Part shown: positions 1 through 64,000 of the stretch, one piece after another
How the letters are laid out: every line of letters starts with the position of its first letter
Position numbering within the stretch: the stretch's first letter is position 1
Assembly (NCBI RefSeq): GCF_030540825.1
Contig: NZ_JAUOEO010000001.1
Coordinates: forward strand, 407,001 to 471,000
DNA length: 64,000 nucleotides
Direction of reading: 5' to 3'
Source: Flavivirga spongiicola
Lineage (GTDB): Bacteria; Bacteroidota; Bacteroidia; Flavobacteriales; Flavobacteriaceae
Translations under genes and position numbers: made by a program
The notes under the pieces: model-generated
Databases searched by the model: none
The model's input: only the letters and a program-made list of their open reading frames with translations
What the model was told of the DNA's origin: nothing

Positions 1-720
1 AAATTTGATATTGGTCCAATCAAATTTCACTTAGCCGAACTAGGGATTTTTAATTTTCCATATATCTGGCACTTCAATACTTTTGTTGCTGCTTTTTTCA
101 AAATTTTTCTTTTGATGGTTATTGTATCAATGACAGCGAATGAATATAGCAATAAAACGTTAAAGCAAAACTTAATTGATGGTTTAAGTAAAAAAGAATT
201 TATATTGTCAAAATTCTATATGGTTCTTTCTTTTGCAGCAATTTCAACAATTTTTGTGTTTCTAGTTTCTATTATTTTAGGACTAATCTATTCTAGTTTT
301 ACCGAACCAGCAATCATTTTTACCGATCTAGAGTTTTTGTTGGCATTCTTTATAAAACTAATGTGTTTTTTCTCTTTCGGTCTATTTTTAGGAGTACTCA
401 TTAAACGTTCCGCTTTTGCCATTGCTGCTATGGCTGTTTTATTTTTAATAGAATTCATTAGTTACTTTATGATTAGCGGTTATTATAAAGGTTTTGATGA
501 AACAAATAGTATATATCAATTTTTACCATTCAAATCCATGTGGAATTTAATTGATGAACCTGGATCAAGGCTATCCGCAGCAAAAGAATTGGCAGCTCAA
601 TTAGGAGAAGACTTGACATATGACTACTATGTGTATTGGTATGAAATTGCTATTGTTTTAGGTTGGACTGCTCTATTTATCTTTTTATCGTATAGATTAT
701 TAAAAAAGCGAGATTTATAA
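1..720 (+). CDS. ABC-2 type transporter permease subunit, 5'-truncated by window edge
   Basis: The frame is open from base 1 to the TAA at 720, so the visible 239 residues are the C-terminal part of a longer protein. There are four or five hydrophobic segments. The stretch MTANEYSNKTLKQNLIDGLS is the cytoplasmic amphipathic loop typical of ABC-2 permeases (NatB/YhaP and gliding-type exporters), and the tail LLKKRDL is also usual for the family. The protein should work with an ATPase encoded upstream, outside the window. The next gene starts 27 bp after the stop, so co-transcription is possible. The internal ATG at 112 is not the true start because the family sequence continues upstream of it. 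Confidence 0.85.
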   Translation, partial: KFDIGPIKFHLAELGIFNFPYIWHFNTFVAAFFKIFLLMVIVSMTANEYSNKTLKQNLIDGLSKKEFILSKFYMVLSFAAISTIFVFLVSIILGLIYSSFTEPAIIFTDLEFLLAFFIKLMCFFSFGLFLGVLIKRSAFAIAAMAVLFLIEFISYFMISGYYKGFDETNSIYQFLPFKSMWNLIDEPGSRLSAAKELAAQLGEDLTYDYYVYWYEIAIVLGWTALFIFLSYRLLKKRDL

Positions 721-747
721 TATATTTGGTAGCCATTGCCAAAATAT

Positions 748-3504
748 ATGAGAAAAATCATCGTATTAACAATATTCATTATTACAAGCCATACAGCTTT
801 TTCTCAAAACGAGGCAGCAAATTGGTATTTTGGTGATCATGCTGGCATCCGTTTTAATGCTGATGGAACTATTTCAGATCTAACGGACGGTCAATTAAGT
901 ACGGATGAAGGCTGTACTACAATTTCTGATGTTGATGGTAATTTATTATTTTATACCGATGGTATAACGGTATGGGATAGATTACATAGACCTATGCCAA
1001 ATGCAAATAGGATAGCAGGAAATGGTCTATATGGCGACCCTTCCAGTACACAATCAGCCATCGTAATTCCTAAACCTAAAGATCCCAATATCTATTATAT
1101 TTTTACTGCTGACACCTCTTTAAGTGGTGATCCAGATAGAGGGTTTCACTATTCTGAAGTTGATATGAGACTAAATGGAGGCTTTGGAGATGTCACATCA
1201 AAAAATATTAATTTACTTCCTAACAGTACCGAAAAAATTAGTGCTGTTGTAAAAGATTGCGAAACACAAGCACTTTGGGTGATTACCTTATCTTCTTTAA
1301 ATGGAAATCCCGCAGATGATGTTTTTAATACATTTCACGCTTATGAAGTCACAGATACGGGTATAAACACAACACCCGTTTCTTCCACTTTTACAGACCT
1401 TTTTGTATCCGATCAAAGAGGCTATTTGAAATTGTCTCCAGATGGCACAAAACTAGTGTGCGCTAATTCAACAAGCGATTTATTTCTTTACGATTTTGAT
1501 GTAAATACGGGGATTGTTAGTAATCAAAACCAAATAAATATCAACTTTTCTCGTCCGGGAAAAAGACACTCACCTTATGGTGTTGAGTTTTCTCAAAATA
1601 ATGATGTTTTGTATGTATCAGCTTATTACGACCCTCAAACAGATGAAGAATTTAGAAATCCAGCAGAACAATATAGCGCACTATTACAGTATGATCTAAC
1701 TGCCAGCAATATAAGTGCTACTGAGGTCGTCATAGATAACAGACAAATGTATAGAGGTAGTTTACAATTAGGACCCGATGGTAGAATTTATAGGTCAATG
1801 AGCAGAACATATACTATTGGCTCTCCCTTTTTGTCTGTTATAAATAACCCCAATGCTTTGGGGGCTTCATGTGATTACGATCATAATGCTATAAGTTTAA
1901 GTCGTAACTCAAGACAAGGCTTACCGCCTTTTATAACATCTTTCTTTGCTGAAAAAATTGATATTATAAGAAATAGTACTGTAGCTACAACGAGATTACA
2001 ATTATGTGATGGAGAAACTTATACATTGAGAGCAGATGACACTCCTGGAGCCATTTATTCATGGTCTTTAAATGGAAACCCTTTAGCAGAATCGGATTTC
2101 GATCTGGAGGTCTCTACTCCAGGGCTTTACAAAGTATTTATTGATTTAAATACCGGTGAATGTGATGATACCTTTGAAGGCATTGCAACTGTTAGCTTTT
2201 CCCAAAACCCGATAGCTCATGATACCACCCTTACGCAATGTGATGAAGATGGGGTTTTAGGTGGGTTTACAAGATTTGATTTAACCCAGGCCGACGATAA
2301 TCTAACCGGTGGCATTCCGGAACTAGCCACTAGATTTTTTACTGATAGTAGTAGAAATAATGAAGTTCCAAATAGTAGTAATTATATCTTTAATGCAGAT
2401 ATTCCCAGCCAAATATATGTTGAAGTTTATAACATAGATACAAACTGTTATGATACTGCTGAATTGACTTTGAATTTAAGCATTGAAAACATTCGACCTT
2501 ATACTTATGATGATGCGTGTGATGAGCTAGGGTCTGAAGATGGTATCAATATGTTCAATTTAAATGATATCACGACTAATATTCAAACTATTAATGGTTT
2601 TACTTATCCAATAACCTATTACGAAACTTATGAGGATGCACTTTTAGAAGAAAACAATTTAGGAACACCCTATACAAATGAAAATAATCCCTATAATCAA
2701 ACCATTTATGCACGTGTAGAAAATAACAATGCTTGTTTTGGTATAGGGGAAGTAACACTTATTGTCAAAGAATTACCTAAGATAGACACAGAAGATTTAA
2801 CTTATTATTATTGCTTAAATGAGTATCCTCAAACCATGCCAATTAATGCAGGTATTTTAAATAGTTTGCAAAACGATTATACTTATAATTGGTCTACAGG
2901 AGAAACCTCTTATGAAATTCCAATAAATGAACCCGGTACTTATAACGTAATGGTTACTAATGCTAATGGATGTTCTAAAAGCAGAACGATTATTGTTGAA
3001 CCTTCCAACGTAGCGACTATTCAAGAAATTAATGTCGTTGATGCCTCTCAAAATAACACCATTACTGTAATCGTATCTGGTGAAGGCATATATCAATATA
3101 GATTACTTGACAAAAACAATATTGTAGTATTTCCATACCAGGAAAATAATATCTTCGAAAATGTCCCTCCTGGCATCTATACTATAACTGTAAAAGATGT
3201 AAAAAATGATTGTGGTCTAACCAACGATAGAGTTTCTGTGATCGGTTTCCCTAAATTCTTTACACCTAATAATGATGGCATGCATGACACCTGGCAAATA
3301 TATGGTGTTTCAAGTATGTTTCAACCAAACACCAAAATTCGGATTTTTAATAGATACGGTAAATTAATAAAACAAATAAACCCTATTGGTACAGGTTGGG
3401 ATGGTACCAGTAATGGTGAAAGATTACCAGTTGATGATTATTGGTTTGCTATTGAATTACAAGATGGAAGAGTCTTTAAGAATCATTTCTCCCTAAAATA
3501 TTAA
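748..3504 (+). CDS. T9SS type B sorting domain-containing secreted protein (918 aa)
   Basis: I chose the ATG at 748, not the in-frame TTG at 736, because MRKIIVLTIFIITSH is an ideal signal peptide start, ending near AFSQ. Residues about 22-400 carry motifs such as NWYFGDHAGIRF and LSPDGTKLV that suggest a beta-propeller-like fold. Residues 410-485 look Ig-like. Two copies of a module of about 90 residues (C-D-E-D-G ... FDLT ... QIYVEV ... C) follow, then an Ig-like stretch and the gliding-motility C-terminal domain (TIGR04131 type) from about 833, with FFTPNNDGMHDTW, RIFNRYG, GWDGT and DYWF. The protein should be exported by Sec, passed through T9SS and attached at the surface or released. 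The last 624 bp are near-identical to the next gene. No ligand or enzyme activity can be assigned. Confidence 0.9.
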   Translation: MRKIIVLTIFIITSHTAFSQNEAANWYFGDHAGIRFNADGTISDLTDGQLSTDEGCTTISDVDGNLLFYTDGITVWDRLHRPMPNANRIAGNGLYGDPSSTQSAIVIPKPKDPNIYYIFTADTSLSGDPDRGFHYSEVDMRLNGGFGDVTSKNINLLPNSTEKISAVVKDCETQALWVITLSSLNGNPADDVFNTFHAYEVTDTGINTTPVSSTFTDLFVSDQRGYLKLSPDGTKLVCANSTSDLFLYDFDVNTGIVSNQNQININFSRPGKRHSPYGVEFSQNNDVLYVSAYYDPQTDEEFRNPAEQYSALLQYDLTASNISATEVVIDNRQMYRGSLQLGPDGRIYRSMSRTYTIGSPFLSVINNPNALGASCDYDHNAISLSRNSRQGLPPFITSFFAEKIDIIRNSTVATTRLQLCDGETYTLRADDTPGAIYSWSLNGNPLAESDFDLEVSTPGLYKVFIDLNTGECDDTFEGIATVSFSQNPIAHDTTLTQCDEDGVLGGFTRFDLTQADDNLTGGIPELATRFFTDSSRNNEVPNSSNYIFNADIPSQIYVEVYNIDTNCYDTAELTLNLSIENIRPYTYDDACDELGSEDGINMFNLNDITTNIQTINGFTYPITYYETYEDALLEENNLGTPYTNENNPYNQTIYARVENNNACFGIGEVTLIVKELPKIDTEDLTYYYCLNEYPQTMPINAGILNSLQNDYTYNWSTGETSYEIPINEPGTYNVMVTNANGCSKSRTIIVEPSNVATIQEINVVDASQNNTITVIVSGEGIYQYRLLDKNNIVVFPYQENNIFENVPPGIYTITVKDVKNDCGLTNDRVSVIGFPKFFTPNNDGMHDTWQIYGVSSMFQPNTKIRIFNRYGKLIKQINPIGTGWDGTSNGERLPVDDYWFAIELQDGRVFKNHFSLKY
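2881..3504 (+). repeat. Duplicated 3' module, copy 1 (partner 5336-5959)
   Basis: About 624 bp at the 3' end of the first adhesin gene match the 3' end of the second at a constant offset of 2455 bp, with scattered, mostly silent substitutions and no indels. Upstream of 2881 the similarity falls to protein level only. The segment encodes an Ig-like part and the T9SS sorting domain. A recent duplication or gene conversion fits. Confidence 0.85.
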
Positions 3505-3508
3505 ACCA

Positions 3509-5959
3509 TTGGATCTACTTACAAAGCTTTTCTTTTTTTCTACATTGATAATGCTTTGTAATTATACTTTTGCACAAGAGCCTACAGACTGTATTAATTC
3601 AGTAATAGCTTGCGGAAATTCTAACATAACGTTAGATGTTAACGGTGTTGGAACTCAGGAGTTAAATGGTTCTAATAGTTGCTCTAGCCAAGAAAACAAT
3701 AGTATTTGGCTAAAAGTAACTATGATTACAAATGGAACATTAGGTTTTACATTAACTCCTAATAGTACTAATATTATTGAAGATTATGATTTTTTTGTTT
3801 TTGGCCCTAATGTATCCTGTGGTAATATAGGGCAAGCCATAAGATGCTCAACAACAAACCCTCAAAGTGCCAATCAAAGTAATAATTTAACAGGTATGAA
3901 CAGTTCATCTACAGATACTTCTGAAGGTCCTGGAGCTAATGGTAATAGTTTTGTAAAATGGTTAGACGTAAAGGTTGGAGAAACTTATTATATCGTAATT
4001 GACAGACCTATAGGTAATAGTCCCTTTAGTTTAGAATGGACGGGTACCGCTCAATTCTCCGAACCACCAACAAATGAATCTACAACAAATGGAACACCGC
4101 TAGGTTTAGAAAGTTGTGATGTAGTAACGCCGTTTAATGATGGCTTCACTACTTTTAATTTAACTGATAATACACCCGCAATTCTAGGCACACAAACCGA
4201 TGTTACTATAACCTATCACAAGTCTGCAAGTGATGCCAATATTGGTATAAATGAATTAACTAGCCCATATACCAACATTAGTAATCCGCAAACGATTTAT
4301 GCAAGAATAACCGATAATAGTACAGAATGTTTTGAATTGGCTGATTTTGATTTAAATGTAAATATTGGTCCCCATTTTATGGCACCTTCAGACTTTGTTC
4401 TCTGTGATGATTTAGATGATGGTGATGATAAAAATGGGCATATTCGTTTTGATTTAACCTTAAAAAATAATGAAATTTTAAATGGTCAAAATCCTGCAGA
4501 TTTTAATATAACCTATTATAATTCTCAAACTAATGCAGAAACGAAAACATCTCCACTTCAAAATTTATATCCAAATGTAACAGCGTTTAATGAGCAAATT
4601 TTTGTTAGAATTGAAGATGTCTTAAATCCAGATTGTAAAAGTATTACGCCTTTAAATTTAGTAGTTAATCCAAACCCAGAAGCCTTTAATCATAATATAT
4701 TACAGTGTGATGAAGATGGGACCATTGATGACTTCACAATATTTAATCTTAATGAAACCAATGATGATCTAACAGGTCATATTTCTAACCGTTCTACCAG
4801 GTTCTATACAGATTCAGCTAGAACTATAGAGGTTTCTGGTGATTCATATATAAATAGGTCAAATCCTCAAATAATTTATGTAGAAGTTATCAATAATAAC
4901 ACTGGTTGTTTAAGTCATTGTGAACTAACACTTGAAGTAAGTACTACAGACTCTAATGATACTGCCTTACCTCCTGTTTGTGATGATGATGGTACAGAAG
5001 ATGGATATCATATTTTTAACTTAAGTGATGCAAATACTGCTATTCTTAATGGGCTTCCTCCTGGATTAGCGATCTCTTATTTTGAGACCTATGATGATGC
5101 GCTTTTAGAACAAAATGATTTAGGCACTTCTTTTACGAATACCATACCATATTCACAAACCATCTATGCGCGTGTAGAAAATGCAAATAACTGCTATGGT
5201 ATTAGCGAGATAGTACTTACTGTTAACCGATTACCAGACATTGATACTGAAGCGTTAACCTATTATTGTTTAAATACGTTTCCTCAAACCATTACTATCA
5301 ATGCTGCTCTTTTAAACGATTCTCCTGCTAATTATACTTATAATTGGTCTACTGGTGAAACCTCTTATGAAATTCCAATAAATGAACCCGGTACTTATAA
5401 CGTAATGGTTACTAATGCTAATGGATGCACTAAAAATAGAACAATTATTGTTGAACCTTCTAACATAGCGACTTTTCAAGAAATCAATGTCGTTGATGCC
5501 TCTCAAAACAATACCATTACTGTAATCGTATCTGGGGAAGGAACATATCAATATAGATTACTTGACGAAAACAATGTTATAGCATTTCCATACCAGACAA
5601 ATAATATCTTTGAAAATGTTCCTCCTGGCATCTATACTATAGCTGTAAAAGATGTGAAAAATGATTGTGGTCTAACTAATGATAAAGTTTCAGTTATTGG
5701 TTTCCCTAAATTCTTTACACCCAATAATGATGGCATTCATGACACTTGGCAAATATATGGTGTTTCAAGTATGTTTCAACCAAATACCAAAATTCGTATT
5801 TTTAATAGGTATGGTAAATTAATAAAACAAATCAATCCTGTTGGCAGGGGTTGGGATGGCACTATTAATGGTGAAAGTTTACCAGTTGATGATTATTGGT
5901 TTGCCATTGAATTACAAGACGGAAGAGTCTTTAAGAATCATTTTACCCTAAAGCATTGA
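3509..5959 (+). CDS. T9SS type B sorting domain-containing secreted protein (816 aa)
   Basis: The gene probably starts at TTG 3509, because this gives the signal peptide MDLLTKLFFFSTLIMLCN ending at FAQ. The first in-frame ATG (3551) leaves too short a leader. It lies 4 bp after the preceding stop, so the two are probably translated together. Residues 25-185 form a Cys-containing beta domain (NSIWLKVTM, DYDFFVFGP). About four or five modules of 85-95 residues follow, then the type B sorting domain from about 731. From 5336 to the end the DNA is almost the same as the 3' end of the upstream gene, with no length difference. The TGA stop is formed at the junction with the mobile element A1: the T comes from the target site and the GA from the element. 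Confidence 0.88.
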   Translation: MDLLTKLFFFSTLIMLCNYTFAQEPTDCINSVIACGNSNITLDVNGVGTQELNGSNSCSSQENNSIWLKVTMITNGTLGFTLTPNSTNIIEDYDFFVFGPNVSCGNIGQAIRCSTTNPQSANQSNNLTGMNSSSTDTSEGPGANGNSFVKWLDVKVGETYYIVIDRPIGNSPFSLEWTGTAQFSEPPTNESTTNGTPLGLESCDVVTPFNDGFTTFNLTDNTPAILGTQTDVTITYHKSASDANIGINELTSPYTNISNPQTIYARITDNSTECFELADFDLNVNIGPHFMAPSDFVLCDDLDDGDDKNGHIRFDLTLKNNEILNGQNPADFNITYYNSQTNAETKTSPLQNLYPNVTAFNEQIFVRIEDVLNPDCKSITPLNLVVNPNPEAFNHNILQCDEDGTIDDFTIFNLNETNDDLTGHISNRSTRFYTDSARTIEVSGDSYINRSNPQIIYVEVINNNTGCLSHCELTLEVSTTDSNDTALPPVCDDDGTEDGYHIFNLSDANTAILNGLPPGLAISYFETYDDALLEQNDLGTSFTNTIPYSQTIYARVENANNCYGISEIVLTVNRLPDIDTEALTYYCLNTFPQTITINAALLNDSPANYTYNWSTGETSYEIPINEPGTYNVMVTNANGCTKNRTIIVEPSNIATFQEINVVDASQNNTITVIVSGEGTYQYRLLDENNVIAFPYQTNNIFENVPPGIYTIAVKDVKNDCGLTNDKVSVIGFPKFFTPNNDGIHDTWQIYGVSSMFQPNTKIRIFNRYGKLIKQINPVGRGWDGTINGESLPVDDYWFAIELQDGRVFKNHFTLKH
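5336..5959 (+). repeat. Duplicated 3' module, copy 2 (partner 2881-3504)
   Basis: Second copy of the direct repeat described at 2881-3504. It ends at the stop codon, where mobile element A1 begins. Confidence 0.85.
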
Positions 5960-6313
5960 GCTCATCTTGGCTTTTTATGATCTGCTTCAAAATCATCCCC
6001 GTTCTGCAACGAGGCAGGCTATTTTATTCCCATGTTTTGTCTTTTTATACCAGTTCTTGTTTGATATTACCGTAAAAGAAAATGATGATTTTTTTCTTTA
6101 TACGAAACAGAAAAAGAAACCATAGCCATAGTTACGGTTTCTTTTTATGCTGAGATATAAAGGAAAAAAGGGCGTTTTATTAGGGTAATATCTAATGAGA
6201 ATTGGTATTATTACATCGTAACAATACTATGATGCTCAAAAAAGTCTTCATCTAGAAGCTCCTGCCTGCTGGCACATGACTTTTCGCTTGAATAAAAAAA
6301 TCAAGATAAGTTC
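5958..6313 (+). mobile_element. MITE-like element A1, interrupted by element B1
   Basis: The ends are GAGCTCATCTTGGCTTTTT on the left and, as its imperfect inverse, ATCAAGATAAGTTC on the right. The 3-bp sequence ATT flanks both sides (5955-5957 and 6314-6316). The core matches A2, A3 and A4: a TCAAAAAAGTCTT block and TTTTCGCTTGAAT before the right arm. Length is 356 bp, or 193 bp without B1 and its duplication. No ORF. It fills most of the gap between the second and third adhesin genes. Removing the element and one ATT restores a TAA stop at the same codon of the upstream gene. Confidence 0.8.
6048..6207 (+). mobile_element. MITE-like element B1, nested in A1
   Basis: The 160-bp element has ends TACCAGTTCTTGTTTGATAT and, inverted, ATATCTAATGAGAATTGGTA. 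It is flanked by TTA on both sides (6045-6047 and 6208-6210). The centre holds a hairpin with arms AAAGAAACC and GGTTTCTTT. Related copies are B2 and B3. The uninterrupted family A copy A4 shows the empty site, reading CTTTTTATTAC on the matching strand, which equals this locus without the element and one TTA. No coding capacity. Confidence 0.82.
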
Positions 6314-6465
6314 ATTAAAAAAAGACCTCAAAACTAATAAAAATGCGTTTCGTTGTGTTTTTTTGTGTTTCACCCAAAAAACAGCTACTTTCCGAGCATA
6401 ATTTACCCTTTATTCTATTTAAGTAAATATTAGTCTAAAAGAATAAAAAAGAATACCTACAAACC

Positions 6466-9400
6466 ATGAGATTTATTTACTATTTCTTGCTTATATTCAT
6501 TTGCGGTAACAACTTTATACTTGCTCAGCAAATATCAGTAGACAGTAATGTTGGTTTACAGCAACTTATAGAAGATAACCTAGTAGATGGTTGTGTAGAT
6601 ATTTCTAATATAACATCATCAGTTAATGGTAATACCCATGGTTTACCGAGCTATGGTTATTTTGAGCGTGCCAGCTCAAATTTCCCTTTTGAAAATGGTA
6701 TCATGCTCTCAACTGGTAGTGCAGCATCTGGTGGAAACGGTGTCATCACGCCTACGCTTAGTGAAAGTTCTACAACCTGGGGAACAGATCCGGATTTAGA
6801 AACCGCTTTGGGTATTACAAATACACTTAATGCGACATCTATAGAATTTGACATCGTATCTATATCCAACCAAATCCAATTTAACTATTTATTTGCTTCA
6901 GAAGACTATGATGGTATTAATCCCTGTCTAGTTTCTGATGGCTTTGTATTTCTTATTAGAGAAGCGACCAGTACGGGACCTTATCAAAATATTGCTTTAG
7001 TACCAGGTACGTCAGATCCTGTTAACACAAATAACATACGCCCTAACTTACTGCCTGCCTGTGCACCTCAAAACGAACAGTATTTTGATGGTTACAATAT
7101 AGGTGACACAAATTATGTTGGACGAACCAACGTATTAACGGCATCAACGACCATTATGCCTAATGTCGAATATCATATTAAAATAATCATTGCAGATCAA
7201 AATGATGGCACTTTTGATTCCGCAGTATTTATTGAAGGAGATAGTTTTAAAATTTTAGACTTAGGTGAAGATATAGAAACTTGTGCCAGCGCAACGCTTT
7301 TAGATGCAGATATACAAAACCCTTTAGCTACTTATGCCTGGTACTTAGATAATAACTTAATAGCTGGCGCTATAAACCCTACCTATAATGCCATACAAAG
7401 TGGTACCTATAGAGTTGTAGTGACTGTGGACTTAAATGGTGCGAGTTGTCCTGAAGAAGATGAAATAAATGTCACATTAAATACAGAAGAACCTATTACG
7501 CCTATTAGTGATTATCAATTATGCGATGATGTAAGTGGTGATGGTGTTGAAATATTTGATCTTTCAACTAAAAATACGGAGCTCATTAATAACATTCCCT
7601 TTTCAAGTTATACGTTTACATATCATTATTCAGATGCAGATGCCAGAGGCAATATTAATGCTATTACTACCCAAATCCCCAATACAGTTAGTCCGCGACA
7701 AACTATTTATGTTAGAATAGACGATTTAGACAGTAACTGTTTTGCTTATACTACTTTTGACTTAGTTGTAAATCCAGTTCCTAATATAACCTCTCCATCA
7801 AACTTAGAAATTTGTGATGAAGATGATTCTCCTGATGGTTTTGCCATCATAGACCTAACACAAAAGGATAATGAAATAACCAATGGTCAAAATAATCTTA
7901 TAGTGTCTTATCACCGTAATCCAGCAGATGCCAATACGGGTAACAATCCTATATCATCACCATATGTTAATACAAATGCACCTCCAAATGCAGAAGTAGT
8001 TTACGTTCGTGTGATAGACGCATTAACAGGTTGTGTTAATAGTTCTGCAACATTATCGGTTGACATTACAATTAGCCCCATAGTAGATAGAGAGACTTTA
8101 TATCTGGATGCCTGTGATAGAGATTTAGATGGGACAGCCAATTTTGATTTAACAGATGCTTTAAATAATATTGTCGGTGGTTTACCTGCCAATGTAACCC
8201 CAACATTTCATGAGAGCTTTGACGATGCAAATGCTGGTATTAATCCTATTACTAATGAAACGAATTATCAAAATACAAACTTTGAACAACAAACTATTTA
8301 CATAAGAATAGAAGATGATACGACACTCTGTGCTTCTATTATCTCTCTTGAGATTCATACCAACCTGCTTTTAACTGGTACAGACTTAGGAGATTTTGCT
8401 ACATGTGATGATAATGATATTAGTGACGATATATTTAGGTTTGATCTAACTACTGTAGAAACCGAAATAAATAACGATTTACCTAATCCAGCTACTGTAA
8501 CATTTTATGAAACAGAGCCAGATAGAGATAATAATGTTAATCCTATTCCCAAGGGTACGTTTTATGAAGCTTTAAGTCCTAAAGTATTATATGTGCGTCT
8601 GGATAATGGTAACTGTACAGAAGTTGGTGATATTACACTTCTATTAAACCCCATATTACAATTTAATCCTGCAAATCCTATCCCTTATTGTGATACGGAC
8701 GATGATGGCATTGTTAGTATTGATTTACATTCACTTGACGATATGGTAACAAATGGTAATCCGGATTTTTCGGTTACTTATTTCACCTCCTTTGCGGATG
8801 CAGATACCCAATTAAATGAGCTACCACCTTTTTATACAAATGCGAACTCAATAGAAACTATTTTTGCTCGAATTGAAAATAACGCTAACCCTCTATGTGC
8901 TACTATAAATTCTTTTCAAATTGAAGTTGTTTTAGCGCCTGCCGCGACACAACCAACACCTTTTCTAATTTGTGATACTGATGACGATGGTTTTTCTATT
9001 ATAAATCTTGAGGATAAAATCCCTGAAGTAGTAACGGACCCAACTGGATTAGACATAGATTTTTTTACGTCTTTTGATGATGCTAATACCTTTACAAACC
9101 CTATTCCTTCAAGCGACGTTACGGCTTTTAATGCAACCACTCAGACTATTTATATCAGAGTAGAAAGCACTACAAATACTTCTGGGTGCTATAATATTGT
9201 TGAACTTGAAGTTATTATTAATACCTTACCCAATATTCCAGCCATTAGTAACTTTCAAATTTGTCAAATAGGTGGTGGTAGTACTGCCGATTTCTTATTA
9301 GTTGATAAAGATGCAGAAATTTTAAATGGGCAAACAGGTAAAGAAGTTTTTTATTTTGAAGATGCCGCTTTTACTTTATCAATTGATAAAAACAACATAT

Positions 9401-11361
9401 ATCAAAATACATCGAGCCCGCAGACCATTTATGTACGTGTAGAAAACATAACGGATGCTAACTGTTTTGACACCGCATCATTCATATTACAAGTGTCACC
9501 AGACCCAGTTTATAATGTCCCAGCTCCTTTTTTAAGATGTGATGACATTAGTAATGATGGTATAGATACTTTCGATTTAAACGAAAAAATATTAGAGATA
9601 GAAGGTTCTACCCCTCCAGAACCTTTAAATATCACATTCCATTTTACCCGAGTGGATGCTGAGAACAATAATAATGCACTACCTCTCACTTATACAAATA
9701 CCAGAAACCCACAAACTTTATACGCTAGGATTGAAAGCGATGATTCCCTATGTTTTGTCATAGAAGAGGTCAGCATCAATATTCTTGCTGCTCCAGATAT
9801 TACTACCCCAACGGCCTTAATACTTTGCGATGAAGATTACGATGGTATCACTGCATTTGATTTAACAACGGCAGATTTTGAAATTTTAGATAGAATTCAA
9901 ACCAATCTTATAATAAATTACTTTGAAGATTTAGGCGATATTAATCAAAATGATGGCTTAGATAATACCAATGAAATAACGACACCATCAAGTTTTAATT
10001 CAGGCGCTAAAACCGTTTATATTAAAGTAGCAAATACTTTAACTAGTTGTTTCAGTGTTGTTCCATTGGAATTAAGAGTAAACCTTCCCCCTCCTATTAA
10101 TAACATAGGAGTGATACCCATATGTGATAATGATACAGATACTTTTGATTTATCAACTGTCGATGCTATGATTGTGGATGACCCTAGCTCAATCAATATT
10201 TCATATCACAATACACAAGGCGATGCCGACAATAATCTGGCACCACTAAATAATATATTTAATTATACAGCAAGTAGTCATACTATCTTTATAAGGGTGT
10301 CGGATGTTGTAACAGGTTGCTTTATTGCACCTTCATTTGATTTACAAATAAACCCAAACCCTGTCGCTAATACAGTTGCAAGTTTAATTACTTGTGATGA
10401 TAATTTTGATGGCCTTTTTGAGTTTGATTTACTAACTTTAACTGCTAATACCATTTTGGGAACTCAAAACGCCCCAGACTATAATATTACCTATTATAAT
10501 GATTCTGTTAATGCCGGAGCAGGGACCAATGCTATAAACAATAATTATCTAGCATCTGATGGAGAAACCATTTATGCCCGTATTGAAAACAATCATACAG
10601 GTTGCTTTGATACAACAGAATTTACAACGCGTATCAACCCTTTACCAGTCATCCCTATTGATGATATTGTTCCATTATGTACAGATAATTTACCTTTGGT
10701 AATTAGTGCAGAAACTGGTCATCCTGATGATACCTATTTATGGTCTACAGGTGCAACAACATCAGAAATATTACTAAATGATATTAATGATATAGGAAAT
10801 TACTCAGTGACAGTTACCAGATCCTATATCACCGGTAATTGCCCTTATACGCATCCTTTTTCTGTCATAGAATCTGAAGCCGCTACTATAAACTTTACTA
10901 CAACGGTTGATTTTGCAGATCCAAATAGTATTACAGTTGACATTAATACTAATAATACTGGCAATTATGTATTTATCTTAGATGATGGGGAACCGCAAAC
11001 ATCCAATATCTTTGAAAATGTCACATTTGGAATGCATACGGTCACTGTTAGAGATTTAAATGGATGTATGGATGTGACACAAGATGTTATGGTTTTTGAT
11101 GTTCCAAAATTTGTTACCCCGAATAGTGATGGTTTTTACGATACTTGGCACATTGTAGGTATTGAGTTCTTACCAGGTACAGTTGTACATATTTACAACA
11201 GACATGGTAAACTTCTTAAAACTTTACCACACACATCTATTGGTTGGGACGGTACCTATAATGGGGAAAACATGCCTTCTGATGATTATTGGTTCTCTGC
11301 CGAGGTAATTCAGAATGGTAATGCTTTTAATCTTCAAGGGCACTTTGCATTAAAACGATAA
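6466..11361 (+). CDS. T9SS type B protein with choice-of-anchor L domain and 11 tandem modules (1631 aa)
   Basis: The signal peptide is MRFIYYFLLIFICGNNFILA. Residues about 35-265 match the choice-of-anchor L domain (FPFENGIMLSTGSA, NQIQFNYLFASEDYDG, NIALVPGTSDPVN, EYHIKIIIADQNDG). An Ig-like stretch follows. Between about 345 and 1400 I count eleven modules of 85-100 residues with the pattern C-D-x-D-x-D-G...F-D-L-T...TIYVRIE...C...L.V.P. An Ig-like part and the sorting domain (from about 1548: FVTPNSDGFYDTW, IYNRHGK, GWDGTYNG, DYWFSAEV) close it. The Asp-rich start of each module may bind calcium. Likely a surface adhesin or filament; the ligand is unknown. A terminator-like hairpin lies downstream at 11426-11453. 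Confidence 0.92.
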   Translation: MRFIYYFLLIFICGNNFILAQQISVDSNVGLQQLIEDNLVDGCVDISNITSSVNGNTHGLPSYGYFERASSNFPFENGIMLSTGSAASGGNGVITPTLSESSTTWGTDPDLETALGITNTLNATSIEFDIVSISNQIQFNYLFASEDYDGINPCLVSDGFVFLIREATSTGPYQNIALVPGTSDPVNTNNIRPNLLPACAPQNEQYFDGYNIGDTNYVGRTNVLTASTTIMPNVEYHIKIIIADQNDGTFDSAVFIEGDSFKILDLGEDIETCASATLLDADIQNPLATYAWYLDNNLIAGAINPTYNAIQSGTYRVVVTVDLNGASCPEEDEINVTLNTEEPITPISDYQLCDDVSGDGVEIFDLSTKNTELINNIPFSSYTFTYHYSDADARGNINAITTQIPNTVSPRQTIYVRIDDLDSNCFAYTTFDLVVNPVPNITSPSNLEICDEDDSPDGFAIIDLTQKDNEITNGQNNLIVSYHRNPADANTGNNPISSPYVNTNAPPNAEVVYVRVIDALTGCVNSSATLSVDITISPIVDRETLYLDACDRDLDGTANFDLTDALNNIVGGLPANVTPTFHESFDDANAGINPITNETNYQNTNFEQQTIYIRIEDDTTLCASIISLEIHTNLLLTGTDLGDFATCDDNDISDDIFRFDLTTVETEINNDLPNPATVTFYETEPDRDNNVNPIPKGTFYEALSPKVLYVRLDNGNCTEVGDITLLLNPILQFNPANPIPYCDTDDDGIVSIDLHSLDDMVTNGNPDFSVTYFTSFADADTQLNELPPFYTNANSIETIFARIENNANPLCATINSFQIEVVLAPAATQPTPFLICDTDDDGFSIINLEDKIPEVVTDPTGLDIDFFTSFDDANTFTNPIPSSDVTAFNATTQTIYIRVESTTNTSGCYNIVELEVIINTLPNIPAISNFQICQIGGGSTADFLLVDKDAEILNGQTGKEVFYFEDAAFTLSIDKNNIYQNTSSPQTIYVRVENITDANCFDTASFILQVSPDPVYNVPAPFLRCDDISNDGIDTFDLNEKILEIEGSTPPEPLNITFHFTRVDAENNNNALPLTYTNTRNPQTLYARIESDDSLCFVIEEVSINILAAPDITTPTALILCDEDYDGITAFDLTTADFEILDRIQTNLIINYFEDLGDINQNDGLDNTNEITTPSSFNSGAKTVYIKVANTLTSCFSVVPLELRVNLPPPINNIGVIPICDNDTDTFDLSTVDAMIVDDPSSINISYHNTQGDADNNLAPLNNIFNYTASSHTIFIRVSDVVTGCFIAPSFDLQINPNPVANTVASLITCDDNFDGLFEFDLLTLTANTILGTQNAPDYNITYYNDSVNAGAGTNAINNNYLASDGETIYARIENNHTGCFDTTEFTTRINPLPVIPIDDIVPLCTDNLPLVISAETGHPDDTYLWSTGATTSEILLNDINDIGNYSVTVTRSYITGNCPYTHPFSVIESEAATINFTTTVDFADPNSITVDINTNNTGNYVFILDDGEPQTSNIFENVTFGMHTVTVRDLNGCMDVTQDVMVFDVPKFVTPNSDGFYDTWHIVGIEFLPGTVVHIYNRHGKLLKTLPHTSIGWDGTYNGENMPSDDYWFSAEVIQNGNAFNLQGHFALKR

Positions 11362-11425
11362 TACTACCCTATTTTATTATTAAAGTAAGATAATTGCAAC
11401 AATTATTTTACTAAATAATCGCCAT

Positions 11426-11453
11426 TTTAATCTTTTTATCTAAAAAGATTAAA
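11426..11453 (+). terminator. Hairpin after the 1631-aa adhesin gene
   Basis: TTTAATCTTTTTA and TAAAAAGATTAAA form a perfect stem of about 13 bp with a very short loop. It lies 65 bp after the stop and is followed by a weak T-rich stretch. It could work as a terminator in either direction. Confidence 0.5.
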
Positions 11454-11475
11454 CCTTCTTGGTTTTATAAAGTCT

Positions 11476-11514
11476 AAGTAAACTAAATACTATATTTTAG
11501 TATTTAGTTTACTT
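11476..11514 (+). promoter_or_regulatory. 16-bp perfect hairpin just upstream of the 1702-aa adhesin gene
   Basis: AAGTAAACTAAATACT pairs perfectly with AGTATTTAGTTTACTT across a 7-nt loop, ending 15 bp before the ATG at 11530. No T-run follows, so a simple terminator is unlikely. It may be an operator, or an RNA structure affecting translation of the gene. Confidence 0.45.
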
Positions 11515-11529
11515 ATTAACAATAGACTT

Positions 11530-14500
11530 ATGCAATCATCTGCTTTTTACAAAAAAACATTGTTAATATTTATAATTACTATTACCACACAAGGTTATTC
11601 GCAATTAAGTAAAACACATTATATCCCACCATTAACAAGTGCCGAGTTTGGAAATGCCAATCCAGAAGATCAGTATATCTATTTATCAACACCCAGTGCA
11701 ACAGATGTTCCATTTACCATTAAACCTGTAGGTCAACCCATCTCTAGCTATATAACTGGTAATGTTTCTAATACAACCCCTCAACAAATCTCCTTAGGTT
11801 TTGGAAATGGACAGTTATTCATTCCTTCATCACAAACCAGCGTAGTCGTTAATAATAAGGGGTATATTATTGAAGCTGAAAGTACTATCTATGTATCTGT
11901 AAGAATGAATGCAGGTGGAGGTGCTCAGGCTGGGGCTTTAGTTAGTAAAGGGCTTTCTGCATTAGGGACTACTTTTAGAGTAGGTAGTTATACCAATGAA
12001 AACCCTCAAGACAATTATTTGAATTTTGCATCTGTCATGGCAACCGAAGATAATACACTAGTCACTTTTAGTAACCTTCCTGCCGGTATTATTATAAAAA
12101 ATTATACGGGAACCACTCCTATAAACACCACTTTAAACAAAGGTGAAAGTTATACTATAGCAACAAACAGTAGTTCCTCAGTTATTAACCGCGATGGATT
12201 AATAGGGTGTTTAATAAATTCGGATAAACCCGTCGTAGTAAATTGTGGTTCTGCTAATGGTAGCTTTCATAACGGTAACAGTAGAGATTATGGAATAGAC
12301 CAAATTGTTGATTTATCAAAAGTCGGTACAGAATATATTTTTGTTAAAGGTGATGGTGATAACGCCTGGGAGAATATTTTAATAGTAGCACATACAGATA
12401 ATACAACTATAAGTATAAATGGCAATACTCCAATAGCAACAATTAATGCAGGAGATTATTATTTAATAGAGGGAAACAACTATAATGCTAATGGCAATAT
12501 GTATGTAGAAACCTCTTTACCTACTTTTGCTTATCAAGGTGTAGGAGCTACAAATAGTGAAGCCAATCAAGGGATGTTTTTTGTACCACCATTAAGCTGT
12601 GAAGCCAGAGGTAATCTGGATAATATAGCAAATATTGAACATATTGGGGGCACTAATTATACAGGAGGTATTACCGTAGTAACAAAATCTGGAGCTACCA
12701 TAACTATTAATAACACGCCCATATCAAGTTTTTCTACAATTGGTCCGAGTGCTGTTAATGGGAAATCCGATTATGTCACTTACAAAGTTACTGGCCTTTT
12801 TGGAAATATATCTGTAGAAAGTAGTGATGAATTATATTGCGCTTATTTTAATTTTAATGGCGCAGCAACATCCGGAAGTTTTTATTCTGGCTTTCCTTCG
12901 GCACCAGAAATTAATTTTGACGCACAATTTGCAACCTTGGGAAATTGTATTCCCAATATCACTCTAGAAGCTGCTAACACTCAAAACTTTGATAGTTTTG
13001 AATGGTGGTTTGATGATGGATCTGGGTTCCAAAACCTATCTATAAGTACACCCGTTTTAACACCAACTGTACCAGGGAAATATAAATTAATTGGCATCAT
13101 TACATGTACATTAGAAAGATTAGAATCGGCAGAAGTACCTGTAAGCATCTGTCCAGACGATATTGACAATGATGGTATTATTGATAACATTGATATAGAT
13201 AATGATAATGACGGTATACTTAATTGTACAGAATCAAGAGGTGATGTTACTGTAAATATTGCGAATACGAACCAACCACAACTTATTTTTCAGGATAATA
13301 CCGTTAATACTTCAATAACTTCATCGACATTCATTCAAAATAATAGTTCTGGAAATACAACAAATACCATTACAGGCACAAACTCTGGTGGTTTTACAAG
13401 CATTGTTCAACCGGCAGCTCATGCAGAAAGTACATATTCATTAGCTTTTACTGAATCAGTGAATGTGAAATTCATGGAAGATACAGCAATTACACATGTG
13501 GCAACCACTGGTGAATCTTTTGTTGCAAAAATTTCACCTGTAAATAAAAACATCACACTCATAGACCCCGATGATCGCTTATTAATCGATTCCAATTTTG
13601 ATGGTGTTTTTGAAGCAAATGTGACTCAAATTTCGGGATCCGAAATTCATTTTAAAATAAACCCTACCCCTTCAGGCAATACGCCTTATCAATTTTTTGC
13701 TAATCAAGTTGATGGGTTTTCTTTTATCCATAAATTAATAAACACAACTACAGCTTCCACATTTAGTGGTGAGATATCCCTTACCTGCTTTAAAAAAGAT
13801 ACAGATTTAGATGGTATTAAAGATGAATTTGACTTAGACAGTGATAATGATGGACTTCCAGATATTATTGAAAATAGAGGTACACTGATAACATTATCAA
13901 ATACAGATATAGATATTAATGGATTAGATGACATTTTTGATATTAACATTTTGCCTTTAGATTCTGATACTGATGGTGTTTTCGATTTTTACGATTTAGA
14001 CAGTGACAATGATGGGATCTACGATTTAATAGAATCTGGGCAGCTTGGTACTACATTATCCGATACCAATCTAGATGGTGTTGAAGATGGTCCAACTTAT
14101 GGTACAAACGGATGGGCGGATGCCGCTGAAACTGCTCCCGACAGTAACATCATTGGGTATACACCAAATGATCTAGATAATGATTCCATATTTACTTATC
14201 TTGATTTAGATAGTGATGGTGATACCTGTAGCGATGTCATTGAAGCTGATTTTTCTGATGCAAATGGGGACGATTTATTAGGAGACAATTTGGTCACAAC
14301 AAATGCTACCGGATTAGTTACAAATGCTAGTGATGGTTATACCATTCCTAATAGTAATTATTTAAATGTTGCCCCTATAGCTATTACAACGCAACCCGTT
14401 GATACTGAAATTTGTGAACTTTCAAATGCCATAATATCTCCAGTATCATCAACATTTGACACTATTCAATGGGAAGTTAGTACTGATGGTATTAACTGGA

Positions 14501-16638
14501 ATACCGTAGTTGATAATACTATTTATATGGGGTCTCAAACAGCTGATTTAAATATTACGAATACGCCTTTATCTTATAACACCTATCAATATCGAGCTTT
14601 TTTAAATTTAGCTGGAAACAGTTGTGGTTTATATTCTGATGAAATTGTATTAACCGTTCACCCATTACCTGTTTTAAATACTCCCAGCACATATTCGCAA
14701 TGTGATGATGCTTCCAATGACGGTGTAGCTTCATTCAATTTAACATTAAATTCTATAAAAGAAGAAATAGATCCTGATCATGTTGCTAAAAATCTTATCT
14801 TTTCTTATTATTTAGATAGTAACGCAAACAATCCAATTCCTAATCCACAAATTTTTCAAAATTCAACGCCATTTACCCCTGAAATAGTTTGGATTGGAGT
14901 TGAAGATTCTAATGGGTGTTTTAGCTTGGTTTCAATTACTTTGGAAGTCACCCCTTCAAGTGCTGTACTTGCACTTTACAACCCTACTTCTATATATCAA
15001 TGTGATGATGGTTTAGACGATAGAGACGGTATTTCTACATTTGATATGTCCACTATTAAAAACTATATTTCTACAACTATATTTTCTACGTTTAATGTGA
15101 CTGTTCATTTTTATGAAAGTCAATTGGACGCAGAATTAGAGACAAACGAAATTCTAGATATTGCTAATCATCAAAATACAAATTCACCAAATACACAAGA
15201 CATTTGGGTGCGTGTAAAAAGTGATTTAGGTAATAATTGTTTGGGATTAGAAGTATTTCCGAATTTATTAACTGTTGAAGCTTTGCCCTTTGCCAATCCA
15301 ATTCCCCCTCAAATTGAATGCGATAATGATATAGATATTAACGATGGTATGTTTCCTTTTGATACAACTTTAATTGAAACAATCTTACTTAACGGACAAT
15401 CTCTAACTGACGTTTCTGTAAATTTCACCTATTTAGATATTGATGGCATTACCGTGATCAATTCACCTACATTACCAAACCCATTTTTAACATCTAACCA
15501 AACTGTTATAGCTAGAGTAACAAACAATAACACCTTAGATCCTGACGGTGCTTGCTATGATGAAACAGCTATTGAGTTCAAAGTAGATATCCAACCCATA
15601 GCAAATCCTGTTTCACCCCTAATAGTATGTGATGGTGACTCGGGTGATTTGGATGATGATGGTGTATTTCCTTTTGATACTTCTGTATTTAGTAGTACGG
15701 TTCTTGGAACTCAATCTAGTACAGAAATCTATTTTGATTATGTTGATGAAAATGGCAACTCAATTATAGACAGTCCTTCCTTACCAAATCCCTTGATTTC
15801 AGGAAATCAAACGATTGTAGTAGAGGTTATAAACCCTGATAATATGTCTTGTACAGCTACTACAACTATTGAACTCGTAGTGAACCCTTTACCGGAATTC
15901 ACCATTAACCCGGAAGAAATTGTCTGTACTTCCGATCCAACATTTACCGTCATGTTAGACCCTATTGAGACTAATATTAACGAACCGTTTATTTATGAGT
16001 GGGCTTATGAAGATGGTTCTATACTTTCTAATAATTCTACATTAACAGTATCAACCCCTGGAAGGTACTCAATCACCTTAACTAAAACTGATAGCACGGG
16101 TTGCTCCAGAACCTTGCATGTAGATGTGAAAGCTTCAGAAAAAGCAACCATTACTCAAGATGACGTTACCATTACAGACCTATCCGAAAACAACTCGGTT
16201 ATTATCGATCCTACCAACCTCGGACTTGGTGATTATGAATATGCTCTAAGAGGAGAAGACGCTCCTTTTACAGTTTATCAAGAGGATCCTTCCTTCAATA
16301 ATGTAAAAGCAGGCTTTTACACGATCTATGTTCGTGATGCTATTTGTGGTATCTCAACTTTAGATATTTCTGTTATTGGCCATTCAAAATTTTTCACACC
16401 CAATGGCGATACTATTAATGATCATTGGAAAATTAAAGGCATAAATGCCACATTTCAACCAAATAGTACTGTTTTAATTTACGATAGGTATGGAAAATTA
16501 TTAAAACAACTTACCGTGCAATCTGATGGTTGGGATGGTACTTTTAATGGTACGCTATTGCCAACTGATGATTATTGGTTTAAAGTTTTTCTACAAGACG
16601 GTAGAGAGTTTTCAGGTCATTTTACTTTAAAGCGATAA
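11530..16638 (+). CDS. T9SS type B protein with IgGFc-binding-like domain and thrombospondin type 3 repeats (1702 aa)
   Basis: A signal peptide of about 25 residues ends at GYSQ. Residues about 30-460 resemble the IgGFc-binding protein N-terminal domain (YIPPLTSAEFGN, SDKPVVVNCGSANG, FAYQGVGATNSEANQG, MFFVPPL). Calcium-binding thrombospondin type 3 repeats lie at about 541-565, 757-830 and 880-930 (DIDNDGIIDN, DLDSDNDGLPD, DLDSDGD). An Ig-like domain follows (950-1040), then four modules of about 90 residues and the type B sorting domain (from about 1619: FFTPNGDTINDHW, GWDGTFNG). Predicted to be a long, Ca-stiffened surface adhesin. The last 1.97 kb is a direct repeat of the end of the next gene. 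Confidence 0.9.
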   Translation: MQSSAFYKKTLLIFIITITTQGYSQLSKTHYIPPLTSAEFGNANPEDQYIYLSTPSATDVPFTIKPVGQPISSYITGNVSNTTPQQISLGFGNGQLFIPSSQTSVVVNNKGYIIEAESTIYVSVRMNAGGGAQAGALVSKGLSALGTTFRVGSYTNENPQDNYLNFASVMATEDNTLVTFSNLPAGIIIKNYTGTTPINTTLNKGESYTIATNSSSSVINRDGLIGCLINSDKPVVVNCGSANGSFHNGNSRDYGIDQIVDLSKVGTEYIFVKGDGDNAWENILIVAHTDNTTISINGNTPIATINAGDYYLIEGNNYNANGNMYVETSLPTFAYQGVGATNSEANQGMFFVPPLSCEARGNLDNIANIEHIGGTNYTGGITVVTKSGATITINNTPISSFSTIGPSAVNGKSDYVTYKVTGLFGNISVESSDELYCAYFNFNGAATSGSFYSGFPSAPEINFDAQFATLGNCIPNITLEAANTQNFDSFEWWFDDGSGFQNLSISTPVLTPTVPGKYKLIGIITCTLERLESAEVPVSICPDDIDNDGIIDNIDIDNDNDGILNCTESRGDVTVNIANTNQPQLIFQDNTVNTSITSSTFIQNNSSGNTTNTITGTNSGGFTSIVQPAAHAESTYSLAFTESVNVKFMEDTAITHVATTGESFVAKISPVNKNITLIDPDDRLLIDSNFDGVFEANVTQISGSEIHFKINPTPSGNTPYQFFANQVDGFSFIHKLINTTTASTFSGEISLTCFKKDTDLDGIKDEFDLDSDNDGLPDIIENRGTLITLSNTDIDINGLDDIFDINILPLDSDTDGVFDFYDLDSDNDGIYDLIESGQLGTTLSDTNLDGVEDGPTYGTNGWADAAETAPDSNIIGYTPNDLDNDSIFTYLDLDSDGDTCSDVIEADFSDANGDDLLGDNLVTTNATGLVTNASDGYTIPNSNYLNVAPIAITTQPVDTEICELSNAIISPVSSTFDTIQWEVSTDGINWNTVVDNTIYMGSQTADLNITNTPLSYNTYQYRAFLNLAGNSCGLYSDEIVLTVHPLPVLNTPSTYSQCDDASNDGVASFNLTLNSIKEEIDPDHVAKNLIFSYYLDSNANNPIPNPQIFQNSTPFTPEIVWIGVEDSNGCFSLVSITLEVTPSSAVLALYNPTSIYQCDDGLDDRDGISTFDMSTIKNYISTTIFSTFNVTVHFYESQLDAELETNEILDIANHQNTNSPNTQDIWVRVKSDLGNNCLGLEVFPNLLTVEALPFANPIPPQIECDNDIDINDGMFPFDTTLIETILLNGQSLTDVSVNFTYLDIDGITVINSPTLPNPFLTSNQTVIARVTNNNTLDPDGACYDETAIEFKVDIQPIANPVSPLIVCDGDSGDLDDDGVFPFDTSVFSSTVLGTQSSTEIYFDYVDENGNSIIDSPSLPNPLISGNQTIVVEVINPDNMSCTATTTIELVVNPLPEFTINPEEIVCTSDPTFTVMLDPIETNINEPFIYEWAYEDGSILSNNSTLTVSTPGRYSITLTKTDSTGCSRTLHVDVKASEKATITQDDVTITDLSENNSVIIDPTNLGLGDYEYALRGEDAPFTVYQEDPSFNNVKAGFYTIYVRDAICGISTLDISVIGHSKFFTPNGDTINDHWKIKGINATFQPNSTVLIYDRYGKLLKQLTVQSDGWDGTFNGTLLPTDDYWFKVFLQDGREFSGHFTLKR
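14661..16637 (+). repeat. Long direct repeat, copy 1 (partner 18401-20377)
   Basis: About 1.97 kb matches the segment 3740 bp downstream without any indel. Differences are scattered up to about 15,495; from there to the stop codon (over 1.1 kb) I found a single mismatch (A at 16093, G at 19833). It encodes the C-terminal modules and sorting domain of two adjacent adhesins. Confidence 0.93.
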
Positions 16639-16798
16639 CTCTTAAATTCTTTATTGTGATTAAGTCATTTATAAATGATGACACATGACAACCTTTTTGT
16701 TTTTTGCACAATTCGAAAACTAAAATGACATATTAAATCGTTTAAGAAAATTACTAAAGTACAGATTAGTGTTCTCGAACACATTTGTTGTTTTTCCA

Positions 16799-16806
16799 TA
16801 TATTTG
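16799..16806 (+). promoter_or_regulatory. Probable -7 box of the 1184-aa adhesin gene
   Basis: TATATTTG fits TAnnTTTG and sits 17 bp before the ATG at 16824. No good TTTG -33 element is present at the usual distance. A perfect 14-bp palindrome GTGTTCTCGAACAC lies just upstream at 16769-16782 and may be an operator. Confidence 0.4.
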
Positions 16807-16823
16807 TTTTCAATGAAAATGAT

Positions 16824-19800
16824 ATGTCTAAAATATTCATAGTATTATTTTGCCTTATAGCTTTTATAAGTACCCCTTCTGAAGCTCAAGTATGTTCATT
16901 AGGAGACCCCGTCTTCATTGAAAATTTCGGGAATGGCACTAGTAGGTTAGGTCCATCATTAAATCAAGATCCAATTAACAATGTACATCCAAATTTTAGG
17001 CCAGCAGATTTGTACACTTATGTTGGAACTGGGAGCATTGGTCCTGATCAATATAGTATTATGAAAAATCCAAAAGATGCTGCACCAGGTGGCGCAAGTT
17101 GGAATGATAGTTTCTCAGACCATACAGGGAATTTTAATGGTTATCTATATTATTGTGATGCCAAGGAAGATTTAAATGTTTTTTATGCTCAAAAAATTGA
17201 TGGTTTATGTCCTGATATAGAATATGAGCTTTCGGCTTGGTTTGCAAAAACAAATGCGCCTGATTATTTTATTGATCCTAATATTAAATTAATAATAGGA
17301 TTTACGGATATTAACGATGATAATCTTGGTACTCCAATAGAGGCAGATTCTGGCCCTATTGAAGGTATTGGAGCAAATAGATGGCATAGAAGAAATTTAA
17401 TTTTTTCAGCACCAGTTGGAACTGAAAATATTTATTTTATGCTAAAAAACAATGTTTCTGGAACTGCTGGAAATGATCTGGCTATTGATGATATTGAAGT
17501 AAGGCCCTGTGGTCCTCAAATCGATATTATAGATCAATCAACAAGTAGTATAGTCAATAACACATCCTTTTGTGTCACAGACTCTAACGATTTAACTATA
17601 AACATATCTGCAAACATCCCTAATAATTTTGTTATGCAATGGCAAGAATCAACAACATTTGGAATATGGACTGATATCTCTAATGAAACATCGAACACTC
17701 TAAATTATACCATTCCTGAAAACAATAATACATCGCATGCTATTCGGCTTAAATTTGCACACAACTCAACTAACTTACTCAATAATAAATGTCATTTCTT
17801 TACTGAAGAAGTCACATACAATCAAATATATATCAACACGGCACCTGACATACAACTATGTGATGATGATAATAATGGCACCATGCCTTTCAATTTAACT
17901 TTGCAAGATGTAATAATAAGTCCAACATCAGGAGCACAAATAACTTATCATCGTTCTCGAGCTGATGCAAACTCTGGAAATGCCCCAATTACCAGCCCTT
18001 TTGAAAGCGGAAATACGACCATATTTGCTCGCGTTGAAAACGATTTAAACACATCGTGTTTTGATATATCTAGTTTTGATTTAGAAGTTTATGATTCTGC
18101 TTTCCCTTTGGGTGCAGCCAATATAACTCCAATACAAGAATGTGATAACACCTCTGTGGGAACCGATACCAATGGGTTTATTGTTTTTGATCTAACTCAA
18201 AGAGAAACTGAAATTCTAAATGGACAATCTGCTTCAGATTTTTCATTAACCTATTTCACAGATGCAACATATCTATCGCCAATACTCACTCCTAATGCAT
18301 TTTCAAATAATGTTTCTGGTGGACAAACCATATATGTGAGAATGACCAACAATTGGTTAAATAATTGTTATACAGATACTTATTTTAAAATTGAGGTTTT
18401 TGAATTACCTATTTTAAATACTCCCAGCACATATTCGCAATGTGATGATACTTCCAATGATGGTGTAGCTTCATTCAATTTAACGTTAAATTCTATAAAA
18501 GAAGAAATAGATCCTGATCATGTTGCTAAAAATCTTATCTTTTCTTATTATTTGGATAGTAGTGTAAACAATCCAATTCCTAATCCACAGATTTTTCAAA
18601 ATTCAACGCCATTTACCCCTGAAATAGTTTGGATTGGAGTTGAAGATTCTAATGGGTGTTTTAGTTTGGTTTCAATTACTTTGGAAGTCACACCTTCAAG
18701 TGCTGCACTTGCACTTTACAACCCTACTTCTATATATCAATGTGATGACGGCCTAGACGATAGAGACGGTGTTTCTACGTTTGATATATCACTTATTAAA
18801 AATCATATTTCTACAACTATATTTTCTACGTTTAATGTGACTGTCCATTTTTATGAAAGTCAATTGGACGCTGAATTAGAGACAAACGAAATCCTAGATA
18901 TTGCTAATCATCAAAATACAAATTCACCAAATACGCAAGACATTTGGGTGCGCGTAAAAAGTGATTTAGGTAATAATTGTTTGGGATTAGAAGCATTTCC
19001 GAATTTATTAACTGTTGAAGCTTTGCCCTTTGCCAACCCTATTCCCCCTCAAATTGAATGTGATAATGATATAGATATTAACGATGGTATGTTTCCTTTT
19101 GATACAACTTTAATTGAAACAACTTTACTTAACGGACAATCTTTAACTGATGTTTCTGTAAATTTCACCTATTTAGATATTGATGGTATTACCGTGATCA
19201 ATTCAGCTACATTACCAACCCCCTTTTTAACACCTAACCAAACTGTTATAGCTAGAGTAACAAACAATAACACCTTAGATCCTGACGGTGCTTGCTATGA
19301 TGAAACAGCTATTGAGTTCAAAGTAGATATCCAACCCATAGCAAATCCTGTTTCACCCCTAATAGTATGTGATGGTGACTCGGGTGATTTGGATGATGAT
19401 GGTGTATTTCCTTTTGATACTTCTGTATTTAGTAGTACGGTTCTTGGAACTCAATCTAGTACAGAAATCTATTTTGATTATGTTGATGAAAATGGCAACT
19501 CAATTATAGACAGTCCTTCCTTACCAAATCCCTTGATTTCAGGAAATCAAACGATTGTAGTAGAGGTTATAAACCCTGATAATATGTCTTGTACAGCTAC
19601 TACAACTATTGAACTCGTAGTGAACCCTTTACCGGAATTCACCATTAACCCGGAAGAAATTGTCTGTACTTCCGATCCAACATTTACCGTCATGTTAGAC
19701 CCTATTGAGACTAATATTAACGAACCGTTTATTTATGAGTGGGCTTATGAAGATGGTTCTATACTTTCTAATAATTCTACATTAACAGTATCAACCCCTG

Positions 19801-20378
19801 GAAGGTACTCAATCACCTTAACTAAAACTGATGGCACGGGTTGCTCCAGAACCTTGCATGTAGATGTGAAAGCTTCAGAAAAAGCAACCATTACTCAAGA
19901 TGACGTTACCATTACAGACCTATCCGAAAACAACTCGGTTATTATCGATCCTACCAACCTCGGACTTGGTGATTATGAATATGCTCTAAGAGGAGAAGAC
20001 GCTCCTTTTACAGTTTATCAAGAGGATCCTTCCTTCAATAATGTAAAAGCAGGCTTTTACACGATCTATGTTCGTGATGCTATTTGTGGTATCTCAACTT
20101 TAGATATTTCTGTTATTGGCCATTCAAAATTTTTCACACCCAATGGCGATACTATTAATGATCATTGGAAAATTAAAGGCATAAATGCCACATTTCAACC
20201 AAATAGTACTGTTTTAATTTACGATAGGTATGGAAAATTATTAAAACAACTTACCGTGCAATCTGATGGTTGGGATGGTACTTTTAATGGTACGCTATTG
20301 CCAACTGATGATTATTGGTTTAAAGTTTTTCTACAAGACGGTAGAGAGTTTTCAGGTCATTTTACTTTAAAGCGATAG
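16824..20378 (+). CDS. T9SS type B sorting domain-containing secreted protein (1184 aa)
   Basis: I start at ATG 16824 (MSKIFIVLFCLIAFIS, cleavage near SEAQ), not the TTG at 16785, because that would overlap the probable promoter and put 13 residues in front of a good signal peptide. Residues 23-230 are a beta-rich domain (VFIENFGNGTSRLG, YELSAWFAKTNAPDY, LAIDDIEVRPCG) resembling carbohydrate-binding jelly rolls. An Ig-like part follows, then about six modules of 90 residues from about 340, and the sorting domain from about 1101. The second half copies the preceding gene almost base for base. It shows how a new N-terminal head can be joined to a conserved stalk and sorting tail. Confidence 0.9.
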   Translation: MSKIFIVLFCLIAFISTPSEAQVCSLGDPVFIENFGNGTSRLGPSLNQDPINNVHPNFRPADLYTYVGTGSIGPDQYSIMKNPKDAAPGGASWNDSFSDHTGNFNGYLYYCDAKEDLNVFYAQKIDGLCPDIEYELSAWFAKTNAPDYFIDPNIKLIIGFTDINDDNLGTPIEADSGPIEGIGANRWHRRNLIFSAPVGTENIYFMLKNNVSGTAGNDLAIDDIEVRPCGPQIDIIDQSTSSIVNNTSFCVTDSNDLTINISANIPNNFVMQWQESTTFGIWTDISNETSNTLNYTIPENNNTSHAIRLKFAHNSTNLLNNKCHFFTEEVTYNQIYINTAPDIQLCDDDNNGTMPFNLTLQDVIISPTSGAQITYHRSRADANSGNAPITSPFESGNTTIFARVENDLNTSCFDISSFDLEVYDSAFPLGAANITPIQECDNTSVGTDTNGFIVFDLTQRETEILNGQSASDFSLTYFTDATYLSPILTPNAFSNNVSGGQTIYVRMTNNWLNNCYTDTYFKIEVFELPILNTPSTYSQCDDTSNDGVASFNLTLNSIKEEIDPDHVAKNLIFSYYLDSSVNNPIPNPQIFQNSTPFTPEIVWIGVEDSNGCFSLVSITLEVTPSSAALALYNPTSIYQCDDGLDDRDGVSTFDISLIKNHISTTIFSTFNVTVHFYESQLDAELETNEILDIANHQNTNSPNTQDIWVRVKSDLGNNCLGLEAFPNLLTVEALPFANPIPPQIECDNDIDINDGMFPFDTTLIETTLLNGQSLTDVSVNFTYLDIDGITVINSATLPTPFLTPNQTVIARVTNNNTLDPDGACYDETAIEFKVDIQPIANPVSPLIVCDGDSGDLDDDGVFPFDTSVFSSTVLGTQSSTEIYFDYVDENGNSIIDSPSLPNPLISGNQTIVVEVINPDNMSCTATTTIELVVNPLPEFTINPEEIVCTSDPTFTVMLDPIETNINEPFIYEWAYEDGSILSNNSTLTVSTPGRYSITLTKTDGTGCSRTLHVDVKASEKATITQDDVTITDLSENNSVIIDPTNLGLGDYEYALRGEDAPFTVYQEDPSFNNVKAGFYTIYVRDAICGISTLDISVIGHSKFFTPNGDTINDHWKIKGINATFQPNSTVLIYDRYGKLLKQLTVQSDGWDGTFNGTLLPTDDYWFKVFLQDGREFSGHFTLKR
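18401..20377 (+). repeat. Long direct repeat, copy 2 (partner 14661-16637)
   Basis: Second copy of the 1.97-kb direct repeat. The similarity begins in the linker before the module starting LNTPSTYSQCDD and ends at the stop codons. Recombination between the copies would delete 3740 bp and fuse the two genes in frame. Confidence 0.93.
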
Positions 20379-20405
20379 CTTACTTATTTTGCTTAATTTT
20401 GCAAC

Positions 20406-22409
20406 ATGCAATTTAAAATTGAATCTGAATTTAGCCCTACAGGAGATCAACCACAAGCCATAAAACAACTGGTTGATGGTATTACTTCTAATGAAAAATA
20501 TCAAACATTACTTGGTGTAACAGGTTCTGGAAAAACCTTTACTGTTGCTAATGTTATAAAGGAAGTGCAACGTCCAACCTTAGTTTTAGCACATAATAAA
20601 ACACTGGCAGCCCAATTATACTCAGAGTTTAAACAGTTTTTTCCAGATAATGCTGTGGAGTATTTTGTTTCATATTATGATTACTACCAACCAGAAGCTT
20701 ATATTCCTGTTTCTGGTGTTTACATAGAAAAAGATTTATCCATTAATGAAGAAATTGAGAAGATGCGTTTAAGTGCCACATCTTCCTTACTTTCTGGTCG
20801 TCGCGATGTTCTGGTGATTGCATCGGTTTCATGTATTTATGGTATTGGAAACCCCATTGAGTTTCAAAAAAATGTGGTGGCCATAAAACGTGATCAGGTT
20901 ATTTCCAGAACGAAATTATTACATCAATTAGTGCAAAGTTTATATTCTAGAACAGAAGCTGATTTTAAACATGGAAACTTTAGAATAAAAGGCGATACCG
21001 TTGACATCTTTCCTAGTTATGCCGATGATGCCTTTAGGATTCATTTTTTTGGCGATGAAATTGAAGATATCGAATCTTTTAACATTCAGACCAACGAGGT
21101 TATAGAAAAATATGATCAGCTTACCATTTATCCTGCAAATATGTTTGTCACCTCACCTGAAGTGCTTCAAGGTGCTATTAAAAATATTCAAGATGATTTG
21201 GTAAAACAACATGATTATTTTAAAGAAATTGGTAAACATTTAGAAGCCAAACGACTTAAAGAACGTACAGAGTTCGATTTAGAAATGATACGTGAATTGG
21301 GTTATTGCTCGGGTATAGAAAACTATTCACGTTATCTTGACGGTAGGTTACCCGGTACGCGCCCCTTCTGTTTATTAGATTATTTTCCAGATGATTATTT
21401 AATGGTTGTTGATGAGAGCCATGTTACTATTTCTCAAGTACATGCTATGTATGGTGGTGATAGAAGCAGAAAAGAAAATCTGGTTGAATACGGTTTTAGA
21501 CTGCCTGCGGCTATGGATAATCGTCCATTAAAATTTGAAGAATTTGAAGCCATTCAAAATCAAGTTATTTATGTAAGTGCTACGCCTGCAGATTATGAAC
21601 TTCAAAAAACAGATGGTATTTATATAGAACAAGTTATTCGTCCGACAGGGTTATTAGATCCTATTATTGAGGTACGACCAAGTTTAAATCAAATCGATGA
21701 TTTAATAGAAGAAATACAACAAAGAATTGAGAAAGATGAGCGCATATTAGTGACGACGCTTACAAAACGAATGGCAGAAGAGCTAACGAAATATTTAGAC
21801 AGAATACAGGTACGCTGCCGATATATTCATAGCGATGTAGATACTTTAGAGCGTGTTGAAATTATGCAAGATTTGCGCAAAGGGCTATTTGATGTGTTAG
21901 TCGGTGTGAACCTTTTACGAGAAGGTTTGGATTTACCCGAAGTATCTCTTGTTGCTATTTTAGATGCAGATAAAGAAGGTTTTTTACGGTCAACGCGTTC
22001 ATTGACACAAACTGTAGGTAGAGCCGCAAGGAATTTGAATGGAAAAGCCATCATGTATGCAGACAAAATTACTAATAGTATGCAAAAGACTATTGATGAA
22101 ACTAATTACAGACGTGAAAAACAAATTGCTTACAATACAAAACATAATGTGACCCCCAAAGCACTCAATAAAAGTTTAGATAATGCTTTGTCAAAGAATT
22201 CAGTAAGTACATACAGCTATGAGTTGGAGGCATTAAAGGCTGCAGAACCAGAAAGCGAGTATTTAACGAAACCAGAATTAGAAAAGAAAATCCGAGAAAA
22301 GCGTAAATTAATGGAAGAAGCTGCTAAAGCCTTAGATTTTATTATTGCCGCAAAATTACGTGACGAAATTAAAGGTTATCAAGATAAACTAGAAAAGCTA
22401 AAAGTTTAA
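20406..22409 (+). CDS. uvrB: Excinuclease ABC subunit B
   Basis: UvrB is the damage-verification helicase of nucleotide excision repair. It is loaded by UvrA and recruits UvrC. The 667-residue length is normal. Visible motifs are Walker A GVTGSGKT (about 39-46), the beta-hairpin YYDYYQPEAYIP, the DESH box VVDESHVTISQVHAMYGGDR, motif VI QTVGRAARN, and the C-terminal UVR domain (KALDFIIAAKLRDEIKGYQ) that contacts UvrC. The gene begins only 27 bp after the last adhesin gene. A TAATTTTG box ends 4 bp before the ATG, so a leaderless transcript or an upstream promoter is possible. A perfect palindrome over the stop codon serves as terminator. Confidence 0.98.
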   Translation: MQFKIESEFSPTGDQPQAIKQLVDGITSNEKYQTLLGVTGSGKTFTVANVIKEVQRPTLVLAHNKTLAAQLYSEFKQFFPDNAVEYFVSYYDYYQPEAYIPVSGVYIEKDLSINEEIEKMRLSATSSLLSGRRDVLVIASVSCIYGIGNPIEFQKNVVAIKRDQVISRTKLLHQLVQSLYSRTEADFKHGNFRIKGDTVDIFPSYADDAFRIHFFGDEIEDIESFNIQTNEVIEKYDQLTIYPANMFVTSPEVLQGAIKNIQDDLVKQHDYFKEIGKHLEAKRLKERTEFDLEMIRELGYCSGIENYSRYLDGRLPGTRPFCLLDYFPDDYLMVVDESHVTISQVHAMYGGDRSRKENLVEYGFRLPAAMDNRPLKFEEFEAIQNQVIYVSATPADYELQKTDGIYIEQVIRPTGLLDPIIEVRPSLNQIDDLIEEIQQRIEKDERILVTTLTKRMAEELTKYLDRIQVRCRYIHSDVDTLERVEIMQDLRKGLFDVLVGVNLLREGLDLPEVSLVAILDADKEGFLRSTRSLTQTVGRAARNLNGKAIMYADKITNSMQKTIDETNYRREKQIAYNTKHNVTPKALNKSLDNALSKNSVSTYSYELEALKAAEPESEYLTKPELEKKIREKRKLMEEAAKALDFIIAAKLRDEIKGYQDKLEKLKV

Positions 22410-22423
22410 ACTTTTAGCTTTTC
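22392..22423 (+). terminator. Palindromic terminator overlapping the uvrB stop codon
   Basis: GAAAAGCTAAAAGTTT and AAACTTTTAGCTTTTC are perfect inverses, and the uvrB TAA lies in the centre. The next gene is convergent (minus strand, ending at 22488), so it probably stops transcription from both sides. Confidence 0.75.
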
Positions 22424-22487
22424 CATACCCCCACAAGGAGGGCCTCAAATAAAACACATTTTATAATAAGAACTTAGCAGATTATTA

Positions 22488-22895
22488 TTAATTATACTGT
22501 GTTTTAAAAATATCAATCAACACATCAGGTGGTACAATTTTATTTGGAAAACTTTCCATTAAATAAAGTACCTTAGTAATGGACTCATGGCTTAGTCCCA
22601 TACGTAAACCAAAGTTATATAATTTTATCGCACCGGAAGGGTTGCCTTCATTTTCTTGGTCAATATTCATTAATAATACCAATCTATGAAACTGAACAAT
22701 ACGCTCACTATGAGATTTTAAATGCGTATAAGTAACAGGATGGTCTATTAAATATTCAAAATCTTCTCGTGCTATATCGAGTTGTTTCGCAACACCTAAT
22801 AGAAAATTATATTCTATATTTTTTATGTCTTTATCATACTTTGCAAATGCAATCATTTCGGACAAAAGACTTAGTTTTTCTACTCTATTAATCAT
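22488..22895 (-). CDS. TerB-like helical protein, function unknown (135 aa)
   Basis: A small, all-helical protein without signal peptide. The start MINRVEKLSLLSEMIAFAKYD and the region IEYNFLLGVAKQLDI resemble the TerB (tellurite resistance/DUF533) helical fold, where an acidic helix pair follows the first helix. I cannot assign a reaction. It is convergent with uvrB and has its own promoter region; TACCTTTA on the minus strand (22931-22924) is one base from the -7 consensus. Product naming rests on fold-like similarity only. Confidence 0.65.
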   Translation of the reverse strand: MINRVEKLSLLSEMIAFAKYDKDIKNIEYNFLLGVAKQLDIAREDFEYLIDHPVTYTHLKSHSERIVQFHRLVLLMNIDQENEGNPSGAIKLYNFGLRMGLSHESITKVLYLMESFPNKIVPPDVLIDIFKTQYN

Positions 22896-23265
22896 TTCTT
22901 TAGGGGATTAATTAATTATACTATAAAGGTACACACAACAGTAATTTAATAATCGTCTATATAATGTAACTTATCGAAAAACCATAGGTATTTTGTCGTA
23001 ACTTTTATTTATTTCATCAATAATTGTGTTTTATTCGTCTAATAAAATTGCATTTCGTCATTTACATCAATTTACTTTTGCTAAAAAAAACACTCACAAA
23101 CACCTAACTTACAAGTGTTTAGTCGCAAAAAACTTATCTTTCATACAAATCATTAAAAATTAATATTTAAGGTATCTTTGCAAAAGCGAAGAAAACGCCA
23201 AAAAGGCATATTCCTTTGAATTAATTGAACCATTTTAAGTATTAACAGAAGTAGAAATCAATCTT
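22896..23265. other. Intergenic region between divergent genes, 370 bp
   Basis: Very AT-rich, with no ORF of note. It must hold the promoters of the TerB-like gene (minus) and the DUF1456 gene (plus). I see no repeat element here. Confidence 0.6.
23173..23180 (+). promoter_or_regulatory. -7 box of the DUF1456 gene
   Basis: TATCTTTG matches TAnnTTTG exactly. It implies a 5' leader of about 80 nt before the ATG at 23266. No clear -33 TTTG is seen. Confidence 0.5.
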
Positions 23266-23580
23266 ATGACAAATAATGATATTTTAAAAAAATTACGTGT
23301 TGCTTTAAAACTGCGTGACGATGATATTGTAAAAATTTTAAGCCTGGTCGATTTCAGAATATCTAAAAGTGAACTGGGAGCATTTTTTAGAAAAGAAGAC
23401 CACCCTAAATATATGGAGTGTGGTGATCAAATTTTACGTAATTTTTTAAATGGGCTTGTCATTCATTTAAGAGGTCCTATGCCTAAGAAGGGAGAAAAGA
23501 GTAAAATACAAAACTCCAAAAGCAAATCTTTAGAAAATAAATCTAAACCTGATGTAATTTCTAAAAAAGCCCGAAATTAA
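23266..23580 (+). CDS. DUF1456 family protein, single-domain form (104 aa)
   Basis: Matches the DUF1456 (YehS) repeat: NDILKKLRVALKLRDDDIV, an ISKSELGAFFRKEDHPKY block and CGDQILRNFLNGLV. Enterobacterial YehS has two such repeats in about 156 residues. Here there is one, followed by a Lys/Ser-rich tail of about 30 residues (KSKIQNSKSKSLENKSKP) that may bind nucleic acid. The function is unknown. It is convergent with sucC, with a shared palindromic terminator between them. Confidence 0.85.
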   Translation: MTNNDILKKLRVALKLRDDDIVKILSLVDFRISKSELGAFFRKEDHPKYMECGDQILRNFLNGLVIHLRGPMPKKGEKSKIQNSKSKSLENKSKPDVISKKARN

Positions 23581-23608
23581 CAAAAACTTCAACTCATCTA
23601 ATACACAA

Positions 23609-23636
23609 AAAAGAGCAACATTAATGTTGCTCTTTT
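23609..23636. terminator. Bidirectional terminator between DUF1456 gene and sucC
   Basis: AAAAGAGCAACATT and AATGTTGCTCTTTT are perfect inverses, with A-run and T-run on either side, so it reads as a rho-independent terminator on both strands. A second small hairpin (ATTCCTG...CAGGAAT, 23648-23667) touches the sucC stop. Confidence 0.9.
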
Positions 23637-23666
23637 ATTATATTTAGATTCCTGCCTTCACAGGAA

Positions 23667-24857
23667 TTAAGCCAAAACTTGCTGTACTTTATCAGCTGCC
23701 TCTTGAAATTCTGTGGCACTCATCACATCCAAACCAGAATTATCTATTAATTCCTTAGCGATATCGGCATTGGTTCCTTGCAAACGCACAATGATAGGTA
23801 CATTTATCGTTCCCATATTTTTATAAGCATCAATAACACCTTGTGCCACACGATCGCAACGTACGATCCCTCCAAATATGTTTATTAAAATAGCTTTTAC
23901 CGCCGGATCTTTTAGTATAATTTTGAAAGCCGCTTCCACACGAGCTGCATCAGCAGTACCACCAACATCTAAAAAGTTAGCTGGCTCTCCTCCTGCTTGT
24001 TTTATTAAATCCATTGTAGCCATGGCTAACCCTGCTCCATTTACCATACAGCCAACATTTCCATCTAGATCTACATAGTTTAGGCCAAGTTCTCCAGCTT
24101 CTACTTCTATAGCACTTTCTTCACGCACATCGCGTAAATCAATGTAGTTCTTATGTCTATAAAGTGCATTATCGTCAATAGTTACTTTAGCATCTACAGC
24201 CATTATTTTATTATCACTTGTTTTTAAAACCGGATTAATCTCAAATAAAGATGAATCAGATTTTACATAAGCTGTATATAAAGCAGCAACAAATTTTGTC
24301 ATCTCTTTAAAAGCCAAACCAGATAACCCTAAATTAAAAGCAACGCGTCTAGCTTGAAATGGTAATAAACCAACTGTTGGATCAACCTCTTCAGTAAATA
24401 TTAAATCTGGCGTTTCTTCTGCAACAGTTTCAATATCCATACCACCTTCAGTAGAATACATGATCATATTACGTCCGGTTCCTCTATTTAATAATACAGA
24501 CATGTAAAACTCATCAGTTTCACTTTCACCTGGATAATAAACATCCTCAGCAATTAAAACCTGATGTACCCTTTTACCAGCAGCAGACGTTTGAGGCGTT
24601 ATTAAATCCATCCCAATAATTTGCCCTGCAATATCTTCAACCTCTTGCAAATTTTTGGCTAGTTTTACACCGCCACCTTTACCGCGTCCTCCAGCATGAA
24701 CTTGGGCCTTAATAACATGCCAACTGGTTCCTGTTTCGCTTGTTAATTGTTTTGCAGCAGCAACTGCTTCATTAGCATTTTGAGCTACTATACCACGTTG
24801 TATACGTACTCCAAAACTACTTAATATCTCTTTACCTTGATATTCGTGTAAATTCAT
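23667..24857 (-). CDS. sucC: Succinate-CoA ligase (ADP-forming) subunit beta
   Basis: Forms succinate, CoA and ATP exchange in the citric acid cycle together with SucD, which is not in this window. The 396-residue length is normal. The start MNLHEYQGKEIL is the family signature. The ATP-grasp part carries KAQVHAGGRGKGGGVKLAKN, and the C-terminal CoA-ligase part carries NGAGLAMATMDLIK, the glycine-rich FLDVGGTADAARV and NIFGGIVRCDRVA. A -7 box lies 26 bp upstream of the ATG. Confidence 0.97.
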   Translation of the reverse strand: MNLHEYQGKEILSSFGVRIQRGIVAQNANEAVAAAKQLTSETGTSWHVIKAQVHAGGRGKGGGVKLAKNLQEVEDIAGQIIGMDLITPQTSAAGKRVHQVLIAEDVYYPGESETDEFYMSVLLNRGTGRNMIMYSTEGGMDIETVAEETPDLIFTEEVDPTVGLLPFQARRVAFNLGLSGLAFKEMTKFVAALYTAYVKSDSSLFEINPVLKTSDNKIMAVDAKVTIDDNALYRHKNYIDLRDVREESAIEVEAGELGLNYVDLDGNVGCMVNGAGLAMATMDLIKQAGGEPANFLDVGGTADAARVEAAFKIILKDPAVKAILINIFGGIVRCDRVAQGVIDAYKNMGTINVPIIVRLQGTNADIAKELIDNSGLDVMSATEFQEAADKVQQVLA

Positions 24858-24882
24858 AATTCGCTTAATCGTTTAAGAAAGG

Positions 24883-24890
24883 CAAATGTA
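24883..24890 (-). promoter_or_regulatory. -7 box of sucC
   Basis: On the minus strand the sequence is TACATTTG, an exact TAnnTTTG, followed by the ATG after 25 bp. The -33 element is not clear. Confidence 0.5.
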
Positions 24891-24939
24891 AATAATAGCA
24901 ATTACTTACCCTAATATTTAATTATGAAAACTTACCAAT

Positions 24940-25099
24940 GAACTCATTTAGACTTTTTCAATTTGCTAAAAAATGGCTGTTTTCAACTCTGTTTTTGTCT
25001 TTTTTTCCTTCCGTAGCTCTGCTATGCAACTCAAAAAAGTCTTCAACAGAGACAAAAACTTCTAATTTTCGCTTAAATCCAAAAAGTCTAAATGAGTTC
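24940..25099 (+). mobile_element. MITE-like element A2
   Basis: A 160-bp element between divergent sucC and lysA. Its arms GAACTCATTTAGACTTTTT and AAAAAGTCTAAATGAGTTC are perfect 19-bp inverses, flanked by AAT on both sides (24937-24939 and 25100-25102). The core has CCGTAGCTCTGCTATGC (a small hairpin), TCAAAAAAGTCTTC and TTTTCGCTT, as in A1, A3 and A4. The 64-codon open frame across it is an accident of composition. Confidence 0.85.
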
Positions 25100-25168
25100 A
25101 ATAGCAATATGGCACATCTAATTGTTAAATAATTAACAATGTGTTTAATTTGTATAATTTTTTAACTA

Positions 25169-25202
25169 TTTGCTTTTTATTTATTCTAATAAAATATCTT
25201 TG
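25169..25202 (+). promoter_or_regulatory. lysA promoter (-33 and -7)
   Basis: TTTG at 25169-25172 and TATCTTTG at 25195-25202 match the Bacteroidetes primary sigma factor consensus with a 22-bp spacer. The ATG of lysA is 18 bp further on. This also shows that the in-frame TTG at 25170 is not the start codon. Confidence 0.75.
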
Positions 25203-25220
25203 ACAAAAATTAGAAAAATT

Positions 25221-26462
25221 ATGTTAGAAAATCAATTGCTGAAAATTGCACAAGATTTTGAGAGTCCAGTTTATGTATATGATGCTGAAAAAATTGAAAA
25301 CCAATACAAAAGGCTTACTAGTGCCTTTAAAAATGTAAAAAAGCTTAAGATTAACTATGCAGTTAAAGCATTATCTAATATATCTATATTAAAACTTTTA
25401 AACACACTAGGATCTGGTATCGATACAGTATCTATTCAAGAGGTTCAACTTGGTCTGGCTGCAGGTTTTTTACCTGAACAGATTATTTTCACACCAAATG
25501 GCGTATCCTTAACTGAAATAGAAGAAGCGGCTAAATTAGGTGTTAAAATCAATATTGATAACCTTTCAATATTAGAGCAATTTGGAACAAAACATCCAAA
25601 AACACCTGTATGTATTCGTATTAACCCACATGTTATGGCTGGTGGTAATAGTAATATTTCGGTTGGGCATATCGATTCTAAATTTGGAATTTCTATTCAT
25701 CAGATACCACACATTTTACGTATCGTAGAAAATACTAAAATGACTATTAATGGTATACATATGCATACAGGTAGCGATATTTTGGATATTGAAGTCTTTT
25801 TATATGCCAGTGAAATATTATTTGAAACTGCTAAACAATTTAAAAATTTAGATTTTATTGATTTTGGCTCTGGATTTAAAGTACCTTACAAACAGGGAGA
25901 TATTGAAACCAATATTGAAGAGTTAGGAAAAAAACTAACAGCAAGGTTCAACGAATTTTGCAAAAATTATGGAAAAGATCTAACCTTAGCTTTTGAGCCT
26001 GGTAAATTTTTAGTAAGCGAATCCGGAAGTTTTTTAACTAAAGTAAACGCTGTAAAACAAACAACCTCAACAGTATTTGCACAAGTAGATTCTGGATTTA
26101 ATCACCTTATTAGACCCATGCTTTATGGATCTCACCACGATATTGTAAATATATCTAACCTAAAAGGACGTGAACGTTTTTATACAGTGGTAGGTTATAT
26201 TTGTGAAACAGACACTTTTGGAAATAACAGACGTATCAATGAAATTAATGAAGGTGATATTTTATGTTTTAAAAATGCGGGGGCTTATTGTTTCTCTATG
26301 GCCAGTAACTATAATTCCAGATACCGACCTGCTGAAGTTTTATGGTATAAAAACAAAGCACATTTAATTAGAAAAAGAGAAACTTTTGAGGATATTACTA
26401 AAAATCAAATTGAAATTGATTTCGCTGTTAAAAAAGAAAAACAAACAACTCTAGCAAAATAA
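25221..26462 (+). CDS. lysA: Diaminopimelate decarboxylase
   Basis: Decarboxylates meso-diaminopimelate to L-lysine, using PLP. I start at ATG 25221 (MLENQLLKIAQDF), giving 413 residues, because the upstream frame runs through the promoter. The PLP lysine is K49 in NYAVKALSN. Other fold III motifs are HMHTGSD, DFGSGFKVPY, AFEPGKFLV, the ICETDTFG active-site block (Cys-Glu) and GAYCFSMASNYNSRYRPAEV. It is monocistronic: strong hairpins follow at 26517 and 26564. Arginine or ornithine decarboxylases of this fold are less likely because the substrate-specificity block matches LysA. Confidence 0.93.
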   Translation: MLENQLLKIAQDFESPVYVYDAEKIENQYKRLTSAFKNVKKLKINYAVKALSNISILKLLNTLGSGIDTVSIQEVQLGLAAGFLPEQIIFTPNGVSLTEIEEAAKLGVKINIDNLSILEQFGTKHPKTPVCIRINPHVMAGGNSNISVGHIDSKFGISIHQIPHILRIVENTKMTINGIHMHTGSDILDIEVFLYASEILFETAKQFKNLDFIDFGSGFKVPYKQGDIETNIEELGKKLTARFNEFCKNYGKDLTLAFEPGKFLVSESGSFLTKVNAVKQTTSTVFAQVDSGFNHLIRPMLYGSHHDIVNISNLKGRERFYTVVGYICETDTFGNNRRINEINEGDILCFKNAGAYCFSMASNYNSRYRPAEVLWYKNKAHLIRKRETFEDITKNQIEIDFAVKKEKQTTLAK

Positions 26463-26516
26463 GTATTTTATCCAAGTACCTGACAAAAATTAATTTTACG
26501 TTAACTTCTTATTATA

Positions 26517-26549
26517 AGACCTGTCAGGTTTTAAAAACCTGACAGGTCT
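26517..26549. repeat. 33-bp perfect palindrome after lysA
   Basis: AGACCTGTCAGGTTTT and AAAACCTGACAGGTCT are perfect 16-bp inverses around a single A. A further partial copy (GTACCTGACA) lies 40 bp upstream. It lacks a T-run, so it may be a REP-like palindrome more than a simple terminator. Confidence 0.75.
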
Positions 26550-26563
26550 AAAAACATATTACT

Positions 26564-26598
26564 AAATAGCCCACGTTCATTGTTGGCTATTTTTTTTT
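26564..26598 (+). terminator. Rho-independent terminator after lysA
   Basis: AAATAGCCCA and TGTTGGCTATTT form a stem with one wobble or mismatch, followed by a run of T. It terminates the lysA transcript before the next co-directional gene. Confidence 0.75.
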
Positions 26599-26683
26599 AT
26601 GCAATAAATTCACTAACATTGATATGCCTTTGAATTTATTTAATTTTTTCCTTTTACAGTAACTAATCAAAAAACATAAAAGA

Positions 26684-27868
26684 TTGGCTCTAGTAAAATC
26701 AACACGCATTGAATCTATAGACATTTTAAGAGGTGTTGTAATGGTTATTATGGCATTAGATCATGTTAGAGACTTTTTTCATTTTGGTGCTTTTAGTAGT
26801 GACCCTACAAACTTAGACACTACAACTCCCTTTTTATTCTTTACCAGGTTTATAACACATTACTGCGCACCTGTTTTTGTCTTTTTAGCAGGTACTTCTG
26901 CTTATTTATACGCTACAAAAAGGAGCAAGCCTGAGTTGTTCAAATTTTTATTGACCAGAGGGATATGGTTAATTTTTTTAGAACTAGTTTTGAATAATTT
27001 ATTATGGTGGTTTGACTTGACCTATAGCTTTATAGCACTTCAAGTAATTTGGGCTATTGGTTTAAGTATGGTTTTTCTATCTTTTTTAATTTATCTCCCC
27101 AAAAGAGTGATCCTAATTATTGGTATCATATTAGTTGCAGGTCACAACATTTTAGATGGGATAATTATGCAAGGAACAAGTTTTAAGTCCATAATATGGT
27201 ATATATTACACCAACAACAGTTTATGCCTGTAGATTCTGCTCGCTTTCTGGTATTTGCTTATCCAATTATTCCCTGGATTGGAGTCATGGCTTTAGGGTT
27301 TTGTTTTGGCTCTTTTTATAAAAAAGGTTTTAATATTGCCGTACGTAAAAAATGGTTAGCTATATTGGGTATTAGCTCAATAGCACTATTCTTTATCTTA
27401 AGAGGGCTCAACGTTTACGGTGATTTAGTACCGTGGTCTGCTCAAGATACCACAACAAAGACTATTCTATCGTTTTTTAAAATCACTAAATACCCGCCTT
27501 CGTTAGTATTTATATTAATAACTATTGGTCCTTCGCTATTATTTTTATATGGTATTGAAACTATTAAAAATAAAATTTCAGACTTCTTTTTAGTATTTGG
27601 ACGTGTTCCTCTATTTTACTATTTCTTGCATGTGTTCGTCATACATGTTTTAGCCATTCTTGGCCTTTTAATTTTTGGAGGTAATTGGAAAGACATGATA
27701 CTATCTTCTAACGCTTTTAACAACCCAAATTTTGCTAATTACGGTTATTCACTATTTATTGTTTATTTAGTATGGATAGGCGTTATAGCACTTCTATATT
27801 TCCCATCTAAAAAATATATGATTTACAAAACCAATAATAAAAATAAATGGTGGTTAAGCTACTTATAA
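26684..27868 (+). CDS. DUF1624/heparan-alpha-glucosaminide N-acetyltransferase-like membrane protein (394 aa)
   Basis: About ten hydrophobic segments. The N-terminal motif RIESIDILRGVVMVIMALDH with RDFFHFG is that of the DUF1624 (HGSNAT catalytic) family, membrane acyltransferases that move acyl groups to sugars across the membrane; the bacterial substrate is unknown. The start is the TTG at 26684: the first in-frame ATG lies inside the conserved motif. The stop is 1 bp before the ATG of the next gene, so the two are probably translationally coupled. Confidence 0.85.
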   Translation: MALVKSTRIESIDILRGVVMVIMALDHVRDFFHFGAFSSDPTNLDTTTPFLFFTRFITHYCAPVFVFLAGTSAYLYATKRSKPELFKFLLTRGIWLIFLELVLNNLLWWFDLTYSFIALQVIWAIGLSMVFLSFLIYLPKRVILIIGIILVAGHNILDGIIMQGTSFKSIIWYILHQQQFMPVDSARFLVFAYPIIPWIGVMALGFCFGSFYKKGFNIAVRKKWLAILGISSIALFFILRGLNVYGDLVPWSAQDTTTKTILSFFKITKYPPSLVFILITIGPSLLFLYGIETIKNKISDFFLVFGRVPLFYYFLHVFVIHVLAILGLLIFGGNWKDMILSSNAFNNPNFANYGYSLFIVYLVWIGVIALLYFPSKKYMIYKTNNKNKWWLSYL

Positions 27869-27869
27869 T

Positions 27870-29168
27870 ATGAATAAAAAAGAAGAAGATTTAAAAAGAA
27901 GTGTTGGTGTTTTAGGATTATCTGCCAATATTATCAATATCATTATAGGTGCAGGTATTTTTGCGCTGCCAGCTGTTATAGCTTCAAAAATGGGTGCTTC
28001 TAGTATTATAGCCTATATTTTTTGTGGTATTTTAATAGCATTTGTTATGCTATGTTTTGCTGAAGCTGGTAGTAAGATAACCAATACGGGGGGGCCTTAC
28101 ACCTATATTGAAACGGCATTTGGTAATTATGCCGGGTTTATAGGAGGTATTTTTGCCATAAGTGGCACCTTGTTTGCAGACGCAGCAGTATCGAATGCCT
28201 TAGTGAATATATTAGCATCTGCTTATCCCGTTTTTGAAAATGACTGGGTTCGATTATTATTTCTGTTTATAATTTTCTTTGGACTGGCTTGTATTAACAT
28301 TATTGGATTAAAACAAGGTATAGGCCTGGTGAAATTTAATACGCTTGCCAAATTAATACCCTTACTTTTACTAATACTCATTGGATGGAAAGGCGTATCA
28401 TTTAACAATCTATATATTGATGCCATGCCAGGTATTAGAGAGCTAGGAGAAGCATCATTGATTTTATTCTTTGCTTTTCAAGGGGCAGAAACAGGGCTTG
28501 TTGTTGGCGGTGAAGTTATAAACCCAAAACGTACCGTTCCTAAGGCTATTTTTATTAGTATTTTAACGGTAGTATGCATCTATGTATTAATTCAAACCGT
28601 ATCACAAGGAGTTTTAGGTAGTGATTTACCCAATTTTAAAGCATCTCCACTTGCAGAAACAGCTAAAGTTGCTTTTGGTCCTATTGGATTTACCATATTA
28701 TTTATAGGAGCTATCGTTTCCATGTTTGGTTTCTTAAGTGGCTCGATACTTAATAATCCAAGAGTTCCGTATGCGTTATCCAGAGACAAAGTGATCCCAT
28801 TAAAAGCATTGTCTAAAATTCATAAATCATTTAAAACACCATATATAGCGATTATCGTATATGCAACTATAGGTTTTACATTCTCAGCAACAGGTAGTTT
28901 TGAAAAATTAGCAGTTATTGCCAGCAGCGCTATGCTAATTATTTATTTAGGCGTAGCATTATCAGTTATAAAATTGCGTAAATCACAAAAACCTAAAGAA
29001 GGTGAATTCAAAATCCCTGGAGGCTATACAGTACCTATACTTTCAATTATTATTATTTTATACTTCCTGTCTAATTTATCAATAAAAGAAATGATAGTAA
29101 CAGCTGCGTTTATAGCTATTTTAACCATTATTTATGGTATATTTAGAAAACTAAACAAAGTAGATTAA
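27870..29168 (+). CDS. APC family amino acid permease (432 aa)
   Basis: A 12-segment secondary transporter of the amino acid-polyamine-organocation family. The signature at the unwound first helix is IIIGAGIFALPAVIASKMG. Other family stretches are GGPYTYIETAFG and FFAFQGAETGLVVGGEV. It sits between an acyltransferase-like gene and two hydrolase genes, all co-directional, which suggests uptake of amino acids freed by peptide breakdown. The exact substrate cannot be read from the sequence. Confidence 0.9.
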   Translation: MNKKEEDLKRSVGVLGLSANIINIIIGAGIFALPAVIASKMGASSIIAYIFCGILIAFVMLCFAEAGSKITNTGGPYTYIETAFGNYAGFIGGIFAISGTLFADAAVSNALVNILASAYPVFENDWVRLLFLFIIFFGLACINIIGLKQGIGLVKFNTLAKLIPLLLLILIGWKGVSFNNLYIDAMPGIRELGEASLILFFAFQGAETGLVVGGEVINPKRTVPKAIFISILTVVCIYVLIQTVSQGVLGSDLPNFKASPLAETAKVAFGPIGFTILFIGAIVSMFGFLSGSILNNPRVPYALSRDKVIPLKALSKIHKSFKTPYIAIIVYATIGFTFSATGSFEKLAVIASSAMLIIYLGVALSVIKLRKSQKPKEGEFKIPGGYTVPILSIIIILYFLSNLSIKEMIVTAAFIAILTIIYGIFRKLNKVD

Positions 29169-29202
29169 AATAAACGCTACACTTAAATTAAGTCGTAACA
29201 GT

Positions 29203-30624
29203 ATGAACTCTAAATTTTTGACATTATTATTATTATTATTAATAACGTTTCAATTAAATGCCCAAAACTTTACTCCTCAGGTCAAAAATTTTATTCTCGT
29301 AGACACAAATAGTGTTGCTATTACCAATGTAAAAGTAATTGATGGTACTGGAGGCCATATAAAAAACAATCAGACTATTATTATTGAGAATGATAAAATT
29401 AAAAGCATTGGCCATTCAAAAACAATAAAAATACCATCAAAAACTTTAATAATTGATGGTTCAGGAAAAACAGTTATCCCAGGACTAGTCATGCTACATG
29501 AACATATGTTTTATACTAAATTCTTTGAAAATTGGTTTAGTGTTGGACAAATGACATTCACTTTCCCAAGGCTATATTTGGCAGGAGGTGTCACCACCAT
29601 GCGCACCGGAGGAAGTATTCAACCTCAAAGCGATTTAAATGTTAAAAAATGGATTAATGAGGGAAAAATGACTGGCCCAAAAATGGACGTTACAAGTCCT
29701 TTTATAGAAAGAGAAGGGCCACCAATTGCAGAGTTGGGTTTTATTAAAGACACTAAAGAGGTATCCGAAATTGTTAATTTTTGGGCAGATAGAGGTGTAA
29801 CATCATTCAAACTGTATAACAATGTTACTAAAGAAGACATGAAAGTGTGTATAGAAGAAGCTCATAAACGTGGATTAAAAGTGACAGGTCATATATGTTC
29901 TATAACATACGAAGAAGCTTCTAACTTAGGTATTGATAATTTAGAACATGGTTTCATGACAGCATCTGATTTTATTGAAAATAAAGAATCTGACATATGT
30001 GACCCCTTCGAATCCAGAAAATCTTTAACAAATGAACCTGTTGATAGTCCTAAAATAAATGCCCTTATAGATTTATTAATAAAAAATGGAACGACCATAA
30101 CAACAACACCAAATGTTTTTGAACCATGGACGGATCGAGAACTAATTCCTGGAGGCGGAGAAGATGCTGTTGCCCCTCAAGTACTTAAAGATGTTAAAGG
30201 CATCTATGATAGATCTGCTAATAACGATTCTCAACATCTTCATCGGTTTAATAAAAATTTAATTTGGATAAAACGTTTTTATGAAAAAGGTGGTAAACTG
30301 GTTGCGGGAACAGATCCTACAGGTGCTGGGCGTACCGTTGCTGGTTATGCTAACCAACGAACTATTGAAATTTTAGTTGAAGGTGGTTTTTCTATTCCGG
30401 AGGCCATAAAGATTTGCACACTTAATGGTGCGAAGTTTCTTGAACAAGATTCTAGCATAGGTACCTTAGAAATAGGTAAAATTGCCGACCTTATCCTAAT
30501 TGATGCCGATTTAGAGTCTGATATAAAAAATATTAGAAATATGGAAATTGTGTTTAAAGATGGTGTTGGTTTTGATTCCAAAAAACTATTCGAATCGGTA
30601 AAAGGAAAAGTAGGATTGTACTAA
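29203..30624 (+). CDS. Secreted amidohydrolase family protein (473 aa)
   Basis: The signal peptide MNSKFLTLLLLLLITFQLNA ends before QNF. The core is an amidohydrolase (imidazolonepropionase-like) TIM barrel with flanking beta-sandwich: the first metal motif is H99-E-H101 in PGLVMLHEHMF, then SFKLYNN (candidate bridging Lys), VTGHIC, NLEHGF and the catalytic Asp in VAGTDPTGAG. The end GKIADLILIDADL is typical. Secreted members of this group often cleave peptide or cyclic amide bonds. It lies 34 bp after the permease gene and 47 bp before the tricorn-like protease gene. Confidence 0.88.
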   Translation: MNSKFLTLLLLLLITFQLNAQNFTPQVKNFILVDTNSVAITNVKVIDGTGGHIKNNQTIIIENDKIKSIGHSKTIKIPSKTLIIDGSGKTVIPGLVMLHEHMFYTKFFENWFSVGQMTFTFPRLYLAGGVTTMRTGGSIQPQSDLNVKKWINEGKMTGPKMDVTSPFIEREGPPIAELGFIKDTKEVSEIVNFWADRGVTSFKLYNNVTKEDMKVCIEEAHKRGLKVTGHICSITYEEASNLGIDNLEHGFMTASDFIENKESDICDPFESRKSLTNEPVDSPKINALIDLLIKNGTTITTTPNVFEPWTDRELIPGGGEDAVAPQVLKDVKGIYDRSANNDSQHLHRFNKNLIWIKRFYEKGGKLVAGTDPTGAGRTVAGYANQRTIEILVEGGFSIPEAIKICTLNGAKFLEQDSSIGTLEIGKIADLILIDADLESDIKNIRNMEIVFKDGVGFDSKKLFESVKGKVGLY

Positions 30625-30671
30625 CCAAATCATATAAATATTTCAAGTATAATTATTTAAAAACCTAGTTA

Positions 30672-33600
30672 ATGAAAACATCAATTAAAAAATCATCAGT
30701 TCTAAACTTAATTTTTTGTATCACGTTATTTTCTTCAATAAGCAGTTATGCTCAGGGCACACGTTTATTGTCTCAACCAGCTATAAGCGACTCTCATATT
30801 GCATTTATTTATGCTGAAGATTTATGGGTAGCCAATAAAGATGGTTCTAACCCTAAACGACTTACTATTGATGAAGGTATAGAATCTAACCCCATATTTT
30901 CGCCCGACGGAACTAAAATTGCATTCAATGCACAGTATGATGGTAATTCGGACGTTTTTGTAGTACCTGTTTCTGGTGGCATACCAAAAAGACTGACTTG
31001 GCATCCTTATAACGACTTGGTTCGTGATTTCTCAGCAGATGGCTCTACTGTATTTTTTGTATCCCAACGCAATTCACATACCAATAGATATTTTCAGCTA
31101 TTCTCAATATCAGTAAACGGTGGCACCGTTACCCAATCAGAAATTCCAAATGCTTTTTGGGCATCCTATTCAGATAACGAAAAACAGCTTGCTTATACTC
31201 CAATTTACGATGTATTTAATCAGTGGAAACATTATCGAGGTGGTAGCATTTCTCGTATTTGGGTATACAATAATAATTCACATAAAGTAGAAGAAATATC
31301 AAAACCAACTGGTGGCTGTAATGATAGCAATCCACAATGGTCTGGAGATTATATATATTTTAAAAGTGATAGAAATGGTGAGTTTAATTTATACAGCTAT
31401 CATGTAAGCACAAAATCAATTAGTCAATTGACTCAGTTTAAAGATTTTTCTGTTATTAGTTTATCTGCCAATAAAGATAATATCATATTTGAACAAGCAG
31501 GCTACTTGCATGTCTACAATATAGCTTCTCGTAATGTAACCAAACTTAACATTAATATTACTACTGACTTATTAGAGTTAAGGCCGCGTTATGTATCTGG
31601 TAATAATTATATAAGAAGCGGGGCAATTTCTCCATCTGGCACACGTGTCGTAACGGATTTTAGAGGAGACATTATCACTATTCCTGCAAAAAAAGGAGAT
31701 CCTAGAAATATTACCAATACACCAGGTGTTCATGAAAAGTACCCTTCTTGGTCTCCTAATGGAAAACATATTGCCTATTTTTCTGATGTTTCTGGAGAAT
31801 ATGCATTACATATTCAAAATGTTAGTGACGGAAATACTAAAAAGATCGCATTATCAGGTCATGGTTTTTATGCTCATATACATTGGTCACCGGATAATAA
31901 TAAAATAGCTTTTGTTGACAATGGAAGAACCTTATACGTGCTTGATATAACCACCAGTAAAACAAACAAAATAGCCTCAGATGTGTTATATATACCAGGT
32001 GTGTTTAGGGAGTTATTTGGAGATTGGTCTGCGGATTCTAATTGGATTGCTTATACCACAATTACCGAAACCAATTTTGAGCAAGTTCACCTTTACTCGC
32101 TTTCAGAAAATAAGTCTTTTATGCTTTCGGATGGTTTATCAAACATAACAAGTCCCGTTTTTGATCCCAGCGGAAAATATCTTTATATGATTGCTTCTAC
32201 CGATGCCGGTCCTGTAGTTAATTGGTTCGATCAATCTAATCAAGATATGGAATTAAGTCATTCTATTTATTTAGTAACACTTCAAAAAGAAACACTTTCT
32301 CCTTTTGCAAAGGAGAATGATGAAGAAGAAGTTAAAGACGATTCTCCTAAAGATGATGATAAAGATAAAAAAGAAAAGGAAACGCCTTTAAAAATTGATT
32401 GGGACGGTATACAAAACAGAATTGTGGATATTCCTATAGCTTCAGGTATATATCAAGATTTAGGTATTGCAAAAGAAGGTGTATTATATTATTTATCAAG
32501 AACACCACACGGACGTAAAACAACATTGCATAAATATGATTTAAAAGAAAGAAAAGATGAAAGCATTATGGCCGCCGATTATTTTGAAATTGCAGCTAAA
32601 GGTGATAAAATGCTATATACAATTGATGGTAAAATAGGAATCACCGATACAGGTAAAAAACCCAAAGACGGATTAATAAATACATCAAATGTACAAGTAA
32701 AGATTGACCCCATTTCTGAATGGAAAAATATCTTTTATGAGGCTTGGAGAGTCAATAGAGACTACTTCTATGATCCAGGAATGCATGGCGTAAACTGGAA
32801 TGCCATGAAAACTAAATATGAAATTTTTCTACCGCATATTGCTTGTAGAAGTGATTTATATAGAATGATGGGTTGGATGTTTAGTGAATTGGCTGTAGGC
32901 CATCACCGTTTTTCTAGTAGAGGTGATCGTATGAACAATCCGAAAAGGATTAATGGAGGCTTGTTAGGTGCTGATTATGAAGTAAAAAATAATTTGTACC
33001 GTATTAAAAAAATATATGGTGGTTTAAATTGGAATCCAAATTTACGTTCTCCTCTAACAGAACCGGGAGTAAATATAAACACAGGTGATTATATACTCTC
33101 TGTGAATGGTAAAAATGTAACTTCTAAAGATAACCTTTATAGCTTTTTTGAAAATACAACCAATAAAATTGTAACACTTAAAGTCAGCTCAAGTTCAAAT
33201 GGAACCAATGCACGTCGTGTAAAAGTAACTCCTGTAGGTAATGAACGGGCATTGAGAAATAGAGCATGGATTGAAAATAATATTAAAAAAGTTGATAAAG
33301 CTACTAACGGACAAGTCGCTTATGTGTACGTGCCAAACACCGCTGGTGCAGGTCATGAATACTTTAAACGTTACTTCTTTCCTCAAGCAACTAAAAAAGC
33401 GGTTATTATTGATGAGCGCTTCAATGGTGGTGGACAATTAGCTGATTATTATATAGATATTTTAAAGAAACCTGAACAAGCTTATTGGAACTTCCGTTAT
33501 GGTAAAGACTTAAAATCTCCAAGTGCTTCTATACAAGGGCCTAAAGTTATGATAACAGATGAAACTGCTGGTTCTGGTGGCGATTACTTACCGTGGATGT

Positions 33601-33914
33601 TTAGAAAATTTAAATTAGGAACTATTATTGGAAAACGTACCTGGGGAGGCCTAGTAGGCGTTTTGGGCTATCCTGAATTTATTGATGGTGGTATCGTAAC
33701 TGCACCAAATGTAGCCTTTTATACAAAAGATGGTTTTAGGGTTGAAAATGAAGGTGTAGCTCCAGATATTGAGGTTGAACAATGGCCTGAACAAGTTATA
33801 AAAGGAGAAGATCCGCAGCTAGAAAAAGCCATTGAAGTGGCTTTAAAAGGGCTGAAAGAAAATCCACCAAAAACTATGAAGCGACCAGACTATCCGATAA
33901 AAACTAAAAATTAA
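30672..33914 (+). CDS. Tricorn-like S41 family protease (1080 aa)
   Basis: A signal peptide ends near SYAQ. Residues 30-540 hold WD40/TolB-like propeller repeats (NPIFSPDGTKIAFNAQYDG, YPSWSPNGKHIAYFSD). A charged linker (about 545-570, DDSPKDDDKDKKEKE) leads to the tricorn C1 region (YEAWRVNRDYFYDPGMHGV), a PDZ domain (GDYILSVNGKNV) and the S41 core. The nucleophile is the Ser in TAGSGGDYLPWMF, and GKRTWGGLVG follows. Tricorn proteases degrade peptides; here the signal peptide points to the periplasm. The end is followed by repeat element C1. Confidence 0.95.
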   Translation: MKTSIKKSSVLNLIFCITLFSSISSYAQGTRLLSQPAISDSHIAFIYAEDLWVANKDGSNPKRLTIDEGIESNPIFSPDGTKIAFNAQYDGNSDVFVVPVSGGIPKRLTWHPYNDLVRDFSADGSTVFFVSQRNSHTNRYFQLFSISVNGGTVTQSEIPNAFWASYSDNEKQLAYTPIYDVFNQWKHYRGGSISRIWVYNNNSHKVEEISKPTGGCNDSNPQWSGDYIYFKSDRNGEFNLYSYHVSTKSISQLTQFKDFSVISLSANKDNIIFEQAGYLHVYNIASRNVTKLNINITTDLLELRPRYVSGNNYIRSGAISPSGTRVVTDFRGDIITIPAKKGDPRNITNTPGVHEKYPSWSPNGKHIAYFSDVSGEYALHIQNVSDGNTKKIALSGHGFYAHIHWSPDNNKIAFVDNGRTLYVLDITTSKTNKIASDVLYIPGVFRELFGDWSADSNWIAYTTITETNFEQVHLYSLSENKSFMLSDGLSNITSPVFDPSGKYLYMIASTDAGPVVNWFDQSNQDMELSHSIYLVTLQKETLSPFAKENDEEEVKDDSPKDDDKDKKEKETPLKIDWDGIQNRIVDIPIASGIYQDLGIAKEGVLYYLSRTPHGRKTTLHKYDLKERKDESIMAADYFEIAAKGDKMLYTIDGKIGITDTGKKPKDGLINTSNVQVKIDPISEWKNIFYEAWRVNRDYFYDPGMHGVNWNAMKTKYEIFLPHIACRSDLYRMMGWMFSELAVGHHRFSSRGDRMNNPKRINGGLLGADYEVKNNLYRIKKIYGGLNWNPNLRSPLTEPGVNINTGDYILSVNGKNVTSKDNLYSFFENTTNKIVTLKVSSSSNGTNARRVKVTPVGNERALRNRAWIENNIKKVDKATNGQVAYVYVPNTAGAGHEYFKRYFFPQATKKAVIIDERFNGGGQLADYYIDILKKPEQAYWNFRYGKDLKSPSASIQGPKVMITDETAGSGGDYLPWMFRKFKLGTIIGKRTWGGLVGVLGYPEFIDGGIVTAPNVAFYTKDGFRVENEGVAPDIEVEQWPEQVIKGEDPQLEKAIEVALKGLKENPPKTMKRPDYPIKTKN

Positions 33915-33927
33915 TAGATATAGAAAT

Positions 33928-34093
33928 GAGGTCTGAAAAGTTCATTTTTTTTGTCATTCTGAGGAGCACCAAAGTGCGACGTGAGAATCTGTTTGTTCTT
34001 TTATCTTAATTTAAGTTTTGAGGACATAATAAACAGATTGCCACAGTCGTGCCTCCTTCGCAATGACATGAAATAGTACTTTTCAGGCTTTTT
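33928..34093. repeat. Family C inverted repeat C1 between convergent genes
   Basis: The outer arms GGTCTGAAAAGT and ACTTTTCAGGC, and the inner arms TGTCATTCTGAGGAGCACC and GGTGCCT-like CGTGCCTCCTTCGCAATGACA, form a long imperfect hairpin. It fills the gap between the tricorn-like gene (plus) and the DinB gene (minus). The T-run at its right end overlaps the DinB stop. Related to C2, C3 and C4. It probably ends transcription on both strands. Confidence 0.75.
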
Positions 34094-34650
34094 TACTCTC
34101 TCAGTTTTCCGCTAAAAACACTCACCTTAGAATTAAAAGGGTTACCCGAAGCACGACGCAGCATAACCACTTGACCACAATGCCATAAAGCATCAGCTAT
34201 GGGGCCATTAATAATATTCCAAAAAGGAAACCTATCATTATCAAATTGAGATACATCATCCATGGTTCTTAAAATATCAGAGGTCTTTTTTAAATTTAAT
34301 AACGTTTGCTTTCTTTTATCTTCAAAAGAGCGCTCGGTTTCTTTACTTCTTTCCCCTTGTTTAGATACTGAATTAAGAATAAAATTTGAAAGCCCTAATA
34401 TATGATCAACAGTTTCTGCACTAGTACGCCCTGTCTCACTAGGCTTATAAATAAGGTCTTCATCACGTAAACCTTCAGTAGCCCAATAATAACGGAAACC
34501 CAATCCATCTACCATTCTGGCGGCAACAGTTCCTGCGGTATAGCTTTCCGGATGATCAGGTATTTGATAATAAGGTAGTTTCTCTTTTTCAGATTGTGCT
34601 ACTACAAATGTTGATAATAGTAAAGCAAAAATTATAGTAAGTTTATTCAT
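34093..34650 (-). CDS. DinB family protein with signal peptide (185 aa)
   Basis: The leader MNKLTIIFALLLSTFVVAQ indicates export, unusual for DinB-like four-helix metal proteins, which are mostly cytoplasmic. The body has the DinB pattern, with histidines in TVDHILGLSNFIL and ADALWHCGQVVMLRRASG that could bind a divalent metal. Members are damage-inducible or thiol-transferase related; no reaction can be given here. Last gene of a minus-strand operon with the 107-residue gene (7 bp upstream) and the M28 peptidase. Confidence 0.8.
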   Translation of the reverse strand: MNKLTIIFALLLSTFVVAQSEKEKLPYYQIPDHPESYTAGTVAARMVDGLGFRYYWATEGLRDEDLIYKPSETGRTSAETVDHILGLSNFILNSVSKQGERSKETERSFEDKRKQTLLNLKKTSDILRTMDDVSQFDNDRFPFWNIINGPIADALWHCGQVVMLRRASGNPFNSKVSVFSGKLRE

Positions 34651-34657
34651 TCTTATT

Positions 34658-34981
34658 TTATTTTGGTTCTAATGACATGACGTAATCGTAGCTTTCATTT
34701 AAATAATGAGATACATTATCTAAATCTTTTAACATACTTTCTGGTATTAATACGTAGCCTTTCATAACTGCTCCGTATGATTTATAGATCGACGAATCGA
34801 ATTCCTTTATATACTTCTCTTGTACTTCTTTTGAAAATCTGATTCCTATTTCACAATCTTTATTAAAGAGAGAAAACATATATCCATTAGCAGAAGTATA
34901 TGGCATCGTTTTCCCTTTTCGTTCAAATCTGGGGCATTTGTCAACGAGTTGATCATAAATCTTTAGTTTCTCATTCCACAT
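34658..34981 (-). CDS. Small conserved protein, possible TfoX/YjbR-like fold (107 aa)
   Basis: No signal peptide and no known catalytic motif. The sequence FERKGKTMPYTSANGYMFSL with EIGIRFSKEV and YGAVMKGYVLIPESML looks like the beta-sheet domain shared by TfoX-N and MmcQ/YjbR proteins, but this is a weak resemblance. It sits between an M28 peptidase gene (13 bp gap) and a DinB gene (7 bp gap), so it is clearly part of their operon. Confidence 0.55.
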   Translation of the reverse strand: MWNEKLKIYDQLVDKCPRFERKGKTMPYTSANGYMFSLFNKDCEIGIRFSKEVQEKYIKEFDSSIYKSYGAVMKGYVLIPESMLKDLDNVSHYLNESYDYVMSLEPK

Positions 34982-34994
34982 AATTTCCTTGTGA

Positions 34995-36407
34995 TTATTT
35001 TTTTATTTTTTTCTCATTTGTAATGGGATTAACGCCATATTTATCAAACAAGTAAACTAATGCCGTCATGGTAGCAGCTCCTAATTCTAATTCACGTTTA
35101 TTAACAGCATCAAATGTATCATTACTGGCATGATGATGATCAAAGTAACGTTGCGAATCAGGTCTTAACCCTGCCAATACATTGGTCTCAGTTTTAAGAG
35201 GGCCTACATCTGCACCACTGCCTCCTTTCTCAAAATAATGAATTAAATAAGGTTTAAACAACGGTTGCCAGCTTAATACTTGGTTAAAGCTTGCATCATT
35301 GCAATCAAAAGAAAACCCTCGTGGTGTAAACCCTCCAGCATCACTCTCTAAAGCAAATACATGGTTTTCTCCTTTTTGTTTAGCGACTTCTGCATATTTG
35401 TTTCCACCTCGCAACCCGTTCTCTTCATTCATAAATAATACAACTCTAATACTTCTTTTTGGTTTTATTCCAGATTCTTTTAATAAACGCAACACATCCA
35501 TAGATTGTACAACGCCAGCACCATCATCATGAGAACCATCACCTAAATCCCAAGAATCTAAATGCCCACCAACAATCATATATTCATTTGGAAACTCACT
35601 CCCAGTTATTTGCCCAATAACATTATGAGATAAGACATCTTTAAATTGTTTACAATTTTGTTTAAAATAGAATTTTATTGATTTATCAAGCTTTAACATG
35701 GTGCTTAATAACTGAGCGTCATTAGTGCTAATAGCAGCAGATGGAATACGATCTGCTACAGGCAAATCGTCATAAGTCATACTTCCCGTATGTGGAAAAT
35801 CGTCTAATCTTAAATTCATAGATCGAACAATAACGCCAACAGCTCCGTACTTTGATGCTTCAACGGCTCCACTATAACGCTGGTTTACGCATCCACCATA
35901 AGCCTCAAATGTACTAATTAAATCAGCTTGCATTGGTCTGTTAAAGAACACTATTTTACCTTCTATATGCTCTTTACCAAGCGCTTCCAATTCTTCAAAA
36001 TTTTTGACTTCAACAATATGTGCCTTAAGACCAAGTGCTGGAGTCGCAATGGAGCCTCCTAAAGCACAAATATTAACTGTTGTTGTTTTTCCTTTCTCAG
36101 ATTCAATGTATGCATATTCCTTAAAACCACGCACCCATTTAGGAACCATTACCGGTTGTAACCAAACTTTATCTAAACCTAATTTATCAAGTTCTTCTTT
36201 TGTATAATTAACTGCTTTTTCAGCATTTAAAGATCCAGATAAACGCCCACCTATTTGGTTCGATAAATGGTTTAACCAATCGTAACTTTTACCATTAGTT
36301 AAGGATGTGCTATAGATTTTCTTCAGAGTTTGAGCATCACTTTGGGAGTATACACTCATTGAAGATATGAAACCCAAAAGACATACTAACAATTTAAATT
36401 TATTCAT
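34995..36407 (-). CDS. M28 family metallopeptidase, secreted (470 aa)
   Basis: The signal peptide is MNKFKLLVCLLGFISSMSVYS. The catalytic part has the M28 zinc ligands: His and Asp in VGGHLDSWDLGDGSHDDGAG, the Glu pair in FMNEENGLRGG, Asp in ESDAGGF and His in YFDHHHASNDTFD. A PA-like insert lies between about 110 and 260. The order resembles plasma glutamate carboxypeptidase-like aminopeptidases, which release N-terminal residues or split dipeptides. First gene of a three-gene minus-strand operon. Together with the tricorn-like protease it suggests periplasmic peptide breakdown. Confidence 0.92.
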   Translation of the reverse strand: MNKFKLLVCLLGFISSMSVYSQSDAQTLKKIYSTSLTNGKSYDWLNHLSNQIGGRLSGSLNAEKAVNYTKEELDKLGLDKVWLQPVMVPKWVRGFKEYAYIESEKGKTTTVNICALGGSIATPALGLKAHIVEVKNFEELEALGKEHIEGKIVFFNRPMQADLISTFEAYGGCVNQRYSGAVEASKYGAVGVIVRSMNLRLDDFPHTGSMTYDDLPVADRIPSAAISTNDAQLLSTMLKLDKSIKFYFKQNCKQFKDVLSHNVIGQITGSEFPNEYMIVGGHLDSWDLGDGSHDDGAGVVQSMDVLRLLKESGIKPKRSIRVVLFMNEENGLRGGNKYAEVAKQKGENHVFALESDAGGFTPRGFSFDCNDASFNQVLSWQPLFKPYLIHYFEKGGSGADVGPLKTETNVLAGLRPDSQRYFDHHHASNDTFDAVNKRELELGAATMTALVYLFDKYGVNPITNEKKIKK

Positions 36408-36496
36408 GTAACAATTTTTAAAATTTAAAGATACTATTAATTAAAAGCTTAAAATCTAAAAAAAATCATAAAAAACTATAGCCTGTCACAATGTAT

Positions 36497-37348
36497 TTAT
36501 TCGTTATTTAATTCTTTTTTATACATTTCAAGATTGGCCTTAATAGCATCATCAAGTTCAGGTTCTTCTATATCACTATATGCACTTAAAACATCGTACA
36601 TTATTTTAGCCACTGTATAACGTGCTGTTGGTTTATCATCAGCAGGGATAATATACCATGGTGCATGTGGTTTAGAGGTTCTGTTTATAGCATCTTCATA
36701 ACATACTTGATAGGTGTCCCAAAGTTTACGCTCTTTTAAATCACCTGGAGAAAATTTCCAATTTTTTTCTTGTTTTTCTAAACGGCGGAGCAATCTGTTT
36801 TTTTGTTCTTCTTTTGAAAGGTTTAAGAAAAATTTAAAAATGACAGTTCCATTTTCAGCTATATGCTCTTCAAAATTATTAATCTGCTCAAAGCGCTTAT
36901 CCCAAAACGTATCATCAATAGCATCAACAGCATTTACTGTTGGAATATTTTCACCTAAAATATACTCTGGATGCACTCTTGTTACTAATACATTTTCATA
37001 ATGCGTTCTATTAAAAACACCAAATTTACCACGAGCAGGAAGCGCGATATAATGTCTCCAAATATAATCATGCTTAAGTTCTAATTCTGTCGGCACTTTA
37101 AAACTATGAACCACAACGCCACGGGCATTAAAATCTTTAAAAACTTCACGTATTAAACTGTCTTTCCCAGAAGTATCCATCCCTTGTAAACAGACTAAAA
37201 CAGCATATTTACCATGTGCATAAATAGTATCTTGAAGTTTGCCTAATTTTTTTCTAACAATTTTTAATTCTTTTTCTGCATTATCGATTACAACTTTAGT
37301 TTTAGAATTTTTTAATGATATGTTTGTGGTTACTTTGTAATTGTCCAT
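36497..37348 (-). CDS. Polyphosphate kinase 2 family protein (283 aa)
   Basis: PPK2 enzymes transfer phosphate between polyphosphate and nucleotides. Visible are the Walker A loop GMDTSGKDSLIREVF, the lid region HDYIWRHYIALPARGKFGVF, Walker B-like NRTHYENVLVTRVHP and the C-terminal APWYIIPADDKPTARY. Length and motifs fit the single-domain class that phosphorylates AMP or ADP. The cytoplasmic enzyme is monocistronic here; element B2 lies just upstream of its start. Confidence 0.92.
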   Translation of the reverse strand: MDNYKVTTNISLKNSKTKVVIDNAEKELKIVRKKLGKLQDTIYAHGKYAVLVCLQGMDTSGKDSLIREVFKDFNARGVVVHSFKVPTELELKHDYIWRHYIALPARGKFGVFNRTHYENVLVTRVHPEYILGENIPTVNAVDAIDDTFWDKRFEQINNFEEHIAENGTVIFKFFLNLSKEEQKNRLLRRLEKQEKNWKFSPGDLKERKLWDTYQVCYEDAINRTSKPHAPWYIIPADDKPTARYTVAKIMYDVLSAYSDIEEPELDDAIKANLEMYKKELNNE

Positions 37349-37369
37349 TTTATGAAGTTTATGTGATTA

Positions 37370-37530
37370 TACCATTTTATATTTAAATTTACCGTAATAA
37401 AACGCCCTTTTTTCCTTTCTATTTCAAAAGAAAAAGAAACCGTAACGGAAGCTATGCTTTATTTTTATTATTTATATAAAGAAAAAAAATCATCATTTTC
37501 TTCTACGACAAATTCAAATATAAAATGGTA
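37370..37530 (-). mobile_element. MITE-like element B2
   Basis: A 161-bp element. Arms TACCATTTTATATTTAAATT and AATTCAAATATAAAATGGTA are nearly perfect inverses. It is flanked by TTA on both sides (37367-37369 and 37531-37533). The inner sequence, read on the minus strand, matches B1: GAAAATGATGATTTTTTTTC, ACGGTTTCTTTTT and AAAGGGCGTTTTATTACGG. It begins only 19 bp before the ppk2 start, so it may affect that promoter. Confidence 0.85.
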
Positions 37531-37533
37531 TTA

Positions 37534-37784
37534 AATATATAAAAATGCAATCGATTATATCATATTAACTATTAATTGTTTCTATTGAAAACAATTTAAT
37601 GAGCACCTTTTAAATTGTTCCTTTGATTATATTTTTTAATAATTATGAAACGAACATTAACAAATTTTAAGCATTTTTTCACAAAAGGGAATGTTTAAAA
37701 TTTTTAATGTGAGAACGGAGTGGCTACACACGTTCTCAATTTTATAATTAATATATAATCAAATAATTACTAAAATTTAAACGT
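37534..37784. other. Intergenic DNA before the FMN reductase gene
   Basis: AT-rich, with no ORF. The only pattern is TGAGAACGGAG...CACACGTTCTCA (37710-37738), an imperfect hairpin. The promoter of the next gene is not obvious. Confidence 0.4.
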
Positions 37785-38300
37785 GTGAAAAGAAGTGTAA
37801 TAATACAAGGAAGCTCCAGGAGTCATGGAGATACTAGCAAAATAGTAAATTATATAGCTACAAATAACAATATTGACGTTGTTGATTTGTATACAAAAAA
37901 TATTGGGCATTATGACTATGACTACAAAAATGAAGGTGATGACTTTATAGGCTTAATAACACATATTGTTGAAACCTACGACACTATCATTTTTGCTACA
38001 CCAGTTTATTGGTATAGTATGAGTGGCATTTTAAAAGTATTTTTTGATAGAATTTCCGATTTAATTAGAATACATAAAGATACCGGCAGAAAATTACGTG
38101 GTAAAAATATGGCTATGATTAGTTGTAGTAATCATGATGATTTAAAAAAAGGTTTTTCTATGCCATTCGTAGAATCTGCAAACTATCTGAGTATGCTTTA
38201 TTTAGGAGACATTCATACCTACATTGAAAGCGATACTATAAATAATGAAGTAAAACTTAGAATCGATAAGTTCATAAAAACTATAAGCAATGCTATATAA
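37785..38300 (+). CDS. NAD(P)H-dependent FMN oxidoreductase, flavodoxin-like fold (171 aa)
   Basis: The start is GTG at 37785 (MKRSVIIQGSSRSHGDTSKI). The first loop GSSRSHGDTSKI is the FMN phosphate-binding loop of the NADPH-dependent FMN reductase family. TPVYWYSMSGILKVFFDR is the second FMN-contact block. It probably reduces quinones, azo compounds or flavin in the cytoplasm. A C-terminal MAMISCSNH block fits the dimer contact. Monocistronic. Confidence 0.88.
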   Translation: MKRSVIIQGSSRSHGDTSKIVNYIATNNNIDVVDLYTKNIGHYDYDYKNEGDDFIGLITHIVETYDTIIFATPVYWYSMSGILKVFFDRISDLIRIHKDTGRKLRGKNMAMISCSNHDDLKKGFSMPFVESANYLSMLYLGDIHTYIESDTINNEVKLRIDKFIKTISNAI

Positions 38301-38464
38301 TCTCTAGTCATACAAATCATTAAATTGAAATCTTAATCCTACAGAAACATTCGTTGAACGGTAATTAATCACATTAAAAGCGTATTATTTCGACAAAATG
38401 CATGGATATGCGTAATGTTTTTAATACATTGCAAACCCTATTTATGTTATGAAAACCAAATGTT

Positions 38465-39229
38465 ATGAAAAATTATTACTTATTATTCTTTCTAATCACG
38501 TCATTAGTTGTTAATGGGCAAAGTAATTATGATGATGCTAATTCTTATCTGGTTAATGCTTACTCCCACGTTAAAGATTCATATGATTCTAACAATATAA
38601 ATCATTTAAAATATTATGCTAACAGGTCTTTAGAGTCTTTTAAACTTGCAAAAGAACCATTGACTGAGTGTGATTGTGAAGTTGTTAAAGAACTTACTGA
38701 CAAATGTATTGATTTATTAGCGAAAGTTGATGCTGCTGAAACTTTTGAAAATGGTCGTTTTTATGTAAAACGCGCTAGAGATTATAGTAAAAATAGCGTT
38801 ATAGAAATTGACAAATGTTCAGCTTCCAATCCTTCTAACAATGTTGCAGAAGTTTCTGAATATCAAGATCAAGACGATGGCCTTTCTGAATTACAAAACG
38901 AACAGTTAAAACTAAAACAGCAACAAGAAGCTTTAAAGCTTAAAGAACAGCAAATCAAAATGAAATTAGCTGAGCAAAAAGTAAAAGAATTAATGATTAA
39001 AAAGAAAAAAATAATTCTTTCTTATGAAAATGCTATTTCGTCAAATGTTAACACTTACAACGAAACATTAAACGCTTGTGGATGTATTAATTATAAGCCT
39101 TTTAGAGACAATAAATCGCTTGAAGATATGACAGAAAAAAGTATCGGGGATGTAAAAACTCATTACATCGAACGTATTAGATCTATGGCTTCTGAATACT
39201 TATCACTACTGAATGGTTGTGACAAATAA
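38465..39229 (+). CDS. Secreted coiled-coil protein of unknown function (254 aa)
   Basis: The signal peptide MKNYYLLFFLITSLVVNGQ leads into a helical domain of about 110 residues with paired Cys (TECDCEVVKELTDKC, SVIEIDKCS), then a strong Gln/Lys-rich coiled coil (about 145-190: LKLKQQQEALKLKEQQIK) and a C-terminal helical end with CGCINYK. I do not recognise a named family. It probably acts in the periplasm. Convergent with the NtrC-like gene, with element C2 between them. Confidence 0.75.
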   Translation: MKNYYLLFFLITSLVVNGQSNYDDANSYLVNAYSHVKDSYDSNNINHLKYYANRSLESFKLAKEPLTECDCEVVKELTDKCIDLLAKVDAAETFENGRFYVKRARDYSKNSVIEIDKCSASNPSNNVAEVSEYQDQDDGLSELQNEQLKLKQQQEALKLKEQQIKMKLAEQKVKELMIKKKKIILSYENAISSNVNTYNETLNACGCINYKPFRDNKSLEDMTEKSIGDVKTHYIERIRSMASEYLSLLNGCDK

Positions 39230-39250
39230 GCCATAGCATATTAAAGTATA

Positions 39251-39363
39251 AAAAAGGAGTTTAAAAAGTAACATGTTTTGTCATTTAGAGCATAGCGAAG
39301 AATCTTATGTGTCTAAGAGATTCTTCATTGCATTCTGAATGACATCTTTTAGGCTCCTTTTTT
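39251..39363. repeat. Family C inverted repeat C2 between convergent genes
   Basis: Outer arms AAAAAAGGAGTTTAAAAAG and CTTTTAGGCTCCTTTTTT surround inner arms TGTCATTTAGAGCATAGCG with AGAATCTTA and AGATTCTTCATTG with CATTCTGAATGACA. The long hairpin with T-runs on both strands fits a bidirectional terminator between the coiled-coil gene and the NtrC-like gene. Confidence 0.75.
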
Positions 39364-39377
39364 ATAAATAATTCTAT

Positions 39378-40541
39378 TTACTTAGAAGCAAATAACTTAA
39401 CATCTTCCTCACTTACCTCGCTACCACCAAGAATGATTAAGCGTTCTACTACATTTCGTAACTCTCTAATATTCCCTGTCCAATCGTAATCTTGAAGTAA
39501 TTTAATAGCTTTATTTGAAAACGTTTTTTTCGCAGTTCCTTGTTCGCTGGAAATCTTATCTGTAAAATGATTTACTAATAAAGGAATATCGTCTCGTCTA
39601 TCATTTAAAGCAGGTACTTGAATTAATATAACGGCTAGTCTGTGATATAAATCTTCCCGAAATCTTCCTTCAGCAATTTCCTTTTTCAAATCTTTATTTG
39701 TTGCTGCAACGACACGAACATTTACCTTAATGTCCTTATCACTACCTACTCGCTGAATACGACTTTCTTGTAAAGCTCTAAGTACTTTTGCTTGAGCTGG
39801 TAAGCTCATATCTCCAATTTCATCTAAAAAAATAGTACCACCATTCGCTGCTTCAAATTTACCAGCTCTGTCTTTAACTGCACTTGTAAAAGCGCCTTTA
39901 ACATGGCCGAATAACTCACTTTCAATAAGTTCACTAGGTATCGCTGCACAATTAACTTCTATCATAGAGCCCTTAGCTCTGTCGCTTTTTTGGTGCAACC
40001 AATGTGCTACTAGCTCTTTTCCTGTTCCATTAGGACCTGTAATAAGTACACGAGCATCTGTTTGTGCTACTTTTTCAATAATACCTTTTATATGAGAAAT
40101 GGCTTCACTTTCTCCAATCATTTCAAAGTTTTTGCTTACTTTCTTTTTAAGCAATTTGTTTTCAACTACTAATTCTTTTTTATCTAAAGCATTACGAACT
40201 GTGTTCAGTAGCCTATTTAAATCTGGTGGTTTTGATATGTAATCAAAAGCTCCTAAACGCATCGTATTTACTGCTGTGTCTAAATCACCGTGCCCAGAAA
40301 TCATGACAATGGGTGTTTCGGGTTTTATCTTTTTTACTGCTTCTAATACTTCAACACCATCCATTTTTGGCATTTTTATATCACAAAGCACTAGATCAAA
40401 ATCATCATTTTTAATTTTATCAATACCTATTAAACCATCTTCAGCTTCTTCTACTTGGTAGGTATCATTCTCTTCTGAAAGAATTTTAACTAGCACACGT
40501 CTAATCGCTGCTTCGTCTTCTATTACTAATATTTTCGGCAT
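39378..40541 (-). CDS. NtrC-family sigma-54 response regulator lacking the Fis-type HTH (387 aa)
   Basis: The receiver domain (1-120) has D54 in CDIKMPKMDG. The AAA+ domain has Walker A GPNGTGKE (169-176), the sigma-54 contact loop GAFTSA (216-221; GAFTGA in most members), Walker B GGTIFLDEIGD (234-244), and the C-terminal arginine-finger region ending with GNIRELRNVVERL. The protein stops just after the AAA+ lid: the DNA-binding helix-turn-helix of canonical NtrC (about 470 residues) is missing, so it may act from solution or through a partner. It is the last gene of the ABC exporter-mscS operon, 84 bp downstream. Confidence 0.9.
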   Translation of the reverse strand: MPKILVIEDEAAIRRVLVKILSEENDTYQVEEAEDGLIGIDKIKNDDFDLVLCDIKMPKMDGVEVLEAVKKIKPETPIVMISGHGDLDTAVNTMRLGAFDYISKPPDLNRLLNTVRNALDKKELVVENKLLKKKVSKNFEMIGESEAISHIKGIIEKVAQTDARVLITGPNGTGKELVAHWLHQKSDRAKGSMIEVNCAAIPSELIESELFGHVKGAFTSAVKDRAGKFEAANGGTIFLDEIGDMSLPAQAKVLRALQESRIQRVGSDKDIKVNVRVVAATNKDLKKEIAEGRFREDLYHRLAVILIQVPALNDRRDDIPLLVNHFTDKISSEQGTAKKTFSNKAIKLLQDYDWTGNIRELRNVVERLIILGGSEVSEEDVKLFASK

Positions 40542-40625
40542 TTTATTTTAGATTAAAGAATACAGATGGAAATATAAGTCATCCATACTCAAATTATATT
40601 TTTTTTAAATCTTTTTCCTTATTCT

Positions 40626-41519
40626 CTAGCTCCCTTTATTCTGGGAAATAACATGTATGTCTCTTTGAGGGAATGGAATACTTATATTATGTTCTCTAAA
40701 TATTTTATCAATCGCAAATCTTAAATCACTTTTTGGAATTACAGCTTGGAAGCTATCATTAATAGTCACAATCAATTTAAAATTGAGTGAACTGTCTGCA
40801 AAATCTGTAAAAAGGACTAATGGTTCCGGGTACTTTAAAACATCTTTATTTTCTGAAGCTACTTGCAAAAGCAAACTTTTTACAAGGGCCACATCGCTAC
40901 CATAGGCAACACCAACCTCTACACTTTCTCGTGTTTTTGTTCCATTTTGCGTCCAGTTATACAAACTATTAGTTAAATATAAATGATTAGGAATTACCAA
41001 CACTTTATTATCAATAGTCACAGCTCTTGTTGTTCGGAGTTTAATTTCTTCAACGCGTCCAACTTTACCTTCCAATTCAATAATATCACCAACATGAACA
41101 GATTGATCTATTAAAATAAAAATACCAGAAATAATATCTTGGAATAATGTCTGTAAAGCAAGACCAACACCTATTAACAAACCTGCTGAAGCAGCTAAAA
41201 CAGCATTTATATTAACACCTGCTGTACTAAAAGCTATTAACAATACAATAAGATAAATAAACCACCGTGTAAATGAGAACACTGTAGCAAACTTAGCTTT
41301 ATCTTCTTTTGGTAATTTACGCGTAACTAATCGTTTAACTAGAGAAAGAATGATATTAGTTAATATAAAAAAGACGCAAACTAAAAGAAAAAAGCCCACA
41401 GTTATTTTAATAGTTTCTGCCTCATTTTCATAAAGTATAAAATCAATGAAGTCCATAAAACTTTCCCAAATCGAACTTTTTGTTATAGTCTCTTCTATTT
41501 TTTCTAAATTTTGATTCAT
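40626..41519 (-). CDS. MscS-family small-conductance mechanosensitive channel (297 aa)
   Basis: Three or more hydrophobic segments at about 40-65, 85-105 and 108-130, the last being the Gly/Ala-rich pore helix (AVLAASAGLLIGVGLALQTL). Next comes the beta domain signature GIFILIDQSVHVGDIIELEG, then VEEIKLRTTRAVTIDNKVLV with VIPNHLYLTNSLYN. It opens under membrane tension to release solutes. Its start is 1 bp from the stop of the ABC permease gene, so it is co-translated with an exporter. Confidence 0.93.
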   Translation of the reverse strand: MNQNLEKIEETITKSSIWESFMDFIDFILYENEAETIKITVGFFLLVCVFFILTNIILSLVKRLVTRKLPKEDKAKFATVFSFTRWFIYLIVLLIAFSTAGVNINAVLAASAGLLIGVGLALQTLFQDIISGIFILIDQSVHVGDIIELEGKVGRVEEIKLRTTRAVTIDNKVLVIPNHLYLTNSLYNWTQNGTKTRESVEVGVAYGSDVALVKSLLLQVASENKDVLKYPEPLVLFTDFADSSLNFKLIVTINDSFQAVIPKSDLRFAIDKIFREHNISIPFPQRDIHVISQNKGS

Positions 41520-41520
41520 T

Positions 41521-42834
41521 TTAATACTTAATCCATTTGATTAATTCCTTATAACTCGGTTTTTTACCATACATTAAAATACCAACTCTGTATATTTTGG
41601 CCGCAAACCAAACTGTAAACATAAACGAACCAATTAGTAGCAATAATGATACCAATTGTTGCCACAGAGGTACTCCAAAAGGAATACGCATAAGCATAAC
41701 CACTGGTGATGTTAAAGGTATAAAAGAAAATACTGTAGACACCGTTCCGTGTGGATCTTCAATAACTGTAAAGATACCAATATAAACAGCTAAAATTAAA
41801 GGCATTATTATCGGCAGTAAAAACTGCTGCGTATCTGTTTCATTATCTACCGCTGCTCCAATAGCTGCATATAGTGAACTATACAACAAATAACCTCCAA
41901 TAAAGAATAGTATAAACGCCATAATAAGATTCATTAATGGTAAATTTTGCAAAGCTGTTTTAAAAGATTCAAAATAAAAATCTACACCAGAACCGTCCGA
42001 AGCTAATTGCATTAATTCTTGTTGTGGCGTTGTTGAATCAAATAAATTAACACCTATCACTAATGAAACAATAGTCATTAAAAGACCTCCAAAAATCATC
42101 CAAATAATAAACTGTGTGATGCCTGCCAGCGAAGTACCTATAATTTTACCAAGCATTAACTGTACTGGCTTTACAGAAGAAATAATAATTTCTATTATTC
42201 TACTTGTTTTTTCCTCAATGACACTACGCATAATCATATTACCATAAATAATGATAAACATAAACAACAAATACCCAGCAGCAATTCCAAAACCAAGTTT
42301 AGCAAAACTATCTATTTTTGATGTTTTTTCACCTTCAAAGCTTTCTTGAGCTATGTCAATTCTTATTTTTGAAGCATTTATTAAATTAAGATCTATACCT
42401 TGCTCTTGCAGTTTAATATTTGTAAATGTCTTTTCTAATTGGCTCTCCAAATTAGAAATTAAAGTAAGTGATGGTGATTCTTCTGAATAGAACTTAATAT
42501 GGTTGGCAACTGTTTCCATAGTATCAAATTTATCTATATGCAACAATCCATAAGAAGCAGTTTCCTTTGATATTATTTTAGCTTCTTCTAAGGACATATT
42601 CTCTAGAATATGATAGGTTGTTTTTTCTGAGTTCTTAAAAACATTTTTTACGAATCCTGATTCATCCAAAACAGAAATAGTACGTACTTTATCATTATTT
42701 AACTGTGCTAAATAAGCAACAACTGCAATGAGTACTATCATTATAATAGGACTTAAAATAGTCATCACTATAAATGACTTATTCTTAACCTTTGTTAGAT
42801 ATTCGCGTTTTATTATAAGCGGTAAATGGTTCAT
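41521..42834 (-). CDS. ABC transporter permease, NatB-like (437 aa)
   Basis: One N-terminal membrane segment, a periplasmic domain of about 150 residues, and five or six C-terminal segments, the layout of COG1668/NatB exporters. NMIMRSVIEEKTSRIIEIII is the family coupling region. It pairs with the ATPase encoded 4 bp upstream. NatAB-type systems export Na+ or drugs, but this cannot be decided here. Confidence 0.92.
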   Translation of the reverse strand: MNHLPLIIKREYLTKVKNKSFIVMTILSPIIMIVLIAVVAYLAQLNNDKVRTISVLDESGFVKNVFKNSEKTTYHILENMSLEEAKIISKETASYGLLHIDKFDTMETVANHIKFYSEESPSLTLISNLESQLEKTFTNIKLQEQGIDLNLINASKIRIDIAQESFEGEKTSKIDSFAKLGFGIAAGYLLFMFIIIYGNMIMRSVIEEKTSRIIEIIISSVKPVQLMLGKIIGTSLAGITQFIIWMIFGGLLMTIVSLVIGVNLFDSTTPQQELMQLASDGSGVDFYFESFKTALQNLPLMNLIMAFILFFIGGYLLYSSLYAAIGAAVDNETDTQQFLLPIIMPLILAVYIGIFTVIEDPHGTVSTVFSFIPLTSPVVMLMRIPFGVPLWQQLVSLLLLIGSFMFTVWFAAKIYRVGILMYGKKPSYKELIKWIKY

Positions 42835-42838
42835 AAAA

Positions 42839-43765
42839 TTAATTATTCTTTACAGTTTGAATAAAAATATCGTTTACACTTGGTATTAATTCAACAAAAT
42901 GAGAGATCTCTCCTTTAGAAGTTAAATAACTTAATAAATCGTTTGGCTTATCAGTTTCAGAAAGTTTTATATTTAGTTTTAATTCGTCTTCTAAAGTTTT
43001 AAAATTGGCTGTTGAAATATCAAACTTATTTGTTAACTCTTGTTCTAAAATTTCTTTATGATTTGTTCGAATACCAACCTCGTAAGTATTTATTTTATAG
43101 TGTCGTTTTACATCAATTAGTTTACCATCAAGGATTTTATTCGATTTATGTATCAGTGCAATATCATCACAAAGTTCTTCAACAGATTCCATTCTATGAG
43201 TAGAAAAAATAACCGTAGCACCTTCTTCTCGCAAACGTAAAATTTCGTCTTTAATTAAATTGGCATTTATAGGGTCGAAACCTGAAAAAGGTTCATCAAA
43301 AATTAGAAGTTTTGGCTGATGTAATACTGTAACGACAAACTGTATTTTTTGAGCCATTCCTTTAGATAGTTCCTGAATTTTCTTATTCCACCAGTCTCCT
43401 ATCTCTAAGCGTTCAAACCAATATTTTAGACGTGTTCTGGCTTCTGCCTTGCTCAAACCTTTTAACTGAGCTAAATATAAAGCTTGCTCCCCTACTTTCA
43501 TAGATTTATAAAGACCACGTTCTTCTGGTAAATAACCAATATCTTTAATATGAGTAGGTTTAAGTAATTCACCATCTAGATGCACCTTTCCATGATCTGG
43601 CATCGTTATTTGATTTATAACGCGTATGAGTGTTGTTTTGCCTGCTCCATTGGGCCCTAACAAACCAAAAATACTGCCTTTAGGAACCGTAATTGACACT
43701 TTATTAAGTGCTCTAAAGTCTCCGAAGTTTTTAGAAACCTCTTTAACTTCTAGTAAGTTGTTCAT
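42839..43765 (-). CDS. ABC transporter ATP-binding protein, NatA-like (308 aa)
   Basis: Nucleotide-binding domain with Walker A GLLGPNGAGKTTLIRVI (about 34-50), signature ELSKGMAQKIQF (LSKGM in place of LSGGQ, common in this group), Walker B LLIFDEPFSGFDP and the H-loop STHRM. About 90 extra C-terminal residues follow. First gene of the operon exporter ATPase, permease, MscS, NtrC-like regulator. Element A3 lies 58 bp upstream of its start. Confidence 0.94.
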   Translation of the reverse strand: MNNLLEVKEVSKNFGDFRALNKVSITVPKGSIFGLLGPNGAGKTTLIRVINQITMPDHGKVHLDGELLKPTHIKDIGYLPEERGLYKSMKVGEQALYLAQLKGLSKAEARTRLKYWFERLEIGDWWNKKIQELSKGMAQKIQFVVTVLHQPKLLIFDEPFSGFDPINANLIKDEILRLREEGATVIFSTHRMESVEELCDDIALIHKSNKILDGKLIDVKRHYKINTYEVGIRTNHKEILEQELTNKFDISTANFKTLEDELKLNIKLSETDKPNDLLSYLTSKGEISHFVELIPSVNDIFIQTVKNN

Positions 43766-43825
43766 TCTTATTTTTTAATTGACTTGATATATGTAAATAT
43801 ATTAAATGTTATAAACTAACATATT

Positions 43826-44004
43826 GAACTTATTTTAACTTTTTATGATTCTTTGCAAAATCATCTCATTCTACAACGAGTCAGGCTATTTTGCCATTAT
43901 ATTTTAGCTTTGTATTACTCTATAGCACTTCTATGCAGTTCAAAAAAGCTTTCACCTGAGAACAAATTTCATTTTTCGGTTGAATAAAAAACTAAGATGA
44001 ATTC
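43826..44004 (+). mobile_element. MITE-like element A3
   Basis: 179 bp with ends GAACTTATTTTAACTTTTT and AAACTAAGATGAATTC, flanked by ATT on both sides (43823-43825 and 44005-44007). The left half matches A1 (CAACGAGTCAGGCTATTTT); the right half matches A2 and A4 (TATGCAGTTCAAAAAAGC, TTTTTCGGTTGAATAAAAAA). The arms pair with about five mismatches or wobbles. No coding capacity. Confidence 0.82.
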
Positions 44005-44061
44005 ATTGAATAATACAGTAAAACACTCTAAATAAAAGGGTTAACTTTATAAAAAACAAAA

Positions 44062-44087
44062 CCCACCCTTAATAAATTAAGGATGGG
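44062..44087 (-). terminator. Terminator downstream of grpE-dnaJ
   Basis: CCCACCCTTAAT and ATTAAGGATGGG pair with one mismatch. On the minus strand it is followed by a T-rich run, so it fits a terminator for the dnaJ transcript, about 330 bp after the dnaJ stop and beyond element B3. Confidence 0.55.
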
Positions 44088-44168
44088 AAAAAAATTGCTA
44101 TGAAAAAGAAAAATTACCACTAAAATAAATTAGTGATAATTCAAATATAGTTATTTTTTATATACTAA

Positions 44169-44329
44169 TACCTATTAAACCTCAAAATGACGCATATAAT
44201 TCGCTTCTTTTTCACTTATATTTCTCCAAAAAACAGAACCATAGCTTGGCTATTCTTATATTTTTTGACTTATCTAAGCAAAAAAATAATTCAAATTATT
44301 TATGCATTATTTTGAAATTCAATTGGTAT
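44169..44329 (+). mobile_element. MITE-like element B3
   Basis: 161 bp with ends TACCTATTAAACCTCAAAAT and, as the inverse with some differences, ATTTTGAAATTCAATTGGTA. It is flanked by TAA on both sides (44166-44168 and 44330-44332). The centre holds the hairpin ATAGCTTGGCTAT inside AGAACCATAGC, as in B1. It lies in the 3' region of dnaJ, upstream of the probable terminator. Confidence 0.8.
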
Positions 44330-44418
44330 AATAACAAAACCATAAGAGAACTTTCTTTTATAGTTTAAAAATTTTGTGTGTATAAACCTAGTCCTTTATT
44401 ACTAAAAATGTCCTCCTT

Positions 44419-45537
44419 TTATGAGAACATATCTTTTACTTTCTCAAAAAATGATTTATCAGAACTTTCCGGTTTTGGCTCGAAATGTTCATCATTTCTC
44501 ATGGATTCAAAAAATTCTTTTTGGTTCTTATTTAAAGTTTTTGGTGTCCATACATTTACATGCACTAATAAGTCACCTTTACCATAACCGTTAATACTTG
44601 GTATCCCTTTTCCGCGTAAACGTAAAATTTTACCAGATTGTACACCAGGCTCTACTTTAATACGCACTTTACCAGTTACAGTGTCAATTTCTTTAGAAGT
44701 ACCTAAAACAGCATCTGGATAACTCACATATAAATCGTAGTGTAAATTATCTCCTTCACGCTGTAATTTATCATGTGCCTCTTCTTCAATAACAACTATA
44801 AGATCTCCTGAAATGCCATTTCCTGGAGCTTCATTCCCCTTACCCGACACTTTAAGCTGCATACCATCTACAACGCCTGCAGGTATTTTTATAGAAACAG
44901 TCTCTTCGGCAACTTTTAACCCTTGAGAATCTGCATCACTTGGCTTCTTATCTATGGTTTGCCCCGCTCCGCCACACACATTACATGGTGCAGATGTTTG
45001 CATTCTACCTAAGATCGTATTTGCTATACGTGTTACTTGTCCACTACCATTACATGTAGAACATGTTTTATAGGTGGTTCCTGGTGCCTGAACCTTTCGT
45101 TTTACTTTTACTTTTTTCTCTACACCATTGGCAATTTCCTCTAAAGTTAATTTTACACGAATACGGAGATTACTCCCTTTTACACGACGTTGGCCACCGC
45201 CACCACCAAAACCTGAGAATCCGCCACCGCCAAAACCACCACCAAAAATATCACCGAACTGGCTAAAAATGTCATCCATATTCATGCCGCCACCGCCAAA
45301 GCCACCACCATTTTCAAAGGCTTGATGACCAAATTGATCGTAACGTGCTTTTTTATCTGCATCACTCAATACCTCATAAGCTTCGGCTGCTTCTTTAAAT
45401 TTAGCTTCAGCTCCTTTATCATCTGGATTCTTATCTGGGTGAAATTCAATTGCTTTTTTTCGGTAAGCTTTCTTTATTTCAGCTTCAGTAGCTCCTTTAT
45501 TAACTCCTAATATCTCGTAATAATCTCTTTTTGCCAT
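44419..45537 (-). CDS. dnaJ: Chaperone DnaJ (Hsp40)
   Basis: Co-chaperone that stimulates DnaK ATPase and delivers clients. The J domain (1-70) has HPD in [11 protein letters not shown]; a Gly/Phe-rich region follows (75-115). The zinc region keeps only two of the four CxxCxGxG motifs, CSTCNGSG and CNVCGGAG, which by position are motifs 2 and 3 (zinc centre II). Motifs 1 and 4 are replaced, the latter by KPSDADSQG. The C-terminal substrate domains are intact ([19 protein letters not shown]). Lies 9 bp after grpE in one operon. Confidence 0.97.
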
Positions 45538-45546
45538 GTCTATATT

Positions 45547-46098
45547 TTATTGCCCTATAACAACTTTTGGAAAACGAATTACTTTCTCACCAAGCTTATA
45601 TCCTTTTTCAATAACATCAATAATTTTTCCTTTTAAGTCGTCACTAGGTGCTGGTATTTGGGTAATAGCTTCATGATCATCAGCATTAAAAACATCTCCT
45701 TTTTCCACCTTAACAACTGTCAATCCTTTTTGCTCTAGAGTTTTTATTAATTTTTGATAAATTAATAAAACCCCATTGCGTAACTCTTCTGCTTCTTTAT
45801 CTTCCTCTATATGAGTTAATGCACGCTCAAAATCATCAAGAATCGGCAATAACGTTTTCATCACATCTTCACTTGCTGTCGAAAATAACTCAATACGCTC
45901 TTTAGCAGTACGTCGTTTATAATTTTCAAATTCGGCAAATAAACGTAGAAACTTATCTTTTTCTTGTTTTAATTCTGCTTGAAGCTTCTCTTCTACTGTC
46001 TTTTCTTCAACAACCTGTTCTTCAACTTCAATAGTTTCATTCTGTACGCCGTCTATTTGATCGCTTTCTATATCGTTTGTTTTTTCTTTCTTACTCAT
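45547..46098 (-). CDS. grpE: Nucleotide exchange factor GrpE
   Basis: Releases ADP from DnaK. The acidic N-terminus (1-35) leads into a long helix with KFLRLFAEFENYKRRTAKER, and the beta domain has GVLLIYQKLIKTLEQKGL and KVIRFPKVVIGQ. At 183 residues it is of normal length. The gene precedes dnaJ with 9 bp between. A sigma-54-like -24/-12 element lies 37 bp upstream of the start. Confidence 0.96.
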   Translation of the reverse strand: MSKKEKTNDIESDQIDGVQNETIEVEEQVVEEKTVEEKLQAELKQEKDKFLRLFAEFENYKRRTAKERIELFSTASEDVMKTLLPILDDFERALTHIEEDKEAEELRNGVLLIYQKLIKTLEQKGLTVVKVEKGDVFNADDHEAITQIPAPSDDLKGKIIDVIEKGYKLGEKVIRFPKVVIGQ

Positions 46099-46134
46099 TA
46101 CTGCATTTAAATTTTATACAAATACTAAAATTAG

Positions 46135-46153
46135 TTGGCAAAAGTACTGCCAA
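46135..46153 (-). promoter_or_regulatory. Candidate sigma-54 promoter of grpE-dnaJ
   Basis: The minus strand reads TTGGCAGTACTTTTGCCAA. The GG and GC doublets are exactly 10 bp apart, as in the -24/-12 consensus TGGCAC-N5-TTGC, with one mismatch in the -24 part. Transcription would start near 46126, giving a leader of about 28 nt. The sequence is also an inverted repeat, TTGGCA-N7-TGCCAA, so an operator is the alternative reading. Confidence 0.55.
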
Positions 46154-46229
46154 TATTATAAAAATGTCATAATGTCATTAAATATTTTTATTTTTTTTGA
46201 ATGTGTTTAAATGAAAGACATTACAATTA

Positions 46230-46578
46230 TTAATATCATTCAGAAGCCTGCTTGTCGGCAGACAGGGAGGAACGGCTGAAGAATCTAAAAATGTTTTTTA
46301 TTTTATTGGTAAGAATATAAACGTAATAATTATGTGCTCTTTAGTTTTTATTTAACGAAGTGGTTTAAACTTTTTTGATTGAAGCGAAAAATAGTAATTT
46401 TATTCCCAAATAAAGGCTTTTTTGAGATGCATAGCATCGCTACGGAGTAATAAAAAGACAAAATGTGGGGATGAAAGGACATTTTGCAGCCAATTATAAA
46501 AAGTTTAAACCACTTCAATTTAAATAGAGAGATTCTTCGACTCCAACAACTGTCGGAATGCTAAGAATGACAAAAATA
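46230..46578. repeat. Family C inverted repeat C4, split by element A4
   Basis: The left arm (46234-46287: CATTCAGAAGC ... CTGAAGAATCT) and right arm (46526-46578: AGATTCTTCGA ... GGAATGCTAAGAATGAC) are diverged inverses of the family C core. Element A4 sits between them. The arms pair less well than in C1-C3, consistent with an older, disrupted copy. Confidence 0.6.
46357..46516 (-). mobile_element. MITE-like element A4, inside C4
   Basis: 160 bp with perfect arms GAAGTGGTTTAAACTTTTT and AAAAAGTTTAAACCACTTC. The flanks are AAC and AAT, one base short of a perfect 3-bp duplication. On the minus strand the core reads TTTTATTACTCCGTAGCGAT, GCTATGCATCTCAAAAAAG and TTTTTCGCTTCAAT, matching A2 and A3. 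The stretch CTTTTTATTAC is the empty target that is occupied by B1 in A1. Confidence 0.82.
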
Positions 46579-46613
46579 CGTAAGCACACTAAATACAGTG
46601 ATTCAAAAAAACT

Positions 46614-47519
46614 TTAATCAAGCAAATCTTCTAAAGCAGAGCGCAAATGATGATATTTAAAAAGAAAACCTTTATTTTCTATTTTTTTAGAACTTACCCG
46701 TTGGCTTTCAAATAATAACGTATGCATCTCACCTAATACCGACTTTAAAAAAAATTTAGGAATATTTGGTAAAAATAATGGTTTGCTCATCACACTAGCT
46801 ATGGTTTTTATGAGCTCATTATTTGTAACTGGGTTTGGAGCTACACCATTGTAAATACCATTTAGGTTATTTTCTACAGCATATAAAAACATATTAGCCA
46901 AATCTTGAACATGAATCCAAGACTGCCATTGCTTACCACTACCGAAAGCAGCCCCCAATCCAAACCTAATAGGTTTAACCATTTCTTGAAGTGCACCGCC
47001 TTTTTCAGCCAAAACCAAACCTATTCTTATTTTGGAAACAGCAATGTTTAATTTAGTAAATGCATCAACTTCTTGCTCCCATACCTGTACGACTTCACTT
47101 AAGAAAGAATGACCTATATTTTTAGAGTCTTCTTCATAATAATTAGTTAAGGAGCCTGAATAAATTCCAATAGCACTTGCAGAAATAACTTGTTTTATAG
47201 TATGGGTCTCTCCTTTTAATGCATTAATTAGTAACTGAGTTGTTACCTTTCTACTTGATAAAATTTCTTTTTTATAAGGTATTGTCCAACGTTTAGATAC
47301 GGTTGCACCTGCCAAATGTATAATGGCATCAATATTTTTAAAACAACCTGTATCTATATCTTGGGTTTTAGGATTCCAATAAAATCCTCGGTAATTTTCT
47401 GTTTTGGATATTTTAGAATTATTGGTCGTCAAATAATTAACTGCAATATCCCTTTCCTGACAAAGTTTTACAATCTCCTGCCCTATTAAACCTGTCGCAC
47501 CTGTTATTAAAACTCGCAT
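46614..47519 (-). CDS. TIGR01777 family NAD(P)-dependent epimerase-like protein (301 aa)
   Basis: Extended short-chain dehydrogenase fold: nucleotide loop GATGLIGQEIVKL (7-19), DAIIHLAGATVSKRW with the family AGA motif, ISASAIGIYSG (active Ser/Tyr region) and the C-terminal domain of unknown function with FLPNIPKFFLKSVLGE. Enterobacterial YfcH belongs here, and members are often near cell-division or DNA-repair genes. The substrate is unknown. Monocistronic on the minus strand. Confidence 0.9.
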   Translation of the reverse strand: MRVLITGATGLIGQEIVKLCQERDIAVNYLTTNNSKISKTENYRGFYWNPKTQDIDTGCFKNIDAIIHLAGATVSKRWTIPYKKEILSSRKVTTQLLINALKGETHTIKQVISASAIGIYSGSLTNYYEEDSKNIGHSFLSEVVQVWEQEVDAFTKLNIAVSKIRIGLVLAEKGGALQEMVKPIRFGLGAAFGSGKQWQSWIHVQDLANMFLYAVENNLNGIYNGVAPNPVTNNELIKTIASVMSKPLFLPNIPKFFLKSVLGEMHTLLFESQRVSSKKIENKGFLFKYHHLRSALEDLLD

Positions 47520-47674
47520 TTTCTTTTTTTATTAAAGTTACGAAAAGGCATATCAGTTTGCTAATGATTTATATTAGGTTTAACAGTCTGAAGATATTTT
47601 GGGTTCCAAGTAACGCAGTAATAATGAGTATTAAACCTTTTTACTAGCTCTTAACATTTAATGAATCATAATAC

Positions 47675-48364
47675 TCAAAGCCTTTTTGTGGCTCTGAGCA
47701 TTTCACGTTTACCAGGGGGGCCCTGTAAACGTTCAACTGTGAAATCTACAGCTTCCATAGCACGACGCACACTTCCTTTTGCTGAATAGGTTACCAAAAC
47801 ACCTCCTGCTTTTAATGCATTGTACATTTTCAAAAATATAGACTCTGTCCATAATTCTGGTTGTACTCTAGCCCCAAAGGCATCAAAATATATAATATTA
47901 TACATATCTTTTTCTTTAATTTCTGAAAAAAAACGATTTTGCTTTTCTATAGAAAAATTTTCGGAAATGATATGTTTTTCCTCCCAAGAAGCTTTATGAA
48001 GTTTTTTAAAAAGAGGCGCTTTATTTTCAACGTTTAATTCTGTTGGATAATTTAACTGATTAATTTCGTCCATTAAAACAGGATAACCTTCGACGCCAAA
48101 ATAATTAATAGTAATATTTAATTTTTCTGCTTCTAATAAGGATATAAAAGCATTCAACCCAGTACCAAAACCAATTTCCAGAATGGATATATCTTTATGA
48201 GACCCTGAAACAAGTTCAGAATGACTAAAGTGATGTAAGCCATGTTTTATAAACACATGATAGGCTTCTTGTATGGCACCGTGCTTAGAGTGGTATTGCT
48301 CATCCCAATCGGGTAAATGAATAGTTGATGAACCATCGGCTGTTATGACTACTTCTCGTTTCAT
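47675..48364 (-). CDS. mnmD: tRNA 5-methylaminomethyl-2-thiouridine methyltransferase, MnmD-like
   Basis: SAM-dependent methylation of the wobble uridine (last step of mnm5s2U34) in the cytoplasm. At 229 residues it has the stand-alone methyltransferase domain; the MnmC oxidase half is absent. Motifs are SILEIGFGTGLNAFISL (SAM loop), YFDAFGARVQPELWTE and GVLVTYSAKGSVRRAM with LQGPPGKREMLRA. It sits near ilvE and the DUF4920 gene, a neighbourhood I recall from other flavobacteria. Confidence 0.92.
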   Translation of the reverse strand: MKREVVITADGSSTIHLPDWDEQYHSKHGAIQEAYHVFIKHGLHHFSHSELVSGSHKDISILEIGFGTGLNAFISLLEAEKLNITINYFGVEGYPVLMDEINQLNYPTELNVENKAPLFKKLHKASWEEKHIISENFSIEKQNRFFSEIKEKDMYNIIYFDAFGARVQPELWTESIFLKMYNALKAGGVLVTYSAKGSVRRAMEAVDFTVERLQGPPGKREMLRATKRL

Positions 48365-48476
48365 GTGTTCATATCTATTGTTTTTTATTTGTCACACCTG
48401 TCCAGCTATAAACGAAATGTAACATCTACAATGCTTGTGGTTAAAATAAAAAATAAGAAAGTTAGGATGTTTCAAA

Positions 48477-48980
48477 TTATTGTTTTAGTAAAACACCATC
48501 AGCTTCAAACGAGTAGGTTCTTTTAGGCTCGGTAATAGCTGCAATGTCTTTAGCAGATTTCCCCGCATCTTCTGCATAATGCCTCAATTCATCAATAGTG
48601 ACTTCTTTTATATAAGCTTTTCCATTTATAACAACCTCTTTGCCAGCGATATCTTTAGGTACAAAAAAACCATAATCTTTAAACTTTACCATCACTTCAT
48701 TGCCATCTTCTAAGTTTAAAGTCATCCAACACCCTTTTGCCTGACAGACACTATTAACTTTAGCTATCATTTTAGAATTAATGGAATCTCCAGTATTCAT
48801 AGTTTTATAGTGTGATGCCATAGAAGTAGCAGCAATAGCATCATCTACAATAATCTTTTTTCCAAAAGAGGCATATTCAATAGCTTCTATTTCGGGTACA
48901 ATTTCGGGTTGTTCTTCACTTTTCTTTTTGCAAGAATTTAACATTAAAACACAGATAATTGCTAAGGTAATTGACTTCAT
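48477..48980 (-). CDS. DUF4920 domain lipoprotein (167 aa)
   Basis: The leader MKSITLAIICVLMLNSC carries a lipobox (LNSC), so this is a lipoprotein. The DUF4920 domain follows: SVCQAKGCWMTLNLEDGNEV with VMVKFKDYGFFVPKD. The paired Cys and CWM motif suggest redox or metal binding, but the function is unknown. Divergent from ilvE. Confidence 0.88.
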   Translation of the reverse strand: MKSITLAIICVLMLNSCKKKSEEQPEIVPEIEAIEYASFGKKIIVDDAIAATSMASHYKTMNTGDSINSKMIAKVNSVCQAKGCWMTLNLEDGNEVMVKFKDYGFFVPKDIAGKEVVINGKAYIKEVTIDELRHYAEDAGKSAKDIAAITEPKRTYSFEADGVLLKQ

Positions 48981-49045
48981 GTTATGAATATTTCAATTTT
49001 AAACGATTTATGTAAATATACCGTTTTTTTAAAAACGTTTTTACT

Positions 49046-49053
49046 TAAATTTG
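49046..49053 (+). promoter_or_regulatory. -7 box of ilvE
   Basis: TAAATTTG fits TAnnTTTG and lies 21 bp before the ATG. A -33 TTTG is not evident; the region around 49,030 is a T/A run (CGTTTTTTTAAAAACG). Confidence 0.5.
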
Positions 49054-49074
49054 TACTATTAAATAACTAGACTT

Positions 49075-50142
49075 ATGAATTCTATAATCAACAATATTGA
49101 GATTATAAAAGCCAAAACTACTAAAATAAATGATGTAGATTTTGACAATTTAAAATTCGGGCATGTATTTTCTGATCACATGCTGGAATGTACTTTTAAA
49201 GATGGTGAATGGCAAGCTCCTAAGGTCGTTCCTTATCAAGCTATTAGTTTAGATCCATCTTCTAAGATTTTTCATTATGGTCAATCTGTCTTTGAAGGTA
49301 TGAAAGCCTACAAAGATGCGAATGAAGATACCTGGTTATTTCGCCCAATCGATAATTTTAAACGTTTAAATATTTCATCAAAACGTTTAGCGATTCCAGA
49401 GCTACCAGAAAGTTATTTTATGGATGGCCTTAAAACCTTATTACAGGTTGATAATGATTGGATTCCTAAAAAAGAAGGAAGCTCTTTATACATAAGACCT
49501 TTTGTTTTTGCTTCTGGAAATGGTTTTCATGCATCTCCTGCTGATGAATATAAATTTATCATAGCCTGTGCGCCTTCTGGTTCTTATTTTTCTGGAAAAG
49601 TAAAGGTCTTAATTGAAGAAAAATACTCACGTTCTGCTAATGGTGGTGTTGGTTTTGCAAAAGCAGGTGGAAACTACGCTGGGCAATTTTACCCAACACA
49701 ATTGGCTATTGAAAAAGGGTATCAACAAGTTATTTGGACAGATGATAATACCCATGAGTATATTGAAGAAGCTGGTGCCATGAATATCTTTGTTCGTATA
49801 AATGATACACTTATTACCGGACCAACTAGCGATAGAATTCTAGATGGTATCACCCGTAAAAGCATTATTGAATTAGCTGAAGCTGAAGGTATTCCTGTAG
49901 AAGTTAGAAAACTATCTGTTCATGAAGTCGTTGCTGCTGCACAAGACGGTTCTTTAAAGGAAATGTTTGGAGCAGGTACTGCTGCTGTTATTTCGCCAAT
50001 TGCAGGTTTTGGTTATAAAGACTCTGATTTTGATCTACCAGAATTGGAAAACACTTATGCAAGTTCATTAAAGAAACGCATTACCGATATACAGACCAAT
50101 AAAGCCGAAGATCCTTTTGGTTGGAGATATAAAGTTGAATAA
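49075..50142 (+). CDS. ilvE: Branched-chain amino acid aminotransferase
   Basis: PLP fold IV enzyme that interconverts Leu, Ile, Val and their 2-oxo acids. The 355-residue length fits the class II bacterial/eukaryotic type. The PLP lysine is K196 in GFAKAGGNYA. Other motifs are FHYGQSVFEGMKAYKD, the YIEEAGAMNIFV block and GTAAVISPIAGF. A -7 box is 21 bp upstream. The gene is monocistronic and ends before repeat C3. Confidence 0.96.
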   Translation: MNSIINNIEIIKAKTTKINDVDFDNLKFGHVFSDHMLECTFKDGEWQAPKVVPYQAISLDPSSKIFHYGQSVFEGMKAYKDANEDTWLFRPIDNFKRLNISSKRLAIPELPESYFMDGLKTLLQVDNDWIPKKEGSSLYIRPFVFASGNGFHASPADEYKFIIACAPSGSYFSGKVKVLIEEKYSRSANGGVGFAKAGGNYAGQFYPTQLAIEKGYQQVIWTDDNTHEYIEEAGAMNIFVRINDTLITGPTSDRILDGITRKSIIELAEAEGIPVEVRKLSVHEVVAAAQDGSLKEMFGAGTAAVISPIAGFGYKDSDFDLPELENTYASSLKKRITDIQTNKAEDPFGWRYKVE

Positions 50143-50154
50143 ATTTATATTTAT

Positions 50155-50289
50155 AAAAAAGGTCTAAAAAGTATTATATTTTGTCATTCAGAGCGCAGCG
50201 AAGAATCTTATGTTTTTTTAAATAAGCACATTATCCTTTTAAAAGATTCTTCGCTGCGCTCTGAATGACATTTTTTAGACTATTTTTAT
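50155..50289. repeat. Family C inverted repeat C3 between convergent genes
   Basis: Inner arms at 50182-50209 and 50243-50270 are perfect 28-bp inverses (TGTCATTCAGAGCGCAGCG, then AAGAATCTT). Outer arms GGTCTAAAAAGT and ATTTTTTAGAC extend the stem. It lies between ilvE (plus) and the MazG-like gene (minus), and its right edge overlaps the latter's stop. Probable bidirectional terminator. Confidence 0.85.
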
Positions 50290-50672
50290 TTATCTAATAT
50301 AGATTCAATATTAGGTTTAAAGTAATTAGGCCCTTTAAGGACTTTACCATCCTCTCTATAAATAGGTTGGCCATTTTCTCCCAATTTACTCATATTACTG
50401 CGTTGGATTTCATCAAATACCTCTTCAATTTTATACTGCATACCATGCTCTATAATCGTACCACATAAAATATAAAGCATATCTCCTAGGGCATCGGCTA
50501 CTTCAACTAAATCATTATTATTTGCAGCTTCTAAATACTCTTCGTTTTCTTCTTTCATTAAATTGAAACGCAACGTATTCTTATCGCTTCCTAAATCTGC
50601 TTTGGGTGATTCCCTATGCCCTATTTTAAATGCCGTATGGAATACTTTTACTGCTTCTATTTTGTTTTTCAT
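50286..50672 (-). CDS. MazG-like nucleotide pyrophosphohydrolase family protein (128 aa)
   Basis: All-alpha NTP pyrophosphatase fold: the Mg-binding motif EENEEYLEA followed by EVADALGDMLYI (ExxE...ExxD). It probably hydrolyses a non-canonical nucleoside triphosphate. I place the start at MKNKIEAVKVFHTAF (50672). An in-frame ATG six codons upstream (50690) overlaps a perfect hairpin and would add MKIKIS; it cannot be excluded. Monocistronic, divergent from the 61-residue membrane protein gene. Confidence 0.82.
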   Translation of the reverse strand: MKNKIEAVKVFHTAFKIGHRESPKADLGSDKNTLRFNLMKEENEEYLEAANNNDLVEVADALGDMLYILCGTIIEHGMQYKIEEVFDEIQRSNMSKLGENGQPIYREDGKVLKGPNYFKPNIESILDK

Positions 50673-50688
50673 TGAAATTTTAATTTTC

Positions 50689-50708
50689 ATTTCCGTGAAA
50701 ACGGAAAT
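50689..50708. promoter_or_regulatory. 20-bp hairpin between divergent genes
   Basis: ATTTCCGT-GAAA-ACGGAAAT is a perfect inverted repeat that touches the upstream ATG candidate of the MazG-like gene. It may be an operator or a leader hairpin. Confidence 0.35.
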
Positions 50709-50727
50709 CTCATCCTTATTAATTCAT

Positions 50728-50735
50728 TAAATTTG
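50728..50735 (+). promoter_or_regulatory. -7 box of the 61-residue membrane protein gene
   Basis: TAAATTTG matches TAnnTTTG and sits 15 bp before the ATG at 50751. The in-frame TTG at 50733 lies inside this box and is therefore not used as a start. Confidence 0.5.
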
Positions 50736-50750
50736 CATAAAAATAACCAT

Positions 50751-50936
50751 ATGTTTAGTAAAGGTCAAATCATTTTCGGAGTTTTATTTTTTATTGTCTT
50801 CGCTATTATAGTAGGATATACCTACCGAAAAGATTTAAAACTTCATAAACGCTTTTACTCTGGCAGTATATGGGTACTGATTGCTTTTATTGCTTTTATT
50901 TTATTTATCGTGGCTATAAAATTCTTTTTCAAATAA
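50751..50936 (+). CDS. Small two-helix membrane protein (61 aa)
   Basis: MFSKGQIIFGVLFFIVFAII is the first hydrophobic helix; a basic loop (YRKDLKLHKRFY) and a second helix (WVLIAFIAFILFIVAIKFFF) follow. Both termini would be on the same side of the inner membrane. No family with known function recognised, though such proteins are common in flavobacteria. Confidence 0.7.
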   Translation: MFSKGQIIFGVLFFIVFAIIVGYTYRKDLKLHKRFYSGSIWVLIAFIAFILFIVAIKFFFK

Positions 50937-51077
50937 ACACTTCATCCGATTTTTAAGCTTTTTATCGATTGTTTAGTTTTTTTTAACGTAATCTACTTCA
51001 TGATGTTTGTTCAATTTAACTAATATTTCTAGTTATGTACAATCAAATCTATTATTAATCAATTTATAATAAAACTT

Positions 51078-52136
51078 ATGAAAATTTTTAAAACATTATT
51101 TACATTAATTGCCTTTTCAATATTAATATATTCGTGTTCTTCGGATGACAACAATAACATTGGAGATGAGCAAAATCAATTAGAAGAGCTTCCTGTGCCA
51201 ATTGCTAATTTAAACTCTGATATTTCTATTGAAGGTGCAACAAAAAATGCTGGAACACCTCCAGCACCTAATAGCAATATAAACCTAGCAATAAGTTCTG
51301 ATAAAGCAGAAGCTTTTCAAAGTTCTGGTTTTAATCTAAAATTTTCTACATCAGAAGCTAATATTGCTGGTGCTTATTTATTATTTAAAGATTCTGATAA
51401 TAATAATGCCTCTGATTATTTTGACATTCCGGTTTCTAGCTTCAAAACAGCTGACAAATCTGTAAATACTAAAGATAAAAAGGGTCCATTAAGATCTAAC
51501 AGAACCCTAACTGAAGGTGAGTACGAAATTGATATAGATTTTGGAAGTTCTTTCCCTCCTGGAAAATTCTGTGCTGACTTATGTATTTATGACCAGGAAA
51601 ACAACATTAGTCAAATTGTTACCGTTTGTGTAGAAGTAGAAGCATGGGGTGGTAATACAGCTATTGTTGGTGAATGGATTTTAGAAGAATCATCTGATGA
51701 TGATGAAAAATTTCCTCTTACTTGCGAAAATCAGCAGTCCATTGAAATTGATTATAATCAGGTTATTAAAGAAGAGATTATACTTAATATTGAAAGCAAT
51801 GGTGATTTTTATGTAAAGGATTACGAAGAATATAAAGGATTAGACTATGAAGCCTCAAGAAATAGTTGTAGTGCAATTTATCATGATGAAATCAAAAAGT
51901 ATGATGATAAAGAAACAGGGAAATGGGCTTACAACGAAACTAATAAAACTTTAACATTAGTATCATTTAAATATGAAGATTTTATTAACCCTCAAGAAAG
52001 TGAAGATTATCCTAATGGAGAATTATTATTTGAAGGTGATAAAGTAGAAATCATCAATGGAAAATTAATAATTACTGAGACTTATACAGAAGGTAGTCAA
52101 ACTTATACTGATACGTATACTTTTATAAGAAAGTAA
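51078..52136 (+). CDS. Lipoprotein with C-terminal lipocalin-like domain (352 aa)
   Basis: The leader MKIFKTLFTLIAFSILIYSC has a lipobox, followed by SSDDNNN, a start typical of surface-exposed Bacteroidetes lipoproteins. Residues 35-190 form a beta-rich region of unknown family. Residues about 195-352 (VGEWILEESSDDDE, KWAYNETNKTLTLVS, TYTFIRK) resemble lipocalin-like domains of Bacteroidetes lipoproteins. The ligand is unknown. A strong terminator follows. Confidence 0.75.
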   Translation: MKIFKTLFTLIAFSILIYSCSSDDNNNIGDEQNQLEELPVPIANLNSDISIEGATKNAGTPPAPNSNINLAISSDKAEAFQSSGFNLKFSTSEANIAGAYLLFKDSDNNNASDYFDIPVSSFKTADKSVNTKDKKGPLRSNRTLTEGEYEIDIDFGSSFPPGKFCADLCIYDQENNISQIVTVCVEVEAWGGNTAIVGEWILEESSDDDEKFPLTCENQQSIEIDYNQVIKEEIILNIESNGDFYVKDYEEYKGLDYEASRNSCSAIYHDEIKKYDDKETGKWAYNETNKTLTLVSFKYEDFINPQESEDYPNGELLFEGDKVEIINGKLIITETYTEGSQTYTDTYTFIRK

Positions 52137-52199
52137 ATTAGTTAGCAAAAACGCAACTAATGAGTCTTCCTCAATAGGTTGATCGTTTTTAATAAAATC

Positions 52200-52230
52200 A
52201 AACCAGAGCGTATAAATGCTCTGGTTTTTT
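52200..52230 (+). terminator. Rho-independent terminator after the lipoprotein gene
   Basis: AAACCAGAGC and GCTCTGGTTT form a perfect 10-bp stem with an 8-nt loop, followed by six T. It separates the lipoprotein gene from the operator-controlled operon at 52.5 kb. Confidence 0.9.
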
Positions 52231-52437
52231 GTTTTATATAGGTTGGTCTTCTTTATAGTTATAAGATTCAAATAAAATTATTTGATAGATATTATTTTAC
52301 TGCCAGCTCCGGTTCATTTACTCTATATCATTTATAGATTAAAATACTTTTTAAATAATTCCTTATTTCCAAAACCTCATCTTATTGTATGAAATTTCAT
52401 ATTAGTAAACATATTTTATTATTTTAACGCATTGATA

Positions 52438-52453
52438 TACCCACTATTGGGTA
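52438..52453 (+). promoter_or_regulatory. NarL-type 7-2-7 operator, copy 1
   Basis: TACCCAC-TA-TTGGGTA is two inverted heptamers of the NarL type (TACYYMT-like) with a 2-bp spacer. It starts 39 bp before the near-consensus -7 box CATATTTG (52477-52484), so its centre falls near -43 of the expected start, an activator position. The same operator with the same spacing occurs at 56895. It controls the operon starting at 52513. Confidence 0.7.
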
Positions 52454-52476
52454 TGTTTTTATATAAAACCATACTA

Positions 52477-52484
52477 CATATTTG
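52477..52484 (+). promoter_or_regulatory. -7 box of the trypsin-like protease operon
   Basis: CATATTTG differs from TAnnTTTG at the first base. The ATG of the first gene is 28 bp further. A weak box fits dependence on the activator site upstream. Confidence 0.45.
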
Positions 52485-52512
52485 CAATATTAATCAACTT
52501 AATCCAACCCTC

Positions 52513-52854
52513 ATGAAAAAATTAATCTCACCCGTCACCATGTTTCTATTTGGCATTATTGCTTTCGCTGCGATTATGATGATTACCCATAAAATGGATC
52601 TTAACTTCGAAAAAGACCCCCACTTTTGGTTTTATCGGGTATTAACAGCTCTTGCTGCAGCTTCCATTAGTATTTCTATACCTGGAATGATTTCCTTAAA
52701 TAGTAGACCCGATGGAAATCCTATCACACGTTTGAACGCACAAGGTGCCAGTGAACCTAATCCAATGTCCCTCTTAGAAAAGGAACCTACCATTAGTGCT
52801 TCTGGTGCTATTGCCGTGTTTGTATTAGTTTATTTGTTTAACCCTTTGGTTTAA
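52513..52854 (+). CDS. Small membrane protein, first gene of the protease operon (113 aa)
   Basis: I start at ATG 52513 (MKKLISPVTMFLFGIIAFAA), not the upstream TTG at 52432, whose frame runs through the operator and promoter. Hydrophobic segments lie at about 7-24 (signal anchor), 44-62 and 94-110. Between the last two is a polar stretch with SRPDGNPITRLNAQGA. No known family. It ends 4 bp before the trypsin-like gene, which suggests it works with that protein at the membrane. Confidence 0.7.
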   Translation: MKKLISPVTMFLFGIIAFAAIMMITHKMDLNFEKDPHFWFYRVLTALAAASISISIPGMISLNSRPDGNPITRLNAQGASEPNPMSLLEKEPTISASGAIAVFVLVYLFNPLV

Positions 52855-52858
52855 AATT

Positions 52859-53866
52859 ATGAAATATTCAGATGCAATAGATTTTTTCCCAAGTTTTGAA
52901 AAATTTGTTTTTGATAATATCGATAATGCTACATATGTAGCCATCGTAAAAAAAGATGTATCAAATCCAGATAATGATGATTATTATTTTGAAGTTAGAC
53001 ATGGAAGCAAAACAATTAACATAGGTGCTCCCAGTCTTTTTCGAAATAAAAAATTCAATGAGATTGTCAACCAATTTCCAATTAAAAAAGAAGATTTTGA
53101 TATTGATTATGATGATAATATTACTTTGCAGAACAGAACGTGTAAAAATAATTACAACCCTTTTCTTTCAAAATTAGAACAACCAAACGGAGGTTGTAGT
53201 ATAGCTAATAATAAATTTATGTACTTAAGTGGTACTTTAGGCGCTTCATTTAAATTAAAAAACCAAAATTCAATATTTTTCATATCCAATTTTCATGTTC
53301 TTGCCGATTTTAATTCTGATAGATTCGAAACTATAATGCATCCAAGCAATCATGATGTAAATACCCTCAAACCATATATAGAATATAATCCTATTGGTAC
53401 ACTATACTGGTACTGTATTGATGATTATATAGATGCTGCAATTGCTGTAGCTAATTGTAATTCAAAAATAAATTCTGGAATTAGAGCAAGTAACAATCTT
53501 AGCATAAAAAGCATCATTAAACCCAAAATAGGCATGAACGTAATTAAATGTGGAAGAACTTCTGGACTATCTAAAGGTGTTATACGTTCTACTATATGTT
53601 CTGTAATGATTAAGGATAAACGTATAACCAATAATTCCAGTGGTTATAGGATCTTCAAAAATCAAATATTAACAAATTGTATGTCGTTGCCTGGTGATTC
53701 CGGCTCTCTATTAATGACCGATGATGGGCATCCATTAGGTCTTACATTTGCTGGAAATCAAAAAACAGCGTCTTTCCATAATAATCTACAATACATTTTT
53801 GATAAGCCTAAAATTTTCTGCAATGCCAGATCAATGCCCCCAATCAAACTTGACAAATTTTTATAA
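52859..53866 (+). CDS. Cytoplasmic trypsin-like serine protease (335 aa)
   Basis: The chymotrypsin-fold catalytic triad is visible: H146 in FFISNFHVLAD, D192 in DDYIDAAIAVA and S281 in SLPGDSGSLLM. About 110 residues precede the protease domain (begins near GGCSIANNKFMYLSGTLGAS) and form a separate alpha/beta part. There is no signal peptide or membrane segment, so it should act in the cytoplasm, which is uncommon for this fold outside regulatory or conflict systems. It lies in a three-gene operon under a NarL-type operator, just upstream of a two-component system. Its target is unknown. Confidence 0.75.
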   Translation: MKYSDAIDFFPSFEKFVFDNIDNATYVAIVKKDVSNPDNDDYYFEVRHGSKTINIGAPSLFRNKKFNEIVNQFPIKKEDFDIDYDDNITLQNRTCKNNYNPFLSKLEQPNGGCSIANNKFMYLSGTLGASFKLKNQNSIFFISNFHVLADFNSDRFETIMHPSNHDVNTLKPYIEYNPIGTLYWYCIDDYIDAAIAVANCNSKINSGIRASNNLSIKSIIKPKIGMNVIKCGRTSGLSKGVIRSTICSVMIKDKRITNNSSGYRIFKNQILTNCMSLPGDSGSLLMTDDGHPLGLTFAGNQKTASFHNNLQYIFDKPKIFCNARSMPPIKLDKFL

Positions 53867-53882
53867 CTTTAAAACAAATATT

Positions 53883-54299
53883 ATGATTCAAATTTTAACA
53901 GACAAAGTAGATTCTTACTTATTATTTGATAGTAAACTATTTTCGCTTCATGGAGAGTTTACTAAATGGGATAATGGTAAAGTATTAGAAATTAAGTTCA
54001 AAATAACTAAAGGAGAACGCTCATATCAAATAGAAGATGTTAATTTCTGTGTAGTTCATAACAGACTGGAAATTCACATATTTAAGAATGATAACATGAT
54101 ACAAGATACCTTTACGGCCACTTATAAAAATCTAAAAGGAATGTCTCTAAAATCAAAAGAGATAAGAAATTTAGATTTTATAGACTACTTTAAAGATCCA
54201 AACCCAGTGCTTGAAGACTGTTATACTCCTAATCAAAAAGGAAATGGTGGCATTGAACCAGAAGTAAAAAAAGGCAATATTGTTGTTGGACACCCATAA
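53883..54299 (+). CDS. Uncharacterised beta-rich protein of the protease operon (138 aa)
   Basis: The ATG at 53883 follows the protease stop by 16 bp; the longer frame from 53748 would overlap the protease gene by 119 bp and is rejected. The first 90 residues alternate hydrophobic and polar residues (YLLFDSKLFSLHGEFTKW, LEIKFKITKGE, RLEIHIFKND), typical of a beta barrel or sandwich. The tail NGGIEPEVKKGNIVVGHP is polar. No signal peptide. No family recognised; it may be a substrate or inhibitor of the neighbouring protease, but this is only inference from position. Confidence 0.65.
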   Translation: MIQILTDKVDSYLLFDSKLFSLHGEFTKWDNGKVLEIKFKITKGERSYQIEDVNFCVVHNRLEIHIFKNDNMIQDTFTATYKNLKGMSLKSKEIRNLDFIDYFKDPNPVLEDCYTPNQKGNGGIEPEVKKGNIVVGHP

Positions 54300-54387
54300 T
54301 AATGCTATTTTAAGAATCGTTATAATTTATTGTTTATTTTCAAGAACCAGAATTATTATCTATTTTACAAGATAAACTAACATAACA

Positions 54388-56271
54388 ATGTATCGAAGTT
54401 ATAACCTCTTGTATCGCAACTTTTTGAAAATTATAACTTTATTTTTCTTTTCTATATCGCTCTGTTATTCACAGGGCGATTCTGATTCTACTTATTATTA
54501 TTTTCACCACACCACCCCAAAGAGTAAAGTATTATTAAAAATCAACTCTTTTAAAGACCATTCGTTTGGTGAAGATTATTATAAACTTATCTATTTTAGT
54601 AAATTAAAATATTTAGATTCAATATCTAAATACCTAAAGAGAACAGTTGAAAGCAAAAACATTCCTGAAAATAAATCTGCTAAAATCCTATATTTTCAAG
54701 GATTCATGAATAAGTTATCAGATAATGATTCTCTATTTTTAAAATATAGTAACCTTGCTTATAAAAAAGCTACAATCATAAATGATAGTCTGACAGTACT
54801 ATACAGCCTATCGGCATTATCGCAATCATATGATTACACTAATGATTATCCATACAATCAAGCATATCTTAATTTATTAGAAAAAAAAGCAAACGAATAT
54901 AATAGTTCGCATTTTAAAAAAGTTCATCAATTTTTAAATGGAAATTATTATCTATTTCGAGATAACGTAAAAAAAGCATTGAGTAATTACCACAATCTTT
55001 TAAAAAATAAGTTTGATAAAAAAGATAGCACATTAATTTTACCTGCATATAATAGTATGGGAGTTTTATTTCAAACTATAAAAAAGAATTCAGATTCGGC
55101 AATCTACTATTATAAGAAAAAAATTGAATTTATAAATGCTAGTCCCAGCCATCAAAGTGACAAAAGCTATTTCAATACCTATATAAATATTGCTAATTCA
55201 TACTTATCAAAAAATGACTTAAACAATGCCGAATCATATTACATCAGGGCTAGTAATATAAATATTGAAGAAAACAAGATATTCTATAAATCTGTTATTG
55301 AAAGTAATCTTTCAAAACTATATAAAAAAAAGAAAAACTTTGAATTAGCGTTTTCCCACCTTAAGAATTATAATAAATTTAATGATAGCTTGAAAAAAGA
55401 AAAACAACGAATAGCAATAGCCAATATACAAGAACAATACGACAACGAAAAACTACGCGCCGACAACCTGGAAATAGAATCCAAACGAAAACAAAATCAA
55501 AATTTACTAATAGGCGCTTTAATCTTTATACTCTTTGGAGGCATCACCGCTTATCTCATTCAAAAAAACACCAAACGCAAACAAAAACTAGCCGAGCAAG
55601 AAAAAGTCTTAGAAACCCAAAAATTAGCAACCGTTTTAAAAGAACAAGAACTCATGAGTATTGATGCCATGATAGAAGGGCAAGAAAAAGAGCGTCAGCG
55701 TATAGCCAATGACCTTCATGACGATCTAGGTGGATTAATGGCAACTGTTAAACTTCATTTTAATGTACTTAAAGAGAAACAAACTCCTGAACTATTTAAT
55801 AAAACTAATATATTACTTGATGAAGCATACCAAAAAATACGCTCTATTGCCCATGCTAAAAATTCTGGTGTAATTGCCAAACAAGGCTTGCTTAAAGCCA
55901 TTCAAAACATGGCTGAAAAAATTTCCACTTCGAACAAAATTTCTATTGACGTCATAGACTACGGCCTAGAAGACCGTTTAGAAAACAGTTTAGAATTGAC
56001 TATTTTTAGAATTGTTCAGGAATTAGCAACCAATATTATTAAACATGCCGAGGCTACGGAAGCTACCATACATTTAACCAACCATGATGAAAGCTTAAAT
56101 ATTATGGTTGAAGATAATGGCAAAGGGTTTAATCCAAGCCAAGTAACCACTAAAAATAAAGGTATGGGAATTAGTAGCATCGATAAACGTATTGAACACT
56201 TAAATGGCACTATGACTATAGAATCTGAGCCTAGTAAAAGCACCACGATAATAATAGACATTCCCTTATGA
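54388..56271 (+). CDS. TPR-containing sensor histidine kinase, NarX/DesK type (627 aa)
   Basis: A signal peptide ends near CYSQ. Residues 30-360 form a periplasmic sensor of helical TPR-like repeats (IYYYKKKIEFINASP, NAESYYIRASNI). A membrane helix (about 373-392, LLIGALIFILFGGITAYLI) leads into a coiled coil and the HisKA_3 domain with H444 in RQRIANDLHDDLGG. The ATPase domain has IVQELATNIIKHAEA (N box) and VEDNGKGFNPS with KGMGISSIDKRI. Its stop overlaps the response regulator start by 4 bp (ATGA), so the two are coupled. Confidence 0.94.
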   Translation: MYRSYNLLYRNFLKIITLFFFSISLCYSQGDSDSTYYYFHHTTPKSKVLLKINSFKDHSFGEDYYKLIYFSKLKYLDSISKYLKRTVESKNIPENKSAKILYFQGFMNKLSDNDSLFLKYSNLAYKKATIINDSLTVLYSLSALSQSYDYTNDYPYNQAYLNLLEKKANEYNSSHFKKVHQFLNGNYYLFRDNVKKALSNYHNLLKNKFDKKDSTLILPAYNSMGVLFQTIKKNSDSAIYYYKKKIEFINASPSHQSDKSYFNTYINIANSYLSKNDLNNAESYYIRASNINIEENKIFYKSVIESNLSKLYKKKKNFELAFSHLKNYNKFNDSLKKEKQRIAIANIQEQYDNEKLRADNLEIESKRKQNQNLLIGALIFILFGGITAYLIQKNTKRKQKLAEQEKVLETQKLATVLKEQELMSIDAMIEGQEKERQRIANDLHDDLGGLMATVKLHFNVLKEKQTPELFNKTNILLDEAYQKIRSIAHAKNSGVIAKQGLLKAIQNMAEKISTSNKISIDVIDYGLEDRLENSLELTIFRIVQELATNIIKHAEATEATIHLTNHDESLNIMVEDNGKGFNPSQVTTKNKGMGISSIDKRIEHLNGTMTIESEPSKSTTIIIDIPL

Positions 56272-56891
56272 TACGACTCGCTATAGCAGAAGATCATCAA
56301 TCATTAATTGATGGTATACAATTACTCTTAGAATATGAAGACGGTATAACCATAGTTGGTACTGCAAACGACGGTATTACTTTACTAGAAATCGTTGATC
56401 GTAAGCAACCAAGTGTGGTATTAACCGATATTAGAATGCCAAAAATGGATGGTATTGAAGCGACCAAACAAATCAAAAAAAAGCATCCACATATCAATGT
56501 GCTCGCCTTTACTATGTTTGAGCAAATAGAAGCCATTCAGCAAATGATGCAAGCTGGGGCTTCTGGTTATATTCTAAAAAATTCATCCTTAAAAGAAGTA
56601 TATCATGCTATTTTAAGTGTTTCAAAAGGAGAAACTTATTTAGATGCCAATATTAATACGAATGTTTTAAATTCAAAATCAGATATTAAAACAAAAGGTG
56701 TATTAACAAAACGGCAAATAGAAATTCTAGAATTGATTGCTCAAGGAAAAACCTCTAGAGAAATTGCGGATTTGCTTTTTATTGGTATTCACACTGTTGA
56801 CACCCACCGTAAAAATATGGTACGTATATTAGGACTTCAGGGGAAAGGTGAATTACTTCGATATGCTCTAGAAAAGAAATATAAGTTTTAG
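56268..56891 (+). CDS. NarL/FixJ family response regulator (207 aa)
   Basis: The receiver domain has the acidic pocket E8-D9 and phosphorylation site D54 in TDIRMPKMDG. The LuxR-type helix-turn-helix (about 143-200) has LTKRQIEILELIAQGKTSRE, IADLLFIGIHTVDTHRKNM and a conserved tail GKGELLRYAL. It is the cognate partner of the kinase just upstream. The operators at 52438 and 56895 have the geometry expected for this protein family. Confidence 0.95.
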   Translation: MIRLAIAEDHQSLIDGIQLLLEYEDGITIVGTANDGITLLEIVDRKQPSVVLTDIRMPKMDGIEATKQIKKKHPHINVLAFTMFEQIEAIQQMMQAGASGYILKNSSLKEVYHAILSVSKGETYLDANINTNVLNSKSDIKTKGVLTKRQIEILELIAQGKTSREIADLLFIGIHTVDTHRKNMVRILGLQGKGELLRYALEKKYKF

Positions 56892-56894
56892 ATT

Positions 56895-56910
56895 TACCCA
56901 GTATTGGGGA
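56895..56910 (+). promoter_or_regulatory. NarL-type 7-2-7 operator, copy 2
   Basis: TACCCAG-TA-TTGGGGA repeats the operator at 52438 with two changes (base 7, C to G, and base 15, T to G). Both are followed by ATGTTTTTA and both start 39 bp before the -7 box (here 56934-56941). It lies just after the response regulator gene and before the beta-barrel gene. Confidence 0.7.
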
Positions 56911-56933
56911 TGTTTTTAAGTCATAAGGATTAT

Positions 56934-56941
56934 TAGGTTTG
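56934..56941 (+). promoter_or_regulatory. -7 box of the beta-barrel gene
   Basis: TAGGTTTG is an exact TAnnTTTG, 22 bp before the ATG at 56964. No -33 TTTG is present where the operator would place the activator, as expected for an activated promoter. Confidence 0.6.
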
Positions 56942-56963
56942 AATAAACTAAAACTTAATAATT

Positions 56964-57782
56964 ATGAATAAGAAAAGCGGTTTAATCATAGTCTTTTTAT
57001 TATACTATTCAACAACAATTTTTTCACAAGAAATTAAAACCACCTACAGATTTGACATCCCTGTATACAATAAAGGGATACAATATAGAGAAGGACATAA
57101 AGTAAAAATTATAGACACATCAGACAACTCTATAAAATTTGTTTATATTAAGTTTAAAAAAGAAAAAGTCTCACAAACTATTTATAATGCCCAAAGCAAA
57201 CTTAAAACATTAAATGACATTTATTATTACGACAATACATTTAAATCTTTAGACAACAATGATGAAACAGAAAAAATACAAGTACATACTTTAGCTAAAT
57301 CTACTTTCTTAAAGGCAACTTCTAGATATTATTACTATCATAGGTTTAAAGGTGTTAAAGCTGGTCTTTTTACTGTTCCATTCAAGCTAAGATTTGATGA
57401 TTTTGATTTTGAACAGAATGTAAATTTGGGTATGAGTGTAAGCTTTAGATTTAGATTGAACAGAAAAGTAGATAATGATTGGCTAATCTCACCTACTCTT
57501 GGCATTGGTCTGTCTACAATTAAATTAAATCCAAAAAACAGTAATCTCATAGAAGGTGAAGATTCTAATAGGTCTGCTAGTGCTTTTAGTTTATCCGGTG
57601 GAATTCTTTTAGAGTTAAAGGAAACTATTAATTTAAGTTTCCAATATGGGTTTGATTTTTTGGGTAATGACGATAAAGATATTGATTGGAAATACAATAG
57701 ACAACCTTGGTTAGGCATTGGGATAAATATTGGATTTCCCATTTCCAAGAATAGTGACCAAAACGAAAATGACAAAAATTAA
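56964..57782 (+). CDS. Probable outer-membrane beta-barrel protein (272 aa)
   Basis: The signal peptide MNKKSGLIIVFLLYYSTTIFSQ is followed by about 100 residues of mixed strands, then from about 125 amphipathic strands typical of a small barrel (NLGMSVSFRFRLN, LISPTLGIGLSTI, FSLSGGILLELKE, LSFQYGFDFLG, WLGIGINIGFPI). The sequence does not end in an aromatic residue; a polar tail (NSDQNENDKN) follows the last strand. It is preceded by operator copy 2, so the kinase-regulator pair probably controls it. Confidence 0.75.
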   Translation: MNKKSGLIIVFLLYYSTTIFSQEIKTTYRFDIPVYNKGIQYREGHKVKIIDTSDNSIKFVYIKFKKEKVSQTIYNAQSKLKTLNDIYYYDNTFKSLDNNDETEKIQVHTLAKSTFLKATSRYYYYHRFKGVKAGLFTVPFKLRFDDFDFEQNVNLGMSVSFRFRLNRKVDNDWLISPTLGIGLSTIKLNPKNSNLIEGEDSNRSASAFSLSGGILLELKETINLSFQYGFDFLGNDDKDIDWKYNRQPWLGIGINIGFPISKNSDQNENDKN

Positions 57783-57823
57783 GCACCTTATAATAATACT
57801 TCTTATTTTATTCAAAACCTCAA

Positions 57824-58210
57824 ATGACTGCCATTCAAGAAATTTTAAAAACCATAAATGATATAAAGAAAAAGAGTCGCCTACTTTCAAAGAAGGACAT
57901 ACATACCCTTTTAGAAGCTACAAAATCCATCACCAAACATAAGGAGCTCATAAACTCTTTGATATTCCTTTATACAACTCAAGATCATAATATTCAAAAA
58001 AAAACAGTGCTCTTAACTAAACGAGAAGTACAAATTCTACAACATATAGGCTATGGAAAAAACACAAAACATATTGCTACACTTCTAAACCTAAAGAGCT
58101 CAACCATTGAAACACACCGAAAAAATATTAGAAAAAAATTAGGTCTTGTCGGAAAAGGGAAACTCATTCAATATGCCATTTTAAATAATTTAAGGATATC
58201 TGGTTCTTAA
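57824..58210 (+). CDS. Receiver-less LuxR-type DNA-binding protein (128 aa)
   Basis: Residues 1-58 are helical, without a phosphorylation site. Residues about 62-125 form a LuxR-type helix-turn-helix (LTKREVQILQHIGYGKNTKH, IATLLNLKSSTIETHRKNI) with the tail GKGKLIQYAI. This closely resembles the response regulator encoded 0.9 kb upstream, including the THRKN and GKG[EK]L blocks. It follows the beta-barrel gene by 41 bp and is probably co-transcribed. It could compete for, or amplify action at, the same operators. Confidence 0.85.
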   Translation: MTAIQEILKTINDIKKKSRLLSKKDIHTLLEATKSITKHKELINSLIFLYTTQDHNIQKKTVLLTKREVQILQHIGYGKNTKHIATLLNLKSSTIETHRKNIRKKLGLVGKGKLIQYAILNNLRISGS

Positions 58211-58525
58211 CAAGTCACCTCGCGACTAGTCCATGAGGCGTTAAATTCAAAAAAAATCGAGGTAAACACCTAAGTATCAACCCCTAAAAAACCAATAAAA
58301 ACAACACATCACCATCGACAATAAAATCTTGACTTAATTATAGGAAATATCTTATTAATTTATATATTTTATCAGTTGAACCACCCTATATGGCATAATA
58401 ATTGTGTTCATTGTAACAACTAGGTAGGAAAAAGTACATTTAAGCTGTTATATAAATAGTTGTAAGATTTTCACGCAACCTTTTTAATTTTTTTGCATCT
58501 AGTGTTTAACAAACAAACTCAAAAA
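58211..58525. other. Intergenic region of 315 bp before the 28-residue peptide gene
   Basis: AT-rich and without longer ORFs. I see no family A, B or C element. A TTG at 58460-58462 and TAATTTTTTTG at 58485-58495 might form a poor promoter for the small gene at 58526. Confidence 0.4.
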
Positions 58526-58612
58526 ATGAAAATACTAATTATAATTAGCATCCTTATTGTTGTTAATTTAATTCTTTTGACTTTTAGTGTTAACAAAAGA
58601 ACAGACCCTTAA
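58526..58612 (+). CDS. 28-residue hydrophobic peptide
   Basis: The frame MKILIIISILIVVNLILL continues TFSVNKRTDP and stops at TAA 58612. It is a single membrane helix with a short polar tail. The ATG follows an A-run (AAAAAATG), usual for flavobacterial starts, and a strong terminator begins inside the last codons. A transcript of less than 200 nt with this peptide is plausible; alternatively the region is a small RNA. Confidence 0.5.
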   Translation: MKILIIISILIVVNLILLTFSVNKRTDP

Positions 58613-58631
58613 TTAAGGGTTTGTTCTTTTG
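58594..58631 (+). terminator. Terminator over the end of the 28-codon gene
   Basis: CAAAAGAACAGACCCTTAA and TTAAGGGTTTGTTCTTTTG are inverses with one mismatch. The following gene is convergent (minus, ending at 58653), so it can serve both directions. Confidence 0.8.
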
Positions 58632-58652
58632 TTTGTTTATATTCTAAGTAAT

Positions 58653-60692
58653 CTAGTTTACTTCTGGTAAGAAATTATAGTTTTTACTATAATCTAACAT
58701 CTGACCAGCAAAGGATTCTGGCTGAGTCACCTTCACCCCAATTATTTCCCCCGTTTCATTTTTATCTGCTACTAATACTGGATTTACAAAACCATTATAA
58801 GGTGCCGATAAAAATTGTTTATTACGCTCTAAAACTTCTGCATGTATAGCTTGATCCACTTTGACACCATAATTTTCTACTAAGGCTTCAACTGCTTCAT
58901 AATCTCCTTCAGATTTTATACGTTGTGTTTCACGTAATAATTGTCCAAAAAGTTCATGCAATTTGTCATAATCATTAATATTGAAATATGTTTTTCTATC
59001 ACGTACCACTTTTTCGATAACATTGGCTGCTTTCCCTTTTTCAAATACCCAGGCACTTACCCATTGCCTATTTCGCATATGTGCCTCTTCAACATCATCA
59101 CCTAAATTTAAACGAATTAACTGCATAACAAGTCCATTTCTAATATAGCCATCATAAGCTGTTTTTCCTATACTTTTCCAATCATCAACCAAACCTAGTT
59201 CTTGTAATTTAGCATCATACAAATAATACAATCCAACTAAATCTGCACGTCCTTCTTCTAAAGTTGAAGCATAATTTTTTAAGGTTTCCTTAGTTTCTCC
59301 TACTCCCGGATTTAATTGTCCTGATGCATGTCCTATAACTTCGTGCAATGCTGTATGCAATTTATCTGCTAATTGCCCATATTTTTCCTCTAATTTTAGT
59401 TCTTCTTCATCATGAACGAATTCTTTTAATCGCTCAGAACCACCCGCATTATTATAAGCATTTATAATATTTCCTAAAGAAACAGATTTGCTTCCTACTT
59501 CTTTTCTAATCCAATTAGCATTAGGTAAATTCACTCCAATTGGTGTACTTGGTGAGGCATCTCCTCCTTCTCCTGCTACCGTAACTACTTTATATGTAAC
59601 ACCGACGACACTATCCTTTTTATGGGCCTCCATTAAAGGAGCATGATCTTCAAACCATTGTGCGTTATCTGATAATACCTTCATTTTTTGAGACATATCA
59701 AAGTCATTAATCTGCACAATGCTTTCGTAAGATCCTCGATATCCTAATGGATCGTTATATACTTCAATAAAACTGTTTATATAATCAATATTACCTGCTG
59801 TAGCTGAAGTCCAGGCAACATTATAATCATCCCAAGTTTGTAAATCACCCGTTTTATAATAATCGATCAACAAACCTAAAGCATGACCTTGAGCCTCGTT
59901 TTCAGCAACTCCTTTCGCTAATTCCAACCATTTAACAATTTCATCAATTGCCGAACCATATAAACCTCCCGATTTATATACACGTTCTTTTAATACACCA
60001 TTTTCCTTTACCAATTGCGAATTCAATCCGAATGACAATGGTTTTTCAGGATTTGGAGATTGCTTTGCAGCATAAAAACTCTGCACATCACTATTAGTAA
60101 CATCTGGCCCATAAAAATTAACGGCAGAAAGCCCAACATTATCAACACCTTTTGCTTGATTTACTTTTTTAGCATCTGTATCATTAAAAATAACATCAAA
60201 AGAATCTCCTTCTAATGTCGTATTTGTATCTGCTAATAATTGTTTCAAATAATCTGAAGAAAACTCAGGTTTCAGCTTACTATTCGAATAATGATGATGA
60301 ATCCCGTTACTAAACCAAACCCGTTTTAAATAGGTTTCAAAAGCCTTCCAATCTGCAGACCTTTTATCACCACTATAATTTGAATATACATGCTCAAGGG
60401 CTTTTCTTATTTTAAGATTATGTCTATAATTTTGATCCCACATAATATCTCTCCCCGCTAAACCAGCTTGGGTCAGATAATATACTAATGTTTGTTCTTT
60501 TAAAGTTAAATTTCCCCATCCCGGGATTTGATATCTGAGTATTTTAATGTCAGCAAACTGCTCTACATTATAATCAAAAGCAGTGCTTTCTTTTACGCTT
60601 AGATTTTCTGTGTTTTCTTTAGATTTATCCTGACCACATGATAAAAATAAAGTGGTAACTAGTACCAGATTTAGGATTGATTTTAGTTTCAT
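58653..60692 (-). CDS. M49 (dipeptidyl peptidase III-like) metallopeptidase lipoprotein (679 aa)
   Basis: The leader MKLKSILNLVLVTTLFLSC has a lipobox. The M49 zinc motif is H450-E-V-I-G-H455, and the second motif is EEGRADL (479-485; usually EECRAE). The wide bilobal body and length fit DPP III, which releases N-terminal dipeptides. Lipidation points to the periplasm or surface; most known DPP III enzymes are cytosolic. Related flavobacterial proteins are often mislabelled as dihydrofolate reductase in databases, but no such fold is seen here. Confidence 0.9.
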   Translation of the reverse strand: MKLKSILNLVLVTTLFLSCGQDKSKENTENLSVKESTAFDYNVEQFADIKILRYQIPGWGNLTLKEQTLVYYLTQAGLAGRDIMWDQNYRHNLKIRKALEHVYSNYSGDKRSADWKAFETYLKRVWFSNGIHHHYSNSKLKPEFSSDYLKQLLADTNTTLEGDSFDVIFNDTDAKKVNQAKGVDNVGLSAVNFYGPDVTNSDVQSFYAAKQSPNPEKPLSFGLNSQLVKENGVLKERVYKSGGLYGSAIDEIVKWLELAKGVAENEAQGHALGLLIDYYKTGDLQTWDDYNVAWTSATAGNIDYINSFIEVYNDPLGYRGSYESIVQINDFDMSQKMKVLSDNAQWFEDHAPLMEAHKKDSVVGVTYKVVTVAGEGGDASPSTPIGVNLPNANWIRKEVGSKSVSLGNIINAYNNAGGSERLKEFVHDEEELKLEEKYGQLADKLHTALHEVIGHASGQLNPGVGETKETLKNYASTLEEGRADLVGLYYLYDAKLQELGLVDDWKSIGKTAYDGYIRNGLVMQLIRLNLGDDVEEAHMRNRQWVSAWVFEKGKAANVIEKVVRDRKTYFNINDYDKLHELFGQLLRETQRIKSEGDYEAVEALVENYGVKVDQAIHAEVLERNKQFLSAPYNGFVNPVLVADKNETGEIIGVKVTQPESFAGQMLDYSKNYNFLPEVN

Positions 60693-60841
60693 TTTATAAA
60701 AATATTTTAATTATTGTTCAAATAAACGGTAGTTAATAGCCTGAAAATTATTGATTAATTAAAAAAGCAATCATTTAATTAATAAAAATTTATTTTCGAC
60801 GTAACAAATATAATAATTTATTAAACGAAGCCTAAAATGAT

Positions 60842-60849
60842 TATATTTG
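60842..60849 (+). promoter_or_regulatory. -7 box of the SRPBCC gene
   Basis: TATATTTG fits TAnnTTTG, 28 bp before the ATG at 60878. No clear -33 element. Confidence 0.45.
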
Positions 60850-60877
60850 ATTTGTATAATTCTTCAAAAAAATAAAA

Positions 60878-61900
60878 ATGAAAGCTTTTAAGTATATTTT
60901 GTTCTTATTACTTATTGTAATTATAGGAACTGCCATCTATATTGCTGTACAACCAAACTCATTTGAAGTTACCAGAACTAGAACAATAAAAGCACCTGCT
61001 GCTGTTATTTATAATAATGTTATCGATTTTAAAAATTGGGAAGCCTGGTCATCTTGGGTTGAAGCAGATCCTGATATGAAAATTACACTTCCCGAACAAA
61101 CCAAAGGTGTCAATGGTTCATATTCCTGGGAAGATAAAGATGGCATTGGAACGATGACTAATCTAAAAGTAGAAGAAAATAAATCAATCACTCAAGAAAT
61201 GCAGTTTGCAGAGTTTCCAAAATCTGATGTCTCTTGGCGTTTTAAATCAAATGAGGATGGCTCAACGGATGCTACCTGGACGATTTCTGGTAAAGACTTA
61301 CCTTTTGGTTTTAAAGCATTCGCTACTTTTATGGGAGGTATGGAAAAACAAATCGCACCTCATTATGAACGAAGTCTTGAAAAATTAGATAGTATCGTAA
61401 TTTCTGGTATGAAGAAATATAGTGTAAAAATAGATGGTATCACTCAGCATAGTGGTGGCTACTACCTGTATAATACAACATCTTGTAAAATAACCGAGTT
61501 AAAAGCTAAAATGACCGAAATGCTCCCTAAAGTTGGAAGTTATGCTATGACTAATAATATTAATATGGCTGGAGCGCCTTTTGTATATTATCATAAATGG
61601 GATGTAGAAAATAATGCTGTTATGTTCTCATCTTGTGTGCCAACTACAACAAAGGTGATCAGTAATGATAGTGAGATTCTTACCGGACAGTTGAAACCTT
61701 TTAAAGCTGTTAAAACAACACTTAAAGGTAATTATGAAAATTTAAAAGAAGCTTGGGAAACAACCATGAAATACATACCGGAAAATGGTTTAGAGTTTAC
61801 AAAAAAAAATGGTCCGATGCTAGAAACTTATTTAACAGATCCTATGAGTTATCCAAATCCTGCGGATTGGGTTACCGAAATATATATTGCTGTAAAATAA
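60878..61900 (+). CDS. SRPBCC domain protein with C-terminal GyrI-like part (340 aa)
   Basis: An N-terminal membrane anchor (YILFLLLIVIIGTAIYIAVQ) is followed by a polyketide-cyclase/START-like SRPBCC domain at about 30-170 (RTIKAPAAVIYNNVIDFKNW, EAWSSWVEADPDM). Residues about 180-340 resemble the GyrI/AraC effector-binding small-molecule domain (GGYYLYNTTSCKITELKAK, PENGLEF, PADWVTEIYIAVK). Both folds have ligand pockets; the ligand is unknown. Confidence 0.85.
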   Translation: MKAFKYILFLLLIVIIGTAIYIAVQPNSFEVTRTRTIKAPAAVIYNNVIDFKNWEAWSSWVEADPDMKITLPEQTKGVNGSYSWEDKDGIGTMTNLKVEENKSITQEMQFAEFPKSDVSWRFKSNEDGSTDATWTISGKDLPFGFKAFATFMGGMEKQIAPHYERSLEKLDSIVISGMKKYSVKIDGITQHSGGYYLYNTTSCKITELKAKMTEMLPKVGSYAMTNNINMAGAPFVYYHKWDVENNAVMFSSCVPTTTKVISNDSEILTGQLKPFKAVKTTLKGNYENLKEAWETTMKYIPENGLEFTKKNGPMLETYLTDPMSYPNPADWVTEIYIAVK

Positions 61901-61992
61901 TATATGAACCATTCGTACCTAACTGTTCTTACTTCTATAAGCATAAAACGGATGCTTCATCAGACCATTAAAAAACAAATTAAATAACACTG

Positions 61993-62358
61993 ATGAAACA
62001 TCTTTTACTGGTTTTTTTAGGTGGTGGCTTTGGTAGTGTACTACGATTTGTTATTGGTAAATATCTAAATAGTGCAGAAACTGGTATTCCTTATGGCACT
62101 TTTGCAGCCAATATTTTAGGAAGTTTACTTATTGGTATCATTCTTGGCTTAGCAGCAAAAAATGATTCTTTAACGCAAAACCAAACCTTACTTTTAGCCA
62201 CTGGTTTTTGTGGTGGCTTCACCACCTTTTCAACCTTTGCTTACGAAAACCATGTATTTTTAAAATCGGGGGATTTTACAAGTTTTGCTATCTATACTAT
62301 TGCTAGTTTTATTATTGGTTTTTTAGCTGTGTTTTTTGGAATGTATTTGGTGAAATGA
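61993..62358 (+). CDS. crcB: Fluoride efflux channel CrcB/Fluc
   Basis: A 121-residue inner-membrane protein with four helices, acting as a dual-topology dimer that exports fluoride. Signatures are GGGFGSVLRFVIGKYLN, GTFAANILGSLLIGI (conserved pore Asn) and GFCGGFTTFSTFAYE (Phe box and central Na site). It lies 92 bp after the SRPBCC gene. I see no fluoride riboswitch in this gap. Confidence 0.97.
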   Translation: MKHLLLVFLGGGFGSVLRFVIGKYLNSAETGIPYGTFAANILGSLLIGIILGLAAKNDSLTQNQTLLLATGFCGGFTTFSTFAYENHVFLKSGDFTSFAIYTIASFIIGFLAVFFGMYLVK

Positions 62359-62458
62359 GGTTTTGACTTTGTCAGAAAAATACGCTAACTTCGTTTAACA
62401 TTAGATACAAAACATTAAAACGATTTCATATCAAGTCGTTAAACGATTCAAGATTTAT

Positions 62459-63067
62459 TCAATGCTTATCAAAAACCTTAACCCCTGCCTCAATCCTTGT
62501 TTTTAAATAGTTTTTTCTAGGCACTATAGGACAAGAATACTTATCATTATAAGCACAATACGGGTTATATGCTTTATTAAAATCAATTATAAAAGTATTT
62601 CCTTCTGGAATTCTAGCATCAATATAACGTCCGCCTCCATAACTTTCTAATCCGTTAGTTTCATCTAAAAAAGGAAGAAATAAATAATCTTCATAACCTT
62701 CTTTTTCTATCAAGCCCAGATTTTGATAAATATTTAAGGAGAAGCTTTTTCCTTTTAAGTCAAACGATAATTCTCCATATTTTACATATTCAGGAAGTCT
62801 GGTAGTTGTTGTTTTCATTTTAAAAGACTTTTCATTTGGCGTTCTTTTAAACTGCGCTTTTACTACATAAGTTGAATCAAAGTTGAAGAAGTCCAAACCT
62901 TCAAATTGCTTTCTGTCTTTATCTTTTAATGGTGATGTTGTGGCATCTTTGTATTCTGCGTTTATTTTTCTTTGAAACTCGGTGTCTCCTAAAAGAGCTC
63001 TCTTTTCCTGAGCGCAACTAAATATAGATGCTAAAAATAACACCATTAGAATGTTTCTTGAAGCCAT
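62459..63067 (-). CDS. DUF1684 domain lipoprotein (202 aa)
   Basis: I start at ATG 63067 (MASRNILMVLFLASIFSC), which places the lipobox Cys at residue 18. The ATG 13 codons upstream would give an over-long leader. The DUF1684 domain has the conserved GELSFDLKGKSFSLNIYQ, the LFLPFLDETNG block, YGGGRYID and the Cys-rich end AYNPYCAYNDKYSCPIVP. The function is unknown; the domain is often found in putative surface or periplasmic proteins. It follows the cytochrome P450 gene by 48 bp on the same strand. Confidence 0.88.
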   Translation of the reverse strand: MASRNILMVLFLASIFSCAQEKRALLGDTEFQRKINAEYKDATTSPLKDKDRKQFEGLDFFNFDSTYVVKAQFKRTPNEKSFKMKTTTTRLPEYVKYGELSFDLKGKSFSLNIYQNLGLIEKEGYEDYLFLPFLDETNGLESYGGGRYIDARIPEGNTFIIDFNKAYNPYCAYNDKYSCPIVPRKNYLKTRIEAGVKVFDKH

Positions 63068-63115
63068 TGTTTTTATCTTTTTAAAAGAGGTTATACTATT
63101 ATGCATGTTCTTTTT

Positions 63116-64000
63116 TTAGTCTGGTACTACTGGTATAAAAGTTATTTTTAAGTTTTCAGGATACATGGTAAACTCAAATCGTTCTCTAATGGTTTCTGGT
63201 TTTACTTCTAATTTAAAATCAAAATGCTTACATAAGGTGGAAATTAAAGCAACCATTTCTGTTTTTGCTAAATGCATGCCTGGGCAATATCTTGGGCCTG
63301 CTCCAAAGGCCCTCATAACATTGGGAGCATGATTTTTATGCATCGGACACTCACTAGCCATCCATCTTTCAGGAACAAAATCATTAGGATTAGAAAAATA
63401 ATCGCTATGCGTTTGCGCTACCTTATTCTGTAAAATAATACTAGTTCCTTTTGGTATAGATACCTTATCTATAATGACGTCTTTATTAGATTCCAAATAC
63501 AATTGAGGTGTTGTTGGCTTTAATCGCATCGCTTCCTGAGCCACTGCGCTTGCATATTTTAAGTCCTCTATATGTTCATAAATATTTGGTGCATCTTCAG
63601 TGTATACTTCCTTAGCTTCCTCTCTAACCTTATGTACAACTTCTGGGTGTTGTGCTAAATAAAATAGCCCCCAAGATAACGAGTTCGACGTTGTATCTTC
63701 TCCTGCCAGTAACATGGTAAACACATTGCCATAAATCTCTTCATCCGTAAAATTTACATCCTCATTTTCTATTAATAAAGCTTCTAAAAAATTTGAGGGT
63801 GCTTCTTTTAATTTCGGATTCTCTGCTAATCTCTTTTTAGCCTCATCAATAAACTCATAGATGACTTTTTCTATAGATTTTAATGAATCGTCAAGTGTTT
63901 TATCTTTTTTTCTTTTGAAATACCTCCAAATAGGTATTGGTGCTGTAACACGCGCATTAATCATTGGGAAAATGACTTCTAAATGATTTTGAAAACTGTT
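63116..64000 (-). CDS. Cytochrome P450, N-terminus beyond window
   Basis: The frame is open to base 64000, so the 294 residues seen are the C-terminal two thirds. The I-helix oxygen-binding motif is AGEDTTSNS, the K-helix ExxR is EAMRLKP, the PERW-like motif is FVPERWM, and the heme Cys is in FGAGPRYCPGMHLAKTE. It is a heme mono-oxygenase with unknown substrate. The internal ATG at 63964 is not the start because the P450 sequence continues upstream (HLEVIFPMINARV). Confidence 0.93.
   Translation of the reverse strand, partial: NSFQNHLEVIFPMINARVTAPIPIWRYFKRKKDKTLDDSLKSIEKVIYEFIDEAKKRLAENPKLKEAPSNFLEALLIENEDVNFTDEEIYGNVFTMLLAGEDTTSNSLSWGLFYLAQHPEVVHKVREEAKEVYTEDAPNIYEHIEDLKYASAVAQEAMRLKPTTPQLYLESNKDVIIDKVSIPKGTSIILQNKVAQTHSDYFSNPNDFVPERWMASECPMHKNHAPNVMRAFGAGPRYCPGMHLAKTEMVALISTLCKHFDFKLEVKPETIRERFEFTMYPENLKITFIPVVPD

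Follow-up and report, generated by a model that had tools for sequence, protein, structure and literature searches.

Putative 7-2-7 operators of a NarL/LuxR-family response regulator in Flavivirga spongiicola and its relatives

NarL recognizes heptamers of the consensus TACYNMT, and VraR responds to cell-envelope stress. To our knowledge, LuxR-type two-component regulators are numerous in Bacteroidota, but operators have been described for few of them. In an engineered NarL site (TACCCCTAAAGGGGTA), the heptamers are inverted and separated by a 2-bp spacer (PMC4549865), and the E. coli promoter ogt1052 carries a single NarL site whose centre lies at -44.5, with 32 bp between it and the -10 element (PMC9314961). 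The -7 box of Bacteroidota sigma-A promoters, TAnnTTTG, sits at -12 to -5 (PMC9723704). Here we describe two palindromes of F. spongiicola that show the 7-2-7 layout in front of such a box; searches of open-licence PMC papers, judged by titles and abstract beginnings, brought up no recognised description of this regulator/operator system.

Two palindromes and their -7 boxes

The analysed stretch of DNA, referred to as the window, comprises 64,000 nucleotides of the F. spongiicola genome and contains the following elements:

52438..52453, + strand: predicted operator 1, TACCCACTATTGGGTA (TACCCAC-TA-TTGGGTA), matrix score 41.2, centre estimated near -43.5
52477..52484, + strand: -7 box of promoter 1, CATATTTG, 5/6 matches to TAnnTTTG, offset 39 from the start of operator 1
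56895..56910, + strand: predicted operator 2, TACCCAGTATTGGGGA (TACCCAG-TA-TTGGGGA), matrix score 34.0, centre estimated near -43.5
56934..56941, + strand: -7 box of promoter 2, TAGGTTTG, 6/6 matches to TAnnTTTG, offset 39 from the start of operator 2

In both palindromes, a 2-bp spacer separates two inverted TACYNMT-like heptamers, and operator 2 begins 3 bp past the stop codon of the regulator gene. When the coordinates were rechecked, the preliminary description proved correct in that both palindromes are present, that TGTTTTTA lies directly 3' of each, and that a box follows 39 bp from each start; the proposed -7 box held in full at promoter 2 and only at five of six positions at promoter 1. 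Judged from the sequence, both promoters carry the -7 box of Bacteroidota sigma-A promoters, and transcription would start near 52489 and near 56946, respectively. A sigma-70 promoter scan, which is not meant for Bacteroidota, yielded 49 versus 37.8 in shuffles, near background. The weight matrix behind the scores above was built from 59 sites that came exclusively from other genera (training scores 14.1-43.5, median 36.9), and in three crude shuffles of the window by two-base blocks it did not exceed 8.9.

The preliminary description had considered chance unlikely and had named a high frequency of the motif at random positions as grounds for refutation. The pattern TACCCN6GGGNA matched three times in the window (two of the matches being both strands of one site) versus 0.12 expected. 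Genome-wide, the exact form TACCCNNTANNGGGKA (TACCC-NN-TA-NN-GGGKA) occurred at 7 places, with forward/reverse counts of 6/6 versus 0/0 for the reversed control, so the exact motif is not frequent at random positions. One of these places, at genome position 4691994, has no 5/6 box at offset 39. The looser TACCCN6GGGNA gave 14/12 versus 3/7 in the control, and with one mismatch allowed the counts were 15/13 versus 15/16, i.e., zero excess, which places the signal in the exact form. Around seven one-mismatch near-matches in the same genome, no additional site reached a weight-matrix score of 14. Matches to TACCC that lack the central TA were discarded as candidates, because those examined fall inside genes or have no box.

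The kinase-regulator operon and the proposed circuit

The genes behind the two palindromes, and the terminator-like element that follows them, are listed below:

52513..52854, + strand: small 113-aa protein, first gene of operon 1, membrane-spanning in appearance by eye, no Pfam match
52859..53866, + strand: serine-protease-like protein (Nal1_C, Pfam PF25819, 27.9 bits, cut-off 26.1)
53883..54299, + strand: fast-evolving 138-aa protein preceding the kinase, 14-27% identity to six counterparts, no Pfam match, low-confidence structure model (mean pLDDT 46.6)
54388..56271, + strand: sensor histidine kinase (Pfam HisKA_3 and HATPase_c, weak TPR matches)
56268..56891, + strand: NarL/LuxR-family response regulator (Pfam Response_reg and GerE), proposed reader of both operators
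56964..57782, + strand: beta-barrel-like outer-membrane protein, 272 aa (Pfam OMP_b-brl 22.4 bits, below the cut-off of 28.7)
57824..58210, + strand: orphan LuxR-type HTH protein without receiver domain
58592..58633, + strand: strong terminator-like hairpin 3' of the barrel/LuxR pair (19-pair stem, -25.6 kcal/mol)

The 207-aa regulator combines PF00072 (E 1.3e-27) with PF00196 (E 1.5e-14), as is expected of the NarL/FixJ family, and the overlapping preceding gene encodes a plausible cognate kinase with HisKA_3 (27.5 bits, cut-off 24) and HATPase_c. The Pfam matches of this kinase comprised HATPase_c, HATPase_c_2, HisKA_3, TPR_12 and TPR_8 only, with no nitrate-sensor domain, and among solved structures VraR is nearer to the regulator than NarL. 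We therefore rejected identity with NarX/NarL: the label NarL-type given in the preliminary description is apt for protein family and operator, not for the signalling pair itself. No respiration gene was found among the proteins scanned 3' of the sites, a scan that covered part of the downstream genes.

We are largely confident that the response regulator encoded at 56268-56891 uses the two palindromes as its operators; it is predicted to activate its own operon, the barrel/LuxR pair and five other operons. In this circuit, the sensor kinase, upon a presumed signal, would phosphorylate the regulator encoded just 3' of the kinase gene. The phosphorylated regulator would then bind each 7-2-7 palindrome as a dimer, like E. 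coli NarL, and from a centre near -43.5 would activate sigma-A promoters that have a -7 box and no recognisable -33 element. Operator 1 would turn on the protease-kinase-regulator operon, amounting to positive autoregulation, operator 2 would turn on the barrel/LuxR pair, and five distant operons in the genome with the same site would join the regulon. Operator 1 probably drives the entire unit 52513-56891. Control of two units, as previously suggested, is supported by the comparison with relatives. The kinase and regulator genes would then belong to the first controlled operon and not merely stand between the targets.

The orphan LuxR-type protein at 57824 could in principle be the main reader of the palindromes or a feedback competitor, since its HTH is 49% identical to that of the regulator over 57 residues and its gene itself stands behind operator 2. 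However, it is present in just 5 of 12 genomes of the genus and is missing in three (G003, G004 and G010) that all have sites at the regulator locus, and we rate this reading as highly improbable. The orphan is unlikely to be the main reader; it may act as a modulator of the operators.

Conservation, geometry and co-variation in relatives

The palindrome was found at 27 of 40 orthologous regulator loci of relatives (43 sites selected at 11/12 matches), whereas 19 permuted arms gave at most 2; the remaining 13 loci have no site at this threshold. In named genomes, 18 of 30 orthologue loci carried 30 sites versus at most 1 for permuted arms, and 50 paralogue loci carried 2, a background level given that permuted arms reached 3. 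Upstream sites are also present at the orthologous loci of G002, G003, G004, G005, G007 and G011, downstream sites of relatives cluster at +620 to +716 from the regulator start (22/33), and in many genera the gene has sites on both sides.

The distance to the promoter is similarly constant. Of the 70 sites at regulator loci, 56 have their -7 box at an offset of exactly 39. Across regulator-positive genomes, the box stands at this offset in 38 of the 56 exact places, versus a mean of 1.4 for other offsets; the other 18 have no 5/6 box there. A TTG at -33-like positions occurred in 24 of the 70 sites versus 23.8 in shuffled letters, and this missing enrichment fits activator dependence. A regulator that represses, by blocking polymerase at promoters that would otherwise be active, would be compatible with a site adjoining the -33 region, and in E. 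coli NarL brings about repression of frdA through a 7-2-7 site close to the start (PMC4549865). Nevertheless, the single fixed spacing, the absence of TTG enrichment and the match to NarL-activated promoters centred near -43 to -44 (PMC4549865, PMC9314961) all fit activation better, and we consider repression unlikely. The comparison with relatives thereby backs the earlier proposal that the 7-2-7 geometry and the position near -43 suit activation.

The site was present in 23 of 34 genomes with the regulator versus 11 of 115 without it (Fisher p 4.8e-11, a statistic that ignores phylogeny); the exact site is missing in 11 of the 34. No regulator orthologue was found in five genomes (G087, G093, G141, G006 and G008) whose sites stand in promoter-like places. 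The stretches around these sites contained no regulator homologue except a 28% receiver match in one (L289). These genomes would be expected if another, unlinked transcription factor read the site and the regulator gene were merely one of its targets. Against this stand the sites that flank the regulator gene in many genera and co-occur with it, the background level beside the 50 paralogues, and sites that change along with the recognition helix of the regulator, so that we regard an unlinked factor as very unlikely.

The last point concerns the Tenacibaculum/Polaribacter clade, in which TACCT-N6-AGGTA occurred 10 times in exact form at 7 of 9 loci and the TACCC form not once, whereas the other loci (n=60) yielded 40 TACCC sites at 28 of the 60 and just 2 TACCT sites. 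The start of the recognition helix is altered in the regulators of this clade alongside the operator. At the level of sequence comparison, regulator and operator have changed together in Tenacibaculum/Polaribacter, and this may represent a single evolutionary event. Collectively, co-occurrence, locus conservation and co-variation support the previously proposed link between the operators and the regulator at 56268.

The same comparisons bear on whether the palindromes are intrinsic terminators, i.e., a hairpin with a T-run, and not operators. A terminator scan flags operator 1, RNA folding gave -11.6 kcal/mol for operator 1 and -5.8 kcal/mol for operator 2, and the latter immediately follows a stop codon. 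Intrinsic terminators, however, have no fixed arms and no promoter geometry, whereas here the arm is fixed as TACCC with permuted arms nearly absent, the distance to the following -7 box is fixed, and distant copies precede unrelated genes. Compensatory arm changes do not discriminate between a hairpin and a DNA site, since selection at 11/12 matches excludes double changes and the form seen in Tenacibaculum already combines an arm change with its compensation. A terminator in place of an operator appears extremely improbable, and operator 2 may in addition weakly terminate transcription of the regulator gene.

Comparison with known systems

Across genomes, the proteins encoded behind the sites include trypsin, subtilase and caspase-like types, a NucA-type nuclease and DUF4231/YLATT membrane proteins. 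These protein types are shared with peptidase-containing conflict systems (VMAP, NucA-trypsin and others; PMC7159879), but the present targets are dispersed operons that share one operator, and the term "two-component" occurs 0 times in the main text of that paper. In a comparison of individual proteins, PADLOC models were matched by 3 of 10 target proteins (subtilase/IetS, RT-protease and caspase), and the window protease matched no PADLOC model. A tentative and rather speculative extension of these findings is that one two-component system, whose chromosomal location in Flavobacteriaceae is largely constant, could act as master switch for a rapidly evolving set of effectors, comprising trypsin-, subtilase-, caspase- and papain-like proteases, membrane/pore proteins, nucleases and outer-membrane barrels, and serve a signal-induced defence or cell-death response. 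New effectors would join simply by gaining the 16-bp operator at the 39-bp distance from a -7 box, and in Tenacibaculum/Polaribacter the operator alphabet would have been rewritten along with the regulator, CCC becoming CCT. The natural co-variation of operator and regulator makes specificity directly testable, and the system offers a handle on unexplained protease and membrane-protein genes, since the activating signal of the regulator should reveal when they are used.

The closest solved full-length response regulators are of the VraR type of Staphylococcus/Enterococcus (5hev, E 7.6e-32); the present system differs from VraR in operator sequence, kinase type and targets, and the comparison implies no orthology. 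The regulator also matches the NarL structure 1a04 (E 3.7e-21), which belongs to the same protein family, and the inverted heptamers with a 2-bp spacer resemble the single 7-2-7 promoters of E. coli NarL (ogt1052, napF and yeaR). The distance from centre to box is 31.5 bp here versus 32 bp in ogt1052 (PMC9314961). Unlike in the NarL system, the kinase has TPR matches in place of a nitrate-sensor domain, the promoters have a Bacteroidota-type -7 box without a -33 element, the aligned recognition helix reads TVDTHRKN and not TVKVHVKH, and the targets are proteases and envelope proteins. The predicted operator thus pairs a clear recognition sequence with a rigid promoter geometry like that of E. 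coli NarL, despite the different promoter type.

Proposed operators and transcription units in the window

Both palindromes are followed by the same sequence and, at the same distance, by a −7 box; the genes and signals around them are as follows.

52438-52453: operator 1, TACCCACTATTGGGTA, then TGTTTTTA
39 bp after the start of operator 1: −7 box of promoter 1, CATATTTG
52513: small protein, first gene behind operator 1
52859: serine-protease-like protein, Nal1_C
53883: 138-aa protein
54388: sensor kinase, weak TPR matches
56268: response regulator, last gene of operon 1
56895-56910: operator 2, TACCCAGTATTGGGGA, then TGTTTTTA, as behind operator 1
39 bp after the start of operator 2: −7 box of promoter 2, TAGGTTTG
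56964: beta-barrel-like protein behind operator 2, Pfam match below cut-off
57824-58210: orphan LuxR HTH protein, second gene behind operator 2
58592: strong terminator-like hairpin, 3′ of this gene pair

The sigma-A −7 box of F. psychrophilum, TAnnTTTG, is placed at −12 to −5 in the available text of PMC9723704, and both palindromes would therefore be centred near −43.5. Transcription would start near 52489 (promoter 1) and 56946 (promoter 2), leaving short leaders before the ATG codons at 52513 and 56964. The intergenic gaps of operon 1 are 4, 16 and 88 bp, its kinase and regulator genes overlap, and we infer a single transcript. A terminator scan of the + strand found no terminator-like site between 52457 and 58592; we also weighed the palindromes acting as a terminator. 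Operator 2 begins 3 bp past the regulator stop codon. The module lies between ilvE- and MazG-like genes (by eye) and a 679-aa peptidase-like gene, and these flanking genes have counterparts in size and order at part of the other regulator loci.

The orphan LuxR protein has half of the HTH in common with the regulator, and its gene comes next after that of the regulator in 5 of 12 genomes of the genus (this one, G005, G011 and G007 among them). It could compete for the same putative operators, and we weighed it as their actual reader.

Seven places in the genome carry an exact TACCCNNTANNGGGKA (C1:459438, 463895, 3436115, 4212065, 4239830, 4247256 and 4691994), counted as six forward and six reverse matches versus none in either direction for the reversed motif; with one mismatch allowed there was no excess (15/13 versus 15/16). 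All seven are intergenic, and at all except 4691994 a −7 box (5/6 or better) follows at offset 39, measured from palindrome start to box start. The five distant sites stand before the following genes.

L015: subtilase
L018: trypsin-like protein
L018: operon whose second product is barrel-like by eye
L020: lamin-tail-domain protein, then an HExxH-motif gene (by eye)
L017: operon without Pfam names

Three of the seven operators (C1:4212065, 4239830 and 4247256, in L017 and L018) lie within 35 kb, which may be an effector-rich island.

Co-occurrence and co-variation with the regulator

Among 149 genomes of 148 genera, 34 encoded the regulator (match at E ≤ 1e-55). At least one TACCCNNTANNGGGTA site occurred in 23 of these 34 (57 places) and in 11 of the 115 regulator-negative genomes (13 places), with 8 and 13 forward matches for the reversed motif; the co-occurrence gave Fisher p = 4.8e-11, phylogeny being ignored. 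Of 56 places retrieved from the 57, 38 showed on one strand a 5/6 −7 box at offset 39, compared with a mean of 1.4 boxes at each other offset from 25 to 59, and 18 had none, some being low-scoring or inside reading frames (e.g. L270, L278, L280).

In the regulator-negative genomes, seven of the 13 places were low-scoring and in reading frames (G012, G021, G022, G101, G127, G142, G180) and one lay next to a fragment of the regulator where a contig ends (G145). The other five look like real promoter sites (three in G087, one each in G093 and G141), although no regulator orthologue was found in these genomes. Within the genus, the regulator is present in 8 of 12 genomes; one site each was also seen in G006 and G008, which lack it. 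That an unlinked factor reads the sites seems to us very improbable.

Forty regulator loci, from the 34 family genomes and six additional members of the genus, were searched between −5000 and +2500 relative to the regulator start. With at least 11 of 12 positions matching, 43 sites were found at 27 loci and none at 13; the 19 other arm permutations gave at most 2. Typically a site comes first, followed by variable protein(s), kinase, regulator, a second site and a variable protein. A second set comprised 80 GTDB loci, retained from 517 that encode a relative. The 30 loci at ≥54% identity, treated as orthologues, carried 30 sites at 18 loci (permuted arms at most 1), and the 50 at ≤44%, treated as paralogues, carried two, no more than permuted arms gave (up to 3). 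L182, a duplicate of G118, was left out of later counts.

No TACCC site was found at nine Tenacibaculum/Polaribacter orthologue loci. Seven of the nine carried 10 exact TACCT-N6-AGGTA sites, the 29 other arm permutations giving at most 1, while the 60 other orthologue loci had 40 exact TACCC-N6-GGGTA sites at 28 loci and two TACCT forms. The TACCT sites occupy equivalent places, at the operon front and behind the regulator, with an offset of 38 or 39 wherever the box is clear. Seven of these genomes together had 22 forward matches to TACCTAN4TAGGTA versus 4 for the control, and no TACCCNNTANNGGGTA. Compared with most of the other 60, their regulators carry different residues where the recognition helix begins (173 A, 175 T) and at 164, 193, 194 and 198. 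We consider this co-variation, which may represent one evolutionary event, the strongest indication from sequence that the sites are read by this regulator. Neither the orphan LuxR protein, an unlinked factor, repression nor a terminator covers the fixed offset, the co-occurrence and the co-variation together.

Three loci of this clade (L198, L205, L206) have a further TACCT-type palindrome, at −57, −65 and −63 relative to the start of the regulator gene. It lies within the kinase gene or at its end, has TATATTTG at offset 38 and may serve the regulator gene as a private promoter.

Genes near the sites

A Pfam scan of 73 hand-picked proteins from genes near sites named subtilases, trypsin, a NucA-type nuclease, DUF4231 and YLATT membrane proteins, a MACPF protein just above cut-off and an AAA ATPase with a weak OLD-like match; PADLOC added a caspase-like part in L069. 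Several of these types also occur in the peptidase conflict systems described in the available text of PMC7159879. Kelch, PD40 and FG-GAP proteins, a hydrolase, an LRR surface protein, ruvB with P450 and a LytS-type kinase are not effector-like, and about half of the 73 have no Pfam name. Three of 10 target proteins had a PADLOC match; the window protease had none. On this showing, a role in defence or cell death is a guess, retained as the bolder reading.

In G109, ruvB and a cytochrome P450 gene have a full operator 190 bp upstream (L281:5034; matrix score 40.4, TACATTTG box at 39), which would be odd in a regulon made up of effectors only. A LytS-type kinase gene (L258:2399-3451, G135) and a receiver-domain match (L289:5151-5495, G093) adjoin operators, hints of links to other two-component systems. 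The serine-protease-like slot of the window is filled in three other genomes by mutually related proteins (L142:8051-9181, L151:8125-9132 and L053:5586-6602), two of them with a WCWxxC-like motif and papain-like by eye; cargo seems to be exchanged at a fixed place.

Promoter geometry and likeness to E. coli NarL

TAnnTTTG (5/6 or better) lies at offset exactly 39 in 56 of 70 non-redundant regulator-locus sites and at 38 in three; among the remaining offsets, 16 is the most frequent, with nine. The extended consensus at these loci is AAWATACCCanTAntGGGTATkTT. At −33-like positions TTG was not enriched (24 of the 70 sites versus 23.8 with shuffled letters), which points to activator-dependent promoters; repression from the sites was weighed as well.

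At the 70 sites in relatives, the −7 box starts with C in 16 and T in 9 of 37 operon-front promoters (window counterpart 52477) and with T in 27 of 33 promoters behind the regulator (window counterpart 56934). Judging from these letters, the autoregulated operon-front promoter seems to be kept weaker.

Activation by the regulator would resemble that by E. coli NarL, for which single 7-2-7 sites in the position of the present operators suffice. In the available text of PMC4549865, NarL activates napF and yeaR with sites at −40/−49 and −38/−47. In that of PMC9314961, ogt1052 has a single NarL 7-2-7 site whose centre is at −44.5, with 32 bp between it and the −10 element; here the distance from centre to box is 31.5 bp.
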